Assembly: GCA_000341795.1 (NCBI GenBank)
Contig: AODO01000030.1
Coordinates: 1 to 64,000 of the forward strand
Length of the DNA stretch: 64,000 nucleotides
Reading direction: 5' to 3'
Source: Rhodococcus triatomae BKS 15-14
GTDB lineage: Bacteria > Actinomycetota > Actinomycetes > Mycobacteriales > Mycobacteriaceae
Shown here: piece after piece, positions 1 through 64,000 of the stretch
How positions within the stretch are numbered: position 1 is the stretch's first letter
Layout of the letters: the number at the start of each line of letters is the position of its first letter
Program-made: the position numbers and the translations under genes
The notes under the pieces: model-generated
What the model was told of the DNA's origin: nothing
Seen by the model: the letters and a program-made list of their open reading frames with translations, nothing else
The model's database searches: none

Positions 1-29
1 CCGTTCAGTCGATCTGATCGACTGAACGG
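1..29 (-). terminator. Hairpin downstream of ung
   Basis: Arms at 1-12 and 18-29 are perfect reverse complements (CCGTTCAGTCGA) around a 5-nt loop. The hairpin starts 32 bp beyond the ung stop codon, in ung's reading direction, so it is a likely transcription terminator. There is no clear T-tract inside the window. Confidence 0.55.
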
Positions 30-61
30 TTCCGTTCATGCCGGTGAGAACCGGGCGGGAA

Positions 62-757
62 TCAGGGCAGGCGCCAGTCCACCGGCTTCTCGCCTCGCTC
101 CGTGAGCAGCTGATTGACGCGGCTGAACGGCTTCGATCCGAAGAAGCCGCGGGAGGCGGACAGCGGCGAGGGGTGCGCGGATTCCACACACGGGGTGTCA
201 CCGAGCATCGGCTTCAGCGTCGCCGCGTCGCGCCCCCACAGGATCGCGACGAGCGGCCGCGGGGTGCCGCTCGGATCGGTGCGGGCCACGAGGGCGTGGA
301 TGGCCTGCTCGGTGACCTCTTCCCAGCCCTTGCGACGGTGGGACGCGGCCTGGCCCGGCTGCACGGTCAGGACCCTGTTCAGCAGCAGGACACCCTGCTC
401 CGCCCACGGCGTCAGGTCACCGTTCGACGGCGTCGGCAGCCCGAGATCGGTTCCGAGTTCGGTGTAGATGTTCGCCAGGCTGCGCGGCACCGGCCGGACG
501 TCCGGCGCGACCGAGAAGCTCAGCCCGACGGCGTGGCCCGGTGTCGGGTACGGATCCTGTCCGACGACGAGCACCCTGACGTCGTCGAACGGCTGCGTGA
601 AGGCGCGCAGGACGTTGTCACCGGAGGGAAGGTAGCCACGACCCGCGGCGACCTCCTCGCGGAGGAACTCTCCCATCTCGGTGATCCGGCCTGCGACCGG
701 CTCGAGCGCCGACGCCCATCCGGGGTCGACGAGATCGGCGAGCGGGCGCGGCGTCAT
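62..757 (-). CDS. ung: Uracil-DNA glycosylase, family 1
   Basis: Removes uracil from DNA to start base-excision repair. The 231-residue protein has the water-activating motif GQDPY at residues 66-70 (catalytic Asp68) and the minor-groove loop HPSPLS near 195-200, both diagnostic of family 1 UDG. The ATG at 757 is chosen because [10 protein letters not shown] matches the family N-terminus; a longer upstream reading would add about 45 unconserved residues. The gene follows thiL on the same strand after 37 bp, the arrangement remembered for M. tuberculosis Rv2977c-Rv2976c, so the two are probably co-transcribed. The motifs leave little doubt about identity. Confidence 0.97.
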
Positions 758-794
758 CAGGTGGTCCTTGTGTGGATCGGCATGAGTGCACACC

Positions 795-1979
795 CTATCG
801 GGACCGGTTACGGCCGAAGCTCTCCCAGCCGGCGGCACCGGTTCGTTCCCGGCCACCGACGAGGACACCCGCACCGACCGCGGCCGAGGCACCGCCTCGG
901 ACGTCCGTATCGTTCAGCACGACACCGATGCGCCGCCAGCCGTCGGGCAGTTCCACGCCCGGTGGGAACGTGGCTGCGAGTGCGTGGTCCTCACCACCGG
1001 TCAGCACCCAGGCGTCCGCGTCGTCCCCGAGTTCGTCGGCTGCTGCCCGCAGCACCTGATCCGGTTCGAGCGCCGCTGGATCGAGATCCATCCGCACGCC
1101 CGATGCGGCGCAGATGTGACCGAGATCGGCGAGCAGCCCGTCGGAGACGTCCGTCATGGATGTCGCGCCCGCCTCTGCCGCGACCGGGCCACTACCGTAG
1201 GGCGGTTCCGGAACACGATGTGCGGCAACCACTTCGGCGTGTCCGTCGAGTCCCGCGGCGAGAACGGCGAGCCCGGCCGCCGACCATCCGAGCCGACCCG
1301 CCACGGCCACCTGATCTCCGGCGCCGGCCGTGGATCTCAGCACCGCATCGCGTCCACGAAGGTCACCGAGGACGGTGATCGAGAGCACGATCTGGTCCGA
1401 CTGCACCGTGTCACCACCGACGACGCCCGCGCCGAGGCCCTCGGCTTCGGACCAGATTCCGTCGGTGAGCGCATCGAGCACCGCGACCGGTGTGTCCGGC
1501 GGACAGCCGAGCGAGACGAGAAAAGCTGTGGGCCAGGCGCCCATCGAGGCGATGTCGGCGCCGTTCTGCGCCACCGCCTTGCGCCCGATCTGCTCGGGCG
1601 CCGACCAGTCCAACCGAAAATGCCTGCCCTGCACCAGCATGTCCGAGGACACCACCACGCGCCCGTCGGTGGCGCGGACGACGGCCGCATCGTCGCCCGG
1701 CCCGAGCAGCGTGGTGTCGGGCTGGTCACGACCGGAGACCGCCCTGTCGATCACGGCGAACTCGCCGAGTTCTGCGACGGTCGCGTCGGCCGGGGAACGG
1801 GACTCCCCGGTGGAGTCGGAGGTGTCGATGACGAGCCTTTCGTCCGGTTCGGTCGCGGTACCCTGGGGACGCGGCCGGGAATCGACCCGGCCGAGAACTA
1901 CGGACCAGGGCCATCGCGACTCTACCGAGGCCGCGACGCACTGTGCCGGGAAGGGACCTTCGGTGGCGCAGGCATACAT
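795..1979 (-). CDS. thiL: Thiamine-monophosphate kinase; start uncertain
   Basis: Phosphorylates thiamine monophosphate to thiamine diphosphate, the last step of cofactor synthesis. The AIRS/PurM-type kinase signature is clear: [10 protein letters not shown] near the N-terminus, then [35 protein letters not shown] and a C-terminal GGEDHALAA. The family's N-terminus normally begins about 20 residues before the LGEFAVIDR block (near 1760). No in-frame ATG, GTG or TTG exists there; the nearest upstream is the ATG at 1977-1979, giving 394 residues and overlapping the divergent gene at 1963. A non-canonical start or a later GTG inside FAVIDR are alternatives. Function is secure, the 5' end is not. 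Confidence 0.88.
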
Positions 1980-2196
1980 CCTGATCCAGACCGAGGTGGG
2001 CAAGGCAACGACCATCGCCGAGCGGATCCGGCAACTGCCGGGTGTCGTCACCGCGGAGGATGTAGTCGGCCCCTACGACGTCGTCGTGCGCATCGACGGG
2101 CGAGCCGACTCCGGGCTGTCCCCGGTCGTGGCCGGAATCCAGCAGGTCGCGGGTGTCACCCGAACCCTCATGTGCGAGGTCCCCACGCCGGCGTGA
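1963..2196 (+). CDS. Stand-alone Lrp/AsnC ligand-binding (RAM) domain protein
   Basis: A 77-residue protein starting GTG with a GGAAGGG ribosome site a few bases upstream. It consists only of the RAM/ACT-like effector domain of Lrp/AsnC regulators ([31 protein letters not shown]) and has no helix-turn-helix, so it is unlikely to bind DNA alone. Single-domain proteins of this kind bind amino acids or modulate full-length Lrp partners by forming mixed oligomers; that role is inferred. It is divergent from thiL, and a similar small gene occurs beside thiL in other actinobacteria. Confidence 0.85.
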   Translation: MAQAYILIQTEVGKATTIAERIRQLPGVVTAEDVVGPYDVVVRIDGRADSGLSPVVAGIQQVAGVTRTLMCEVPTPA

Positions 2197-2245
2197 CTCC
2201 TGCGACCGGCCCTGTCCAGCGAACGAAACGGCACAGAACAGCACC

Positions 2246-2842
2246 GTGAACAACCCCGAGCCCGAGAACACCCCGCCGGCCGAGGCGAATGCCCGCCGCA
2301 GTCCCGCACTGATCGCCGCCGCCGTCGCGCTGCCGGTCGCGATGGTCGTCGGCATCGTCGTCGCCGCGGTCCTCGCGAACCGCAATCCCACGCTCGAACC
2401 GGTCGCGCTGGGATCGGTGCCCGCCCCGGGCGCGACATCGCCCGAGTGCACCGCGCTGATCGATTCGCTCCCGGACAACCTCGGCGACTTCGAGCGCGCC
2501 GAGCTGGTGGATCCGGCCCCGGAGGGTGCGGCGGCGTGGCAGTCCGTCGACGCCCAGGAGATCGTCCTGCGGTGCGGCCTCGACCGGCCGGCCGAGTTCG
2601 ACGCCGCGAGCGCTCTGCAACTCGTGGACGGTGTGCAGTGGTTGGAGGTCCCCGGCGGCGAGGGCGTCGACGCGAGCACCTGGTTCGCCGTCGACCGCGG
2701 CGTCTACGTGGCGGTCACCGTTCCGCACGGCCTCGGTCCGACACCGCTGCAGGACGCGTCCGCCGCGGTCGCGGGTGCGCTCGAGGCGAAGCCGATCGAT
2801 CCGGCTCCCCTGCCCTCGATCACACCCGCGCCCGGTTCCTGA
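2246..2842 (+). CDS. DUF3515 membrane-anchored exported protein
   Basis: A 198-residue protein with a short polar N-terminus (NNPEPENTPP), one transmembrane segment or uncleaved signal (about residues 19-42, ALIAAAVALPVAMVVGIVVA), and an extracytoplasmic domain with conserved Cys residues (SPECTAL, LRCGLD) and tryptophans. This is the DUF3515 family, matching M. tuberculosis Rv2980 by position and architecture. Function is unknown; the cysteines could form a disulfide outside the cell. The GTG at 2246 is chosen because it gives the short N-terminus. It converges on ddl with only 3 bp between stop codons, so no separate terminator fits there. Confidence 0.82.
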   Translation: MNNPEPENTPPAEANARRSPALIAAAVALPVAMVVGIVVAAVLANRNPTLEPVALGSVPAPGATSPECTALIDSLPDNLGDFERAELVDPAPEGAAAWQSVDAQEIVLRCGLDRPAEFDAASALQLVDGVQWLEVPGGEGVDASTWFAVDRGVYVAVTVPHGLGPTPLQDASAAVAGALEAKPIDPAPLPSITPAPGS

Positions 2843-2845
2843 CGG

Positions 2846-3952
2846 TCAGCGCAGGCCGGTGCCGCGTGCGAGGGCGGTGTCGACGAGGGTCGACACCAGC
2901 GCGCGGTAGTCGACGCCCGCCGCCTCCCACATGCGGGGGAACATCGAGATCGACGTGAAGCCGGGCATCGTGTTGATCTCGTTGATGACGGGACCGTTGT
3001 CGGTGACGAAGAAGTCGACGCGGGCCAGGCCCTGACAGTCGAGGGCGGCGAACGCCTTCACCGCGATGGCCCGGATCTCGTCGGCGACCTCGTCGTCGAG
3101 TTTCGCCGGGACGTCGAATTCGCAGATGTCGTCGAGGTACTTGGTGTCGAAGTCGTAGAAGGCGCCGTCGTCGTCGGTGAACTCGGGCATCCGGATCTCG
3201 GCGACCACACTGGCGCGAACGGAGCCGTCGGGGAACTCCAGGACCCCGCACTCCACCTCACGGCCGACGATCGCGGCCTCGACGATGACCTTGGGGTCGT
3301 GGGCCCGGGCATGCGCGATCGCGGCGTCGAGACCGTCCCAGGTGGTCACCCGGGTGATCCCGATCGAGGATCCACCGCGTGCGGGTTTGACGAAGACGGG
3401 CAGTCCCAGCATCTCCCGGTCCTGCGGGGACACGGTCGCGGTGCCGGGTCGGAGCACAACCTGGCGCCCGACCGGCAGCCCCTCCGCGGCGAGCAGCTTC
3501 TTGGTGAACTCCTTGTCCATTCCCGCGGCGCTGGCCAGGACACCGGGTCCGACGTACGGCAGGCCTGCGAGTTCGAGCATGCCCTGGATGGTGCCGTCCT
3601 CGCCGTACGCGCCGTGCAGGACGGGGAAGACCACGTCGACCGACGCGAGCACGCTGCCGGCCTGTTCGGAGTCGAGCGCGACGACGGCGCCGGACCGGGT
3701 CGGGTCCACGGTCAGGGTCAGCGCCGCGCCGGTCGCGTCCACCGTCGGAAGCGAACGACCGTCCATGACGAGAGCGGCGGGGTCGGACCCACCGAGGACC
3801 CAGGCGCCGTCGTGGGTGATGCCGATCGGCACCACCTCGTAGACCTCGGGATCGAGATTGCGGAGCACACTTCCGGCGGACACACAGGACACCGAGTGTT
3901 CACTGCTGCGGCCTCCGAAGACCACCGCGACCCGGGTACGAGGATTGTTCAC
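2846..3952 (-). CDS. ddl: D-alanine--D-alanine ligase
   Basis: Joins two D-alanines with ATP to make the dipeptide end of the peptidoglycan stem; cytoplasmic. The 368-residue protein has the N-terminal [14 protein letters not shown] motif, the ATP-grasp region ([14 protein letters not shown]), and the C-terminal Mg/ATP motif [10 protein letters not shown] followed by [10 protein letters not shown]. Length and motifs fit the actinobacterial DdlA type. It lies 64 bp downstream of gpsA on the same strand and may share its transcript. This is the target of D-cycloserine in mycobacteria; nothing here departs from the drug-sensitive family pattern at the motif level. Confidence 0.97.
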
Positions 3953-4016
3953 CCGGAAACCCTATCTGCCGGGGACCCGTGGAGTCATTCCGGCAGGTTG
4001 CTCACCGGACGGGTGA

Positions 4017-5015
4017 TCACTCGGACTTCATGCGGCGCCCGAGGAGCAGTCCGACGGCCTCGGGCACCGACAGCCCCTCGTGGCACACGCGGTGTACCGC
4101 CTCGGTGAGGGGCATCTCGACGCCGTGCCGCTGGGCGAGCGCCCGCACCGACGTGCACGACTTCACTCCCTCGGCGACCTGGCCGTGTGTGGCGGCCTGG
4201 GCGCTGGTGAGAGTCCCGCCCTGACCGAGATGCGCACCGAAGGTCCGGTTGCGCGACAGCGGCGACGAACACGTTGCGACGAGGTCGCCCACGCCGGCGA
4301 GACCTGCCAGCGTCGCGGGATTGGCTCCGAGTGCGGCGCCGAGCCTGATCATCTCCGCGAGGCCCCTGGTGATGATCGAGGCGTTGGTGTTCTCGCCGAA
4401 CCCGACCCCGGACGCCATGCCGCAGGCGAGCGCGATCACGTTCTTGCAGGCGCCGCCGATCTCGCAACCGACCACGTCGACGTTCGTGTACGGCCGGAAA
4501 TAGCCTGTTGCGCATGCCTTCTGGACGGCCTTGGCTCGCTCGTGGTCGGAGCAGGCGATCACGGTCGCGGAGGGCTGCCCGCTCGCGATCTCGCGCGCCA
4601 GGTTGGGCCCGGACAGAACCGCGATCCGGTCCTCGGCGGCGCCGGTGACCTCCTGGATCACCTGACTCATGCGCAGCAGGGTGCCCGATTCGATGCCCTT
4701 GGCGAGGGACAGCAGAGTCGAATCCGGTTCGACCAGCGGCGCCCACGTGGCGAGGTTCTCCCGGAGCGACTGGGACGGCACCGCGAGCACGACCAGGTCC
4801 GCGCCGTCGAGCGCGACCACGTGGTCGCTCGTCGCGGTCAGTGTGGACGGAAGTTCGATGCCGTCGAGATAGAAGGGGTTGGCGTGGTGGTCGGTGATGG
4901 CCGCGGCGACCTCGGGTCGGCGGGCCCACATCGTGACGTCGGTTCCGGCGTCCGCCAGCACCTTCGCGAACGCCGTGCCCCACGATCCCGCACCCAGTAC
5001 CGCCGCCTTCACCAT
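4017..5015 (-). CDS. gpsA: NAD(P)-dependent glycerol-3-phosphate dehydrogenase
   Basis: Reduces dihydroxyacetone phosphate to sn-glycerol-3-phosphate for phospholipid synthesis. The 332-residue protein begins with the Rossmann motif [17 protein letters not shown] and carries the family motifs [30 protein letters not shown] and [12 protein letters not shown]. The ATG at 5015 is preferred because it follows GGAGGG; a GTG at 5030 would add five residues. The gene precedes ddl and is divergent from fbiD, as in M. tuberculosis Rv2982c-Rv2983. Confidence 0.96.
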
Positions 5016-5128
5016 GCGCCCTCCGACCACCCGACTGTGTTTCCGACGACACTAGTACCGGCCGCTCGGTTCGGGCCCGCGCGAACCGCGCCGACACCGC
5101 CGATGCGGCGGCTGGCAGGATGGCCGAC

Positions 5129-5791
5129 ATGAGCGCCGCACCCGCACCCCCGCAGGCCGCGCGCGCCCATGTGCTGATCGCGGTCAAGGACCTCCGGCAC
5201 GCGAAGAGCCGACTCGGCCCGTCGTTGACCGCCGACGAGCGGGCGGCGCTGACGCTGGCGATGGTCCAGGACACCGTGACGGCGGCATTCGCGTCGACGG
5301 CGGTCCACGCCGTCACCGTCATCACCCCCGACACGGTGGTCGCCGCTGCGGCCGCCGCACTCGGCGCCGCACACTTCCCCGACCGGGGCGAGGACGATCT
5401 CAATGCGGTGCTCACCGCCGCCGCGCGCACCGTGGGGCCCGGACGGGTCCTGGCGCTCCAGGGCGATCTCCCGTGCCTGTCGGGTGCCGAATTGACCGCG
5501 GCGATCGCCGCGGCCCGGCCCCTGCGGCGCGCGGTCGTGGTGGACCATCACGGCACGGGAACGTCCGCGCTGATCGCCGAGTCCCGCGACCTCGACCCCC
5601 GATTCGGACCCGACTCGGCACGACACCACATCGACTCGGGCGCAACGGCTTTGGACGGCCACTGGCCGGGCCTGCGACTGGACGTCGACACCCCCGACGA
5701 TCTCGCCGCTGCGGCCGCACTCGGGCCGGGTTCGGCGACGACACGTGCGCTGCTGTCGATGAACCACGCCGGTTCGTCACGCGGTCGTTGA
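5129..5791 (+). CDS. fbiD: 2-phospholactate/PEP guanylyltransferase (F420 synthesis)
   Basis: Makes the GDP-linked phosphoenolpyruvate or 2-phospholactate precursor used by FbiA for coenzyme F420. The 220-residue protein has the CofC/FbiD pattern: N-terminal VLIAVKDLRHAKSRL (nucleotide-binding Lys/Arg), LALQGDLPCL as the metal-binding loop, HHGTGTSALIA and LRLDVDTPDDL near the end. Position between gpsA and ppk matches Rv2983 (fbiD). The ATG at 5129 is chosen over an upstream ATG at 5120 because family members start close to the VLIAVK strand; both have AGGA upstream. F420 capacity is consistent with the putative F420-type oxidoreductase at 13077. Confidence 0.93.
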   Translation: MSAAPAPPQAARAHVLIAVKDLRHAKSRLGPSLTADERAALTLAMVQDTVTAAFASTAVHAVTVITPDTVVAAAAAALGAAHFPDRGEDDLNAVLTAAARTVGPGRVLALQGDLPCLSGAELTAAIAAARPLRRAVVVDHHGTGTSALIAESRDLDPRFGPDSARHHIDSGATALDGHWPGLRLDVDTPDDLAAAAALGPGSATTRALLSMNHAGSSRGR

Positions 5792-5854
5792 GAATTCACT
5801 CGACAAGCCCGCGTCCGATTGTCCCGTCATCACCATGTGGGGGATGATCGTGCG

Positions 5855-8062
5855 GTGAACAACGGTGAGGACGTGGGACGCGAATCGGTGCAGACGACGA
5901 CGGAGGAATCGGCCGGTGGTCCGGTCCCGGTCGTCGGCCATCTGCCGGTGATCCCGACCGCGCCGCCCGCAGCGACACCGCCGTCCGTGGACGGATCGGT
6001 CGCCCCGCTCCCCGACGACCGTTATCTCAATCGCGAACTGAGCTGGCTCGACTTCAACTCGCGCGTGCTCGCCCTCGCCGAGGACCCGTCGCTGCCGCTG
6101 CTCGAACGGGCGAAGTTCCTGGCGATCTTCGCCTCGAATCTCGACGAGTTCTACATGGTTCGGGTGGCCGGCCTCAAGCGCCGTGACGAGACGGGCCTGT
6201 CCGTGCGTTCCGCCGACGGCCTCACCCCCCGTGAGCAGTTGGCGCTGATCAACGAGCGGACCCAGGAGATCGCCGAACTGCACGCCCGCACCTTCGGGGA
6301 GCTCCTCCCCCGGCTCCGGGCCGAGGGCATCTCGATCATCCGGTGGTCCGATCTCGATTCCGAGGAAGCGGCCGATCTCTCGCAGTACTTCCAGGACCAG
6401 GTGTTCCCGGTCCTGACGCCGCTGGCGGTCGACCCGGCGCATCCGTTCCCCTACATCAGCGGGCTCAGCCTCAACCTCGCGGTGACGGTGAAGGACGCCT
6501 CGACCGGCGGCGAACACTTCGCCCGAGTGAAGGTGCCGGACAACGTCGATCGGTTCGTCCGCGTCACGCGCACCGGATCACCGTCGGGCATTCCCGCATT
6601 CCTCCCGATGGAGGCATTGATCGCGGCGCATCTGAACGTCCTGTTCCCGGGCATGGAGATCGTGGAACACCACGCGTTCCGCATCACCCGCAACGCCGAC
6701 TTCGAGGTCGAGGAGGATCGCGACGAGGATCTGCTGCAGGCCCTGGAGCGTGAACTCGCCCGGCGCCGCTTCGGATCCCCCGTCCGGTTGGAAGTCGCGG
6801 ACGACATGACCGAGCACATGCTCGAACTGCTCCTGCGCGAACTCGACGTCAATCCGGGCGATGTGATCCAGGTGCCCGGTCTCCTCGACCTGTCGTGTCT
6901 GATGCAGGTGTACGGCGTCGACCGACCGCATCTCAAGGACGCACCGTTCGTGCCGGCCACCCATCCCGCCTTCGGCGAGCGGGAAACCCCGAAGAGCGTG
7001 TTCTCCACCCTGCGCGACGGCGACATCCTCGTGCAGCACCCGTACGACTCCTTCTCCACCAGCGTGCAGCGCTTCATCGAACAGGCCGCCGCCGACCCGC
7101 AGGTCCTCGCGATCAAGCAGACGCTGTACCGCACGTCGGGTGACTCCCCCATCGTGAACGCCCTGATCGATGCCGCGGAGGCAGGCAAGCAGGTCGTGGC
7201 GTTGGTCGAGATCAAGGCCCGCTTCGACGAGCAGGCCAACATCAAGTGGGCTCGCAAGCTGGAACAGGCGGGCGTGCACGTGGTGTACGGATTGGTCGGT
7301 CTCAAGACCCACTGCAAGACGTGTCTCGTCGTTCGGCGCGAGGGGTCCGCCATCCGCCGCTACTGCCACATCGGCACCGGCAACTACAACCCGAAGACGG
7401 CGCGACTGTACGAGGACGTCGGGCTGCTCACCGCGGCCCCCGAGATCGGCGCCGATCTGACGGACCTGTTCAACACGCTCACCGGCTACTCACGCAAGTC
7501 CGAGTACCGCAACCTGCTCGTCGCCCCGCACGGGGTCCGGCAGGGGATCGTCGATCGGATCCACGGCGAGATCGAACACGGGCTCGCCGGCAGGCCCGCT
7601 CGAATCCGGCTGAAGGCCAACGCCCTGGTGGACGAGCAGGTGATCGACGCGCTGTACCGGGCGTCCCAGGCGGGCGTCCCCGTGCAGGTCGTGGTCCGCG
7701 GCATCTGCGCACTGCGCCCCGGCGTGCCCGGACTGAGCGAGAACATCGAGGTGCGCTCGATCCTGGGCCGATTCCTCGAACACTCGCGGATTCTGCACTT
7801 CGCGGGCGCCAACGAGTTCTGGATCGGCAGCGCCGACATGATGCACCGCAACCTCGACCGTCGCGTGGAGGTGATGGCGCAGGTGAAGGACCCGCGGCTG
7901 ACGCGTCAACTGGACGGAATCTTCGAGTCCGCACTCGATTCGACGACCCGATGCTGGGTGCTGCAGGAGGACGGGCACTGGGCGGCGTCCCCTGCCCGCG
8001 GCGAACGGGTGCGTGAGCACCAGGAGGAAATGATCCGCAGCCGCCGGACAAGCGGGGCGTAG
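5855..8062 (+). CDS. ppk1: Polyphosphate kinase 1
   Basis: Polymerises the terminal phosphate of ATP into inorganic polyphosphate, reversibly. The 735-residue protein starts with a disordered, acidic-proline stretch, then the N-domain motif [19 protein letters not shown], and the phospholipase-D-like core [15 protein letters not shown]. His486 in LKTHCKTC corresponds to the autophosphorylated histidine, followed by [17 protein letters not shown] and a second motif [14 protein letters not shown]. The GTG at 5855 has GGGGGA upstream; a TTG at 5819 is a weaker alternative. mutT1 follows after 21 bp, the order remembered for Rv2984-Rv2985. Confidence 0.97.
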
Positions 8063-8083
8063 GAACGGCCACAGGAGGACCCC

Positions 8084-9028
8084 GTGAGCTCGAAATCGGA
8101 TCGCTCCAACCAGAAGTCGGCCGCGGTGAAGGCGAACATCTTCGCCGCCGGGGCCGTCCTCTGGCGGAAGTCCCCGACCGACCCGTACGAGATCGAGATC
8201 GCCCTCATCCACCGACCGAAATACGACGACTGGTCGTTTCCGAAGGGCAAGCTCGACCCCGGCGAGATCCCTGTCGTCGCAGCGCGCCGGGAGGTCGAGG
8301 AGGAGACGGGGATGCGGGTCCAGTTGGGCCGGCACGTCGCGCGCGTCTCCTATCTGGTTCCGGGGCATCGCCGCCGCAAGCGCGTCGACTACTGGGCGGC
8401 CGAGGCACAGCGAGGCGAATTCGTGCCGAACGACGAAGTCGACGAGCTGCGCTGGTTGCCCCCGCACGAGTTGACGGGCGCGCTGTCGTACCAGGTCGAC
8501 GAGAAGGTGCTGCGGCGATTCCTGCAGGCTCCTGCCGACACCTCCACCGTCCTGGTGGTCCGGCACGCCAAGGCCGGTCGGCGCAGCACCTACAAGGGGG
8601 ACGACACCAAGAGACCTCTGGACAAGACCGGTCGAGCACAGGCGGAGGGATTGTCCGCACTCCTCCGCGCGTTCGGTGCGACCGAGATCCACTCCGCGGA
8701 CCGGACCCGCTGCGTGCAGACGGTCGAGCCGCTGGCCCGGGACATCGGCGCCGAGATCGCGCTCGAACCCGCATTGAGCGAAGAGGCGTACCGGGAGGAC
8801 CCGACGAGCGCGCAGGCTCTCGTCCGGAAGATCGCGGCTCGCGGCGGGGTGCAGGTGATCTGCAGCCAGGGCAAGGTCATCCCGGATCTGCTGCAGTGGT
8901 GGGCCGAGCGTGACGGGATCACCCTGCCCCCCGCGCGGAACAGGAAGGGCAGCACGTGGGTGCTGTCCCTGTCCGGCGGCATGCTGGTCGACGCACACCA
9001 CATCGACAGCGCGCTGCCGGAGATGTGA
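8084..9028 (+). CDS. mutT1: MutT1-type Nudix hydrolase fused to histidine phosphatase
   Basis: Hydrolyses oxidised nucleotides such as 8-oxo-(d)GTP and diadenosine polyphosphates, keeping the nucleotide pool clean. The N-terminal half (about residues 15-150) has the Nudix box GKLDPGEIPVVAARREVEEE; the C-terminal half (about 150-314) has the histidine-phosphatase RH motif in VLVVRHAKAG. This two-domain build is typical of mycobacterial MutT1 (Rv2985). The GTG start at 8084 is supported by AGGAGG 5 nt upstream. It is the last gene of a ppk1-mutT1 pair, closed by the hairpin at 9071. Confidence 0.96.
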   Translation: MSSKSDRSNQKSAAVKANIFAAGAVLWRKSPTDPYEIEIALIHRPKYDDWSFPKGKLDPGEIPVVAARREVEEETGMRVQLGRHVARVSYLVPGHRRRKRVDYWAAEAQRGEFVPNDEVDELRWLPPHELTGALSYQVDEKVLRRFLQAPADTSTVLVVRHAKAGRRSTYKGDDTKRPLDKTGRAQAEGLSALLRAFGATEIHSADRTRCVQTVEPLARDIGAEIALEPALSEEAYREDPTSAQALVRKIAARGGVQVICSQGKVIPDLLQWWAERDGITLPPARNRKGSTWVLSLSGGMLVDAHHIDSALPEM

Positions 9029-9070
9029 GCGCGCGGGTCACGGCCCGCGCGCGGCACACTGCGCAGACGC

Positions 9071-9110
9071 GAGAGAGGGTGTCGACGGTTTCCCGTCGAC
9101 ACCCTCTCTC
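9071..9110. terminator. Bidirectional terminator between mutT1 and hupB
   Basis: A perfect 18-bp stem (9071-9088 with 9093-9110) closes on a TTTC loop. It lies between the convergent ends of mutT1 (9028) and hupB (9123) and can serve both. Confidence 0.85.
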
Positions 9111-9122
9111 GTTGTCCGGTGA

Positions 9123-9863
9123 CTACCGCTTGCGAGCGGTGGTCTTCTTCGCGGGCGCCTTCTTGGCCGGAGCCTTCTTCGCAGGCGCTGCCTTCTTCGC
9201 GGCCGTGGTCTTCTTGGCCGCGGTCGCCTTGGTGGCGGTGGTCTTCTTGGCCGGTGCAGCCTTGGTGGCCGTGGTCTTCTTGGCCGCGGTCGCCTTGGTG
9301 GCGGTGGCCTTCTTGGCCGGTGCAGCCTTGGCAGCCGTGGTCTTCTTCGCCGCCGTGGTCTTCTTGGCCGCAGTCGCCTTGGTGGCCGTGGTCTTCTTCG
9401 CCGCGGTCGCTTTGGTGGCGGTGGCCTTCCGTGCCGTGGTCGCCTTCTTCGCGGGTGCAGCCTTCGCAACCGTCTTCTTCGCGGGCGCAGCCTTCTTCGC
9501 GGCGGTCTTCTTGGCCGCGGCGCGCTTCGCCGGAGCCGCAGCAGCCGAACCACGCTTGACGGCGGGGCCGGACGCGGGCAGCTTCTGCTTGCCGGCGATG
9601 ACGGCCTTGAACTGGGCGCCGGGCCGGAAGGCGGGCACCGACGTCGGCTTGACCTTCACGGTCTCACCGGTACGCGGGTTACGGGCGACACGGGCCGCAC
9701 GCCGACGCTGTTCGAAGACACCGAATCCGGTGATGGTGACGTTCTCTCCGGCGTGGACCGCGCGGACGATGATGTCGACGATGTGCTCGACCGCGTCGGT
9801 CGCGCTGCGTCGATCCGAGTCCAACCTTTCGGTCAGCTGATCAATGAGCTCTGCTTTGTTCAT
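9123..9863 (-). CDS. hupB: HU-family DNA-binding protein with long Lys/Ala/Pro tail
   Basis: Nucleoid-associated protein that bends and compacts DNA. Residues 1-90 are the HU fold ([40 protein letters not shown] split across that region). From about residue 105 the protein is a histone-H1-like tail of PAKK, TAAKK and ATKAT repeats ending TTARKR. This HupB/Hlp form is specific to Actinobacteria. The ATG at 9863 follows GGAGG. The tail is coded by tandem 66-bp DNA repeats (9201-9266 and 9267-9332, two mismatches), so length may vary between strains. A nested inverted repeat lies upstream at 9920-9999. Confidence 0.96.
9201..9332. repeat. Tandem 66-bp repeat in the hupB tail
   Basis: Two adjacent 66-bp copies (9201-9266, 9267-9332) differ at two positions and keep the reading frame (22 codons each). 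Shorter degenerate copies of the same AKKTTATKA-type unit flank them. Confidence 0.85.
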
Positions 9864-9919
9864 TGGATGATTCCTCCGCAAACCAATGGCCCATTGACGG
9901 ACCGACTATCAAACACGGT

Positions 9920-9999
9920 AAACCGGAAACGGGCAAGAGTCTATGTGCCACGCCAATTCTCATGCCTTTCTCATCGGCGTGGCAACCCGTTTCCGGTTT
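9920..9999. repeat. Nested inverted repeat between leuD and hupB
   Basis: Outer arms 9920-9933 and 9986-9999 are a perfect 14-bp inverted repeat (AAACCGGAAACGGG). Inner arms 9946-9954 and 9976-9984 are a perfect 9-bp pair (TGCCACGCC). On the leuD transcript they would fold into one long stem with an internal bulge, ending 18 bp past the leuD stop, so a leuCD terminator is the simplest reading. It also lies upstream of the hupB promoter region and could be part of hupB control. Confidence 0.7.
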
Positions 10000-10017
10000 C
10001 CAATGTGCTTAGCGCCC

Positions 10018-10632
10018 CTACGAGTCGCCCCCCGCAACGCGCGCGGGCAAGGTGGCAGGTTTCCAAGACGGCCTTGACTTTTCGTACTCGGAAATCGCTT
10101 CTACCTGGCGCAACGTCAATCCGATGTCGTCCAGACCCTCGAGCAGACGCCACCTCGTGTAGTCGTCAATGGCAAAGGGCACCACCAGAGTTCCGGCGGT
10201 CACGGTCCGCGACGTGAGATCCACGACAATTTCCAGACCGGGCTGTTCCTCGAGCGCCTTCCACAGCAGTTCGACGTCCGACTGCTCCACCTGAGCCGCG
10301 AGCAGACCGGCCTTGCCGGCGTTCCCGCGGAAGATGTCGGCGAACCGGGACGAGATCACGACCCGGAATCCGAAGTCGGACAGTGCCCACACCGCGTGCT
10401 CACGCGAGGAGCCGGTGCCGAAGTCCGGACCGGCGACGAGCACGGTGCCCCTGTCGTAGGGCTCGGTGTTGAGAATGAAACCGGGATCTGTGCGCCAGCC
10501 GGCGAACAGGCCGTCCTCGAAACCGCTTCGCGTCACCCGCTTGAGGTAGACCGCGGGGATGATCTGGTCGGTGTCGACATTCGAACGCCGCAGCGGGACG
10601 CCGATGCCCTTGTGAGTCGTGAAGGCTTCCAT
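10018..10632 (-). CDS. leuD: 3-isopropylmalate dehydratase small subunit
   Basis: With LeuC isomerises 2- to 3-isopropylmalate in leucine synthesis. The 204-residue protein starts [27 protein letters not shown], contains the swivelling-domain motif [17 protein letters not shown], and ends with an Arg/Pro tail. The ATG at 10632 is preceded by AGGAGGAG, which fixes the start. It follows leuC after 28 bp, so the two form an operon under the divergent IclR regulator at 12266. Confidence 0.97.
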
Positions 10633-10660
10633 CGAGATTCTCCTCCTGGTTGACGAATGT

Positions 10661-12085
10661 CTAGTCGAGGTCGGACGGCGCCGAGAGCGTTCCGCGCACC
10701 GCGGTCGCCGCCGCGACGAGCGGCGAAACGAGATGGGTCCGACCACCCTTGCCCTGCCGCCCCTCGAAGTTCCGGTTCGAGGTGGACGCCGACCGCTCGC
10801 CGGGGGCGAGCTGGTCCGGGTTCATGCCCAGGCACATCGAACAGCCTGCCTGCCGCCACTCGGCGCCTGCCGCCGTGAAGATCTCGCCGAGACCCTCGTC
10901 CTCGGCCTGCGCTCGCACGCGCATCGAGCCGGGGACCACCAGCATCCGAACGCCGTCGGCAACCTTGCGGCCCTTGAGAACTGCGGCGACGGCACGGAGG
11001 TCCTCGATCCGGCCGTTCGTGCACGACCCGACGAACACCGTGTCGATCGGTACCTCACGCAGCGGAGTACCCGCCTCCAGGCCCATGTAGGCGAGCGCCT
11101 TCTCGGCCGCGGCGCGCGCGCTCTCGTCGGCGATCTCGGCGGGCACCGGCACCGACGATCCGAGCGGAGCGCCCTGTCCGGGGTTGGTACCCCAGGTGAC
11201 GAACGGGGTCAGTGCGGCCCCGTCGATGTCCACCTCTGCGTCGAAAACCGCGTCGTCGTCCGTCTTCAGCTCGTTCCACGCGGCCACCGCGGCGTCCCAG
11301 TCGGCACCGGCCGGGGCGTGCGGACGACCCTTGAGGAACTCGTACGTCGTCTCGTCGGGCGCGATCATGCCCGCGCGGGCACCTGCCTCGATCGACATGT
11401 TGCAGATCGTCATTCGCGCTTCCATCGACAGCTTGCGGATCGCCTCGCCCCGATACTCCAGGACATAGCCCTGACCACCACCGGTGCCGATCTTCGCGAT
11501 GACGGCGAGAATCAGGTCCTTGCTCGTGACCCCGTCGGGCAGTTCGCCTGCGACGTTGATCGCCATCGTCTTGAACGGACGCAGCGACAGCGTCTGCGTC
11601 GCCATCACGTGCTCGACCTCGCTGGTGCCGATTCCCATTGCGATGGAACCGAACGCGCCGTGCGTCGACGTGTGGCTGTCACCGCACACCACGGTCATTC
11701 CGGGCTGGGTCAGGCCGAGCTGGGGACCCACGACGTGCACGATGCCCTGCTCGAGGTCGCCCATCGGATGCAGTCGGACGCCGAATTCCTCGCAGTTGCG
11801 GCGCAAGGTGTCCACCTGCAGCCGCGACACCGGGTCGGCGATCGGCTTGTCGATGTCGACGGTGGGGACGTTGTGATCCTCGGTCGCGATCGTCAGGTCG
11901 GGTCGTCGAAGCGGCCGGCCCGCGAGACGCAGTCCGTCGAACGCCTGGGGACTGGTCACCTCGTGCACCAGATGCAGGTCGATGTAGATCAGGTCGGGCT
12001 GACGCGAAGATCCCTCACCCTCACCTCGTACGACGACGTGCTGGTCCCACACCTTCTCCGCCAGGGTGCGCCCTCTGCTGGCCAT
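10661..12085 (-). CDS. leuC: 3-isopropylmalate dehydratase large subunit
   Basis: Aconitase-superfamily subunit carrying the [4Fe-4S] cluster. The 474-residue protein starts [18 protein letters not shown], has [15 protein letters not shown] and AMATQTL-type substrate motifs, and the three cluster cysteines in [13 protein letters not shown] and the later [10 protein letters not shown]. The ATG at 12085 follows GGAG at a suitable distance; a GTG three codons upstream is possible. The 180-bp region to ltbR has no leucine-rich leader peptide, although a short upstream frame of 11 codons (MMDIGSRRTSP, from 12202) is present. Confidence 0.96.
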
Positions 12086-12230
12086 GTTCTCCACCTCTTC
12101 GTGATTCGTCGCTCAACCGGGAGCGGCACAGGTTGGCTGCCGCGCGAGCGGCACGTTCCTCGCGGACTACGGGCTGGTCCGGCGAGATCCGATGTCCATC
12201 ATCCACCGCACCCGGGTCACACCTCGAACT

Positions 12231-12258
12231 TTGATCCCACAATGCGAGACGCTAGTAT
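12231..12258 (+). promoter_or_regulatory. Promoter of the IclR gene, leaderless
   Basis: TTGATC (12231-12236), 16-bp spacer, TAGTAT (12253-12258), then 7 nt to the ATG at 12266. The predicted transcript start coincides with the start codon. Confidence 0.7.
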
Positions 12259-12264
12259 CCGATC

Positions 12265-12278
12265 TATGAGAAATCATA
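12265..12278. promoter_or_regulatory. Possible autoregulatory operator at the ltbR start
   Basis: TATGA (12265-12269) and TCATA (12274-12278) form a perfect inverted repeat around GAAA and overlap the ltbR start codon. The site is an AT-rich palindrome in GC-rich DNA. Binding by LtbR is inference. Confidence 0.35.
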
Positions 12279-12985
12279 GCGCTCCGGCGGTTACCAGCGG
12301 AATCGGGGTTCTGGACAAGGCCATGTCGGTTCTGCACGCCGTCGCCGAGGCGCCGTGCAACCTCGGAGAACTCTGTGCCCGAACCGGACTGCCCAGAGCG
12401 ACCGCGCACCGGCTCGCCGTCGGCCTCGAGGTGCACCGACTCCTCGCCAGGGACGCCGACGGGTTGTGGCGCACCGGACCCGGCCTGGCCGACCTGGCAC
12501 CGACGGCGAACGACAATCTCCTCGAGGCCGCGGCCATGGTCTTGCCGCGCCTCCGCGAGATCACCGGCGAGAGTGTCCAGTTGTATCGCCGCGAAGGCCT
12601 GCAGCGTGTGTGCATCGCCGCGATGGAACCCCCGACCGGACTTCGCGACACCGTCCTGGTCGGCGCCCGGCTGCCGATGACCGCGGGCTCCGGCGCCAAG
12701 GTCCTGCTCGCGTGGGCCGACGCCCAGGTCCAGCGGTCGGTCCTGCCCGACGCACTCTTCAGCGACCGGGTCCTCGCCGAGGTCCGCAAGCGCGGCTGGG
12801 CGCAGAGCGCCGCCGAACGCGAGGCGGGCGTCGCGAGTGTGGCGGCACCGGTGCGCGACCGGACCGGCGCGGTCGTCGCGGCGATCTCCGTGTCGGGACC
12901 GATCGACCGGATGGGCCGCCGCCCGGGTGCCCGGTGGGCCGCGGACCTCCTCGCCGCCGCGGAGGCCCTGCACAAGCGGCTGTAG
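12266..12985 (+). CDS. ltbR: IclR-family regulator, LtbR type
   Basis: A 239-residue IclR protein: N-terminal winged helix (SGIGVLDKAMSVLHAV, TGLPRATAHRLAVGL) at about residues 10-75 and the GAF-like effector domain with the motif GARLPMTAGSGAKVLLAWAD. The position, divergent from leuCD, is that of LtbR of Corynebacterium glutamicum, which represses leuB, leuCD and trp genes; M. tuberculosis Rv2989 holds the same place. The start at 12266 is supported by a TAGTAT -10 box 7 nt upstream, implying a leaderless transcript. Regulation of leucine genes here is inferred from synteny and family. Confidence 0.88.
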   Translation: MRNHSAPAVTSGIGVLDKAMSVLHAVAEAPCNLGELCARTGLPRATAHRLAVGLEVHRLLARDADGLWRTGPGLADLAPTANDNLLEAAAMVLPRLREITGESVQLYRREGLQRVCIAAMEPPTGLRDTVLVGARLPMTAGSGAKVLLAWADAQVQRSVLPDALFSDRVLAEVRKRGWAQSAAEREAGVASVAAPVRDRTGAVVAAISVSGPIDRMGRRPGARWAADLLAAAEALHKRL

Positions 12986-13076
12986 GAAATCCCGTCACCG
13001 TCGACCGGGTGGGCCCGCTCGTGGCACAGTGCGTAACGGAACACGTTCCAGCACACCCGAAAGGCAGGGCGCCGCA

Positions 13077-13574
13077 GTGGGCACCAACCAGCGTTCGCAG
13101 ATCACGATGACGGACACCGAGATCTCCGATTTCATCCAACAGAGCCGTGTCGCCACGATGGCGACGATCGGCCCGAACGGCACTCCGCACCTGATCGCGA
13201 TGTGGTACGCGATCGTCGACGGCGAGATCTGGTTCGAGACGAAGGCGAAGGCACAGAAGGTCGTCAACCTGCGCCGCGACAACCGGGTCACGGTCATGAT
13301 CGAGGACGGGCACACCTACGACACCCTCCGTGGGGTGTCGTTCGAGGGCACCGCCGAGATCGTCGACGACCACGACGCGCTCTGGGCCGTCTGCGTCAGC
13401 GTGTGGGAGCGCTACACCGGGCCCTACACGAAGGAAGCCGATCCGGCGATCGAGATGATGGCGAACAAGCGTGTCGCCGTCCGCGTGAAGGCCGACCGGG
13501 TCCGATCCTGGGACCACCGCAAGCTGGGACTTCCGTCGATGCCGATCAGCGGCAGCACCGCCCAGTACCTGTAG
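13077..13574 (+). CDS. Pyridoxamine-5'-phosphate-oxidase-fold protein, probable F420-type
   Basis: A 165-residue split-beta-barrel protein. It starts VGTNQRSQITMTDTE and contains ATIGPNGTPHLIAMWYAIVD, KAQKVVNLRRDNRVTVM, and TYDTLRGVSFEGTAEIV, close to the pattern of M. tuberculosis Rv2991. That family (FDOR-B-like) mostly binds F420 rather than FMN; the cofactor here is inferred, supported by fbiD at 5129. Substrate is unknown. The GTG at 13077 keeps the N-terminus aligned with Rv2991. It follows ltbR on the same strand after 91 bp. Confidence 0.85.
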   Translation: MGTNQRSQITMTDTEISDFIQQSRVATMATIGPNGTPHLIAMWYAIVDGEIWFETKAKAQKVVNLRRDNRVTVMIEDGHTYDTLRGVSFEGTAEIVDDHDALWAVCVSVWERYTGPYTKEADPAIEMMANKRVAVRVKADRVRSWDHRKLGLPSMPISGSTAQYL

Positions 13575-13668
13575 CCGGCCGAAAACCGCACGACGAACAG
13601 CCGACAGCCGGGGTACGGTCACGATGCGACCACCCAACCGGACTCGACAGATCCAGGAGGAACGCATC

Positions 13669-13851
13669 GTGACCAGATCCGAGAGCGAGAACACTGATTC
13701 CGAACACATCCGGGAACAGTTCCGGGAAGCGCTCGACCGCAAGAACCATCAGCACTCGATGCACGGCACCGCACCGGCCGGCGACTCGAAGGTGCACGAG
13801 GCTCACGGCCCGGCCGACCACAAGCGCGAATTCCGGCGCAAGAGCGGCTGA
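13669..13851 (+). CDS. Small DUF5302 protein
   Basis: A 60-residue, highly charged protein starting VTRSESENTDSEHIREQF and ending KREFRRKSG. The central FREALDRKN helix and the terminal HGPADHKREFRRKSG are the hallmarks of DUF5302, a short actinobacterial family without known function. The GTG at 13669 follows AGGAGG closely. There is no signal peptide or membrane segment. A hairpin terminator lies 25 bp downstream. Confidence 0.85.
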   Translation: MTRSESENTDSEHIREQFREALDRKNHQHSMHGTAPAGDSKVHEAHGPADHKREFRRKSG

Positions 13852-13875
13852 TCGGAACACCGTCGCCGCACAGCA

Positions 13876-13909
13876 GAAAGACCCTCCGGTTTGCACTGGA
13901 GGGTCTTTC
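13876..13909 (+). terminator. Terminator after the DUF5302 gene
   Basis: Perfect 12-bp stem (13876-13887 with 13898-13909) and 10-nt loop. It lies between the DUF5302 gene and the tRNA genes on the opposite strand, so it may also end the tRNA transcript. Confidence 0.8.
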
Positions 13910-13915
13910 CGTTCG

Positions 13916-13988
13916 TAGCCCCGACGGGATTCGAACCCGCGCTACCGCCTTGAGAGGGCGGCGTCCTAGGCCGCTAGACGACGGGGCC
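13916..13988 (-). tRNA. tRNA-Glu (CTC), copy 2 of tandem pair
   Basis: A 73-nt cloverleaf: acceptor stem GGCCCCG pairs with CGGGGCT, the anticodon loop CTCTCAA is closed by CCGCC/GGCGG and reads CTC, and the T-arm has GGTTCGAATCC. CCA is not encoded. Identical to the copy at 14058-14130. Confidence 0.97.
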
Positions 13989-14057
13989 AGGACGTGATCG
14001 GTGACGGCCGGCTCGCGCCCGACACGCTCGATCACAGAAGTGGCACGCTCTCCGTGG

Positions 14058-14130
14058 TAGCCCCGACGGGATTCGAACCCGCGCTACCGCCTTGAGAGGG
14101 CGGCGTCCTAGGCCGCTAGACGACGGGGCC
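14058..14130 (-). tRNA. tRNA-Glu (CTC), copy 1 of tandem pair
   Basis: Identical in sequence to the tRNA at 13916-13988 and separated from it by 69 bp. It lies between gltX and the second copy on the same strand, so gltX, tRNA-Gln and both tRNA-Glu genes could be read in one direction, although the gltX terminator at 14372 would break that transcript. Confidence 0.97.
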
Positions 14131-14209
14131 AGGGAACGTGCCGTGTACTGCATGGCAATCCGGTTTGATCTGCGGCGACGTGTCGTCCGCGAACTTCACC
14201 GGATTTCCG

Positions 14210-14281
14210 CTGGGGTACCAGGACTCGAACCTAGAATGGCTGAACCAGAATCAGCTGTGTTGCCAATTACACCATACCCCA
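14210..14281 (-). tRNA. tRNA-Gln (CTG)
   Basis: A 72-nt cloverleaf: acceptor TGGGGTA pairs with TACCCCA, anticodon loop TTCTGGT within GCTGA/TCAGC reads CTG, and the T-arm has GGTTCGAGTCC. It starts with U1-A72, the weak pair typical of tRNA-Gln. The gatCAB genes in this window indicate that it is first charged with Glu and then amidated. Confidence 0.97.
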
Positions 14282-14371
14282 ATGGCTTGTCCCGACGCCC
14301 TTCGCGGTGAGGCGGAGGCCGTCGTTCGAACCGAGGAGAACAATAGCAAAGCCCACCCGCGAACCTCCAAA

Positions 14372-14414
14372 TCGGCTGGTCAGAGGGGTGAAGTTGACCC
14401 TCGTGACCAGCCGA
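14372..14414 (-). terminator. Terminator after gltX
   Basis: An 11-bp perfect stem (14372-14382 with 14404-14414) enclosing a second paired segment (GAGGG with CCCTC). It starts 10 nt past the gltX stop. Confidence 0.8.
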
Positions 14415-14424
14415 CCGGAGCCGG

Positions 14425-15900
14425 TCAGTCCGCGATCGACGCCCGCCCGGCCCGCAGGCGAGCCATCGTCTTGTCGCGGCCGAGGAGTTCCATCGACTCG
14501 TACAGCGGCGGGCTGATGTGGGATCCGGTCACCGCCACCCGCACCGGAGCGAAGGCCTTCCGCGGCTTCAGCTCGAGTCCGTCGATCAGAGCCGACTTCA
14601 GCGCCTCCTCGAGATCGGCGGTGACCCACGTGTCGAGACCCTCGAGGGCCGCGACGGCTGCATCGAGCACCGGCGCCGCGTCGGCGCCCAAGTTCTTGGC
14701 CGCGGCCGCGGGATCGATCGCGAACTCCTCCTCGGCGACGAAGAGGAACTTGAGCAGGTCCCACGCATCCGAGAGCACCACGATCCGGGTCTGCACCAGA
14801 TCCGCGGCCACCGCAAAGGAATCCGAACCGAGCGCGTCGATCGGATGACCGTGGGCGACCAGGTAGTCCCGCAGCCGGGCCGCGAAATCGGCGGAGTCGA
14901 GCAGACGGATGTGCTCGGCGTTGATGGCGTCGGCCTTCTTCTGGTCGAAGCGGGCCGGGTTCGAGTTCACCGTGGAGATGTCGAAGGCCGCGACCATCTC
15001 GTCGAGCGAGAAGACGTCGTGGTCGTCGGCGATGCTCCAGCCCAGCAGCGCCAGGTAGTTGAGCAGCCCCTCGGGGATGAACCCGCGGTCGCGATGGATG
15101 AACAGGTTGGACTCGGGGTCACGCTTGGACAGCTTCTTGTTGCCCTGACCCATCACGAACGGCAAATGACCGAACTGCGGTGTGAAATCGGCGACACCGA
15201 CGCGCTGGAGCGCCTCGTACAGCGCCAGCTGACGCGGCGTCGACGAGAGCAGGTCCTCACCCCGCAGGACGTGGGTGATCTTCATGAGCGCGTCGTCGAC
15301 CGGATTGACGAGGGTGTAGAGGGGAATGCCGTTGCCTCGGGTCAGCGCGAAGTCGGGCACCGTGCCCGCCTTGAAGGTGGTCTCGCCACGGACGAGGTCC
15401 ACCCAGGTGAGATCGTGGTCGGGCATCCGCAGTCGCACCACGGGCGCACGCCCCTCGTCCAGATGGGCCTGCCGCTGCTCCGGCGTCAGGTCGCGGTCGA
15501 AGTTGTCGTAGCCCAGCTTCGGGTCACGGCCCGCTGCCTTGTGCCGCGCCTCGACCTCCTCGGGGGTCGAGAACGACTCGTACGCCTCGCCCGCCTCGAG
15601 CAGCTTCGCGACCACACCGAGGTGCAGATCGCGGCGCTGCGACTGCCGGTACGGCTCGTACGGCCCGCCGACCTCGGGTCCCTCGTCCCAGGTCAGCCCG
15701 AGCCAGCGCAGGGCGTCGAGGATCGCCTGGTACGACTCCTCCGAGTCACGGGCGGCATCGGTGTCCTCGATTCGGAAGACGAACTTGCCGCCGTGGTGCC
15801 GCGCGTAGGCCCAGTTGAACAGGGCGGTGCGGACGAGCCCGACGTGCGGGGTTCCGGTCGGGGACGGGCAGAAACGGACGCGCACTTCGCTGGTGGTCAT
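14425..15900 (-). CDS. gltX: Glutamyl-tRNA synthetase
   Basis: Attaches glutamate to tRNA-Glu, and in bacteria with GatCAB also to tRNA-Gln. The 491-residue class I synthetase starts with the HIGH-type motif [13 protein letters not shown], has the [16 protein letters not shown] block, and the KMSKS-type motif GNKKLSKRD. It begins with ATG at 15900; a TAATCT -10 box at 15938-15943 gives a leader of about 30 nt. A non-discriminating specificity is inferred from gatCAB and the absence of glnS here. The tRNA-Glu and tRNA-Gln genes lie directly downstream. Confidence 0.97.
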
Positions 15901-15973
15901 GGCTCACTTGGGTCGAGGTTGTCGGGGGATCCACCCCAGATTAGTCCTCCCCCGCGCGGCGACCGCGCCCGAA

Positions 15974-16747
15974 TCAGCCTTTCGCGACGACCGGGTTGCT
16001 CAGCGTGCCGATGCCCTCGACGGTGACGTTGACGGTGTCACCGGCGACGATCGGCCCGACCCCTTCCGGCGTGCCGGTGAGGATCACGTCGCCCGGAAGC
16101 AGGGTCATCACCGCGGACACCCATTCGATGATCTTCGGAATGTCGTGCAGCAGAAGGGAAGTGCGGCTGCGCTGCTTGACCTCGCCGCCCACCTCCGTAC
16201 TGATCTCGACATCGGACGCATCGAGTGTCGTCTCGATCCAGGGCCCGAGCGGGCAGAAGGTGTCGTGCCCCTTGGCCCGGGTCCACTGCCCGTCCTGCCG
16301 TTGATGGTCGCGGGCGGACACGTCGTTCGCGACGGTGTACCCGAGCACGACGTCGAGCGCCTTCGCCGCGGGCACGTCCTTGCAGGGCCGGCCGATGACG
16401 ACGGCGAGCTCACCCTCGAAGTGCACCTCGTTCGACGACGGAGGCAGCACGATCGGCGCGCCGGGCCCGACGATCGAGGTGTTGGGCTTGAGGAAGATGA
16501 CCGGCTCCTCGGGTGCCTCGCCACCCATCTCCGCTGCGTGCGCCGCGTAGTTCTTGCCGATGCAGATCACCTTGCTCGCCAGGATCGGCGCCAGCAGGCG
16601 CACATCGGCGAGCGGCCAGCTCCTGCCCGTGAACGTCGGCGTACCGAAGGGGTGCTCGGCGATCTCCCGCGCGGTGCGTGCTTCCCCCTCCCCCTCGATG
16701 GACACGAAGGCGACCCCGTCCGGGCTTGCGATTCGACCTAGGCGCAT
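15974..16747 (-). CDS. Fumarylacetoacetate-hydrolase-family protein
   Basis: A 257-residue FAH-fold enzyme: KVICIGKNYAAHAAEMG opens the domain, HFEGELAVVIGR carries the metal-binding glutamates, NDVSARDHQ follows, and LLPGDVILTGTPEGVGP closes it. Family members hydrolyse or decarboxylate beta-diketo acids in aromatic degradation (for example 2-hydroxyhepta-2,4-diene-1,7-dioate isomerase or acylpyruvate hydrolase); the substrate cannot be told. M. tuberculosis Rv2993c has the same place next to gltX. The ATG at 16747 is preceded 6 nt upstream by TAGGAT (16754-16759), so the transcript is probably leaderless. It is divergent from the MFS gene. Confidence 0.9.
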   Translation of the reverse strand: MRLGRIASPDGVAFVSIEGEGEARTAREIAEHPFGTPTFTGRSWPLADVRLLAPILASKVICIGKNYAAHAAEMGGEAPEEPVIFLKPNTSIVGPGAPIVLPPSSNEVHFEGELAVVIGRPCKDVPAAKALDVVLGYTVANDVSARDHQRQDGQWTRAKGHDTFCPLGPWIETTLDASDVEISTEVGGEVKQRSRTSLLLHDIPKIIEWVSAVMTLLPGDVILTGTPEGVGPIVAGDTVNVTVEGIGTLSNPVVAKG

Positions 16748-16753
16748 GCCGGA

Positions 16754-16759
16754 ATCCTA
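16754..16759 (-). promoter_or_regulatory. -10 box of the FAH-family gene
   Basis: TAGGAT read on the minus strand, 6 nt before the ATG at 16747; leaderless transcript predicted. Confidence 0.55.
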
Positions 16760-16809
16760 GCGCTGTTCCATATTATGAGATATAGTTTTCACTAATTGGG
16801 AACTCGGCC

Positions 16810-16815
16810 TACCGT
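16810..16815 (+). promoter_or_regulatory. -10 box of the MFS gene
   Basis: TACCGT, 7 nt before the ATG at 16823; leaderless transcript predicted. The AT-rich tract at 16767-16799 lies just upstream. Confidence 0.55.
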
Positions 16816-16822
16816 GGTCGGC

Positions 16823-18043
16823 ATGACCAGCACCGCGACCGTCACCTCAGGCACCAGCCGACGCTGGACGATCCTCGCGCTCGGAGTGCTCGCGCAGGCC
16901 GCGCAGGCCGTCCTGGTCAACGGAACCGCCTTCCTCATCCCCACGCTGCACGAGCAGTCCGGGATGAGCCTCGCCCAGGCCGGCACCCTTGCGTCCGCCC
17001 CCGTGTTCGGGGTGGTGTTCGGCCTCGTCGCGTGGGGCGCCGTCGCCGATCGTCACGGCGAGCGGATCGTCCTGGCCGCGGGAGCGGCGTTCGCCGCGGT
17101 CGCAACGGCGGCAGCCGCGCTCGCTGCCGCGGCGGGCGCGAGTCCCGCGGTTCTCGCCGTCCTGCTCGCGATCGCAGGCGCCGCCGCCTCGTCCGCGAAC
17201 TCCGCCAGTGGTCGCGTCGTCGTCGGCTGGTTCCCGCCCGACCGCCGGGGACTGGCAATGGGAATCCGCCAGATGTCGATCCCGCTGGGCGTGGCGCTCG
17301 CCGCCATGACCATTCCGGTCATCGCCCGCGATCACGGCATCGGATGGGCCCTGGCCCTGCCCGCCACCGCCTGCGCGATCGCGGCGGCAGCCTGTGCGAT
17401 CGGCATCGCCGACCCGCCGAGGCCGGAGCGCGCCGACGCCGAGGCGCAGGGCCTGCTGGCGAACCCGTACCGCGGCAGCACGATCCTGCAACGCATCCAC
17501 GCCGCCTCGGTCCTGCTGGTGGTGCCCCAGTACGTGGTGTGGACGTACGCGCTGGTGTGGCTCGTGACCGAGCGCGGTTGGGCGGAATCCGCCGCGGGAC
17601 TCGTGGTCACCGCCGCACAGTTCCTCGGCGCCGCGAGCCGCGTCGCCGTCGGGATCTGGTCGGACCGGGTCGGCAGCCGGATGCGCCCGCTGCGGATCGT
17701 CACCGTCGCGGTGGTGGCGTCGATGGCAGCGCTGGCACTGGCCGGATTCGCCGCCGGGCCCGTCGCGATCGTGCTCTACCTCGTGGCCTCGGTGACGACG
17801 GTCTCGCCCAACGGACTCGCGTTCACCGCGGTCGCAGAAGTGGCCGGCCCCTACTGGGGAGGTCGCGCACTGGGAATCCAGAACACTGCGCAGTTCGTTG
17901 CAGCCGCGGGCGTCGGCCCCGTGTTCGGTGCGCTCATCGGAACGTTCGGCTTCGCAGCGGCGTTCGCCGTCGCGGCCGTCGTGCCGGCGCTCGCAGTTCC
18001 GGTGGTCCCCGGGGAGCATCGGGAGAACCCGGGCATCGAATAG
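16823..18043 (+). CDS. Major facilitator superfamily transporter
   Basis: A 406-residue inner-membrane protein with about 12 hydrophobic segments. The MFS loop motif between TM2 and TM3 is present as GAVADRHGERIVLAAG, and PPDRRGLAMGIRQMS follows TM4. The second half begins near residue 215 (RIHAASVLLVVPQYVVW) and has a loop equivalent in SDRVGSRMRPL. This resembles Rv2994 by position. Substrate is unknown; a hydrophobic drug or metabolite exporter or an organic-acid importer are both possible. It is divergent from the FAH-family gene and may handle a related compound (inference). Confidence 0.85.
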   Translation: MTSTATVTSGTSRRWTILALGVLAQAAQAVLVNGTAFLIPTLHEQSGMSLAQAGTLASAPVFGVVFGLVAWGAVADRHGERIVLAAGAAFAAVATAAAALAAAAGASPAVLAVLLAIAGAAASSANSASGRVVVGWFPPDRRGLAMGIRQMSIPLGVALAAMTIPVIARDHGIGWALALPATACAIAAAACAIGIADPPRPERADAEAQGLLANPYRGSTILQRIHAASVLLVVPQYVVWTYALVWLVTERGWAESAAGLVVTAAQFLGAASRVAVGIWSDRVGSRMRPLRIVTVAVVASMAALALAGFAAGPVAIVLYLVASVTTVSPNGLAFTAVAEVAGPYWGGRALGIQNTAQFVAAAGVGPVFGALIGTFGFAAAFAVAAVVPALAVPVVPGEHRENPGIE

Positions 18044-18062
18044 GGCCGCAGCAGATGCGAAT

Positions 18063-18133
18063 CGTGGTTTACTAACGCGTCCTCGACGCGGTGGCCGAGT
18101 GGCCCATGGCCTGCTCGGCCACCGCGAACCACG
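18063..18133. repeat. Nested inverted repeat upstream of the lipase-like gene
   Basis: Inner perfect 13-bp arms (18087-18099, 18114-18126) and outer 7-bp arms (CGTGGTT 18063-18069, AACCACG 18127-18133). It sits 20 bp past the MFS stop and 26 bp before the next start, so it may terminate the MFS gene or form a 5' leader structure. Confidence 0.7.
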
Positions 18134-18158
18134 TTTCCCCCGAACGGAGTCGACCACG

Positions 18159-19517
18159 GTGCCGACCACCGGCCCCTCGCGATCGCGACGTCTCGCCGTC
18201 GTCTGCCTCGCCCTCGCCTCGTGCATCGCCTTCGGCTCGGTGGCCGCGGCCTCACCGGATCCGGACACATCGGTGCCACTCGACGTCCCCGCGGCCGGAG
18301 AAATCCTCACCGACCACACCGTCGGCGCTCTGCGCGACGGGAGATTCGCGACACCGCAGGAGATCTGGGACGGACTCGTCGGAGTCGACAGCTTCTTCGA
18401 CGAGCCGGTGCTGCGCGGCGACGAGAAGCCGGGCACCCTGCTGCGATCCGAACCCTTCGACGTCCAGTTCGCGGGCGTGATGCCGGCGCGACTGGACGCG
18501 TGGAAGCTCATGTACGTCACGGAGAACGTGAAGGGCGGCCTGGACATCGCCACCGCCGTCATGATGGTTCCCGAGGACGATCGCGGCGACGCGACCCGTC
18601 CGGTCATCGCCTACCAGGAGGCGAACGACTCCGTCGGCGCGAACTGCCACCCGTCGTCGCAGTGGACCGGCGGTGTGCCCGTCGAGCCGTCCGGATGGTC
18701 GGCGATCGGCCCGCTCACCCAGATGTGGAGCGCCGGAGCGGCGACCGTGATCACCGACGTCGGCAACGACGCCGACCCGGCGCCGCACGGAATCTTCGCC
18801 GGACGCTACGCGGGAATGGCGGTGCTCAACGGCGTCCGTGCCGCGTTCGAGGTCGGCGCCGCGGGCGTCCACACCGGCAGCCCGGTCGGTGCCTTCGGAA
18901 TCGCCGGGGGCGGGGTCGGCGCCGGTTTCGCCGCCGAGTACCAGCCGCACTACGCCCCGGAGATCGATCTGCGGGCCACGGTTCTCGAGGCGATGGTGCC
19001 CGACCAGCGCAGCTTCGTCGACTACTCCGCGGACGGCCTCGGGGCCGGCTTCGCCTTCGCGACCATCCTCGGGCTCGAGGCGCAGTACCCCGAGATGAGA
19101 ATCGACGAGAAGCTCACCCCGGCGGGACGGGCGCTCGCCGACCACTTCCGTGGCAGCTGCCAGATCGCCTACTTCACAACGCCGTTCCTCCCCCTGCACA
19201 CTCTCTTCACCTCCGGAACGCGGCCTGCGGACGTCCCCGAGTTCCAGGCGGTGTTCGCCGACAACGACCTCGGACGCGACAACGCCCCCACCTCCAAGGT
19301 CCTGGTCAGCAACTGCCGAGCCAACGACTCGTTCCTCATGGTCGTCCCGGTGGCGGACACGGCCGCGCTCGTCGAGCGCTACCGGGCGATGGGAACCGAC
19401 GTCACGTACCAGGCCCTCGACTGTTCCGACGCAGTCATGGTCACGCAGCCGTACCGGTGGCTGACCGAGCTGTACGGAATGCACACCGTGGACTGGCTGA
19501 TCCACGAAGTGCAGTGA
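18159..19517 (+). CDS. Secreted LIP-family lipase fold lacking catalytic Ser and His
   Basis: A 452-residue exported protein: signal peptide about residues 1-31 (RRLAVVCLALASCIAFGSVAAA) and the secretory-lipase (LIP) fold, with LLRSEPFDVQFAG, PARLDAWKLMY and GMAVLNGVRAAFE where active relatives have the same blocks. At the nucleophile elbow the family's G-Y-S-G-G-G is G-I-A-G-G-G here, so the nucleophile is Ala249. The C-terminal S-E-H of relatives is S-D-A (Ala425), removing the histidine. An Asp (RAND) remains. It looks like a non-catalytic paralogue, perhaps a lipid-binding or chaperone protein for the next gene (inference). The GTG at 18159 has GGAG upstream. Confidence 0.8.
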   Translation: MPTTGPSRSRRLAVVCLALASCIAFGSVAAASPDPDTSVPLDVPAAGEILTDHTVGALRDGRFATPQEIWDGLVGVDSFFDEPVLRGDEKPGTLLRSEPFDVQFAGVMPARLDAWKLMYVTENVKGGLDIATAVMMVPEDDRGDATRPVIAYQEANDSVGANCHPSSQWTGGVPVEPSGWSAIGPLTQMWSAGAATVITDVGNDADPAPHGIFAGRYAGMAVLNGVRAAFEVGAAGVHTGSPVGAFGIAGGGVGAGFAAEYQPHYAPEIDLRATVLEAMVPDQRSFVDYSADGLGAGFAFATILGLEAQYPEMRIDEKLTPAGRALADHFRGSCQIAYFTTPFLPLHTLFTSGTRPADVPEFQAVFADNDLGRDNAPTSKVLVSNCRANDSFLMVVPVADTAALVERYRAMGTDVTYQALDCSDAVMVTQPYRWLTELYGMHTVDWLIHEVQ

Positions 19518-19602
19518 CACACCGACTCGCCGCGGGACCGCCGACCGGCGACGACGACACCGACCACCCGGGCACGCCCGGAGACACCCGACGGAGACAT
19601 CC

Positions 19603-20865
19603 ATGACCCTGTTCTCTGGGCGGCTCGCACGGCTGCTCGCCGGCACGACGATTCCCGCGGCACTGCTGTCCGCCGCGCTCGTCGTGGTTCCGCCCGCACA
19701 CGCAACGGAACTCGACCAGGTGCTGAACCTGCCCCTGGTCAATCGCCTCGCCGACCGGGCCCCCGGCGGTGTGCACACCGCACTGCCGACGAATCTCACC
19801 GAACTCACCGAACTCGTCGACGCGGCCCGGGCGTCGGGTCGCCCCGCCGAGGAGTACGCGGCGCTGCTGTTCCAGTACCGCCTCGTCCAGGCGACCACCG
19901 AGGCCGGAATAGACCTCGCGGCATGGGATCCGAGCGCGGGCTTCACCGCCAACCGGACGAACATGATGAAGTCGTACCGGTACTACGAGAACTTCCAGAT
20001 CGACCACCGCGAACTCCAGTGGGCGGGCATGGGCGGAATGGTCGGCGGAGACTTCGGCGGCGGCATCGCCGACATCGAACTCGTCAATTCGATCTACGGC
20101 CTTCCCGGCCTCCAGGAGATGGCGAACACGGTGATCACCGCCGTCGAATCGGCATTCGGCCCGGCCGCCACCGCACAGCTCCCCGCCGGCCTCCGAGTAC
20201 TCGCCGAGCGGGCCGGCGACCTCACCGCCGAGGACCTCGACTGGTTCATCCGTCGGGTGGTGATCATGCAGAAGGCGATCTTCGACGACCTGATGCCGAT
20301 GCACTACGCGTACACCCACGAGGGACTGGCGGCGATCGAGGAGTTCCACGACGCCGGACTCGTCCCCGACGACGTACTCGCCGCCTGGTACGACGTCGCG
20401 TCCGGCGATCCTGAGCGCATCGCCGCAGGCAACTCGACGCTGCTGCGCCGCGAGCAGTACACCGTCGTCGGCGACCTGTGGAACGACACCCGCGCCTACC
20501 GCGACGGGCTCGGCGAAGCCCTCACCTACGCAATGACACTCGTCGGCTCGCCGTCGATCGCCGGAGTCCCGGCACTGCGCGAGTTCGAACCCGTCGTCGT
20601 CACCGGAACGCTTCCGGACGGCCGCACCGCTGAGCTGACGACGCCGCTCCCCGCATGGGACTGGTCGATCTTCGACCAGCGGTGGGCGTACGTGAGCACC
20701 GAACTGCTGCCCCGCTACCGGGCGATGGTGGAGAACGACTATCCGGGACTCGTCGACGCGCTGCGGGTGCCGTACGAGCAGCAGTTCGAATCGCAGCGCG
20801 CAACCGCACGAATCCCGCAACTGCTGGAAGAGGTCGCCACGGGTACACGCCTCAGCGTGAACTGA
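19603..20865 (+). CDS. Secreted protein of unknown function
   Basis: A 420-residue protein that I do not recognise. It has a clear signal peptide (LLAGTTIPAALLSAALVVV, cleavage after PPAHA, about residue 34). The mature part is mostly helical, with the Gly-rich stretch AGMGGMVGGDFGGGIADIE near residue 150 and many Tyr/Trp residues (KSYRYYENFQ, MHYAYTHEG). There are no cysteine pairs, lipobox or transmembrane anchor. It starts with ATG at 19603, 85 bp after the pseudo-lipase on the same strand, with GGAG upstream. The pairing suggests joint action outside the cell. Confidence 0.75.
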   Translation: MTLFSGRLARLLAGTTIPAALLSAALVVVPPAHATELDQVLNLPLVNRLADRAPGGVHTALPTNLTELTELVDAARASGRPAEEYAALLFQYRLVQATTEAGIDLAAWDPSAGFTANRTNMMKSYRYYENFQIDHRELQWAGMGGMVGGDFGGGIADIELVNSIYGLPGLQEMANTVITAVESAFGPAATAQLPAGLRVLAERAGDLTAEDLDWFIRRVVIMQKAIFDDLMPMHYAYTHEGLAAIEEFHDAGLVPDDVLAAWYDVASGDPERIAAGNSTLLRREQYTVVGDLWNDTRAYRDGLGEALTYAMTLVGSPSIAGVPALREFEPVVVTGTLPDGRTAELTTPLPAWDWSIFDQRWAYVSTELLPRYRAMVENDYPGLVDALRVPYEQQFESQRATARIPQLLEEVATGTRLSVN

Positions 20866-21045
20866 TCCCGGCGTGCACCGGGCCGTCGACTTCGGTGTGA
20901 CACCGAATCGACCGCGGCCCCTTCGTGATGCTCGCCGGCATTCACCGTTGGGGTGCAGAGCTTTTCGGCACACAGGCACTCGACCGGCTCGTCGTCGACC
21001 CCGACCCCGGGGACGAGCCGGGGCGCGGAACGGGGCGGAACGGGG

Positions 21046-21075
21046 CGGGTCCGCACGGCACTGCATGCGGACCCG
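21046..21075. terminator. Hairpin between the secreted-protein gene and leuB
   Basis: A 10-bp perfect stem (21046-21055 with 21066-21075) with a 10-nt loop, between two convergent genes. The rest of the 244-bp gap (20866-21109) holds GC-rich direct repeats of CGGGGCGGAA and no coding sequence that I can support. Confidence 0.6.
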
Positions 21076-21109
21076 ACCCGGCGTTCGGTGGAGCCGAGAT
21101 CAGCTGCGG

Positions 21110-22123
21110 TCAGAGCGCCGCGGCGATCCGGTCGCCGACCTCGGAGGTCACGATCGGGGCGTCGCCGCGGGCGGCGAGATCGGCCTCGACGGCCCGCTCG
21201 ATCCTCGCGGCGTCGTCCTCACGCCCGAGATGGCGCAGCAGCAGCGCCACGGACAGGATGGCGGCCGTCGGATCGGCGACACCCGTGCCCGCGATGTCGG
21301 GAGCGGAACCGTGCACCGGCTCGAACATCGACGGGTTGGTGCCCGAAGCGTCGATGTTGCCGGACGCGGCGAGACCGATTCCACCGGTGACCGCGCCCGC
21401 AAGGTCGGTGATGATGTCGCCGAACAGGTTGTCGGTGACGATCACGTCGAATCGGCCGGGATCGGTGACCATGTAGATGGTTGCGGCGTCGATGTGGCAG
21501 TACGCCGTCTCCACGTCCGGGTATTCGGCCGCGACGGTCTCGACCGCGCGGGTCCAGATGGCGCCCGCGTTCGAGAGCACGTTCGTCTTGTGGATCAGCG
21601 TCAGGTGCTTGCGCCGGGTCCGGGCGAGTGCGAACGCGTACCGGACCACGCGCTCGGCCCCGAACCAGGTGTTGATCGACACCTCGGTGGCGATCTCGTG
21701 GTCGGTGCCGACGCGGATCGCGCCGCCGTTGCCCGTGTACGGGCCCTCGGTGCCCTCACGGACGACGACGAAGTCGATCTCGGGGTTCGCCGCCAGCGGG
21801 GAGCTCGACCCCGGGTACGTCCGGGCCGGGCGCAGGTTCACGTGATGGTCGAGCAGGAACCGCATGTTCAGCAGGAGACCACGCTCGAGGATTCCCGGGC
21901 CGACGATCCGCGGATCGCCGATCGCGCCGAGCAGGATCGCGTCGTGCCCACGGATCTCCGCGAGCTCCGCCTCGGGCAGCAGCTCACCGGTCTCGTTGTA
22001 GCGCCGGGCACCGAGGTCGTACTCGGTGGTCTCGACGTCGGGAACCAGCGTCCGCAGCACCTTGAGCGCCTCGGCGGTGACCTCGACGCCGATGCCGTCA
22101 CCGGGGATGACCGCAAGCTTCAT
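21110..22123 (-). CDS. leuB: 3-isopropylmalate dehydrogenase
   Basis: Oxidatively decarboxylates 3-isopropylmalate to 2-oxoisocaproate with NAD. The 337-residue protein starts [15 protein letters not shown], has the NAD-adenine loop [19 protein letters not shown] and the substrate region [15 protein letters not shown], the normal IPMDH signatures. The ATG at 22123 follows GAGGAAGAG. It is transcribed in the same direction as serA upstream but is separated by the strong hairpin at 22174-22228, so it probably has its own promoter. Synteny matches Rv2995c. Confidence 0.97.
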
Positions 22124-22173
22124 GAACACACTCTCTTCCTCGTTGAACCGGCCACCCGTGGGGACCGGTGAAT

Positions 22174-22228
22174 CCGGCTGTGGCCGCACCCGTTTCGACT
22201 GTTCGCGAACGGACGCGGCCACAGCCGG
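22174..22228 (-). terminator. Terminator after serA
   Basis: A perfect 14-bp stem (22174-22187 with 22215-22228) with a 27-nt loop that contains the palindrome GTTCGCGAAC. It begins 14 nt past the serA stop and lies within the leuB upstream region. Confidence 0.7.
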
Positions 22229-22242
22229 TCTTCGGTGACCGA

Positions 22243-23835
22243 TCAGGACAGGTCGACCTGCGCGACGCGGGCGTCGAGCTGCTCCACGATCTGCGCGACC
22301 TCGGCGTCGCCGACGACACGGTCGACGCGCAGGATGACGGTTGCGCCCTCACCCTCCGCGTCCTGGCTCAGTGCCGCGGCCTGGATGTCGATGCCCGCGT
22401 TGCCGAGCACGGTGCCGAGGGTGCCGAGCACGCCCGGACGGTCCTGGTAGTGCACCACGATGTTGTGGCCCTCGGCGCGCAGGTCGAAGCTGCGGCTGTT
22501 GACGTTGACGATCTTCTCGACCTGCTGCAGACCGGTGAGAGCGCCGGCGACGGCGGTGACGGTGCCGTCCGCGGCGACCGCGCGCACCTCGACGGCGCTG
22601 CGGTGCGACTGCGCCTCGCTGTGCTTCTCGACCTCGACGCTGACGCCGCGCTGCTCGGCGAGCTGCGGGGCGTTGACGAAGGTGACCGCCTCGTCGCTGC
22701 TGGCGGAGAACAGACCGCGCAGGGCCGCGAGACCGAGGATGTCGACGTTCTCGGCCGACAGCTCACCGGTGACGACGACCTGCACGTTCTGCACCGCCTC
22801 CGGCGAGAGGGTGCCTGCCAGCAGACCGAGCTTGCGCACGAGCTCGAGCCACGGTGCGACCTCTTCGCCGACCGGACCGCCGGAGACGTTGACGGCGTCC
22901 GGCACGAACTCGCCGGCGAGGGCCAGCAGCACGCTCTTCGCGACGTCGGTGCCTGCGCGGTCCTGGGCCTCGGAGGTCGATGCGCCGAGATGCGGCGTGA
23001 CGACGACGTTGTCCAGCTCGAACAGCGGCGAATCGGTGCACGGCTCGGTGTTGAACACGTCGAGACCCGCGGCGCGGACCTTGCCGGAGACGAGTGCGTC
23101 GTGCAGGGCGTCCTCGTCGATCAGGCCACCGCGGGCGGCGTTGACGATGATGACACCGTCCTTGGCCTTCGCGAGGCGCTCGGCGTTGATCAGGCCTGCG
23201 GTCTCCTTCGTCTTCGGCAGGTGCACCGAGATGAAGTCGGCACGCTCGACCAGCTCGTCGATGTCGACCAGCTCGATACCGAGCTGCGCGGCACGGGCGG
23301 CCGGGAGGTAGGGGTCGTACGCGATGAGGTTGGTCTCGAATGCGGCGAGGCGCTGCGCGAACAGCTGGCCGATGCGGCCGAGGCCGACGACGCCGACGGT
23401 CTTGCCGAGGATCTCGGTGCCGTTGAAGCTCGAGCGCTTCCAGGTCTTCTCCCGCAGGGTGCGGTCCGCGGCGGGGATCTGGCGCGCGGTCGAGAGCAGC
23501 AGCGAGACGGCGTGCTCGGCGGCCGAGTGGATGTTGGAGGTCGGTGCGTTGACGACCATGACGCCGCGCTCGGTGGAGGCCGGGATGTCGACGTTGTCGA
23601 GTCCGACGCCGGCGCGGCCGACGATCTTCAGCTTGGTGGCGGCGGCGAGGACCTCGGCGTCGACGGTGGTCGCGGAGCGCACGAGCAGCGCGTCGGCCTC
23701 GGGGACCGCGGCCAGCAGGGCGGGACGGTCCGGCCCGTCCACCCAGCGCACCTCGACGCCGTCACCGAGCGCATCGACGGTCGATTGTGCGAGCTTGTCG
23801 GCGATCAGGACGACGGGACGGCCATTCTGGCTCAC
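22243..23835 (-). CDS. serA: D-3-phosphoglycerate dehydrogenase with ASB and ACT domains
   Basis: First enzyme of serine synthesis (3-phosphoglycerate to 3-phosphohydroxypyruvate, NAD). The 530-residue long form has the NAD-binding [16 protein letters not shown] near residue 145, catalytic stretches [13 protein letters not shown] and [18 protein letters not shown], the intervening ASB domain (about 320-450) and a C-terminal ACT domain ([20 protein letters not shown]) for serine feedback. The GTG at 23835 with GGGGAG upstream is the usual start. A promoter-like TAAGCT lies about 90 nt upstream. It matches Rv2996c. Confidence 0.97.
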
Positions 23836-23997
23836 GAGTGAACTCCCCTGGGTAGGTGTCATGGGCGGATCGTCCGCGAACGGTGGTCGCGGACGGCGCC
23901 CACGAGTTCGTGACCCGGACAGCTTAGTTGCCCCGTCTGCGCTTGATCACCTCGCGGGTGGGTAATACCACATGCTGGACGCGACGGGAAGGGGGCT

Positions 23998-25683
23998 TCA
24001 GCGATTCTCGAATGCCTGGACCGCGGTGTGCAGCGTCGGATAGAAGTGGTCGCTCCCGAACCTCTCCCCCAGCCCGAGCCGCTGCAACTTGTCCTTGACC
24101 GGATCCTTCATCTCCGCGAACACGAGCTCGATTCCGTTGCCGGACAGGTACTGATCGAGCTCGACGAGCTCGTCCATCGCGGTCGTGTCCATCCCGGTCA
24201 TCGGCTCGGCCGCGATGATCACCCACCGCACGGGGTCGGGAGGACGGGTGACGACCCGGCGGACGTAGTCGTCGAAGATGGCCCCGTTCGCGAAGAACAG
24301 CTGCGCGTCGAACCTGATGATCACCAGCCCCGGAATCCGTCGACCCGTCGGATTGCGTTTGATGTCGTGGTAACCGTCTATCCCGGGCACGACGACCAGC
24401 TCGGTGCGGTACGGCCGCCACGCGTGCACCACGACCGCGACGAACGAGAGTGCGATCGCGACGACGATCCCCTCCAGTACGCCGACCAACGCGACGCCGA
24501 GGAACGCAGCGACAGCGAGTGCCGTCTCGACGCGGCTCATCGTCCACATGTGCACGATGCTGCGGATGTCGACGAGCGACGTCGCCGCGACGATCACGAC
24601 CGCGGCGAGAGCCGCCTCCGGGAGGTAGCCGGTGAGTCCGGGCGCGACGAGGATGAACGCGACGATCAGCAACGCGCCGACGACGCCCGTCAACTGCGTT
24701 TTCGCGCCGTTCTGTTCGGCAACCGGCGTCCGGGACGAACTCGCCGACATCGGGAACCCGCCGAGGATGCCGCTGGCGACGTTGGCGGTGCCGATCGCCC
24801 GCATCTCCTGGCTGCCGTCGACGGATTCGCCTCGGCGGGCGGCGAACGTCCGCGACAGCACGCCGGTGTCGGCGAACGCGACCAGAGCGATACCCGCTGC
24901 CGGTCCGATCAACTCGGCGACGTCCGACCACTGCAGACCGCCCAACGCCGGGGCGGGCAGTCCCTGCGGGAGGGCCCCGACCATCGGGATGTCGTCGTCG
25001 AGGCCGAGCAGGTAGGCGACGGCGATGGCGCCGAAGACGGCGACGAGAACGCCGGGGATTCTGCTGTGGAAGAGCTTGAACACGAGAATCACGACGATGC
25101 CGCCGACGCCGATCGCCGCGGCGGTGGGGTCGATCGCTCCGTCGAAGATCGCGGACACCGTCGCCCGTATCTCGTCGACGAGGTTCACCCCGTCGACCGA
25201 GAACCCCAGCAGTTTCGGGATCTGGCTGACGACCACGACGAGGGCGATGCCGTTGAGGTAGCCGAGGCGGATCGGTTTGGACAGCAGGTCGGTGACGAAG
25301 CCGAGTCGGAGGATGCCACCGAGGACCAGGATGGCGCCCATCAGGATCGCGAGCAGTCCGGCGAGGGCCACGGCGCGCTCCGGGTCGCCCGCCGCGAGCG
25401 GGAGGACGGCCGCTCCGATGATCGGCGCGAGTGAGGAGTCGGGGCCGAGGACCAGGATCTTCGACGGCCCCACGAGCGCGTAGACGAGGAGCGGGACGAT
25501 GGTCGCGTACAGACCGGTCTCGGGCGGCAGCCCCGCCGCCTGCGCGTAGCCCATCCCGGCGGGGATCAGCAGCGCGGTGAGCGCGATGCCCGCGGTGATG
25601 TCGGTCCGCAGCCACGACCGCTGGTAGGTTTTCGCGATCTCCACGCCGGGCAGCCACGACCGCATCAATGACTCACGTCTCAT
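23998..25683 (-). CDS. SulP-family anion transporter with STAS domain
   Basis: A 561-residue membrane protein that imports sulfate, bicarbonate or another anion. The SulP core (about residues 25-420) begins ITAGIALTALLIPAGMGYAQ and includes GPSKILVLGPDSSLAP and FPMSASSSRTPVAEQNGAKT. A cytoplasmic STAS domain (about 445-555) follows, with MTGMDTTAMDELVEL at the place of the phosphorylation loop. Substrate is unproven. It begins only 24 bp after a 21-bp perfect hairpin that ends the ilv operon, so its promoter must be compressed into that space or it relies on read-through. It has no counterpart at this place in M. tuberculosis. Confidence 0.92.
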   Translation of the reverse strand: MRRESLMRSWLPGVEIAKTYQRSWLRTDITAGIALTALLIPAGMGYAQAAGLPPETGLYATIVPLLVYALVGPSKILVLGPDSSLAPIIGAAVLPLAAGDPERAVALAGLLAILMGAILVLGGILRLGFVTDLLSKPIRLGYLNGIALVVVVSQIPKLLGFSVDGVNLVDEIRATVSAIFDGAIDPTAAAIGVGGIVVILVFKLFHSRIPGVLVAVFGAIAVAYLLGLDDDIPMVGALPQGLPAPALGGLQWSDVAELIGPAAGIALVAFADTGVLSRTFAARRGESVDGSQEMRAIGTANVASGILGGFPMSASSSRTPVAEQNGAKTQLTGVVGALLIVAFILVAPGLTGYLPEAALAAVVIVAATSLVDIRSIVHMWTMSRVETALAVAAFLGVALVGVLEGIVVAIALSFVAVVVHAWRPYRTELVVVPGIDGYHDIKRNPTGRRIPGLVIIRFDAQLFFANGAIFDDYVRRVVTRPPDPVRWVIIAAEPMTGMDTTAMDELVELDQYLSGNGIELVFAEMKDPVKDKLQRLGLGERFGSDHFYPTLHTAVQAFENR

Positions 25684-25707
25684 CGACCACCTACCTCAGG
25701 AGCGAGA

Positions 25708-25759
25708 AAACCCGATGTCCTCCCGGACAGTGTGCACCGTCCGGGAGGACATCGGGTTT
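25708..25759 (-). terminator. Strong terminator of the ilv operon
   Basis: A perfect 21-bp stem (25708-25728 with 25739-25759) with a 10-nt loop; the AAA/TTT ends give a short U-run. It is the most stable hairpin in the window. Confidence 0.9.
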
Positions 25760-25780
25760 CGACATGCGCTCCGCGCCGGT

Positions 25781-25816
25781 GAGAGATTTTCGCCCTGGTG
25801 AGGGCGAGAATCTCTC
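25781..25816 (-). terminator. First of two tandem terminators after ilvC
   Basis: A 16-bp stem (25781-25796 with 25801-25816) with one G-U pair and a GGTG loop. It lies 17 nt past the ilvC stop and 21 bp from the second hairpin. Confidence 0.85.
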
Positions 25817-25833
25817 AGCGGCAGCGCAGCCGC

Positions 25834-27399
<1,566 letters not shown>

Positions 27400-27403
<4 letters not shown>

Positions 27404-29319
27404 TTGGTGTCCTCCGTAGTCGTGGCGGCGGCCTGCTCGCGCTCCATGGCCTCGTGGATGACGGCGGGCTCGTCCGCCGCCTCGTCCTCGTCGAACAGCG
27501 GACGGATGCCACGCGCGGCCATGATCTCGTCGTTGCTGGTGCCGGCGGCGACCATCGGCCACACCTGCGCGTCCTTGCCGACGATGAAGTCGATGACGAC
27601 CGGGCGGTCGTTGATCGACTGCGCCTCGCGGATCGCGGCCTCGACGTCCTCTTCCCGCTCGACGCGGATCGCATGGCAGCCGAGGGCCTCGCCGAGCTTG
27701 ACGAAGTCGGGAATGCGCACGGCGCCGTGGGTGCCGAGGTTGGTGTTGGAGTAGCGCTCGTCGTAGAAGAGCGTCTGCCACTGGCGGACCATGCCGAGGT
27801 TGCCGTTGTTGATCAGGGCGACCTTGATCGGCACACCCTCGACCGCGCAGGTCGCCAGCTCCTGGTTCGTCATCTGGAAGCAGCCGTCGCCGTCGATGGC
27901 CCACACTTCCTTCTCCGGCGCACCCATCTTGGCGCCCATCGCGGCGGGCACCGCGTAGCCCATGGTGCCGAGCCCGCCGGAGTTGAGCCACGTGCGCGGC
28001 TTCTCGTACTTGACGAACTGCGCCGCCCACATCTGGTGCTGGCCCACACCCGCGCAGTACACGGCGTCGGGGCCGGCGAGCCTGCCGACCGCCTCGATGA
28101 CGAACTCGGGCGACAGCGCGCCGTCGGACGGCTTGCCGTACGCCAGCGGGTAGGTCGTGCGCAGGCCGTTCAGGTACTCCCACCACGCGGTCAGGTCCAT
28201 CGTGGTGCCGGTGGCCTTGTCCGCGCGGATCGCCTCGATCAGTTCGACGATCACCTCACGGCAGTCGCCGACGATCGGCACGTCCGCGTACCGGTTCTTG
28301 CCGATCTCGGCGGGGTCGATGTCGGCGTGGATCACCTTCGCGTCGGGCGCGAAGGAGTCGAGCTGACCGGTGACCCGGTCGTCGAAGCGGGCGCCGAGCG
28401 TGATGAGCAGGTCCGACTTCTGCAGCGCTGCCACGGCCGCGACGGAACCGTGCATGCCGGGCATGCCGCAGTGCAACCGGTGGCTGTCCGGGAACGCACC
28501 GCGGGCCATCAGCGTGGTGACCACGGGGATGCCGGTCAGCTCGGCGAGCTCGAGCAGCTCCGCCGACGCCTCGGCCTTGATCACGCCACCGCCGACGTAG
28601 AACACCGGGGACGTGGACTCGGCGATGAGCCGCGCCGCCTCGCGAACCTGCTTGCCGTGCGGCTTGGAGACCGGACGATATCCGGGCAGGCGCATCTCCG
28701 GCGGCCACGAGAACGTGGTCTGCGCCTGCAGGACGTCCTTCGGGATGTCGACCAGGACGGCACCCGGGCGACCCGAGGACGCCAGGTAGAACGCCTCCGC
28801 CATGATCCGCGGGATGTCGATCCCGTCGGTGATGAGGAAGTTGTGCTTGGTGATCGGCATGGTGATGCCGGAGATGTCCGCTTCCTGGAAGGCGTCCGTG
28901 CCGATCAGCCCACGGCCGACCTGCCCGGTGATCGCAACCACGGGAACCGAGTCCATCTGCGCGTCCGCGAGCGGGGTCACCAGGTTGGTGGCGCCGGGAC
29001 CGGATGTGGCCATGCACACACCGACCTTGCCGGTGGCCTGGGCGTAGCCGGTCGCGGCGTGACCCGCGCCCTGCTCGTGGCGGACGAGAACGTGCCGCAC
29101 CTTGGTGGAGTCGAAGAGTGGGTCGTAGACGGGAAGAACCGCGCCGCCCGGAATGCCGAACACGGTGTCCACCTCGAGCTCCTCGAGGGCGCGGACCACG
29201 GACTGGGCGCCGGTTACCCGCTCGGGGGCGACCTGGCGTCGGGGGGTGGCGGCCGTGGGACCGGGCTGAGCCCCGGTCTTGCGCGGCGTGGGCTGCGGCC
29301 GTGCGGTTGGTGCGCTCAC
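27400..29319 (-). CDS. ilvB: Acetolactate synthase large subunit
   Basis: TDP-dependent condensation of two pyruvates, or pyruvate plus 2-oxobutyrate; committed step for valine, isoleucine and leucine. The 639-residue protein has an N-terminal extension ([16 protein letters not shown]), the catalytic Glu in [17 protein letters not shown], the central FAD-binding region, and the TDP motif [16 protein letters not shown] with [11 protein letters not shown]. The GTG at 29319 follows AGAGGA. Transcription starts about 165 nt upstream and passes a leader peptide and an intrinsic terminator (29365-29400), so attenuation by branched-chain amino acids is likely. Confidence 0.97.
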
Positions 29320-29364
29320 TGGTGATTCCTCTGGTGTTGACGTTTCTGACTGCGTCCGGGCAAC

Positions 29365-29400
29365 AAAAAACCCCCGCCAGCAAGGTCTGCTGTGCGAGGG
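29365..29400 (-). promoter_or_regulatory. Attenuator terminator upstream of ilvB
   Basis: On the ilvB transcript, 29400-29371 folds into a stem of about 12 bp with one bulged A (CCCTCGC, CAGCA with TGCTG, GCGGGGG) and is followed by six U (29370-29365). It is a complete intrinsic terminator inside an untranslated leader, 46 nt before the ilvB start. Confidence 0.88.
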
Positions 29401-29437
29401 TGGCGCGTCGTGCTGTGCGAGTTGACAAAGAATCGAC

Positions 29438-29485
29438 TCAGGCGACGACGCGCCTGCCGATTACGAGCAACTCATTCTGCTTCAC
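29438..29485 (-). CDS. ilvL: Leader peptide of ilvBNC attenuator
   Basis: A 15-codon frame from GTG (29485) to TGA (29438): [15 protein letters not shown]. Six of its codons (Leu Leu Val Ile, then Val Val) are for the amino acids that the operon makes. The GTG is 7 nt after a TACCTT -10 box, so the peptide would be translated from a leaderless mRNA. The RRVV part of the frame pairs with a segment just downstream (10-bp GGCGCGTCGT with ACGACGCGCC), an arrangement in which ribosome stalling would change the folding of the later terminator at 29365-29400. Too short for homology, but frame, content and position agree with known ilvB leader peptides of Actinobacteria. Confidence 0.82.
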
Positions 29486-29492
29486 GCGATCG

Positions 29493-29522
29493 AAGGTAGG
29501 CGCGTCAAGGGTGAACAGTCAA
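29493..29522 (-). promoter_or_regulatory. Promoter of the ilvBNC operon
   Basis: Minus strand: TTGACT (29522-29517), 18-bp spacer, TACCTT (29498-29493). The transcript start falls at the GTG of the leader peptide (29485). Confidence 0.75.
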
Positions 29523-29582
29523 CTTTCGTGAGCCCACTGTCCCAGAATGTGAGAGCGCCGGCTGCAATGCGAGGATGGTGGT

Positions 29583-30098
29583 GTGTCATCCCCATCGCAG
29601 CCCGTGCCACCGCCTCCATCCTCCCACACCGACGAACCGTCCCCGCAGACCATCCAGATCTCCAGCCTCGGCCTGCTCGGAGTACTGCTCCTGGCGTTCG
29701 GTCTGAGCTTCGTGATCTTCGCCAGCCCGCCCTGGGTCTCGGTGCTGTGGATCGTCCCGATCGGGGTCGCCTACTGGATGCTGCGGGTGCGCACCGTCGT
29801 GGACACCCGAGGCCTCCACGTACGCCGCGTGTTCGGCAGCGAGGTGATCGCCTGGGACGAGATCGAGGGCTTCCGCTTCCCCAAGCGGGCCGGATGGGCC
29901 CGCGCCCGGCTCACCGACGGCAGCGAGAAGTCCCTCCCGGTCGTCACTTTCGAGAAGCTCCCCCTGATCGCGGCGGCGAGCGGCGGACGCGTGACGGATC
30001 CGTACGCACTCTCCGCCCGGATCGAGCGGGAGCGCCGTGAACAGGAACGGGCCGAGGCCGACGCCGATCAGCGCGACTCGGATCAGAGCCCCGAGTAA
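29583..30098 (+). CDS. Cfp6-like membrane protein with bacterial PH domain
   Basis: A 171-residue protein: proline-rich N-terminus, two transmembrane segments (about residues 29-65, LGLLGVLLLAFGLSFVIF and VSVLWIVPIGVAYWML), then a bacterial PH-like domain (VVDTRGLHVRRVFGSEVIAWDEIEGF). It ends in a charged tail (ARIERERREQERAEADAD). This is the Cfp6/Rv3004 family of unknown role. It starts with GTG at 29583 and is divergent from ilvB, in the place Rv3004 occupies next to ilvB1. Confidence 0.88.
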   Translation: MSSPSQPVPPPPSSHTDEPSPQTIQISSLGLLGVLLLAFGLSFVIFASPPWVSVLWIVPIGVAYWMLRVRTVVDTRGLHVRRVFGSEVIAWDEIEGFRFPKRAGWARARLTDGSEKSLPVVTFEKLPLIAAASGGRVTDPYALSARIERERREQERAEADADQRDSDQSPE

Positions 30099-30106
30099 CA
30101 CGCGAG

Positions 30107-30112
30107 TACCGT
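30107..30112 (+). promoter_or_regulatory. Possible -10 box for ilvD
   Basis: TACCGT between the Cfp6-like gene and ilvD. It would give a leader of roughly 165 nt with GC-rich inverted repeats (30137-30145 with 30155-30163; CGGGGTC/GACCCCG at 30163-30177). No -35 match and no branched-chain-rich leader peptide are visible. Confidence 0.4.
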
Positions 30113-30286
30113 TGAGGCAATTCCCGACGACGGTCGGGCGGTCGGTCGGCTCTGCCGGCCGCCGGGGTCGGACCCCGCACGATCGCCCGAAACAGCCCCG
30201 TCTGCCGGGTCCCCCGATTCACAGCGCACCCCGCCGACCCCAGCCCACCGGTCCGGCGGAGGCGCCCCGAGGAGTGAAGGACGCCC

Positions 30287-32128
30287 ATGCCCCCGCTGAG
30301 GTCACGCACCACCACCGTCGGACGCAACGCCGCCGGAGCCCGCTCGCTGTGGCGAGCCACCGGCATGACGGACTCCGACTTCGGCAAGCCGATCGTCGCG
30401 ATCGCGAACTCGTACACGCAGTTCGTCCCCGGGCACGTCCACCTCAAGAACGTCGGCGACATCGTCGCCGACGCGGTCCGCGCCGCCGGCGGCGTCCCGC
30501 GCGAGTTCCACACGATCGCCGTCGACGACGGCATCGCCATGGGACACGGCGGCATGCTCTACTCGCTGCCGAGCCGCGAGATCATCGCCGACTCCGTCGA
30601 ATACATGGTCAACGCGCACACCGCCGACGCGCTGGTCTGCATCTCCAACTGCGACAAGATCACTCCCGGCATGCTCAATGCCGCGATGCGGCTCAACATC
30701 CCGACGGTGTTCGTCTCCGGCGGACCGATGGAGGCGGGCAAGGCCGTCGTCGTCGGCGGTGTCGCACAGGCGCCCACCGACCTGATCACGGCGATCTCCG
30801 CGTCCGCCAACGACTCGGTCTCCGACGAGGGCCTCGACGAGGTCGAGCGCAGTGCCTGCCCGACGTGTGGATCCTGCTCCGGCATGTTCACCGCGAACTC
30901 GATGAACTGCCTCACCGAGGCGCTCGGACTGTCGCTGCCCGGCAACGGCTCCACGCTCGCCACCCACGAGGCCCGCCGCGCCCTGTTCAGCAGGGCGGGC
31001 ACCACGGTCGTCGAGGCCGCGCTGCGCTGGTACCGCGACGAGGACGAGTCGGTCCTTCCGCGGAACATCGCCTCTCCCAAGGCGTTCGAGAACGCGATGG
31101 CCCTCGACGTGGCGATGGGCGGGTCCACCAACACGGTGCTGCACACCCTCGCCGCGGCACAGGAAGGCGAGGTCGACTTCGACCTGACCACCATCGACGC
31201 GATCAGCCGCCGGGTGCCGTGTCTGTCCAAGGTCTCCCCCAACTCGGACTACCACATGGAGGACGTGCACCGCGCCGGCGGCATCCCCGCGATCCTCGGC
31301 GAACTGCGCCGCGCCGGGCTGCTGCACACCGACGTGTCCACGGTTCACACCGCGAACTTCGACGAATGGCTCGACACCTGGGACATCCGCTCCGGCAAGG
31401 CCTCCGACGAGGCGGTCGAACTGTTCCACGCGGCCCCCGGCGGCGTCCGCACGACCGAGCCGTTCTCCACGAACAACCGCTGGAGCGCTCTCGACACCGA
31501 CGCCGCAGGCGGATGCATCCGTGACATCGAACACGCCTACACCGTCGAGGGCGGCCTGTGTGTCCTGCGCGGCAACATCGCCGTCGACGGCGCGATCCTC
31601 AAGACCGCGGGCATCGACGAGGACCTCTTCTCCTTCGAGGGACCGGCAGTGGTCGTCGAGTCACAGGAGGAGGCGGTCTCGGTGATCCTGCAGAAGCAGA
31701 TCAAGCCGGGCGACGTGATCGTGGTCCGCTACGAGGGCCCGAAGGGCGGCCCGGGAATGCAGGAGATGCTGCACCCGACCGCCTTCCTCAAGGGCGCCGG
31801 GCTCGGCAAGGTGTGTGCGCTGATCACGGACGGCCGCTTCTCGGGCGGCACGTCGGGTCTGTCGATCGGGCACATCTCGCCCGAGGCCGCCGCCGGCGGC
31901 GTGATCGGTCTGGTCGAGAACGGTGACCGGATCCGCATCGACGTCGCCACCCGCGCGCTCGAGGTGCTGGTCGACGACGAGGTGCTCGCCGAGCGCCGCG
32001 CCAAGATGGAGGCCCGCGAGCGTCCGTGGCAGCCGGTCGACCGCCAGCGCACCGTCACCACCGCGCTGCGCGCCTACGCCGCCCTCGCAACCTCCGCCGA
32101 CAAGGGTGCCGTCCGGCACGTGCCGTGA
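30287..32128 (+). CDS. ilvD: Dihydroxy-acid dehydratase
   Basis: Fe-S enzyme that dehydrates the dihydroxy acids to the 2-oxo acids of valine and isoleucine. The 613-residue protein has the cluster cysteines in [15 protein letters not shown] and [19 protein letters not shown], and the C-terminal [21 protein letters not shown]. Type II DHADs of Actinobacteria of this kind often carry [2Fe-2S]. ATG at 30287 with AAGGA upstream. It is encoded apart from ilvBNC, behind its own structured leader, and ends at the hairpin at 32134. Confidence 0.96.
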
Positions 32129-32133
32129 CGGCC

Positions 32134-32175
32134 GGGGTGCACTCGCGGACGCTCCGACGTCCGCGAGTGCACCCC
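32134..32175. terminator. Terminator between ilvD and the GntR gene
   Basis: A perfect 17-bp stem (32134-32150 with 32159-32175), 8-nt loop, between convergent genes. No T-run; suits both strands. Confidence 0.8.
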
Positions 32176-32189
32176 CGGCAGGCGTCGGA

Positions 32190-32921
32190 TCACCGTCTGC
32201 GGAGGGTCACCCGGTAGGTGTAGTGCTCGGGCAGGAAGTAGCTGATCGCGAGTTCGGTCGGCTCGTCGAGTTCGTTCGAGTACAGCCGGTCCACCCTCAG
32301 CATCGGGTGCCCGAGCGCGCAACCGACCGCGGACGCGGCGGCCTCCGGCGCCGGTGCGACGGTGATCGACTGGTCGGCCTGGACGATCGGCATCGTCAGA
32401 TGCGGCTCGATCAGCCCGATCATCGTGTGGGTGCTCGACGCGCCCGCGGCCAGTTCGGGGGCGTCGGCCACGGCCTTGCCGACCGTCTCGGGTAGGTGGA
32501 CGGTCGTGTACACGAACGGGACGGCGTCGTGCAGGCGCCGGAACGAGACCGTGTAGAGCAGATCGGTGTCCAGCCGCAGACGGCTCGCCGCCTCGATGTC
32601 GACCTGCCGCCTGGGCGGCGTGACGATCTCCATCGTCGTGTCCGTGGACAGGTTCATGAGGTCCTCGATGGAGCCCAGCTGCCGCAGGTAGCGACCGGTG
32701 GCGTCGCTGGCGAACGTGCCCCGCCCCGGGACCCGGTGGACGATGCCCTCGGCCACGAGGTCGTGGAACGCCCGGCGAACGGTCTGCCTGCTGACGCCGT
32801 GTTCGACGGCCAGTTCGGCCTCGGTCGGCAGTCGGACTCCGCCGCGGTAGACGCCGTCGGCGATCTCGCGACGGAGCCGGTTCGCGAGCATCCGATAGGC
32901 CGGTTCACCCGGAACTTCCAC
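32190..32921 (-). CDS. GntR-family regulator with UTRA domain
   Basis: A 243-residue HutC/FarR-type regulator. The winged helix spans about residues 10-75 (ANRLRREIADGVYRGGVRLP, ELAVEHGVSRQTVRRAFHDL, GRGTF) and the UTRA effector domain about 95-240, with FRRLHDAVPFVYTTVHLPE and DRLYSNELDEPTELAISYFLPEHY split over its length. The effector is not predictable; UTRA domains bind sugars, amino acids or fatty acids. The GTG at 32921 is chosen because GGAGG lies 5 nt upstream; a GTG at 32933 is also possible. No obvious target operon adjoins it apart from ilvD and the DoxX gene. Confidence 0.88.
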   Translation of the reverse strand: MEVPGEPAYRMLANRLRREIADGVYRGGVRLPTEAELAVEHGVSRQTVRRAFHDLVAEGIVHRVPGRGTFASDATGRYLRQLGSIEDLMNLSTDTTMEIVTPPRRQVDIEAASRLRLDTDLLYTVSFRRLHDAVPFVYTTVHLPETVGKAVADAPELAAGASSTHTMIGLIEPHLTMPIVQADQSITVAPAPEAAASAVGCALGHPMLRVDRLYSNELDEPTELAISYFLPEHYTYRVTLRRR

Positions 32922-32997
32922 GCCCGCCTCCACGTCGTGCCGATTTGTACGGCCATTATGTCGACGGACGCGACCCCCCGTCAACGCGGGGCCGACC

Positions 32998-33798
32998 TCA
33001 GGCGAAGGGGTTCGCTCCGTTGAGGAAGATCCACAGGCACACGCCGCCGGCCACGCCGAGCAGGAGCACGACGAACGACCCGACGTACGGACGCGTCGCC
33101 CACCGGCGCCTGCCCTCGACGGACAGTCGTCCCGGACCGGTCAGTGCGATGGCCACGAGCACACCGGCGAGCAGCAGCTCCAGTTCCGGCCCGTCCGGCG
33201 CAAACCACTGCAGCCCCGGATCGGCCGCCTGCCGGACGCACCACGCATTGATCAGGACGGCGAGCAGGCCCGCCGCGGCGAACGGGGTCGCCAGCCCGAG
33301 AATCAGCAGAGCGCCCGCGACGACCTCACCGATCGCGCCGGCGAGCGCCAGGATCGCGGCCTGTTCGAAGCCCGCGTCGGCGAGGAACGACTCGAGACCG
33401 TCGAGGCCCGGCCCGCCCCAGATTCCGAGCAGCTTCTGCAGCCCGTGCGCCAACGCCACCGCTCCGACCGCGACCCGCAGCACGAGGAGACCGAGATCGA
33501 GGGTGCCGCGCGGGGTCGTGGGGGGCGCGGTGGGCGTGACGGTGGCGGGCGGCGCGGTGGACGCGGCGAGCGTGGCCGCGAGGTCCCGGTCGTACGAATC
33601 CGCCGTCCGCAACTCCTCCGTGGGATGCAGTCCGGACGTCGACGAATCGATGCCGCCGTACGTCGGGATCTGCTCGGTCGGCATGAACCCGAGCTCGTCG
33701 TCGGTGGTGGGAATCCGTCCCGACTGCGCGTCGTGGCGGCTGGGCATCGACGGGCCGAGGCCCTCGGCTTCCGGGTTCTGTCGCGGGTTGTCGGTCAC
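32998..33798 (-). CDS. DoxX-family membrane protein
   Basis: A 266-residue protein: a long soluble N-terminus (about 95 residues, rich in Pro/Thr/Ser) followed by four or five transmembrane segments with the DoxX signature LDLGLLVLRVAVGAVALAHG and GLATPFAAAGLLAVLINAW. In M. tuberculosis the related Rv3005c protein acts with SodA and SseA in oxidative stress; that role is only a possibility here. The GTG at 33798 is preferred over an ATG at 33819 because TACGCT lies 7 nt upstream and matches the leaderless pattern seen elsewhere. Divergent from the LppZ-like gene. Confidence 0.85.
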   Translation of the reverse strand: MTDNPRQNPEAEGLGPSMPSRHDAQSGRIPTTDDELGFMPTEQIPTYGGIDSSTSGLHPTEELRTADSYDRDLAATLAASTAPPATVTPTAPPTTPRGTLDLGLLVLRVAVGAVALAHGLQKLLGIWGGPGLDGLESFLADAGFEQAAILALAGAIGEVVAGALLILGLATPFAAAGLLAVLINAWCVRQAADPGLQWFAPDGPELELLLAGVLVAIALTGPGRLSVEGRRRWATRPYVGSFVVLLLGVAGGVCLWIFLNGANPFA

Positions 33799-33805
33799 GC
33801 GACCC

Positions 33806-33811
33806 AGCGTA
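33806..33811 (-). promoter_or_regulatory. -10 box of the DoxX-family gene
   Basis: TACGCT on the minus strand, 7 nt before the GTG at 33798; leaderless transcript predicted. Confidence 0.5.
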
Positions 33812-33862
33812 TGTTGCATCGGCTACGGACCACCGGTGCGGCGCGCGGCGCGTCCGTTGTCG

Positions 33863-33868
33863 TACGGT
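33863..33868 (+). promoter_or_regulatory. -10 box of the LppZ-like gene
   Basis: TACGGT, 6 nt before the ATG at 33875; leaderless transcript predicted. Confidence 0.5.
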
Positions 33869-33874
33869 TCGACC

Positions 33875-35011
33875 ATGGCGATCAATCGTGCGGCGCACCG
33901 CACCGCGGTGCTGTCCACGCTCGCCCTCACCGTGCTGACCGGCTGCGCCCGGTTCGACGACACCGCATCGACCCCGTTCACGCCGGTCCCCACCTTCTCG
34001 GCCGGGGAGGTCCAACCGCGCGAACCGGGCGCGCCGAGCACGCCGACCCCGCCGCCGAGCGGAACCCCCGGCGTGGAGCTGCCCTGCGTCGACCCCGATC
34101 CTGCAGTGGTCGCGACCTGTCTCGACGTCACCGGCGGGCTCACCGTCCTGCCCGGCGGACAGTCCGCGCTGGTCACCGAGCGCCGCACCGGGCGGATCGT
34201 CCAGGTCGCGCCCGGGATGCCGACGCAGGAGATCGCCCGCATCGGTGTCGACGGCTCCGGCGACGGCGGCCTGCTCGACGTCGCGCTGTCCCCCACCTAC
34301 ACCGAGGACAACCTGCTCTACGCGTACATCACGACAGCCACCGACAACCGGGTCGTGAGGATCGCTCCCGGTGACACGCCCAAGGACGTCCTGACCGGGA
34401 TTCCGCGGGGGGCGAGCGGCAACGCGGGCGCGCTGACGTTCACCGGGCCGGGCGAGTTGACCGTCGTCACGAGCGACACGGGAGATCCGGCGGCGGCAAC
34501 CGATCCGGGCTCCCTGGCAGGCAAGGCGCTTCGGGTCACCGCGCTCGCCCCGGCACCCGTGCAGCCTCGGCCGCAGGTCGTGCTGTCCGGGATCGGCACC
34601 GCGGGCGACGTGTGCGTCAACCCGGCCGGGGGCGTCTGGGTGACCGACCGGACCGTGCTCGAGGACCGGTTGCAGCGGGTCGCCCCCGACGGCGCCACCG
34701 GCACCCCCGTGTGGACCTGGCCCGACCGCCCCGGAGTGGCGGGCTGTTCGGCCATCGACGGCGGCGTCGCCGTGTCGCTCACCGACGGCCGCGCGCTCGC
34801 GGTCCTGCCCGTCGATTCGCGCACGGGCGCCGCGCAGGCGGCACCCGGCCTCGTCGCGCAGGACACCTACGGCAGGCTCGGCGGCACAGACCTCGGGTCC
34901 GACGGCCTGGTCTGGGTGTCCACGGTGAACAAGTCCGGCGACCAACCGGGCCCCACCGACGACCGGGTCGTCCGGATCCCGGCGCCGCGCGGCGGCGGAG
35001 GATTCGACTGA
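33875..35011 (+). CDS. LppZ-like lipoprotein, PQQ/glucose-sorbosone dehydrogenase fold
   Basis: A 378-residue lipoprotein: signal with lipobox LTGC (lipid-bearing Cys24), a Pro/Thr linker to about residue 65, then a six-bladed beta-propeller of the glucose/sorbosone dehydrogenase family (GGLTVLPGGQSALVTERRTG, GDGGLLDVALSP). Position next to the DoxX gene matches Rv3006 (lppZ). The quinone-binding residues of true sugar dehydrogenases cannot be confirmed; many lipoprotein relatives have lost catalysis. It probably sits on the outer face of the membrane. The ATG at 33875 is 6 nt after TACGGT. Confidence 0.85.
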   Translation: MAINRAAHRTAVLSTLALTVLTGCARFDDTASTPFTPVPTFSAGEVQPREPGAPSTPTPPPSGTPGVELPCVDPDPAVVATCLDVTGGLTVLPGGQSALVTERRTGRIVQVAPGMPTQEIARIGVDGSGDGGLLDVALSPTYTEDNLLYAYITTATDNRVVRIAPGDTPKDVLTGIPRGASGNAGALTFTGPGELTVVTSDTGDPAAATDPGSLAGKALRVTALAPAPVQPRPQVVLSGIGTAGDVCVNPAGGVWVTDRTVLEDRLQRVAPDGATGTPVWTWPDRPGVAGCSAIDGGVAVSLTDGRALAVLPVDSRTGAAQAAPGLVAQDTYGRLGGTDLGSDGLVWVSTVNKSGDQPGPTDDRVVRIPAPRGGGGFD

Positions 35012-35036
35012 CCGCGGCAGGCGCGGGCACGCCCGG

Positions 35037-36230
35037 TCAGCGGACCGGTGCCGCCTTCCGTCCGATCAGCGACGCCGCCGTCGGAAGTGCGAGCACGGTG
35101 ATCGCTCCCGCGGCGACGAGAATCGACGCGTTCTCCGTCGTCATCTGCCCGGCGTCGACAGCGACGCCGGTCACCGCCACGATCAAGGGGAGCGCGGTCG
35201 CGGAGTAGAGCGCGACCTGCGTCCGCTCTCGGATCGTCGGCGGCGGTGCAAGGCCGTCTGGTCCACGGTCGAACTTCTCCGCCAGGAACACCGGGAGTCC
35301 GCGCACCAGCACGATCAGCACGACGAAGGTGACGAGCACCCCGGGGCTGGCGATCACGGCCGACACGTCGATCGCCATCCCGGAGGTGACGAAGAAGACC
35401 GGGATCAGCAGACCGAAGGCGAGTCCGTCGAGCTTGGACTCGAGACGCTCGTCGCCACCCGGGAACGCCCGTCGCAGAATGAAACCCGCTGCGAATGCGG
35501 CAAGGATCGCGTCGACTTCGAAGAGAGCCGCGAGGGCGCCGAGGCTGACCAGCAGCAGGATCGTCAGCCGGACGGTGGTCTGCGCCGTCGTCTCCGATCC
35601 GAGGCGGATGACGGTGAGCAGCCGGGATCCCTCCCGTTGCAGCCTCGCCGGGATGAACGCGACCCCGACGGCCGCCGTTGCGAATCCCGCCAGCACGATC
35701 AACGATCCGATCGTCCCCCGGGAACCGAGAAGCACCGCCATCGCGACGACCGGACCGAGTTCACCGATCGCGCCGTGGTTCAACACCGTTCGGCCGATTC
35801 TCGTCGCGATCATCCCGCTGTCCTTGAGGATCGGCAGCAGGGTGCCCAGTGCCGTCGAGGTCAGTGCGATCGCGACGGCGATCTCGGCGTTGATCGCACC
35901 CGTCACGCCGAGCAGACCGATCACCGCGAACGCGAGCGCGAGGCAGATCACCCAGGTGACGAGTGCGCGGCGGCCGCCGCGACCGGTGAGCTCGTCGGTG
36001 TCGATCTCGTAACCGGCGAGCAGGAACAGCATGCCGAGGCCGAGCTCCCGCAGCAGCCCGATCTCCGATCCCGTCACCGCGAGATCGAGCGCGTAGGGAC
36101 CGATGATCGTGCCCAGGACGAGCAGCAGGACCACCTCGGGGACGAGCCTGCGTGTCACGAGCCCGGCGATCAGCGGGGCGATCACCGCGCACAGGGCTAT
36201 CCAGAACAGGGACGCTCCGACCGAAGGCAT
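35037..36230 (-). CDS. CPA2-family cation/proton antiporter
   Basis: A 397-residue membrane protein with 11-12 predicted helices and no regulatory TrkA-N domain. It begins LFWIALCAVIAPLIAGLV, includes VPEVVLLLVLGTIIGP (the CPA2 PE motif), LLAGYEIDTDEL and ALTSTALGTLLPIL, with FFVTSGMAIDVSAV near residue 285. Likely exchanges Na+ or K+ for protons. It starts with ATG at 36230 and a CATAAT box at 36237-36242 lies 6 nt upstream. Converges on the LppZ-like gene with 25 bp between stops; no counterpart between Rv3006 and Rv3009c is recalled. Confidence 0.88.
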   Translation of the reverse strand: MPSVGASLFWIALCAVIAPLIAGLVTRRLVPEVVLLLVLGTIIGPYALDLAVTGSEIGLLRELGLGMLFLLAGYEIDTDELTGRGGRRALVTWVICLALAFAVIGLLGVTGAINAEIAVAIALTSTALGTLLPILKDSGMIATRIGRTVLNHGAIGELGPVVAMAVLLGSRGTIGSLIVLAGFATAAVGVAFIPARLQREGSRLLTVIRLGSETTAQTTVRLTILLLVSLGALAALFEVDAILAAFAAGFILRRAFPGGDERLESKLDGLAFGLLIPVFFVTSGMAIDVSAVIASPGVLVTFVVLIVLVRGLPVFLAEKFDRGPDGLAPPPTIRERTQVALYSATALPLIVAVTGVAVDAGQMTTENASILVAAGAITVLALPTAASLIGRKAAPVR

Positions 36231-36236
36231 TCCCGA

Positions 36237-36242
36237 ATTATG
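36237..36242 (-). promoter_or_regulatory. -10 box of the CPA2 antiporter gene
   Basis: CATAAT on the minus strand, 6 nt before the ATG at 36230; leaderless transcript predicted. Confidence 0.4.
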
Positions 36243-36291
36243 TCCTGGCCGCGTGCACGGTCCCGGTCACCCCGCGCGTGGGCGCGGTCGG

Positions 36292-37803
36292 CTACGAGCA
36301 GGCCTCGATGACCAGTTCCTTGACTCGCGCGGGGTCCGCCTGACCCTTGGTGGCCTTCATCACCGCGCCGACGATCGCGCCCGCGGCCTGCACCTTGCCG
36401 CTCCGGATCTTCTCCGCCACATCGGGATTCGCCGCGAGGGCGTCGTCGACGGCGGCCTTGATCAGGGTGTCGTCGCGGACGACGACCAGTTCGGGGTGCG
36501 CGGCGACGACCTGCTCGGGATCGCCCTCGCCTGCGAGGACGTGGTCGACGACCTGCCGGGCCACCTTGTTGTTGAGGGTGCCGCTGTCGATCAGAGCGAT
36601 CACCTGCGCCACCTGCGCCGGGGTGATCGGCAGCTCGGCGAGTTCGACACCGCGCGTGTTGGCCTGCTGCGTCAGGTACGACACCCACCAGGACCGCGCC
36701 GCGTCGGCGGGCGCCCCCGCCTCGGTGGTCGCGATGACGAGATCGAGCGCGCCCGCGTTGACGAGATCGCGCATCACCTCGTCGGACACACCCCACTCGG
36801 CCTGGATACGAGCACGGCGCAGCCACGGCAGCTCGGGGAGGGTTCCGCGCAGCTGCTCGACCCACGCGGCGTCCGGGGCGACCGGCTCGAGGTCGGGCTC
36901 CGGGAAGTAGCGGTAGTCCTCGGCCGTCTCCTTGCGGCGGCCGGCGGACGTGGTGCCGTCGGCCTCCTGGAAGTGCCGGGTCTCCTGGATCACCTCGCCG
37001 CCCGAGACGAGGACCGCCGCCTGGCGTCGCATCTCGTAGCGAACCGCCACCTCGACGGACTTGAGCGAGTTGACGTTCTTGGTCTCGGTGCGAGTGCCGA
37101 ACTCCGGTGCGCCGATCGGCATCAGGGAGATGTTGGCGTCGCACCGCATCGAACCCTGGTCCATCCGGACGTCGGAGACGTCGAGCGCCTTGAGCAGGTC
37201 CCGCAGCGCGGTGACGTACGCGCGGGCGACCTCGGGGGCACGCTCACCGGCACCGGTGATCGGCTTGGTGACGATCTCGACGAGCGGCACCCCGGCCCGG
37301 TTGTAGTCGAGCAGAGAATGGCTGGCACCGTGGATACGCCCGGTGGCACCACCGACGTGCAGCGACTTGCCGGTGTCCTCCTCCATGTGGGCGCGCTCGA
37401 TCTCGACCCGCCAGGTCGTGCCGTCGTCGAGGACGACGTCGAGGTGACCGTCGGTGGCGATCGGCTCGTCGTACTGCGAGATCTGGTAGTTCTTCGGCTG
37501 GTCCGGGTAGAAGTAGTTCTTCCGGGCGAACCGGCCCCACGGGGTGATCGAGCAGTTCAGCGCCAGACCGATGCGGATCGCCGACTCGACCGCCTTCTCG
37601 TTGACGACGGGCAGCGACCCGGGCAGACCCAGGCACACGGGGCACACCTGGGTGTTGGGCTCCGCACCGAACACCGTCGGGCAACCGCAGAACATCTTGG
37701 TCGCGGTGTGCAGTTCGACGTGCACCTCCATGCCCATCACGGGCTCGAACGTCGCGAGCACGTCGTCGTAGGCGAGCAGGTCATCTGACATGGCGGCAGT
37801 CAT
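36292..37803 (-). CDS. gatB: Asp/Glu-tRNA(Asn/Gln) amidotransferase subunit B
   Basis: tRNA-binding kinase subunit of GatCAB: phosphorylates and amidates Glu on tRNA-Gln. The 503-residue protein has the N-terminal [19 protein letters not shown] with Zn-ligand cysteines ([13 protein letters not shown]), the catalytic [17 protein letters not shown], and the C-terminal YqeY-like tRNA domain. The ATG at 37803 is 7 nt after TAAACT (37811-37816); an ATG 12 nt later is an alternative. In mycobacteria it lies in line with pfkA, gatA and gatC; here gatAC is 10 kb away. Confidence 0.97.
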
Positions 37804-37810
37804 GGACCCG

Positions 37811-37816
37811 AGTTTA
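37811..37816 (-). promoter_or_regulatory. -10 box of gatB
   Basis: TAAACT on the minus strand, 7 nt before the ATG at 37803. It means gatB need not depend on upstream pfkA transcription. Confidence 0.6.
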
Positions 37817-37873
37817 TTCGCCCCTGTTCGTGACACACGACCCGCATCCGCGCACACCCGCCGAGGGTCGCGA

Positions 37874-38905
37874 TCAGCCGAAGATGACCCGCATCTCCTG
37901 GTATCGCTCCACCGGGACCGTCTTGTGGTCGGCGAGCGCCTCGTCGAAATGCACCGAGACGATGTCGGTGCCGTGCAGCGCGACCATGTTGCCCCACTCC
38001 TGCCTGTCCACGAGATCGGTGACGGCCATCCCGAGCCGGGTCGCCAGGACCCGGTCGAACGCGGTCGGGACCCCGCCGCGCTGGATGTGACCGAGCACCG
38101 TCGCGCGCGTCTCGATCCCGGTCCGCTCCTCGATCATCGGCGCGAGCACCTCACCGATCCCACCGAGGCGGGGGCGGGCGAAACCGTCGAGTCCCTTCGT
38201 CGAATGGGCGTGCGTCATGTCCGGCAGGGTGAATCCCTCGGCGACGACGACCATCGGCGAGCGGCCGCGCTCGCGGACGCTGTTCACCCAGGCGCAGATC
38301 TGTTCGATGCTCTCCGGGAACTCCGGGACGAGGATCGCGTGCGCGCCGCCCGCGGTGCCCGAGTGCAGCGCGATCCAGCCGGCCCCACGACCCATCACCT
38401 CCAGCACCATGCACCGTTTGTGGGAGTTCCCGGTGGTGCGGAGCCGGTCGATCGCCTCGGTCGCCACTTCGACGGCGGTGTCGAACCCGAAGGTGTAGTC
38501 GGTCTGGTCGAGGTCGTTGTCGATGGTCTTGGGCACGCCGACGATGTGGATCCCCTCGTCGTGGAGTCGCTGCGACGCCGCCGCCGTCCCCTCGCCGCCG
38601 ATGGCGATCACGGCGTCGACGCCGAGACGCGCGAGGGTGCGGGAGATGTTCTCGGCGCCCCCGTTCGGCCCCTGGTACGGCCCGAACCTGCTGGTGCCGA
38701 GGATCGTTCCGCCCTGATGCGACAGTCCGCGGACGGTGGGGCGGTCGAGTTCCATGACATCGCCCTCGACCAGTCCGCGCCAGCCGTCCAGGAACCCGAC
38801 GAACTCCTGTCCGTGGACGGTCGTGCCCTTGAGGACCGCTCCGCGGATGACCGCGTTCAGACCCGGGCAGTCGCCGCCGCTGGTGAGAATCCCGACTCGC
38901 GTCAT
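37874..38905 (-). CDS. pfkA: 6-phosphofructokinase
   Basis: Phosphorylates fructose 6-phosphate to the 1,6-bisphosphate, the committed glycolytic step. The 343-residue protein starts [20 protein letters not shown], has GGEGTAAAS at the ATP/PPi-selecting loop (Gly rather than the Asp of PPi enzymes, so ATP use is expected), [20 protein letters not shown] with the catalytic Asp, [12 protein letters not shown] and [11 protein letters not shown] at 38905 follows AGGGG. Synteny with Rv3010c. Confidence 0.96.
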
Positions 38906-38976
38906 CGACACCCCTGTCCACTGGATCCGGATTCGGGTCGGTCACCATAGTGCACCCCGCCCGGGGCCCCGGCATC

Positions 38977-39639
38977 TCAGGCGGGCGTCACCACACCGGT
39001 TTCGTAGGCGAGCACGACGGCCTGCGCCCGGTCGCGCAGGTGCAGCTTCGACAGCACCTTCCCGACGTGCGTCTTCACGGTCTGCTCCGCGACGAAGAGA
39101 CTGTCGGCGATCTCCGTGTTGGACAGTCCGCGTGCGATGAGTTCGAGCACCTCACGCTCGCGGGGAGTGAGCGCGGCGAGCTGCGCCGACTCCGGGCGCC
39201 GTGCAGCGCGGCGGCTGGTCACGTCGGCGATCAGCCGCCTGGTGACCGACGGCGCGAGCAGCGCCTCTCCGGCCGCGACGACCCGCACCGCCCGGACGAG
39301 TTCCTCGGCGGGCGCGTCCTTGAGCAGGAACCCGCTCGCTCCCACCCGAAGTGCCTCGTAGACGTAGTCGTCGATGTCGAAGGTCGTGAGCATCAGCACC
39401 CGGATCGGGGTACCCGACGACGCGGACAGGATTCGTTCGGCGGCCTCGAGGCCGTTCATCTCCGGCATCCGCACGTCCATCAACACGACGTCGGGCCGGA
39501 GCCGCAGCACCTCGTCGACGGCGAGCCTGCCGTCGGGTGCGTCACCGATGACGCTGATGTCCTGCTGGGCTGCGAGGAGGGCACCGAAGCCCTGCCGCAC
39601 CATTGCCTGATCGTCCGCGATGAATACCGTGATCGCCAC
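38977..39639 (-). CDS. NarL/LuxR-type response regulator
   Basis: A 220-residue regulator. The receiver domain (about 1-120) has the acidic pair in IADDQ, the phosphoacceptor Asp in VLMDVRMPEMNG and Lys in FLLKDAP. The C-terminal LuxR-type helix-turn-helix (about 150-215) is LTPREREVLELIARGLSNTE followed by EQTVKTHVGKVLSKL. It is 9 bp downstream of the histidine kinase, so the two are co-expressed. Targets are unknown; the divergent phospholipase genes at 41066 are the obvious candidates. Confidence 0.95.
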   Translation of the reverse strand: MAITVFIADDQAMVRQGFGALLAAQQDISVIGDAPDGRLAVDEVLRLRPDVVLMDVRMPEMNGLEAAERILSASSGTPIRVLMLTTFDIDDYVYEALRVGASGFLLKDAPAEELVRAVRVVAAGEALLAPSVTRRLIADVTSRRAARRPESAQLAALTPREREVLELIARGLSNTEIADSLFVAEQTVKTHVGKVLSKLHLRDRAQAVVLAYETGVVTPA

Positions 39640-39648
39640 CCGGCCAGC

Positions 39649-40899
39649 CTAGGCCGGTCCGACGACGGACTCCGGCAGGGTGGCGCCGGGCACCGACGGT
39701 ATCCGGGCGCGAACCTCGAATCCGCCGCCCGGGCGCGGGCCGGCGAGGAGCGTCCCCCCGATCGACGCGACCCGGTCCCGCATCCCGGTGATGCCGTGCC
39801 CGCTCGCGGTGTCCGCGTGACCGGCACGCGCCGCACCCTGACCCACTCGGGCCGCACTGTTGACGACGCTGAGGACGGTCGATTCGGCGTCTCCGGACAG
39901 GTGCAGGTGCACGGCGGCGCCCGGGGAGTGCCGCGCCGCGTTCGACAGCGACTCCTGCGCGATCCGGTACAGCGTGAGTTCGGCTGCATCCGACAGCACC
40001 GGCATCGGGCCACGCTCCACGGTCACGGCGATACCCGCGCGACGGCTTCCCTCGACCAGTTCGTCGATCCGGTCCAGTCCCGGCATCGGTGCGTGTTCGG
40101 GGAGGTGGCCGTCGCTGCGGAGCACCCCGAGCATGCCGCGGATCTCGTTGAGCGCCTCCCGCGCGGTCGCGCCGATGGAGTCGAACTCCGCTTTCGCCTC
40201 GTCGGGCAGGTCACCGATCCGGTACGGCGCGCTCTGCGCCTGCACGACCACGAGCGACATGTGGTGCGCCACGACGTCGTGCAGGTCCCGGGCGATGCGC
40301 GCACGCTCCTCGAGGATCGCCCGCCGAGCGCGTTCGACCTCGGCCACCTCCTCCTGCTGCGCGAGCTGCCTGCGGGAGAGGACGAGCCACCGGATCAGCA
40401 GTCCGAACACGACGAGTGCGGTCAGGCCGAACGCCCACCCGCGGCCGTCCTGCCCGGGGGCGTGCGCGAGGAAGAGCAGCGCGGTGGACACCCACGCGAC
40501 GCCGACCACGGGCAGCGGCGATCGCATGCTCACCGCGAGCAGCAGGGCCATCAACACCATGACGTGGACGACCTGCCACGGGAAGTCGTAGTCCTCGGTC
40601 CGGTCGTAGACGACGGGGATCACCAAGGCACCTGCAGCGGAGATCGCCCATCCCAGAGCAGGATTCGCCCGAACCAACAGCAGCGGCAGCGCGGCCAGAC
40701 CCGCGATCACCGGTTGCACACCGGCGGGAACGTGATGCGTCAGTTGCAGTGTGGGCCAGGCGATCGCGAACAGGATCCCGGTCACCACCACGAGACCGAC
40801 GTCGAACCACTGACCCCGATCGAGCCGCGTCACCCGCGGCGTCGCCGCCGCCACCGCGCGGTCCATGCCCGCGTCGACAGCCCTCTTCGTCCTACCCAT
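39649..40899 (-). CDS. NarL-type sensor histidine kinase
   Basis: A 416-residue membrane kinase. About six transmembrane segments fill residues 30-185 (VGLVVVTGILFAIAWPTLQ, ALPLLLVRANPALGWAISAA and following) with no large extracellular sensor, so it probably senses a membrane state. A coiled region leads to the HisKA_3 box ERARIARDLHDVVAHHMSLV with the phosphoacceptor His, then a HATPase_c domain (ESLSNAARHSPGA, GHGITGMRDRV). The ATG at 40899 is 7 nt after TACCGT (40907-40912), so a leaderless mRNA is predicted. Resembles DesK/LiaS-class kinases. Confidence 0.93.
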   Translation of the reverse strand: MGRTKRAVDAGMDRAVAAATPRVTRLDRGQWFDVGLVVVTGILFAIAWPTLQLTHHVPAGVQPVIAGLAALPLLLVRANPALGWAISAAGALVIPVVYDRTEDYDFPWQVVHVMVLMALLLAVSMRSPLPVVGVAWVSTALLFLAHAPGQDGRGWAFGLTALVVFGLLIRWLVLSRRQLAQQEEVAEVERARRAILEERARIARDLHDVVAHHMSLVVVQAQSAPYRIGDLPDEAKAEFDSIGATAREALNEIRGMLGVLRSDGHLPEHAPMPGLDRIDELVEGSRRAGIAVTVERGPMPVLSDAAELTLYRIAQESLSNAARHSPGAAVHLHLSGDAESTVLSVVNSAARVGQGAARAGHADTASGHGITGMRDRVASIGGTLLAGPRPGGGFEVRARIPSVPGATLPESVVGPA

Positions 40900-40906
40900 G
40901 TGAAGA

Positions 40907-40912
40907 ACGGTA
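40907..40912 (-). promoter_or_regulatory. -10 box of the kinase-regulator operon
   Basis: TACCGT on the minus strand, 7 nt before the ATG at 40899. It faces the phospholipase promoter across 140 bp. Confidence 0.55.
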
Positions 40913-41052
40913 GGAACAACATCGTCGAATGTCCTCATACCGTGGGGTGAGATCGGCCTGCCCCCGGAGGGTGAGTTTCGGACCGGATGCGCCGCCGTGG
41001 CGTCGGTCGCGGACCACGCCCGAGAGTGATGTCCGCTGGTGCAGGCGATTTC

Positions 41053-41058
41053 TAGCGT
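41053..41058 (+). promoter_or_regulatory. -10 box of the phospholipase gene
   Basis: TAGCGT, 7 nt before the ATG at 41066; leaderless transcript predicted. Confidence 0.55.
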
Positions 41059-41065
41059 CGAGATC

Positions 41066-41758
41066 ATGCGGAAATCGACCTGGACGACGGCGGCGGCCGG
41101 ATGCGCGATCGTGGTCACGGCGGCGGTCCTCTCGGCGCCTGTCATGCCGGCCGTGGCGGCCCCCACGGCACCGGACACCCAGCAGGCACGACCGGATCAC
41201 CGAGGCCGGATGGGGCCGGCCGCGACGGCGATCGCGGCGCTGACCACCACCACCGATCCGTCCGCCGCGGCATCCGCCGTTCCCGGCGACTTCCCGGACG
41301 TCGTGGGTTATCGCCCTGCCCTCCGGGACGGAATGCTCGTGAACCCGAACGGCACCTGCTCCTCCCCCGTGCCGCTCCCCGGCGAGTTCGACACGGCCTG
41401 TCAGGGCCACGATCTCGGATACGACCTGCTCCGCTACGCCGACCGGTCCGGGGAGGACCTCGGCCCGTGGGCGCGCCGAAGCCTGGACCGTCAACTGGAC
41501 GAACGACTGCACGCCGCGTGCGCACTCCGTCCGGACGAGGTCACCCGGGCCTCCTGCCGCGTGGTCGCGTCGGTCGCCGCGACGGCCGTGGACACGAACT
41601 CGTGGCGTCAGGGCTATGCGGCGCCGCGCCCCGAACCGATCGCCGGCTACGCGGCCGTCGCGGGGGTCGTGCTCCTCGCCGGTACCGCGGTGGCACGCCG
41701 CGGTCGCACCGCACTCTCGGACGTCGACAGTCGGCGGTTGCAGGGAGTCCCGGCATGA
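41066..41758 (+). CDS. Secreted/anchored prokaryotic phospholipase A2
   Basis: A 230-residue protein. Signal peptide about residues 1-31 (AIVVTAAVLSAPVMPAVA). The catalytic stretch is FDTACQGHDLGYDLLRYA: the C-x-x-H-D of bacterial PLA2 (as in Streptomyces violaceoruber) with His115-Asp116. Further cysteines (NGTCSSP, AACALRP, ASCRVV) can form disulfides. Unlike the secreted Streptomyces enzyme it ends with a transmembrane helix (AGYAAVAGVVLLAGTAVA) and basic tail, so it may stay anchored outside the membrane. It overlaps the next gene by ATGA, and is divergent from the two-component system. Confidence 0.85.
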   Translation: MRKSTWTTAAAGCAIVVTAAVLSAPVMPAVAAPTAPDTQQARPDHRGRMGPAATAIAALTTTTDPSAAASAVPGDFPDVVGYRPALRDGMLVNPNGTCSSPVPLPGEFDTACQGHDLGYDLLRYADRSGEDLGPWARRSLDRQLDERLHAACALRPDEVTRASCRVVASVAATAVDTNSWRQGYAAPRPEPIAGYAAVAGVVLLAGTAVARRGRTALSDVDSRRLQGVPA

Positions 41759-43137
41759 CCGCCGTCATCCCCTTAGCGTCGACCACATCCCGCGCGACCG
41801 TCGCGCCGCGGGTCGCCACCACCGTCTGCGTGACCGCGTCGGCGATGGTGTCGCTGGCCCCGTCGCTGCTGCCGCGGTCCGCGATCGCCCAGGCGGTCGT
41901 CACGGGTGTCCTCGTCGCCTTCGGGTTCGGACTCGCGTCGCTCTGGCGTCGCGCCACCGAACGGCGCACTCCCGCAGACGGATCCGACACCGGGACGCGG
42001 CGGGCGGTCGCCTGGTCCGGAGTCGCCGCCACCGCCGCCACACTGCTGCTCGCCGATCACTGGCAGCGTGGGCTTCGCGCGGCGACGGGGTCCCCACCCG
42101 CCTCGCCGGCCCACTGGCCTGCGGTGCTCGTGGGCGCGGCCGCCGTCACGGCGGCGTTGCTGCTCACCGCGGCCGGGGTGCGCCGGCTGCGCAGACCGGG
42201 GGTCGGCCGGGTCCGCACCAACCGCGCAGCACGGCGGGTGACGGCATGCGTCGTCGCGGCGACCGTCACGCTCGCGTTCTGGATCGGCCCGGCGTCCAGG
42301 GTCGCCGGCGCCGTTCACGCGGGGAACGCGGCGGCGGGCCTGACACTGCCGCGCCCCCAGTCGGCCTCGATCTCGGGAAGCGCCGGGTCACTGACACCGT
42401 GGGAGACACTCGGGGGTCACGGCAGACGATTCGCCGCCGAACCCGCGTCGCCGTCGACCGTGCGGACCTACGTCGGACTCGACAGCGCACCCGATCCCGA
42501 TTCCCGGGTCCGGCTCGCGATCCGGGAGCTCGACCGCGCGGGGGGCTTCGCCCGGTCGAACCTGGTGATCGCCGTGCCGACGGGATCCGGGTGGGTCGAC
42601 GCGAACGCACTCGCAGGATTCGAGCGACGCTTCGGCGGCGACGTGGCAGAGGTTGCGGTGCAGTACTCCGCGGCCCCGAGCTGGGCCACGTTCGTCCTCG
42701 ACCGGCAGAGCGCCGCCGAGTCGGCTCGGGCGCTGTACACGGCTGTGGCCCACCGTGTGTCGCAGCTGCCACCGGCGACTCGCCCGAACCTGTTCGTCTA
42801 CGGACAGAGCCTCGGCGCGATGGGTGCGGCGGCCGCCGTGGACGGGTCGCCGCCGCCGTGCGCAGTGCTGCTCTCGGGGCTTCCGGCGGGGGTCACCGCG
42901 CCGGACGGCGCCACCGTGCTCGCCAACGTGTCGGATCCGGTCGTGCACTGGTCACCGCGGCTGCTCGTGGCGCCGCCGCGACTGGACGGCACCCGCCGCG
43001 ACGCACCGACACCACCGTGGCTGCCCCTGGTGAGCTTCCTGCAGACCACGGTCGACCTGCTGACGTCCCTCGACTCCGCACCCGGTCACGGTCACCGGTA
43101 CGGCACCGATCAGGGAACGGCGCTGCCGCACTGCTGA
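41755..43137 (+). CDS. Membrane alpha/beta-hydrolase (Abhydrolase_9 family)
   Basis: A 460-residue protein. Three or four transmembrane helices fill about residues 15-190 (MVSLAPSLLPRSAIAQAVV is the family N-motif), and the rest is an extracytoplasmic alpha/beta-hydrolase domain. Catalytic Ser352 lies in FVYGQSLGAMGA; Asp is likely in NVSDPVVHW and His in GHGHRYG near the end. The PF10081-type family is restricted largely to Actinobacteria and some Proteobacteria and its substrate is not established. The ATGA overlap with the phospholipase gene argues for a joint lipid-hydrolysing role. Confidence 0.85.
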   Translation: MTAVIPLASTTSRATVAPRVATTVCVTASAMVSLAPSLLPRSAIAQAVVTGVLVAFGFGLASLWRRATERRTPADGSDTGTRRAVAWSGVAATAATLLLADHWQRGLRAATGSPPASPAHWPAVLVGAAAVTAALLLTAAGVRRLRRPGVGRVRTNRAARRVTACVVAATVTLAFWIGPASRVAGAVHAGNAAAGLTLPRPQSASISGSAGSLTPWETLGGHGRRFAAEPASPSTVRTYVGLDSAPDPDSRVRLAIRELDRAGGFARSNLVIAVPTGSGWVDANALAGFERRFGGDVAEVAVQYSAAPSWATFVLDRQSAAESARALYTAVAHRVSQLPPATRPNLFVYGQSLGAMGAAAAVDGSPPPCAVLLSGLPAGVTAPDGATVLANVSDPVVHWSPRLLVAPPRLDGTRRDAPTPPWLPLVSFLQTTVDLLTSLDSAPGHGHRYGTDQGTALPHC

Positions 43138-43547
43138 CCTGGGGACATCCACGCTGCAGTCGGTGGCCTCGCGGGCGCCCACCCGCGACGTGACGGACGG
43201 CCGAGACACCCGGCCGCTCGAAGCGGGCGGCGAGGTACTCGTACACGAATCTCGCTGTGGTCGTGTCGGTTTCGTACTCCACACATGCCACGTGCGGGGT
43301 TCCGGTCGTCGGGTCGGGGATGCAGAAGCCGACGAATGCGAGCAGGACGGACGTGGTCCGGACGGGAATGGTTCCGACGGGCCGTGCCCGTGCCGATGCA
43401 GGTCGGTGCGACGCGGAGTGTCACCCTGCGAGAGTCCAAACTGGTTGGTACTTTAGGTGCGCTCACGTCACATCTCGATCTGAACCCGATTCTGCGACAG
43501 CGTCGCGCAGTGCGACGCACACCCATTCGGAACCCAGGGAGACAACG
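43138..43547. other. 410-bp gap with no supported gene
   Basis: No complete gene is supported. The minus strand from about 43420 to 43140 stays open and translates to a protein-like stretch (FVGFCIPDPTTGTP, CVEYETDTTTARFVYEYLAA) with high third-position GC, but its only canonical start is a GTG at 43291 in the middle and it runs into the hydrolase gene. It may be a remnant. The promoter of the 43548 gene should lie near its right end. Confidence 0.5.
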
Positions 43548-44294
43548 ATGACACGTTTGAGTTCTCGGACCGCGGCGGTGGCATCCGCCGCTGCAGCGGT
43601 CCTTCTCGCGCTCGCAGCCCCTGCATCAGCCCAGAGCGACGGATCGGCAGGCGGTTCGCTCGACGGCGGCTCGCTCGCCGGCGGCTCCGAGAGTTCGGGC
43701 CCACCGTCCGTGCTGCCGCCCGGCTTCCCGTGCATACACACCAATGTCTATCCGATCGCGTCCTGGGGCTGGCTGCCGCTCGACGCCGGAGCCCCGCGCT
43801 TCGCCGAAGGCGATCAGGCATCGGGGACCGGCTGGCTGGACATGTACGCCCCTCCTGGAGGCCGGACCAGCTACTTCCACCCGGGGATCAACACGCCCCT
43901 GCGCGACCTGGCCGCCGATCCGGCGAGCCTGTCGTTCGCGCACCAGGGCCAGTACACCAGTTTCCAGCTGCGGATCCAGGGCGCGGATCGACCCGACGAG
44001 CCGGGCGGGTTCACGACACTCGTGTGGTGGCCGTCCGCGAACGGCGGTTCGGGCGCGACCGACTGGACCGTCAGCAATCTCACCGGAGGCCAGTGGTGGT
44101 CCACGAACGCCATCGGAGGCCTGGATGGCGGCCAGGGCGACACCGCCACGCTCGCCGAGATCTCGGCAGCCAACCCTCGGGCGTTCGTGACCTCGTACGG
44201 TGTCCTCAACGACAGCGGCACGGGCGGCGCCGACGACGTGACGTACGGATGCGCCCGCTGGGACTTCGAGCCGCTGCCGGCGGGATCGAGCTGA
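43548..44294 (+). CDS. Secreted protein of unknown function, Gly/Ser-rich N-terminus
   Basis: A 248-residue exported protein that I do not recognise. Signal peptide about residues 1-29 (AAVASAAAAVLLALAAPASA). A low-complexity stretch of GGSLDGGSLAGGS follows, then a compact domain rich in Trp and Gly (YPIASWGWLPLDAG, FTTLVWWPSANGG, LTGGQWWSTNAIGG). It has two cysteines (FPCIHT, YGCARW) that could make one disulfide. ATG at 43548 follows AGGGAG. No membrane anchor. Its neighbours suggest a cell-envelope role, nothing more. Confidence 0.75.
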   Translation: MTRLSSRTAAVASAAAAVLLALAAPASAQSDGSAGGSLDGGSLAGGSESSGPPSVLPPGFPCIHTNVYPIASWGWLPLDAGAPRFAEGDQASGTGWLDMYAPPGGRTSYFHPGINTPLRDLAADPASLSFAHQGQYTSFQLRIQGADRPDEPGGFTTLVWWPSANGGSGATDWTVSNLTGGQWWSTNAIGGLDGGQGDTATLAEISAANPRAFVTSYGVLNDSGTGGADDVTYGCARWDFEPLPAGSS

Positions 44295-44375
44295 CGGCTA
44301 CCACCGGTTGAAAACGACATCGGTGCCCCCTCCGCAGTGCTAGTTTCCGGTCAACACCGCGGAGGGGGCCCGCTC

Positions 44376-46544
44376 ATGTCCACACACACCGGATCCACGC
44401 AGACCGTCGCCAGGCAGTGCACGCTCTGTGAAGCGCACTGCGGCGTACTCGTGACCGTCGAGAACGCCGCGATCACCCGCATCGAGGGCAATCCGGCCGA
44501 CGTCCTCTCACACGGCTACATCTGTCCGAAGGCGACCGCGATGGCGGATTTGCACCGGGACCCGGACCGGCTGCGGCGGCCCGTGCGCCGTGTGGGGGAC
44601 GGATTCGAGGAGATCGGCTGGGACGAGGCGTTCGAACTGATCGGGCGTGAGCTGCGGCAGGTCCGGCGCAGGCACGGGCGCGACTCGATCGCCATGTACC
44701 TGGGAAATCCGGCCGCACACAGCGCGTCCGTCATCTACGGGTCGGCGTTGCGGGCGGCGCTGTTGACCAAACACTTCTACTCGGCATCATCGATCGACCA
44801 GTTCCCGCAGGAGTTCGCGGCCTGGAAGATGTACGGCTCCAACGTGCTCATGCCCATCGCGGACATCGACCGCACCCACCGGCTGCTGATCCTCGGCGCC
44901 AACCCGGCGGTGTCGAACGGATCGGTCACCACGATGCCCGACGCCCGCGGCCGCATCCGCGACGTTCGCCGCCGCGGTGGCAGCGTCGTCGTCGTCGACC
45001 CCCGGCGAACGGAGACCGCTCGGCTCGCCGACGAGCACGTCGCGATCCGGCCCGGGGGCGACCCGTATCTGCTGCTCGGCATGCTGCACACGATCTTCTC
45101 CGACGCCGCCCGTCCGCCGCGCGGACCCGTTCCCGTCGCCGGCTGGGACGAGCTCGCCGAACTGGTCGCGCCGTGCACCCCGGAGGCGATGTCCCCGATG
45201 GCGGGCGTGGACGCCGACACGATCCGGCGACTCGCGCGAGAGCACCGCGACGCACCGTCCGCAGTGGCGTATGCCCGGATCGGGGTGTGCCACCACGTCA
45301 CCGGCACGCTCACCCACTGGCTCGTCAACACGCTCAACGCGGTCACCGCCAACCTGGACCGCCCCGGTGGGCAGATGTACGCGACACCGCCCGTGGACGC
45401 GGCGCGCCTGCTCCGCAGACTCGGCTCCGGTTACGGACTGTGGTCGGACAGCCGAGGTGAACGCAAGGCGTTCCGTACCGAGCTGCCGGTTGTCGGGCTG
45501 GCCGACGACATCCTCGGTGACGGCACCACGCCGGGCCCGGTCCGCGCACTGATCACCTATGCGGGCAACCCGGTGCTGTCCACCCCGCAGGCCGGCCGAC
45601 TCGACGACGCGCTGGAGAACCTCGACTTCTTCGTCGCCGTGGACATGTACCTCACCGAGACGTCTCGGCACGCGGACCTCGTACTGCCGCCGACCTCGCA
45701 CCTCGAGCGGGAGGAGTTCGACCTCCTGTTCCCGGTGTTCTCCGTCCGCAACAACGCGCGCTACAACGCCCGTGCGGTGGAACCCGCCCCCGGCGCACTG
45801 GAGGACTGGCAGATCATGGCGGGGATCCTCGTCGAGATCCTGCCGGTGCCGCTGCGCACACTGCTCACCCGGCCGCTTCGCCGGTTCGTCGACCTGTTCA
45901 GCCCGCTTCGGCTGGCTGCGATCGGTGTCGCCACCGGGCCACACGGGGTACTGCGCCGAGGTCCCCGCGGTCTGACCCTCGGGCGCATCCGGCGAACCCC
46001 CGGTGGCGTTGACCTCGGACCGCTCGAGTCGAGGCTGTCGACACTGATCGCGACGCCGGACCGTCGAGTGCAGTTGGCCCCGCCGGAGCTCGTCGAGGAG
46101 GCCCGGCGGCTGGTGGCCGGCTGCGACGCGGAGACCGGCGGCGAGTTCGACCTGCGTCTGATCGGCCGCAGGCACCTGCGGTCGAACAATTCGTGGCTGC
46201 ACAACATCCCGACGATGGTGAAGGGCCGGGACCGGTGCACCGTACTGATGCATCCCGACGACGCGGCGTCGCGGGCGCTCGTCGACGGCCAGTCCGTCAC
46301 GGTCCGCTCCCGGATCGGCAGCATCGACGTCCCCGTCGAGGTGAGTGACGAGATCCGTGCGGGCACCGTCGCGATTCCGCACGGGTGGGGTCACGACGAG
46401 AAGGGCGTCGGGTGGGCGACGGCCGCCGCGCACCCCGGCGCGAACGTCAACCTGCTGCACGATCCCACGGTCACCGACACCTTCACCGGCAATGCCGCGG
46501 TCAACGCGACGATGGTCAACGTCACGGCGGCTGCCGCATCATGA
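44376..46544 (+). CDS. Molybdopterin oxidoreductase with [4Fe-4S] cluster
   Basis: A 722-residue DMSO-reductase-superfamily enzyme. N-terminal cluster motif Cys15-x2-Cys18-x3-Cys22-x27-Cys50 (QCTLCEAHCGV ... GYICPK), Mo-bis-MGD domain with LLILGANPAVSNGS, VVVDPRRTETARLADEHVAI and GGDPYLLLGML, and a C-terminal molydopterin-dinucleotide domain (LRSNNSWLHN, VTVRSRIGSIDVPVEV). No Tat signal or membrane segment is seen, so it is cytoplasmic, resembling assimilatory nitrate reductase/formate-dehydrogenase-like proteins. The substrate is unknown. ATG at 44376 with GGAGGGGG. Overlaps the DinB gene by ATGA. Confidence 0.9.
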   Translation: MSTHTGSTQTVARQCTLCEAHCGVLVTVENAAITRIEGNPADVLSHGYICPKATAMADLHRDPDRLRRPVRRVGDGFEEIGWDEAFELIGRELRQVRRRHGRDSIAMYLGNPAAHSASVIYGSALRAALLTKHFYSASSIDQFPQEFAAWKMYGSNVLMPIADIDRTHRLLILGANPAVSNGSVTTMPDARGRIRDVRRRGGSVVVVDPRRTETARLADEHVAIRPGGDPYLLLGMLHTIFSDAARPPRGPVPVAGWDELAELVAPCTPEAMSPMAGVDADTIRRLAREHRDAPSAVAYARIGVCHHVTGTLTHWLVNTLNAVTANLDRPGGQMYATPPVDAARLLRRLGSGYGLWSDSRGERKAFRTELPVVGLADDILGDGTTPGPVRALITYAGNPVLSTPQAGRLDDALENLDFFVAVDMYLTETSRHADLVLPPTSHLEREEFDLLFPVFSVRNNARYNARAVEPAPGALEDWQIMAGILVEILPVPLRTLLTRPLRRFVDLFSPLRLAAIGVATGPHGVLRRGPRGLTLGRIRRTPGGVDLGPLESRLSTLIATPDRRVQLAPPELVEEARRLVAGCDAETGGEFDLRLIGRRHLRSNNSWLHNIPTMVKGRDRCTVLMHPDDAASRALVDGQSVTVRSRIGSIDVPVEVSDEIRAGTVAIPHGWGHDEKGVGWATAAAHPGANVNLLHDPTVTDTFTGNAAVNATMVNVTAAAAS

Positions 46545-47074
46545 GCGCGGCCGTGGATGCGGGAGCCGCCCGCGAGATCCTCCGCGACCAGTTCGAGAGG
46601 ATCCGAGAACTGGTCGTCACGGTCACGGACGGCCTGACGTCGGAGATGTCCGGGTATCGTCCCGGCCCGCAGGCGAACTCGATCGCATGGCTGGTCTGGC
46701 ACCTGACCCGTGTCCAGGACGACCACGTCAGCGACGCCGCGGACGTGGAACAGGCGTGGACCTCCCGAGGCTGGCGGGAACGGTTCGCACTCCCCTTCCC
46801 TGCCGCCGACATCGGTTACGGGCACAGCAGCGCAGACGTCGCGGCAGTGCACGCGGAGGCGGGGTTGCTCGCCGACTACCACGGCGACGTCCACCTCGCG
46901 ACACTGGAATACCTCGACGAACTCACCGTCGGCGAACTCGACCGCGTCGTCGACCGCCGGTGGGACCCACCGGTGACGGTGTCCGTCCGTCTGGTCAGCG
47001 TGATCGGCGACTGCCTACAGCACCTCGGCCAGGCCTCGTACGTGCGGGGACTGTTCGAGGCCCGACCGACGTGA
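46541..47074 (+). CDS. DinB/DUF664-family protein
   Basis: A 177-residue four-helix-bundle protein of the DinB superfamily. Candidate metal-ligand histidines are in SIAWLVWHLTRVQDDH, HLATLEYLDEL and CLQHLGQASYVRG. Actinobacterial members often are metal-dependent mycothiol transferases; that activity is a possibility here. The ATG start overlaps the stop of the molybdopterin oxidoreductase (ATGA), so the two are translationally coupled, an uncommon pairing. Confidence 0.85.
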   Translation: MSAAVDAGAAREILRDQFERIRELVVTVTDGLTSEMSGYRPGPQANSIAWLVWHLTRVQDDHVSDAADVEQAWTSRGWRERFALPFPAADIGYGHSSADVAAVHAEAGLLADYHGDVHLATLEYLDELTVGELDRVVDRRWDPPVTVSVRLVSVIGDCLQHLGQASYVRGLFEARPT

Positions 47075-47123
47075 GGGCCGACGGTGCCCGACGTTTCCGG
47101 ACCCTGACGGCGTCACGGACACT

Positions 47124-47147
47124 GTCGCCGCGGTCGGGATCGGCGAC
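47124..47147. terminator. Weak hairpin between convergent genes
   Basis: 7-bp arms (47124-47130 with 47141-47147) in the 108-bp gap between the DinB gene and the flavin monooxygenase. No T-run. Confidence 0.35.
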
Positions 47148-47182
47148 CGGGAGGTGACCGTCCGAGCTCGGCGCCTGCTCGT

Positions 47183-48646
47183 TCACCGCGGACCGCTGGG
47201 AGCGCTGAGCCGATAGTCGCTGCGGTCGACGCGTCGCGTGCGGCGGCGGTACGTGCTCACGTTGCCCGGCCAGTTCGTGGTGACCGTCCCGGACGAGTTG
47301 CGGTACCAGCTCGAGCATCTGCTCCACACGGACCGATCGAGTTCCTGCTGGATCAGGACGTTGAACCGGTCCTCCACCGCGGGATCGACCTCGACCGCGT
47401 GCCCCGGGTTCTCCGCCAGCCAGGTGACCAGCCCGCAGATGTGGCGGGCCTGGGATTCGAGCATGTACACGATCGATCCCGATCCGAGATTGGTGTTCGG
47501 CCCGTACATCATGAAGAGATTGGGGAATCCGGCGGTGCTGATGCCCAGGTAGGCCCGCGCACCCTTCACCCACGCCTCGCCGAGCGAACGACCGGCGCGC
47601 CCCCGCACCTCCATCGGGGCGAGGAAATCCGTTGCCGCGAAACCTGTTCCGAAGACGACGACGTCCGCCGGGTGCAGAGTGCCGTCCACCGTCCGGACAC
47701 CGTCGGGTTCGAGCCGATCGATCCGGTCCACGACGAGCGACACGTCCTCGCGGGCCAGCGCCGGGTAGTAGTCGTCGGAGAACAGCAGGCGCTTGCACCA
47801 GGGTTCGTAGTCCGGGGTGAGCGCTGCACGCAGCACCGGGTCCGCAACCTGACGCCGCAGGTGCCGACGGGAGAGCATCCGGGTGAACGCACCCATCATC
47901 CGCATCCTCAGCGCGAGCGTGATGCCCTCGAAGTACACCCAGGTGCCGAGCCGTTCCGCACCGAGGGTCGCGGGGACCGCGCGGAACATGCGCCGGCGCC
48001 GCTCCCCGAACACGCTGTCGGGTTTCGAGACCACCCACGCCGCCGACCGCTGGAACACGGTGAGGTGCCCGGTCTCCGGGGCGATCGCCGGGATGAACTG
48101 GATCGCGCTGGCGCCGGTCCCGATCACCGCGACCCGCTTGCCTGCGAGGTCGACGTCGTGGTTCCACTCCGCGGAGTGGAACACGGCCCCCCGGAACGTG
48201 TCCCGCCCGTCGATGTCGGGGACCGACGGCTGCGACAGCTGACCGACGGCGCTGACCAGGACGTCGGTGTCGATCCGCTCCCCGTCCGCGGTGGTGAGCG
48301 TCCACCGGTTGACCTGCTCGTCGAACACGGCCTCGCGGACCTCCACTCCGAACCGGATCCGTGTGCGGATGTCGTGCGAATCCGCCACGCCGCGAAGGTA
48401 GTCGAGGATGTCGGGCTGCTCGGCATAGCGGCGGGGCCAGTCCGGATTGGGGTCGGTCGACAACGAGTACAGCGGTGACGGGACGTCGCACGCCGCACCG
48501 GGGTAGGTGTTCGCCCGCCACACTCCCCCGACGTCGTCGGCGCGCTCCAGGATCGTCACGTCGCGGAATCCGGCGCGGCGGAGCGCGATCGCCTGCGCGA
48601 GGCCACCGAACCCGGCACCCACGATCGTGATCGACGGCTGTGCCAT
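47183..48646 (-). CDS. Baeyer-Villiger-like flavin monooxygenase
   Basis: A 487-residue FAD/NADPH enzyme. FAD motif GAGFGGLAQAIALRRAG near the start, the fingerprint FRGAVFHSAEWN around residue 155 (F-x-G-x3-H-x3-W, with Asn after the Trp instead of the usual Pro or Asp), the NADPH motif VIGTGASAIQFIP, and VVFGTGFAATDFL near 345. Enzymes of this class oxidise ketones to esters or hydroxylate lipids and aromatics. The altered residue after Trp leaves it unclear whether it is a true Baeyer-Villiger enzyme. A TAGGCT box at 48686-48691 and GAGGGGG precede the ATG. Confidence 0.88.
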   Translation of the reverse strand: MAQPSITIVGAGFGGLAQAIALRRAGFRDVTILERADDVGGVWRANTYPGAACDVPSPLYSLSTDPNPDWPRRYAEQPDILDYLRGVADSHDIRTRIRFGVEVREAVFDEQVNRWTLTTADGERIDTDVLVSAVGQLSQPSVPDIDGRDTFRGAVFHSAEWNHDVDLAGKRVAVIGTGASAIQFIPAIAPETGHLTVFQRSAAWVVSKPDSVFGERRRRMFRAVPATLGAERLGTWVYFEGITLALRMRMMGAFTRMLSRRHLRRQVADPVLRAALTPDYEPWCKRLLFSDDYYPALAREDVSLVVDRIDRLEPDGVRTVDGTLHPADVVVFGTGFAATDFLAPMEVRGRAGRSLGEAWVKGARAYLGISTAGFPNLFMMYGPNTNLGSGSIVYMLESQARHICGLVTWLAENPGHAVEVDPAVEDRFNVLIQQELDRSVWSRCSSWYRNSSGTVTTNWPGNVSTYRRRTRRVDRSDYRLSAPSGPR

Positions 48647-48723
48647 GCACGGACCCCCTCACGCCGACACCGTTGTCAGGGTCGGAGCCTAGTCCGGCCA
48701 CGGCGTCGGTCGAGCGGAAACGC

Positions 48724-48782
48724 CGCGAGCGGCGCCCGGGGCACCGGGCGCCGCTCGCGATACGGCCCGGGGACCCGGGCCG
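48724..48782 (-). terminator. Tandem terminators after gatA
   Basis: The first hairpin past gatA is 48763-48782 (7-9 bp). The second is a perfect 16-bp stem (48724-48739 with 48744-48759) with a GGCA loop. Very GC-rich, no T-run. Confidence 0.8.
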
Positions 48783-48798
48783 CTCGTCTGTGGCCGCG

Positions 48799-50271
48799 TC
48801 AGCGAGCGATCGGCCCGCGCGCCACCTCGTAGGCCGCAGCCACCCGGTACAGCCGCTCGTCGGCGAGGGCGGGCGCCATGACCTGCAGGCCGACGGGCAG
48901 ACCGTCGTCCGCGGACACACCCGACGGCACCGAGATCGCGCAGTGCCCGGCGAGGTTGGTCGGCAGGGTGCACAGGTCGGACAGGTACATCGCGAGCGGG
49001 TCGTCGACCTTCTCACCCAGCTTCCACGGGGTGAACGGGCTGGTCGGCGAGACGAGCACGTCGACCTTCTCGTAGGCGGCGTCGAAGTCGCGGGCGATGA
49101 GGGTGCGCACCTTGAGCGCCGAACCGTAGTAGGCGTCGTAGTAGCCGGAGGACAGCGCGTAGGTGCCGATCATGATGCGCCGCTTGACCTCCTTGCCGAA
49201 GCCCGCAGCGCGGGTCGCGGCCATCACCTGGTCGGCGCTCATGGTGCCGTCACCGACCCGCATGCCGTACCGCATCGCGTCGAAGCGGGCGAGGTTCGAG
49301 GACACCTCACTCGGCAGCACCAGGTAGTACGACGCCAGCGCGTACTCGAAGCTCGGGCAGGACACCTCCACGACCTCGGCACCGAGTTCCTTCAGCTGCG
49401 CGACCGCGGCGTCGAACGAGGCGATGACGCCGGGCTGGTAGCTGTCGGAGTGCAGTTCCCGGACCACACCGACCCGCAGCCCCTTCAGGTCCCCGGTGGC
49501 ACCCTGCCGCGCGGCCTCGACGACCGGGCGCACCGGAGCGTCGATGGACGTGGAGTCGCGCGGGTCGTGTCCGGCGATCACCTCGTGCAGCAGGGCCGTG
49601 TCGAGCACGGTGCGCCCGCACGGGCCGCCCTGGTCGAGCGAGGACGCGCAGGCGACGAGACCGTACCGGGACACGGTGCCGTAGGTGGGCTTGGTGCCGA
49701 CGGTGGCGGTGACGGCCGCGGGCTGACGGATCGATCCGCCGGTGTCGGTGCCGATGGCGAGCGGCGCCTGGTTCGACGCGAGCGCCGCTGCGCTGCCGCC
49801 GCCGGAACCGCCGGGGATGCGGGTGGTGTCCCACGGGTTGCGGGTCGGGCCGTACGCCGAGTTCTCGGTCGACGAACCCATGGCGAACTCGTCCATGTTC
49901 GTCTTGCCGAGCACCGGGATGCCGGCCTCGCGCAGCTTGGTGGTGAGGGTGGCGTCGTAGGGGGCGACCCAGCCCTCGAGGATCTTCGAGCCGCAGGTCG
50001 TCGGCGCGTCCGTCGTGGTGAAGACGTCCTTGAGCGCGAGCGGCACACCGGCCAGCGGCGACGCCGGGTCCTGACCCGCGGCCAGCGCGTCGTCGACCTG
50101 CTTCGCGGCGGCGAGGGCGGCCTCCCCGGACACGTGCAGGAAGGCGTTGTACTCACCGTCGACGGCCGCGATGCGGTCCAGATGCGCCTGGGTGACCTCG
50201 ACGGACGAGACCTCGCGGGAATGGATCTTGGTGGCGAGAGAGGCCGCGTCGAGCGCGGTCAGGTCGGTCAC
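48799..50271 (-). CDS. gatA: Asp/Glu-tRNA(Asn/Gln) amidotransferase subunit A
   Basis: Amidase subunit of GatCAB: releases ammonia from glutamine. The 490-residue protein carries the amidase signature [20 protein letters not shown], with the Lys of PLALKDVF, the cis-Ser of GGSGGGSA and nucleophile Ser in [11 protein letters not shown] as the Ser-cisSer-Lys triad. The GTG start overlaps the gatC stop (GTGA). The operon gatC-gatA ends at the tandem terminators at 48724-48782, so pfkA and gatB are not co-transcribed with it here. Confidence 0.97.
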
Positions 50272-50567
50272 TGCTCTTCTCCGAGGATCTGCGGGACGGC
50301 GAAGCGGTCCTGCTCGACGGCGGGTGCACCGGACAGCGCCTGCTCCGGGGTGAGTCCCGGGACGACGACGTCGGGGCGCACCACGTTGACGATGGCGTTC
50401 GGGTTCGCGGTGGGCGGCACGTCGTCGGTGGCGACCTCTGCGACGGCCTTGACGTGGCTGAGGATCGAGTCGAGCTGACCGGCGAACTCGTCGAGTTCCT
50501 CGTCGGACAGCGCGAGCCGGGACAGCCGGGCGAGGTGGGCTACCTCGTCGCGGGAGATGGCAGGCAC
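50268..50567 (-). CDS. gatC: Asp/Glu-tRNA(Asn/Gln) amidotransferase subunit C
   Basis: Small scaffolding subunit that wraps around GatA and GatB. The 99-residue protein has the family pattern [20 protein letters not shown], then [22 protein letters not shown] and a C-terminal [10 protein letters not shown]. The GTG at 50567 follows AAGGGG. A TAGGCT -10 box lies at 50613-50608, giving a leader of about 35 nt. Confidence 0.96.
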
Positions 50568-50869
50568 CCGTGGGCCCCTTTCAGGTCGGCGAAGCACGAT
50601 GCGCTCCAGCCTATCGGCTGCCGTCGGCCGACTCGCACCCAGCGCTGCCGACGCATCGTTGCTCGCACCTGCCCCGACGCCGGGCCGTTCGTTTCGCGGT
50701 CGGGACGCGCTCGTGTCCACTGCATGACGATTTTCCGAGTGAGCTGGGATTTCGGTGCGGGCACTTCGAATTCGCGAACACGGCAGCGCGTCGGGAGTGG
50801 AAGGATGGGCGCGCGGGAGCCTCGGCGCCCCGTTCACCCGTGCCGACCGATCGTGACAGAAGGAACTCC
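50568..50869. promoter_or_regulatory. Divergent promoter region of gatCA and the ACT gene
   Basis: 302 bp without a supported gene. It holds the gatC -10 box (AGCCTA on the plus strand, 50608-50613). No clear -10 for the ACT gene is seen. AT content rises at 50700-50780. Confidence 0.5.
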
Positions 50870-51520
50870 GTGTCATACCTACTGCGTGTCCAGCTTCCCG
50901 ACCGACCCGGCAGCCTGGGCTCGCTCGCTGTCGCACTCGGCTCGGTCGGCGCGGACATCCTCTCCCTCGACGTGGTCGAACGGGGCGACGGTTACGCGGT
51001 CGACGACCTCGTCGTCGAGCTGGCGCACGGGTCGCTGCCGGACACGCTGCTCACGGCGGCCGAAGCCCTCGGCGGCGTCCGGGTCGACTCGATCCGGCCC
51101 TACACCGGGCTGCTCGACACCCACCGGGAGTTGGAGCTGATCGACCAGGTCGCGACCGCGCACGACGACCGGATGCAGGTCCTCGTGGACGGCGCCGCCC
51201 GCGTGCTGCGGGTGAGTTGGTCGATCGTCGCAGGCATCGGCCCGCACGGGGCGTTCCGCGTCGCCGGCAGCGCGGGGGCGCCGGAGACCCACGCCGGGGA
51301 CGTGCCGTGGATGCCGCTGGAGAAGCCGGCCATTCTCGACGGCAGCGCAGACTGGGTGCCCGAGGTCTGGAAGGACATGGACACCACTCTTGCTGCGGCG
51401 CCGCTCGGCGTCTCCGACCGCGTGCTCCTTCTCGGGCGCTCCGGCGGCCCCGAGTTCCGGCCCTCGGAGCTGGCCCGACTCGGGTACCTCGCGGGCATCG
51501 TCGCGACCGTGCTCGGCTGA
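50870..51520 (+). CDS. ACT-domain protein with C-terminal GAF-like domain
   Basis: A 216-residue protein. The N-terminal ACT domain (about 1-75) is [20 protein letters not shown] with [13 protein letters not shown]; a linker and a second domain (about 95-216) show [20 protein letters not shown] and [19 protein letters not shown], resembling a degenerate GAF fold. Position and length match M. tuberculosis Rv3013. It probably senses an amino acid, but the output is unknown. GTG at 50870 follows AAGGA. Confidence 0.87.
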
Positions 51521-51566
51521 CGGACCGGCACGCCGTTCGGGGCGGCGCACCGACGGGCGCGTCCGA

Positions 51567-52055
51567 TCAGACGATCTCGCGGACCAGCACGGTCAGAGAC
51601 ATACCTCGAACCGGCTCCCAGTCCCGTTCGGGCACGTGCACGAAGTCGTTGCGGTCGTAGATGCGTCGGGCCTCGACCATCTCCGGTTCCGTCGAGATGA
51701 CCACGGCGTGCAGACCGCGGTCGTAGGCGGCGTCGAGGACGTGCCGCACGAGTGCCGATCCGGCGCCCCGGCCGCGCGCGGCGGGCGAGACGGCCAGCAT
51801 GCGGAACTCGAGTTCGCCGTCCGTCGCGACGTCCGAGAAGGGCGTCCCCGGCTCCGCGATGGTGACCGACCCGACGACCTCGCCGTCGAGCTCGGCGACG
51901 AGGACCTCCGCCTGGTCGGAACGTCCGGCGGTGTCCCGCAGACGGTGGACGTAGGCGCTCGCCTCCGCGACGAAGCCACCGCTCACGTAGGACTCGACGG
52001 TCAGGTCGGCGACGGTGTCGAAGTCGGTGGGTTCGACGGGGCGGATCGTGATCAT
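51567..52055 (-). CDS. GNAT-family N-acetyltransferase
   Basis: A 162-residue GNAT enzyme: ITIRPVEPTDFDTVADL at the start, the acetyl-CoA motif MLAVSPAARGRGAGSALVRH near residue 90, and EARRIYDRNDFVHVPERDW toward the end. The acceptor cannot be predicted. The ATG at 52055 is 6 nt after GATAGT (52062-52067), so a leaderless mRNA is likely. It ends 46 bp from the end of the convergent ACT gene. Confidence 0.88.
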   Translation of the reverse strand: MITIRPVEPTDFDTVADLTVESYVSGGFVAEASAYVHRLRDTAGRSDQAEVLVAELDGEVVGSVTIAEPGTPFSDVATDGELEFRMLAVSPAARGRGAGSALVRHVLDAAYDRGLHAVVISTEPEMVEARRIYDRNDFVHVPERDWEPVRGMSLTVLVREIV

Positions 52056-52061
52056 GGCGTC

Positions 52062-52067
52062 ACTATC
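52062..52067 (-). promoter_or_regulatory. -10 box of the GNAT gene
   Basis: GATAGT on the minus strand, 6 nt before the ATG at 52055. Confidence 0.45.
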
Positions 52068-52279
52068 GCAGCTGGCTCGCGTTCCGCTCAAGCCCGTGGT
52101 ATCGGGCGGCGACGACTCGGTCGGCGCATCCCCAGCTACCACCCATGATCACAGAAAACGCTTGTGAGCAGGCACTTCACGGATCGAGGCGGCGCAGGAC
52201 ACCGACAGGCAACAGCGCTCTCACCGACCCCCGGTCGTGATGTTCACCACGGCCAGGAGTCTCGCGTGAGGCCGCGCAC

Positions 52280-54373
<2,094 letters not shown>

Positions 54374-54400
54374 TCCCAGCTCACCGACACCCCCGGCGCC

Positions 54401-54850
54401 TCAGTCGCCGGAGCCGCCGTCCCCGGCCCGCTGCCCGTACGTGCCCGCGGTGAGTGTCGCGTGGGACCGGGCCACGAGCTGTTCGAGCACATCGAGGTCG
54501 ATCTTCTCGAGGTTCTTGAGATACAGACACCCGACGCCCGAGGTGTGCTCCCCCAGTCGTTCGACGAGGTCGGTGTGCGCGTCGATCCCGTCGTTCAGGT
54601 AGACGACCGACGCCGCCTTCCGGGGCGAGAAGCCCGCGGCGGGTGCGTCCCCCTCCCGGCCGCTCGCGTACTTGTAGTGATAGCTGCCGAAGCCGACGAT
54701 GGACGGTCCCCACATGGCGGGCTGCTCCCCCGTGACCCGCGCCATCAGCGCGAGGAGCGTGTCCGCGTCGCGGCGACGAACGCGATGGGTCACGGCTTCC
54801 AGGAAGGTCCGCACCGCGGGATCGAGCGATTCGTCTGACGAGTCGGCCAT
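54401..54850 (-). CDS. DUF1801-family protein
   Basis: A 149-residue protein of the YdhG/YjbR/CyaY-like superfamily. The pattern MWGPSIVGFGSYHYKY followed by FSPRKAASVVYL and LEKIDLDVLEQLV is the DUF1801 signature. Members are small, soluble and of unknown biochemical role; some resemble iron or carbohydrate binding proteins. The ATG at 54850 is 6 nt after TAGAGT (54857-54862). Confidence 0.88.
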   Translation of the reverse strand: MADSSDESLDPAVRTFLEAVTHRVRRRDADTLLALMARVTGEQPAMWGPSIVGFGSYHYKYASGREGDAPAAGFSPRKAASVVYLNDGIDAHTDLVERLGEHTSGVGCLYLKNLEKIDLDVLEQLVARSHATLTAGTYGQRAGDGGSGD

Positions 54851-54856
54851 GACGCC

Positions 54857-54862
54857 ACTCTA
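54857..54862 (-). promoter_or_regulatory. -10 box of the DUF1801 gene
   Basis: TAGAGT on the minus strand, 6 nt before the ATG at 54850; leaderless transcript predicted. Confidence 0.5.
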
Positions 54863-54886
54863 CGAGCAGAGTGGAGCCGAGGGACG

Positions 54887-55909
54887 TCAGTCGAATTCGG
54901 CGCCGTCGGCGAAGGCGCGCGCAAGCTCCGACGCGCTGCGCAGCGCCCGACGCGACCAGTCGGCACCCGCGCCCGCGAGACCGCAGGCCGGGGTGACGAG
55001 CACCTTCTCCGCGACGGTGCGGCGCGGGAATCCGAGTCGGTCGACCAGCGTGACGGCCGGGCGTGCCAGATCCCGCCAGCCCGGTACTCGTTCGGGCGCG
55101 GAGGTCGGCACCAGTCCCAGTGCGAGCGGCAGACCTGCCTCGAGGATCTCCCCGACACCGTCGAGGTCGGAGGCCTTCAACGCGGTGACGTCGACGCCGA
55201 TCATCGCGGCGCCGCTGCGACGCAGCAGGTCGAGCGGCGGCGAGGCCGCGCAACAGTGCGCGAGGACCGGAGCCCCGATCGACTCGATCACCGACTGCAG
55301 GACGGCGAGGGCCTCGGGTTCGGGCAGTGCGCGCGGCGCCTGCAGGATCGACACCCCGGACAGCGAGCCGTCGAGCACCTCACGCAAACCCGGTTCGTCG
55401 ATCTGTACGAGCACCGGCGAACCGAGACGGCGTTCGACGTCGGCGATGTGGGTACGCACCCCCTCGGCGAGGGATTCCGCGAGGTCACGCAGCGCACCGT
55501 GATCGATGAGCGCACGGTGCCCGCCGACCAGTTCGACCCGGGACGCCAGCGTCAGCGGTCCGACGACCTGCACCTTCACCGGCTGGTCGGTTCCCCGCCT
55601 GCCGGCAACCTCCCACGCCTCCTCCAGCGCATCGAGGTCGCGGGTGAGCAGGTCGCGCGCGGTCCGGGTGACAGGGCCGGGCCGCTGGGCCACGCGGTAG
55701 CCGGTGGTCGACGTGTCGAGGGGAAGGTCGACGAGGAGCGCGGCGGCGCGCCCGATCATGTCGGCACCCAGGCCGCGGCCGGGCAACTCGACGAGATGCG
55801 GCAACTGTGGCAACTCGCCGACCACGATCGCCGCGGCCTCACGAGGGTCGTCACCCGGCCAGGAGCCGACCCCCGTCGCGACCCCGACGGGGAAAACGTT
55901 CTCCGTCAA
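54887..55909 (-). CDS. MetE/UROD-superfamily protein (cobalamin-independent methionine-synthase-like)
   Basis: A 340-residue single-domain relative of the C-terminal half of MetE. It has [34 protein letters not shown] and the zinc-type motif [10 protein letters not shown] with TPACGLAG near the end, so the Zn-thiol centre may be intact. It lacks the MetE N-terminal domain. Position matches Rv3015c. The TTG start at 55909 overlaps the mnmA stop (TTGA); no better start is near. It is the last gene of the cysteine desulfurase-mnmA unit, and may move a methyl or thiol group (inference). Confidence 0.85.
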
Positions 55910-57018
55910 CGTGATTCACTGTCGGTGGCGCCGAGGTCGACACCGCCGGTGCCGGCGATGGTCCCGCTGCCGAGCACGATGTCGCCGCCGCCGTCGCGGC
56001 GGTACAGCACCACGGCCTGCCCGCGGGCCACACCGGTCAGCGGTTCCCGGAGCCGGATGTCCAGGCGCCCGTCGACCTCCTCGACGACCGCGTCCGCGAG
56101 ACCGCCGTGCGCGCGCACCTGCACGGTGCACTCGATCGGCCCCTCGGGCGCGGAGCCCACGGTCCAGATCGGCCGGTCGGCCCGAATCGTCCACACCTGC
56201 AGCCGCTCCGCGGAACCGACCTTCACCGTTCCGGTTTCCGGCTCGATCGCGGTGACGTACCGGGGCCGGCCGTCGGCGGCGGGCCCCTCGACGCCGAGGC
56301 CCTTGCGCTGACCGATGGTGAAGCCGTGTACGCCGTCGTGGTCGGCCAGCTCCGCCCCGGTGTCGGCGTCGACGACCTTTCCGGGCCGGATGCCGATCTT
56401 CGCCCCGAGGAAGGCGCGTGTGTCGCCGGACGGGATGAAGCAGATGTCGTGGCTGTCGGGCTTGTCCGCGACCGCCAGACCGCGTTCCGCCGCCTCGGTC
56501 CGGATCTGCGGCTTCGGCGTGTCCCCGACCGGGAACATCGCCCGCGAGAGCTGCTGCGCGGTCAGCACGCCCAGCACGTACGACTGGTCCTTGTCCGCGT
56601 CGACCGCGCGCCGCAACACACCGTCCTCGAGCTGCGCGTAATGGCCGGTGACGACGGCGTCGAATCCGAGCGCGACCGCCCGGTCCGCGAGCGCCGCGAA
56701 CTTGATCTTCTCGTTGCACCGCAGGCAGGGGTTCGGCGTCTCGCCCGCCGCGTAGGACGCGACGAAGTCGTCGATGACGTCTTCCTTGAACTGGTCCGCG
56801 AAATCCCAGACGTAGAAAGGGATTCCGAGAACATCGGCCGCACGTCGCGCGTCGCCCGCGTCCTCCTTGGAGCAACAGCCGCGCGATCCGGTGCGCAGCG
56901 TGCCGGGCGCCGTGGACAGCGCCAGGTGGACACCCACCACCTCGTGTCCCGCCTCGACGGCGCGTGCCGCGGCCACCGCCGAGTCCACACCACCGCTCAT
57001 TGCCGCCAGTACTCGCAT
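55906..57018 (-). CDS. mnmA: tRNA-specific 2-thiouridylase
   Basis: Thiolates U34 of tRNA-Lys, -Glu and -Gln. The 370-residue protein starts [17 protein letters not shown] (PP-loop), has the first catalytic Cys in [12 protein letters not shown] and the second in [16 protein letters not shown]. The ATG at 57018 shares one base with the cysteine desulfurase stop and follows AGGAGG. Its substrates tRNA-Glu and tRNA-Gln are encoded in this window, but the copies here have CTC and CTG anticodons and are not the thiolated U34 forms. Confidence 0.96.
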
Positions 57019-58295
57019 CAGCGTGTTCCTCCTGCGCTCTGGACCGTGCTCTGCACTCGACGCGATCCCGCTCCCGCGAGTCCGGCGGCGCGAGCCCGCT
57101 CGACGACCTGCGGCAGCGCCGCCAACAGCGCGTCGACGTCGGCGTCGGTCGAGGTGTGTCCGAGCGAGAAGCGCAGCGACCCGCGCGCCACCCGCGAATC
57201 GACTCCCATCGCGAGCAACACGTGGCTCGCGCTGGCGACTCCGGCGGTGCACGCCGACCCGGTCGAGCATTCGACACCCGCCGCGTCGAGCAGCATCAGC
57301 AGCGAGTCGCCCTCGCAGCCGGGGAAGGTGAAGTGCGCGTTGCCCGGAAGCCTGCCCGCTCCGACGGAACCGTTCAGCACGGCGTCCGGAACGAGTTCCC
57401 GCACACCCCCGATCAGCCTGTCCCGCAGTCGAACCAGCTCGCCGGCCGTGCGCTCGCGGTTCGAGACCGCGATCCGGAGCGCCGTCGCGGTCGAGACGAC
57501 CGCCGCCGTGTCGAGGGTGCCGGCCCGCAGGTCTCGCTCGTGCCCCCCACCGTGCAGCAGCGGTACACACGGAACCTGCCGCCCGAGGAGAAGCGCACCC
57601 GACCCGTGCGGGCCTCCGAACTTGTGCGCCGCAACGCTGAGCGCCGACAGTCCGCTCGCCGCGAAATCCACCGGAACGTGGGCCGCCGCCTGAACCGCGT
57701 CACTGTGCATCGGAACCGCGAATTCGGCGGCCACCGCGGCCAGGTCGGAGATCGGCATGATCGTCCCGACCTCGTTGTTCGCCCACATGACGGTGACGAG
57801 CGCCGTCTCCTCGGAATGCTCGGCGAGTTCGCGGCGCAGGTCCGCGGGGTCCACCGCGCCCCGCTCGTCGACGGGGAGCCAGACGATCTCGGCGCCCTCG
57901 TGCTCCGCCAGCCATTCGACCGCGTCGAGGACGGCGTGATGCTCCACGGCGCTGGTGACGATCCGCCGGCGGCGCGGATCGGCATCGCGCCGCGCCAGGT
58001 AGATGCCCTTGACTGCGAGATTGTCGGATTCGGTGCCGCCCGAGGTGAAGATCACCTCGGAGGGCCGGGCGCCGAGGTCGGCGGCGATGGACTCGCGGGC
58101 TTCCTCGACGCGACGGCGAGCGGCGCGGCCCGATCCGTGCAGGGACGATGCGTTGCCGACGGTCGCGAGGACCTCGGTCATGGCGGCGATCGCCTCCGGA
58201 AGCATCGGAGTGGTCGCGGCGTGATCGAGATACACCACGGCGGACCGCGCCGAATCGACGCGGTCTCCGGCGGAGTGCAGGTGGGACGAAGTCAT
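57018..58295 (-). CDS. iscS: Cysteine desulfurase, IscS/NifS type
   Basis: PLP enzyme that takes sulfur from cysteine for tRNA thiolation and Fe-S assembly. The 425-residue protein has [23 protein letters not shown], the PLP-lysine loop [17 protein letters not shown] and the catalytic Cys in [18 protein letters not shown]. Direct coupling to mnmA (one-base overlap) means it probably serves as MnmA's sulfur donor, as for Rv3025c. The ATG at 58295 is preceded by a TATTCT box at 58310-58305. Confidence 0.95.
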
Positions 58296-58384
58296 GTCCC
58301 GACCAGAATAGCCCGTCGTCCGAACCGGTCCGGACCTCGACCGCGCCTGGCACGGATCACCCCGGACCTCGACGGTGGGGCCGG

Positions 58385-59251
58385 TCACCCCCGCCCGGCG
58401 GCCACCGCGCCGGACACGGTCCGGGCGAGGATCTCGTCCGCCTCGCGGGCGTCGCGGGCCGAGCCGTGCACCAGGGCCTCGCATCTGGCCGCGAGCTCGC
58501 GGCGGTCGGTACCCGGCTCCTGGCGCGGCGCCAGCCGCACCCGGGCCTCGACCCGCCGGAGGCCGATGGTGCGCCGCAGGCTCTGCAGCAACGTCTGATC
58601 GCCCACGAAGCACACCCCGGTCTCGACGGCTCCGTCCCCGCGCAGATACCGCAGTTCGACCGGCTCGATCAGCGCGTCGGCGTCGACGGCTGCCTGGAAC
58701 AGAGCGGGACGCAACCGGCCGTACGCGCGACCGCACCAGGTGGTGCCCTCCGGGAAGGCGACCATGCGCTGCCCGGACCGCATCCGATCGGCGACCTCGT
58801 CGACGACCCCAGACAGCGCCCGGAGCCGGTCGCGGTCGATGGGCACGACCCCCATCCGGTGTGCCACCGAACCCAGGAGAGGCCAGTGCAACAGGTCCCC
58901 GCGGGCGACGAACTGTCCGGGGACGACGGCCCCGACCACCAGGACGTCGAGCCACGACACGTGCCCGGCCACGACCAGTCGCCCGCGGCCGTCGGCGACC
59001 TCCTGCTCGCGTTCGTCGTCGACGTGCAGACGGACGCCGAGCATCCGGAGCGCGGCGCGTGCGTAGCCACGGTGCAGATCCGACCGCCTGCGCCGGGACA
59101 GCACGGCGGCGGCGGGAAGCAGCGGCAGGGTCAGCGCGAGCCCGATCAGTCCGACCCCGCGCAGCCCGATCGTGGCGGGCGCGGCGCGGTCGGTGGCTCC
59201 GGCGAGACAGCCGTCGCCGCAGGGACTGTGTGGCATCCAGGCGTGACTCAT
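58385..59251 (-). CDS. 1-acylglycerol-3-phosphate-type acyltransferase (OlsA-like)
   Basis: A 288-residue PlsC-family acyltransferase. One transmembrane segment ([19 protein letters not shown]) precedes the catalytic motif GHVSWLD (HX4D), and the substrate motif [13 protein letters not shown] follows. It overlaps the GNAT gene upstream by ATGA, and the pair matches Rv3027c-Rv3026c. In many bacteria such a pair (OlsB then OlsA) makes ornithine lipids, membrane lipids without phosphate. The product was not tested here. Confidence 0.85.
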
Positions 59252-60051
59252 CCGGCCACCACCAGAGAGGACGCCATCGACCGCAGACGGGACAGGTAGC
59301 GCTGGTCCGCCTCCTCCATTCCGAGCAGGGCGACGAAGTCGGCCACACCGAAGTCGGGGTCGTACGCGGGCTGTCCACAGATGCTCGCTCCGAGCCGCAG
59401 GTAGCCGCGCAGCAACGGTGGCAGCACCGGCTTCGCGGGCGCGGACAGCAGGTCGATGTCGGGTACCGGCCGCCGGGGGTGGACCCGCCGCTCGCTGGGG
59501 CCGGCGTGCCGCTCGAGAAGCAGGTCGCGGACGCCGCGCACGTTGGCTCCCGGCTGTTCTGCCGCATCGAGCTGCATCGGCACCGACACGCAGCCCATCG
59601 CCCAGCGGTGACCGGTCAGGTCGAGGAAGTTGAGCATGCCCGCCCACATCAGGCCGAGTACGGCACCGGTTCGATGGTCGGGGTGAACGCACGCCCGGCC
59701 CAGTTCGACCAACTGGCCCCGCAGCGGGTCCAGGGCGCTGACGTCGAATTCGGTTGCGGTGTACAGACCGCCTGCGGCGCGTGCGGCGTCCGGGGTGAGG
59801 ATGCGGTAGCAGCCGACTGTCTCGTCTGCGATCTCGTCCCGTACGAGCAGGTGCTCGCAGAACTCGTCGAAGCGGTCGACGTCGCGGTCGCCGGTGGCGG
59901 GATCGAGCCGGAACCCGGGCTCGGCGGCGAAGACGGTGTGCCGCAGTCGTTGCGCGGCCTCGCGGTGTTCGCGATCCGAGGAGAGGAGCACGCGGTAGCG
60001 GGCGGTGAGGGCGTCGGGCGGATTCGGGGCCGTGACCTCGGAGGCGCTCAT
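59248..60051 (-). CDS. Acyl-ACP N-acyltransferase of the OlsB/PF13444 type
   Basis: A 267-residue GNAT-like acyltransferase of the ornithine-acyltransferase family. It has [32 protein letters not shown], and [20 protein letters not shown], the pattern of hemolysin-like OlsB. Its product would be a 3-hydroxyacyl-ornithine, which the overlapping OlsA-like gene would complete. A few bases before the ATG no clear ribosome site is seen. A gap of about 80 bp separates it from the etfA terminator. Confidence 0.85.
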
Positions 60052-60130
60052 GGCTGGAAGCGTCGACCCCGCATGCTGCGGCGGGGCGTCGCGGCAGTGT
60101 CGTGTCGAGGGCGGATCGGTGAAGAACGAG

Positions 60131-60165
60131 TGATGGGGGCCTTCCGGTGCGGAAGGCCCCCATCA
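60131..60165 (-). terminator. Terminator of the etfBA operon
   Basis: A perfect 15-bp stem (60131-60145 with 60151-60165) with a 5-nt loop, 28 nt past the etfA stop. Confidence 0.88.
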
Positions 60166-60193
60166 CGGAGCGTCGGCTGTCGCCGGAGCGGAA

Positions 60194-61147
60194 TCAGCCC
60201 TTGTGGGCCTTGACCGCCTCGGTGAGCTGCGGAGCGACGTTGAACAGGTCGCCCACGACGCCGTAGTCGGCGATCTCGAAGATCGGCGCCTCTTCGTCCT
60301 TGTTGACTGCGACGATGGTCTTCGAGGTCTGCATGCCGGCGCGGTGCTGGATGGCGCCGGAGATGCCGAGCGCGATGTACAGCTGCGGGGAAACCGTCTT
60401 ACCGGTCTGGCCGACCTGGAACTGGCCCGGGTAGTAGCCGGAGTCGACGGCGGCACGCGAGGCACCGACAGCGGCACCGAGCGCGTCGGCGAGCTCCTCG
60501 ACCACCGAGAACTTGTCAGCGGAACCGACGCCGCGACCACCGGAGACGACGACCGACGCCTCGGTGAGCTCCGGACGGTCGCCACCGACGATCGGCTGAC
60601 GAGAGGTCACCTTGACGGCGTTCTCCTCCTGAGCCGGGACCTCGACGGCCACCCGCTCGGCGGCACCGGCCTGCGGCTGCGCCTCGACGGCACCCGGGCG
60701 GACCGAGATGACCGGAACCTCGCCGTTGGCCTTGGCCTCGACGGTGAACGCGCCACCGAAGATGGAGTGCACGGCACTGTCGGCCTTGACGTCGATGACG
60801 TCGACGAGCAGACCGGAGCCGATGCGCGCGGCCAGGCGACCGGACACCTCCTTGCCCTCGGTCGAGGCGGCGGTCAGGACCGCGGCGGGCGACACGGACT
60901 CGACCAGCGCGGCCAGAACGTCGACCTTGGGGGTGACCAGGTAGCCGTCGATGTCGTCGGACTCCGCGGCGTAGACCTTGGCGGCGCCTGCCGCGGCGAG
61001 GGCTTCCTGCAGCTTGTCGGCGGTGCCGGCGGGACCGGCGACGACTGCGGCGGGCTCACCCAGGACACGGGCGGCGGTGATCAGCTCGGTGCTGACCTTC
61101 TTGAGCGCGCCCTCGGCGTGCTCGACGAGCACGAGTACTTCAGCCAT
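60194..61147 (-). CDS. etfA: Electron transfer flavoprotein alpha subunit
   Basis: FAD-binding subunit of ETF, which takes electrons from acyl-CoA dehydrogenases and passes them to the membrane ETF dehydrogenase. The 317-residue protein starts [19 protein letters not shown] and has the FAD-domain motif [20 protein letters not shown] and [18 protein letters not shown] near the end. ATG at 61147 follows AGGAGA. It is 43 bp downstream of etfB. Matches Rv3028c (fixB). Confidence 0.97.
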
Positions 61148-61190
61148 TGCTTCTTCTCCTACGTGTGTTTCTGCTGATGGGGGGCGCGAA

Positions 61191-61976
61191 TCAGATGATC
61201 TTCTGACCGACCAGGTAGGACGCGATCTGCTTGCCGCCCTCACCCTCGTCGGCGACGCGCTCACCAGCGGTACGCGGGGGCTTCGGGGTGGAGGAGGTGA
61301 CCGTGGAGGCGGCGTTCTCGACACCGAAGATGGAGGGGTCGAGACCGATCTCGGCGAGGGTCAGGACCTGAACTTCCTTCTTCTTCGCGGCCATGATGCC
61401 CTTGAAGGACGGGAAGCGCGGCTCGTTGATCTTCTCGGTGACCGAGACGATCGCGGGCAGCGGGGCCTCGAGTTCGAAGACGCCCTCGTCGGTCTCACGC
61501 TCACCGGTGGCCTTGCCGTCGGCGACCGTCAGCTTGCGCAGGTGCGTGAGCTGCGGGAGGCCGAGGTACTCGGCGATGATCGCGGGGACGGCACCGGCGC
61601 GACCGTCGGTGGCCTCGTTGCCCGCGATGACCAGCTCGACGCCCTCGATCTGACCGAGCGCGGCAGCAAGCGCGTACGACGTCTGGATCGCGTCGGAACC
61701 GTGCAGCGCCGGATCGTTGAGGTGGATGGCCTTGTCGGCACCCATGGACAGCGCCTTGCGGATGGCGTCGGTGGCGCGATCGGGACCTGCGGACAGCACG
61801 GTCACCTCGCCGCCCTGGGCCTCCTTGATGAGCAGGGCTTCCTCGACTGCGCGCTCGTTGATCTCGTCGAGCACGGCGTCCGCGGCCTCACGGTCGAGCG
61901 TGAAGTCACCGTCGGTGAGCTTGCGCTCCGACCAGGTGTCCGGAACCTGCTTGATCAAAACGACGATGTTCGTCAT
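61191..61976 (-). CDS. etfB: Electron transfer flavoprotein beta subunit
   Basis: AMP-binding partner of EtfA. The 261-residue protein starts MTNIVVLIKQVPDTWSERKL and has ALSMGADKAIHLNDPAL, VIAGNEATDGRAGAVPAI and FPSFKGIMAAKKKEVQVLT, the ETF-beta signature. The ATG at 61976 lies about 90 nt downstream of a TAATCT promoter box (62078-62073), which is overlapped by a large palindrome (62082-62113). Matches Rv3029c (fixA). Confidence 0.97.
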   Translation of the reverse strand: MTNIVVLIKQVPDTWSERKLTDGDFTLDREAADAVLDEINERAVEEALLIKEAQGGEVTVLSAGPDRATDAIRKALSMGADKAIHLNDPALHGSDAIQTSYALAAALGQIEGVELVIAGNEATDGRAGAVPAIIAEYLGLPQLTHLRKLTVADGKATGERETDEGVFELEAPLPAIVSVTEKINEPRFPSFKGIMAAKKKEVQVLTLAEIGLDPSIFGVENAASTVTSSTPKPPRTAGERVADEGEGGKQIASYLVGQKII

Positions 61977-62072
61977 GGGTCTTCGTCGACCTCCTGTGTC
62001 AGTTCTCGTTGAGCGGCTCATCGATGGCCGAGCTCTCGGGTGTTCATCTACTTCGCACGATGACCGTGCGCC

Positions 62073-62113
62073 AGATTACAACACGCTAAGCTACCCGTGA
62101 GTAACTTAGCGTG
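62073..62113 (-). promoter_or_regulatory. etfBA promoter and palindromic operator
   Basis: TAATCT (-10) reads on the minus strand at 62078-62073. A 32-bp palindrome at 62082-62113 covers the spacer and the -35 position; its arms CACGCTAAG and CTTAGCGTG are perfect and 13 of 16 positions match overall. This is the layout of a repressor operator. The repressor is not encoded nearby. Confidence 0.65.
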
Positions 62114-62195
62114 GAATCGAGCTCACGATAAGGCCGAAAGGGGGTCTCACGGCTGTGATCTGGCCCACCCTCGCCCGGACTGGAACACGTGGCAG

Positions 62196-62201
62196 TAACC
62201 T
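62196..62201 (+). promoter_or_regulatory. -10 box of the methyltransferase gene
   Basis: TAACCT, 7 nt before the GTG at 62209; leaderless transcript predicted. Confidence 0.55.
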
Positions 62202-62208
62202 CGCAGCG

Positions 62209-63003
62209 GTGAGTGACACTTCAGTTCCGACCGCCGCCGCGACCGACGACCACGCGCCCCTGCCGCTGACAGGCGAGCGCACCGTCCCCGGCGTACCCGA
62301 GGAGAACTACTGGTTCCGCCGCCACGAGGTGGTCTACCAGCGACTGCTCGGCCGCTGCGCCGGCCGCGTCGTTCTCGAGGCGGGTTCGGGAGAAGGATAC
62401 GGCGCCAACATGATTGCCGATGTCGCCGAACTCGTCATCGGACTCGACTACGACATCTCCGCCGTCGAGCACGTACGCGCCCGCTACCCCCGCATCGACA
62501 TGCGACAGGGCAACCTCGCGGAACTGCCGCTCGACGACGCGAGCGTCGGCACCGTCGTCAACTTCCAGGTCATCGAGCACCTGTGGGACCAGGCCCAGTT
62601 CCTCGCCGAGTGCTTCCGCGTCCTGGCCCCCGGCGGCGAACTCCTGATCAGCACCCCGAACCGGATCACCTTCTCCCCCGGTCGTGACACCCCGCTGAAC
62701 CCGTTCCACACCCGAGAACTGAACGCGGCGGAGCTCACCGAGCTGCTGGAGCAGGCCGGCTTCGAGGTCACCACCATGACGGGCGTCCACCACGGCCCGC
62801 GGCTGCGCGAGCTCGACGACGCCCACGGTGGATCGTTCATCGACGCCCAGATCGACCGGGCACTCGCCGGCGAGCCGTGGCCCGCCGATCTGGTCCGCGA
62901 TGTCGAGTCCATCACAGTCGACGACTTCGCCCTGGTCGAGGCGGACATCGACGCGAGCCTCGACCTGGTCGCGATCGCCCGTAAGCCGGAAGGCCGGGGA
63001 TGA
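62209..63003 (+). CDS. SAM-dependent methyltransferase, MeT1-like
   Basis: A 264-residue class I methyltransferase: VVLEAGSGEGYGANMIADVA is the SAM-binding motif I, LPLDDASVGTVVNFQVIEHL motif II, and LAPGGELLISTPN motif III. The position between etfB and a GH57 gene matches Rv3030 (MeT1), which methylates the reducing end of the glucan in methylglucose lipopolysaccharide synthesis. The same role is inferred. The GTG at 62209 is preferred because it is 7 nt after TAACCT. Its stop overlaps the next start (ATGA). Confidence 0.85.
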   Translation: MSDTSVPTAAATDDHAPLPLTGERTVPGVPEENYWFRRHEVVYQRLLGRCAGRVVLEAGSGEGYGANMIADVAELVIGLDYDISAVEHVRARYPRIDMRQGNLAELPLDDASVGTVVNFQVIEHLWDQAQFLAECFRVLAPGGELLISTPNRITFSPGRDTPLNPFHTRELNAAELTELLEQAGFEVTTMTGVHHGPRLRELDDAHGGSFIDAQIDRALAGEPWPADLVRDVESITVDDFALVEADIDASLDLVAIARKPEGRG

Positions 63004-64000
63004 CCGCGCCCGGCACCACGGAGCAGCAGCCGGGCATGTTCGCCCTGGTGCTGCACTCACACCTGCCCTGGCTGGCGAACCACGGCCGGTGGCCGGTCGG
63101 CGAGGAGTGGCTGTACCAGTCGTGGGCCGCGTCCTACCTGCCCCTGACCCGGGTCCTGCGCACCCTCGCCGCCGAGGGCAGGCAGAACCTGCTGACGCTC
63201 GGCATCACGCCGGTGCTGGCCGCGATGCTCGACGATCCGCACAGCCTCTCGGGAATGCACCACTGGCTGGGCAACTGGCAACTGCGCGCCCACGAGGCGG
63301 CACTGATGCCCGACCGCGCCCGGCGCGAGCTCGGTGCCCGCGAACACCGGCTCGCCGCGCGGTCTCTCGCCGAGTTCGAGCAGTCCTGGGCGCACGGCGC
63401 GTCGCCGATCCTGCGCTCGCTCGTCGACGGCGGCACGATCGAGCTCCTCGGCGGGCCGCTCGCGCACCCGTTCCAGCCGCTGCTGCACCCGCGGCTGCGC
63501 CGGTTCGAACTCGCCGAGGGCCTCGAGGATGCCCGGATGCGCTGGGGCACCAGGCCTTCCGGCATCTGGGCACCGGAATGCGGGTACACCCCCGGGATGG
63601 AACTCGAGTACGCGGAAGCCGGGATCAGCCACTTCATGGTGGACGGCCCCTCGCTGCGCGGTGACACCTCGGTCGGCCGTCCGGTACGCGAGTCCGATGT
63701 CGTGGCCTTCGGCCGCGACCTCCAGGTCTCGTACCGGGTGTGGTCGCCGAAGTCGGGCTACCCGGGTCACGCCGCCTATCGCGATTTCCACACCTACGAC
63801 CACGACACCGGCCTCAAGCCCTCTCGAGTGACCGGCAAGACCGTCGACTCCAAGGACAAGGCCCCGTACGACCCGGACCTCGCGGCGACGGCCGTGGACC
63901 GGCACGTCGAGGACTTCGTCCGCACCGTCGTCGACCGGATCCGCAGCGAACGCGCCCGCACGGGCCGCGACGCCCTCGTCGTCGCCGCCTTCGACACCGA
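63000..64000 (+). CDS. GH57 family glucan enzyme, truncated by window end
   Basis: The first 333 codons of a glycoside hydrolase family 57 protein. LVLHSHLPWLANHGRWPVGE opens the catalytic (beta/alpha)7 barrel, and GIWAPECGYTPGMELEYAEAG contains the likely nucleophile Glu. It resembles Rv3031, the branching-type enzyme of the methylglucose lipopolysaccharide cluster. The ATG overlaps the methyltransferase stop, so the two are translated together. The C-terminal part and the third gene expected downstream (a glycosyltransferase, Rv3032-like) lie outside the window. Confidence 0.9.
   Translation, partial: MTAPGTTEQQPGMFALVLHSHLPWLANHGRWPVGEEWLYQSWAASYLPLTRVLRTLAAEGRQNLLTLGITPVLAAMLDDPHSLSGMHHWLGNWQLRAHEAALMPDRARRELGAREHRLAARSLAEFEQSWAHGASPILRSLVDGGTIELLGGPLAHPFQPLLHPRLRRFELAEGLEDARMRWGTRPSGIWAPECGYTPGMELEYAEAGISHFMVDGPSLRGDTSVGRPVRESDVVAFGRDLQVSYRVWSPKSGYPGHAAYRDFHTYDHDTGLKPSRVTGKTVDSKDKAPYDPDLAATAVDRHVEDFVRTVVDRIRSERARTGRDALVVAAFDT

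Follow-up and report, generated by a model that had tools for sequence, protein, structure and literature searches.

The ilvBNC operon of Rhodococcus triatomae BKS 15-14 is preceded by a short frame with Leu, Val and Ile codons and by a hairpin followed by a run of T, which raises the question of whether this leader is a transcription attenuator and, if so, which of its parts would do the switching. We analysed a stretch of 64,000 nucleotides around the locus, hereafter called the window, and compared the leader with those of relatives. In the window the operon is encoded by three genes, supported by their profile scores:

27400..29319, minus strand: ilvB, acetolactate synthase large subunit (NF005860, 1157.6 bits, cut-off 881)
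26900..27403, minus strand: ilvN, acetolactate synthase small subunit, 5' end approximate (TIGR00119, 200.8 bits, cut-off 56.9)
25834..26853, minus strand: ilvC, ketol-acid reductoisomerase, 5' end approximate (TIGR00465, 408.9 bits, cut-off 226.15)

Among the matches returned, the closest named IlvB was that of Rhodococcus zopfii (87% identity in the best segment). A frame of 171 codons and ilvD (dihydroxy-acid dehydratase) lie divergently upstream of ilvBNC (29583-32128, plus strand). Three consecutive tRNA genes occupy 13916-14281 on the minus strand.

Anatomy of the ilvBNC leader

Read 5' to 3' on the minus strand from 29553 to 29319, the region holds a palindromic box, a promoter, a leader frame, a pairing (H2), a terminator (T), a likely Shine-Dalgarno motif and the ilvB start. 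A further helix (H1) is predicted over the control codons. The features are:

29540..29553, minus strand: box CTCACATTCTGGGA, -68 to -55 from the leader start codon, resembling an NdgR/LtbR (IclR family) operator
29517..29522, minus strand: -35 hexamer TTGACT, with an 18-nt spacer to the -10 hexamer
29493..29498, minus strand: -10 hexamer TACCTT, 7 nt before the GTG at 29485
at or adjoining 29485, minus strand: predicted transcript start, from the promoter position
29438..29485, minus strand: leader-peptide frame with GTG start, 15 residues and TGA stop, control codons TTG CTC GTA ATC
29431..29462, minus strand: H1, predicted anti-antiterminator, covering the control codons in an untranslated frame (60-nt fold and partner-swap test)
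29445..29454, minus strand: H2 5' arm GGCGCGTCGT, within the R-R-V-V codons, predicted antiterminator (complementarity, fold and swap test)
29402..29411, minus strand: H2 3' arm ACGACGCGCC, separated by one A from the terminator core
29371..29400, minus strand: T, intrinsic terminator hairpin of 7+5 bp
29365..29370, minus strand: terminator U-run, TTTTTT (from the sequence)
29327..29332, minus strand: AGAGGA, likely the Shine-Dalgarno motif of ilvB (by eye)

The arms GGCGCGTCGT and ACGACGCGCC form a perfect 10-bp complement, and the T stem consists of CCCTCGC, a bulged A and CAGCA against TGCTG and GCGGGGG, with an extra A-U pair with the T-run possible. The sequence-only reading had described a promoter TTGACT-18-TACCTT before a GTG frame, a 15-residue frame with Leu Leu Val Ile codons, and a 12-bp hairpin with six U before ilvB. 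All three were found, at 29522-29493 with the GTG at 29485, at 29485-29438 and, with the bulged A within the stem, at 29400-29365. The leader anatomy before ilvBNC, composed of promoter, GTG frame, H2 pairing and intrinsic terminator, is confirmed. Three short frames of the window (8-35 codons, ATG or GTG start) have a TTGAC 35-38 nt upstream, and the ilvB leader is the only Leu/Val/Ile-rich frame among them. The H2/T junction GACGCGCCACCCTCG has a single zero-mismatch occurrence in its own genome. When the window was searched with Rfam, tRNAs alone reached the gathering score, and 29200-29600 was empty at E values up to 1.

Proposed mechanism

We consider it highly probable that this leader controls ilvBNC by ribosome-mediated transcription attenuation, in which T is the terminator, H2 acts as the antiterminator and H1 as the anti-antiterminator. 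The analysis shows the conserved anatomy, the promoter spacing, the coevolution of H1 and H2, the recurrence of GUA and the modelled availability of H2 on which this proposal is based, and from these we infer the transcript start, the ribosome stalling and the antitermination by H2 in the window. RNA polymerase would start at or adjoining the leader GTG, giving a leaderless 5' end at which ribosomes would enter. As long as the tRNAs for CUC-GUA-AUC are amply charged, the ribosome would reach the stop codon and cover the H2 5' arm GGCGCGUCGU, T would form, and transcription would end after about 121 nt. In an untranslated frame, H1 would fold over both the control codons and the H2 5' arm, so that the default would also be termination. 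When charged Leu-, Val- or Ile-tRNA is short, a ribosome stalled on the control codons would open H1 and free the H2 arm, H2 would form, and the polymerase would read through into ilvBNC.

Distribution of the leader in relatives

The region was matched in six of six genomes of the genus, its own genome counted. The family sample consisted of 121 genomes from 31 genera, drawn evenly from the larger family; the query (window 28700-29200) was in a non-IlvB frame, and its matches still landed on ilvB, with the leaders adjoining. The leader was present in 112 of these 121 genomes (111 of them detected by script and one, G097, from a typed string), and the element was complete through the U-run in 107. 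It was recognised by eye in four more (G007, G012, G041 and G113), and the sequence of G094 stops at a contig end. No leader was seen in G037, G073 and G088, and the leader frame of G026 is broken, which counts against the attenuator reading. In G026 (L127), inspection by eye still shows a terminator and a long stem of the H2 type, GCCCGTCCAACATC/GATGTTGGACGGGC. G073 (L197) and G037 (L201), small genomes, carry a palindrome like TCCACTATGTGGAC between -35 and -10 (by eye), as if repression had replaced attenuation.

A named set of 80 actinobacterial ilvB loci was also compared; the leader set took in 58 of them, and in 55 the element was complete and within the allowed length. The leader set comprised 170 loci (112 family and 58 named), and the helix analysis covered 157 of them (106 of the 112 family and 51 of the 58 named loci). 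The partner-swap set held 155 elements (138 unique), and folding at defined ribosome positions was carried out for the 150 elements with an in-frame GTA (106 family, 44 named).

The window has a Leu/Val/Ile-codon frame upstream of ilvB, a terminator with a U-run between this frame and ilvB, and a covarying H2 pairing that depends on ribosome position, the latter referring to pairing in the model and not to an effect on termination. These are features of the actinobacterial ilvB leader-peptide attenuator, and the ilvBNC leader of the window is a Rhodococcus-like member of this kind, already known in related bacteria. The original proposal of a leader-peptide attenuator on a predicted leaderless transcript is supported by the comparison (112/121 leaders, promoter spacing in 125/159 and the partner swaps).

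Comparison with known attenuators

The H1/H2/T plan was put forward, and tested in part, for C. glutamicum (PMC11857589), where attenuation was examined with leader-codon, start-codon and terminator mutants, and for Corynebacterium at large (PMC10272879). Further literature used in this analysis is PMC4046766, PMC4340878 and PMC8222616. The Corynebacterium attenuator (IlvL; ilvB-II motif) shares with the window a leader rich in branched-chain amino acid (BCAA) codons, a conserved GUA, the H1/H2/T plan and an ilvBNC operon, and its leader begins at, or one nucleotide from, the transcript start, as is predicted for the window (PMC11857589, PMC10272879, PMC5784534). Its leader sequence MTIIRLVVVTARRLP differs from that of the window, and its H2 and T are reported to share GCC (PMC11857589), whereas H2 and T are flush in the window.

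The Streptomyces loci have the CUC-GUA core, the GCGCGUC arm and the terminator in common with the window, and their leader is two residues shorter. The Streptomyces ilvL lies before ilvBHC (MRTRILVLGKRVG) and is described as leaderless in S. lividans (PMC8079986). Contrary to what an attenuator in the window would lead one to expect, codon changes in the S. coelicolor ilvB leader are quoted as having no effect on regulation (PMC1262725), and a C. ulcerans reporter assayed in Bacillus subtilis is likewise reported to have been unaffected by the change of one Val codon.

The M. tuberculosis ilvB1 leader, studied with reporters, resembles the window in its uORF with LVVI control codons and its predicted terminator and antiterminator, with the end of the U-tract at +126 (PMC13236596). 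Complete mycobacterial elements also occur in the present comparison, and in two Mycolicibacterium loci H2 reaches 2-3 nt into the T core, unlike in the window. The leaderless polycysteine attenuators of mycobacteria, in which a short frame reportedly responds to an amino acid, differ in responding to cysteine and in the genes concerned, going by the title of Canestrari 2020.

GUA as the control codon

The codon GTA is in frame in 150 of the 157 elements, and CTC GTA in 139. It makes up 184 of the 216 Val codons in the BCAA runs of the leaders, as against 2 of 207 in a reference set of four window genes, namely ilvB, ilvC, ilvD and the frame at 23998-25683. Because a codon this rare is near-invariant in the leader runs, these counts point to the GUA-reading tRNA as the most likely sensor. 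GUA has also been singled out for C. glutamicum (PMC11857589) and M. tuberculosis (PMC13236596).

Conservation and coevolution of H1 and H2

In H1 the control codons are paired to a segment 3' of the stop (e.g., GTAATCGGC/GCCGGTTGT, GTACTCGG/CCGAGTAC and GTAGTAGAC/GTCTGCTGT). H2 joins the R-R-V-V codons to the sequence that precedes the terminator (e.g., GGCGCGTCGT/ACGACGCGCC and AGCGCACCGTCG/CGACGGTGCGCT), its arms co-varying between elements (GCGCGTTGGTG/CACCAACGCGC and GACGCGTG/CACGCGTC). In the swap test, the 5' arm of one element was scored against the 3' region of another in 100 swaps, and for both helices the own partners scored higher than all 100 swaps, in the 89 unique family elements and in the 138 unique elements overall. 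The mean H1 score was 13.47 for own against 12.15 for swapped partners in the family and 11.22 against 9.73 in all elements; for H2 these values were 23.74 against 22.30 and 22.13 against 19.48. Most arms are nearly invariant, which keeps the margins modest, and since the swaps ignore the tree, relatedness accounts for part of the excess. The H1 helix was not found in 15 of the 138 unique elements.

In some elements the frame is ended by a TAG at, or a few bases before, the H2 5' arm (L048, L051, L054, L073, L074, L075, L090, L095, G012 (L198) and G041 (L200)), so that the stop codon rather than the sense codons would fix the last ribosome position. The H2 pairing is kept in N_L048, N_L051, N_L054 (only 6 bp), N_L074, N_L075, N_L090 and N_L095, whose frames stop before the arm, and likewise, by eye, in G012 and G041; N_L073, with an early stop as well, lies outside the helix analysis. 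We considered that R-R-V might be conserved as a peptide signal and rejected this, because the early-stop frames still keep the pairing, which identifies H2 as an RNA signal rather than a peptide signal.

The 11-nt segment CTCGCACAGCA does occur twice (29421-29411 and 29398-29388), as the sequence-only reading had noted, and a repeat of this length was reached by 1 of 5000 mononucleotide shuffles of the spacer. The two alternative partners for the terminator arm that had been deduced from it did not hold up, as the exact repeat is found in 1 of the 157 elements, namely the window. Among five congeners, the nearest (G003) has a longest exact match of 6 nt, and inspection by eye shows the 11-nt repeat there with a single mismatch; for each of the remaining four the longest exact match is 4 nt. 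The repeat was rejected as a switch. For both copies the pairing partner would be the same, namely the 3' arm beside the U-run, so that the second hairpin would probably be terminator-like and not an antiterminator. N_L090 contains an unrelated 10-nt repeat.

The junction between H2 and the terminator

For the folding models, the RNA was taken as covered by the ribosome to 12 nt beyond the first base of the A-site codon. In the family, H2 of at least 6 bp appeared in the minimum-energy fold of 96 of 106 elements with the ribosome at the codon before GUA, of 67 at GUA and of none at the stop; for the named loci the respective numbers were 41, 35 and 0 of 44. T was complete at the same three positions in 88, 88 and 86 of the 106 family elements and in 36, 37 and 38 of the 44 named ones, and in the window its probability was 1.00 at every modelled position. 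In these models it is H2 that changes with the ribosome position, and T does not. Because T is predicted to be formed at every position in most elements and in the window, the fold yields no base-pair switch, which counts against the attenuator reading. RNA energies by themselves cannot show the switch.

The distance between H2 and T, measured with T allowed to extend into the U-run, was 0 in 73 of the 106 family elements, -1 in 22, +1 in 8, and -3, -2 and 9 in one each; among 51 named elements it was 0 in 32, -1 in one and between -5 and 17 in the other 18. H2 is therefore flush with T, or one base into it, in 128 of the 157 elements (95/106 family, 33/51 named), and 104 of the 106 family elements have at most one base common to both. 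The distance to the GC core is -1 to 2 in 142 of the 157, against about 20% by random placement, an excess that common ancestry explains in part. Where a spacer of 1-3 nt separates H2 from this core (107 elements), it consists of A only in 96, that is, of bases able to pair with the U-run. The pairing of the RRVV codons with the stretch downstream, as originally proposed, exists as a 10-bp, coevolving helix, but in this lineage it does not exclude T by base pairing. Exclusion of H2 and T by shared bases, which is part of the C. glutamicum model and not of the family as described by Seliverstov et al., was not found in the window, where both fold together.

Because H2 lies flush with T and shares at most one base with it in 104 of the 106 family elements, antitermination by H2 is here more likely steric or kinetic than a matter of base competition. 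It is conceivable, and we advance it only tentatively, that a formed H2 ending flush at the base of T could not follow that base into the RNA exit channel and would so keep it from closing there. If true, this would be a switch by position and not by competition for bases, and would differ in this from the classical scheme of 2:3 versus 3:4 pairing. Alternatively, the effect may be kinetic or may depend on a small GG:CC extension. In a limited search of the open-access literature we found no mention of a flush H2/T junction or of antitermination by an adjacent hairpin, which is not meant as a claim of absence.

The GG:CC extension leads to the strongest competing explanation, in which the attenuator is the same and H2 takes bases of the T stem through two GG:CC pairs beyond a small internal loop. 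This extension is present in the 105-nt fold of the window, and elsewhere there are elements in which H2 does encroach on T: H2 and T share the boundary GCC in C. glutamicum (PMC11857589), the Corynebacterium-type G007, folded as a check on the method, forms H2 with GUA in the A site while T is shortened by the loss of basal pairs, and H2 reaches 2-3 nt into the T core in the two Mycolicibacterium loci (N_L041 and N_L043). In N_L041, T had a probability of 0.17-0.21 without a ribosome and of at least 0.98 with a stalled ribosome modelled. Against this explanation, a ribosome stalled on CUC or GUA would cover the GG of the window (codon 10, 29458-29457), and the probability of T remains 1.00, the second Corynebacterium-type element (G113) showed no shortening of T in the same fold check, and the family elements, as given above, hardly overlap. 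Base competition by H2 remains a serious minority reading, to which we give roughly one chance in three.

A putative regulator box upstream of the promoter

The palindromic box fits the published NdgR/LtbR consensus at 14 of 15 positions (by eye). A strict pattern of the box, written after viewing the sequences, occurs upstream in 77 of the 170 leader loci (e.g., L038 and L052), starting at -64 to -68 in 74 of them, and in 0 of 1986 control stretches. The box is centred some 61 nt before the start codon of the leader, a position that would suit an activator. A second layer of ilvBNC control through this NdgR/LtbR-like box is therefore likely, judging by its sequence and placement.

One may go further and suppose that such a regulator dominates the control of ilvBNC, with leader and terminator mattering little. 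The conserved box at its fixed position would agree with this, as would the reported binding of NdgR to the ilvB promoter in S. coelicolor and the leader codon changes without effect in the same species (quoted in PMC1262725). The leader, H1, H2 and T are, however, strongly conserved and coevolving, and the C. glutamicum mutants support attenuation (PMC11857589), so that we regard the dominance of the regulator as improbable.

A predicted leaderless transcript

When start codons were picked without regard to the promoter, as the start nearest the BCAA run, a TTGAC was found 35-38 nt before the start codon in 125 of 159 leader calls. Among the remaining 34, 20 were GTG-ATG tandem starts with the GTG at the expected distance. 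As a control, 8 of 245 TTGAC distances (12-100 nt) to other start codons of the same loci fell within 35-38 nt. The 159 calls include five false picks (G097, G022, G096, N_L106 and N_L110); in the leader set, an alternative start was chosen for G022 and G096, G097 entered by its typed string, and N_L106 and N_L110 were left out. In promoters the distance from the -10 hexamer to the start has a usual value, and together with the TTGAC spacing this would place the transcript start on the start codon.

Promoter spacing and conservation thus support the prediction that the ilvB leader transcript of the window is leaderless. Published transcript ends point the same way: for C. diphtheriae the mapped start led to the ilvB leader being called leaderless (PMC5784534), S. 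lividans ilvL is described so from RNA-seq (PMC8079986), and in C. glutamicum the transcript start is one nucleotide off the start codon (PMC11857589). A transcript starting away from the GTG, with a 5' UTR, could draw on a second TTGAC nearer the gene (29508-29504), but it is very improbable given that no Shine-Dalgarno motif was seen upstream of the leader GTG on inspection of the sequence, that the spacing from TTGAC to the start codon is kept across the sampled loci, that the regulator box stands at a fixed distance from the start codon, and that leaderless starts have been mapped in relatives (PMC8079986, PMC5784534).

Conclusion

The leaderless leader peptide had at first been taken for an uncommon twist. 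From the TTGAC spacing across loci and the published transcript ends, the leaderless layout is instead the rule for the ilvB leader element, was already known, and is no oddity in the Actinobacteria phylum. The comparison points to a single kind of attenuator, predicted to be leaderless and with the rare GUA as its control codon, across many of the sampled Actinobacteria. In most of the elements analysed, H2 and T touch and have at most one base in common, which the accepted mechanism leaves unexplained.
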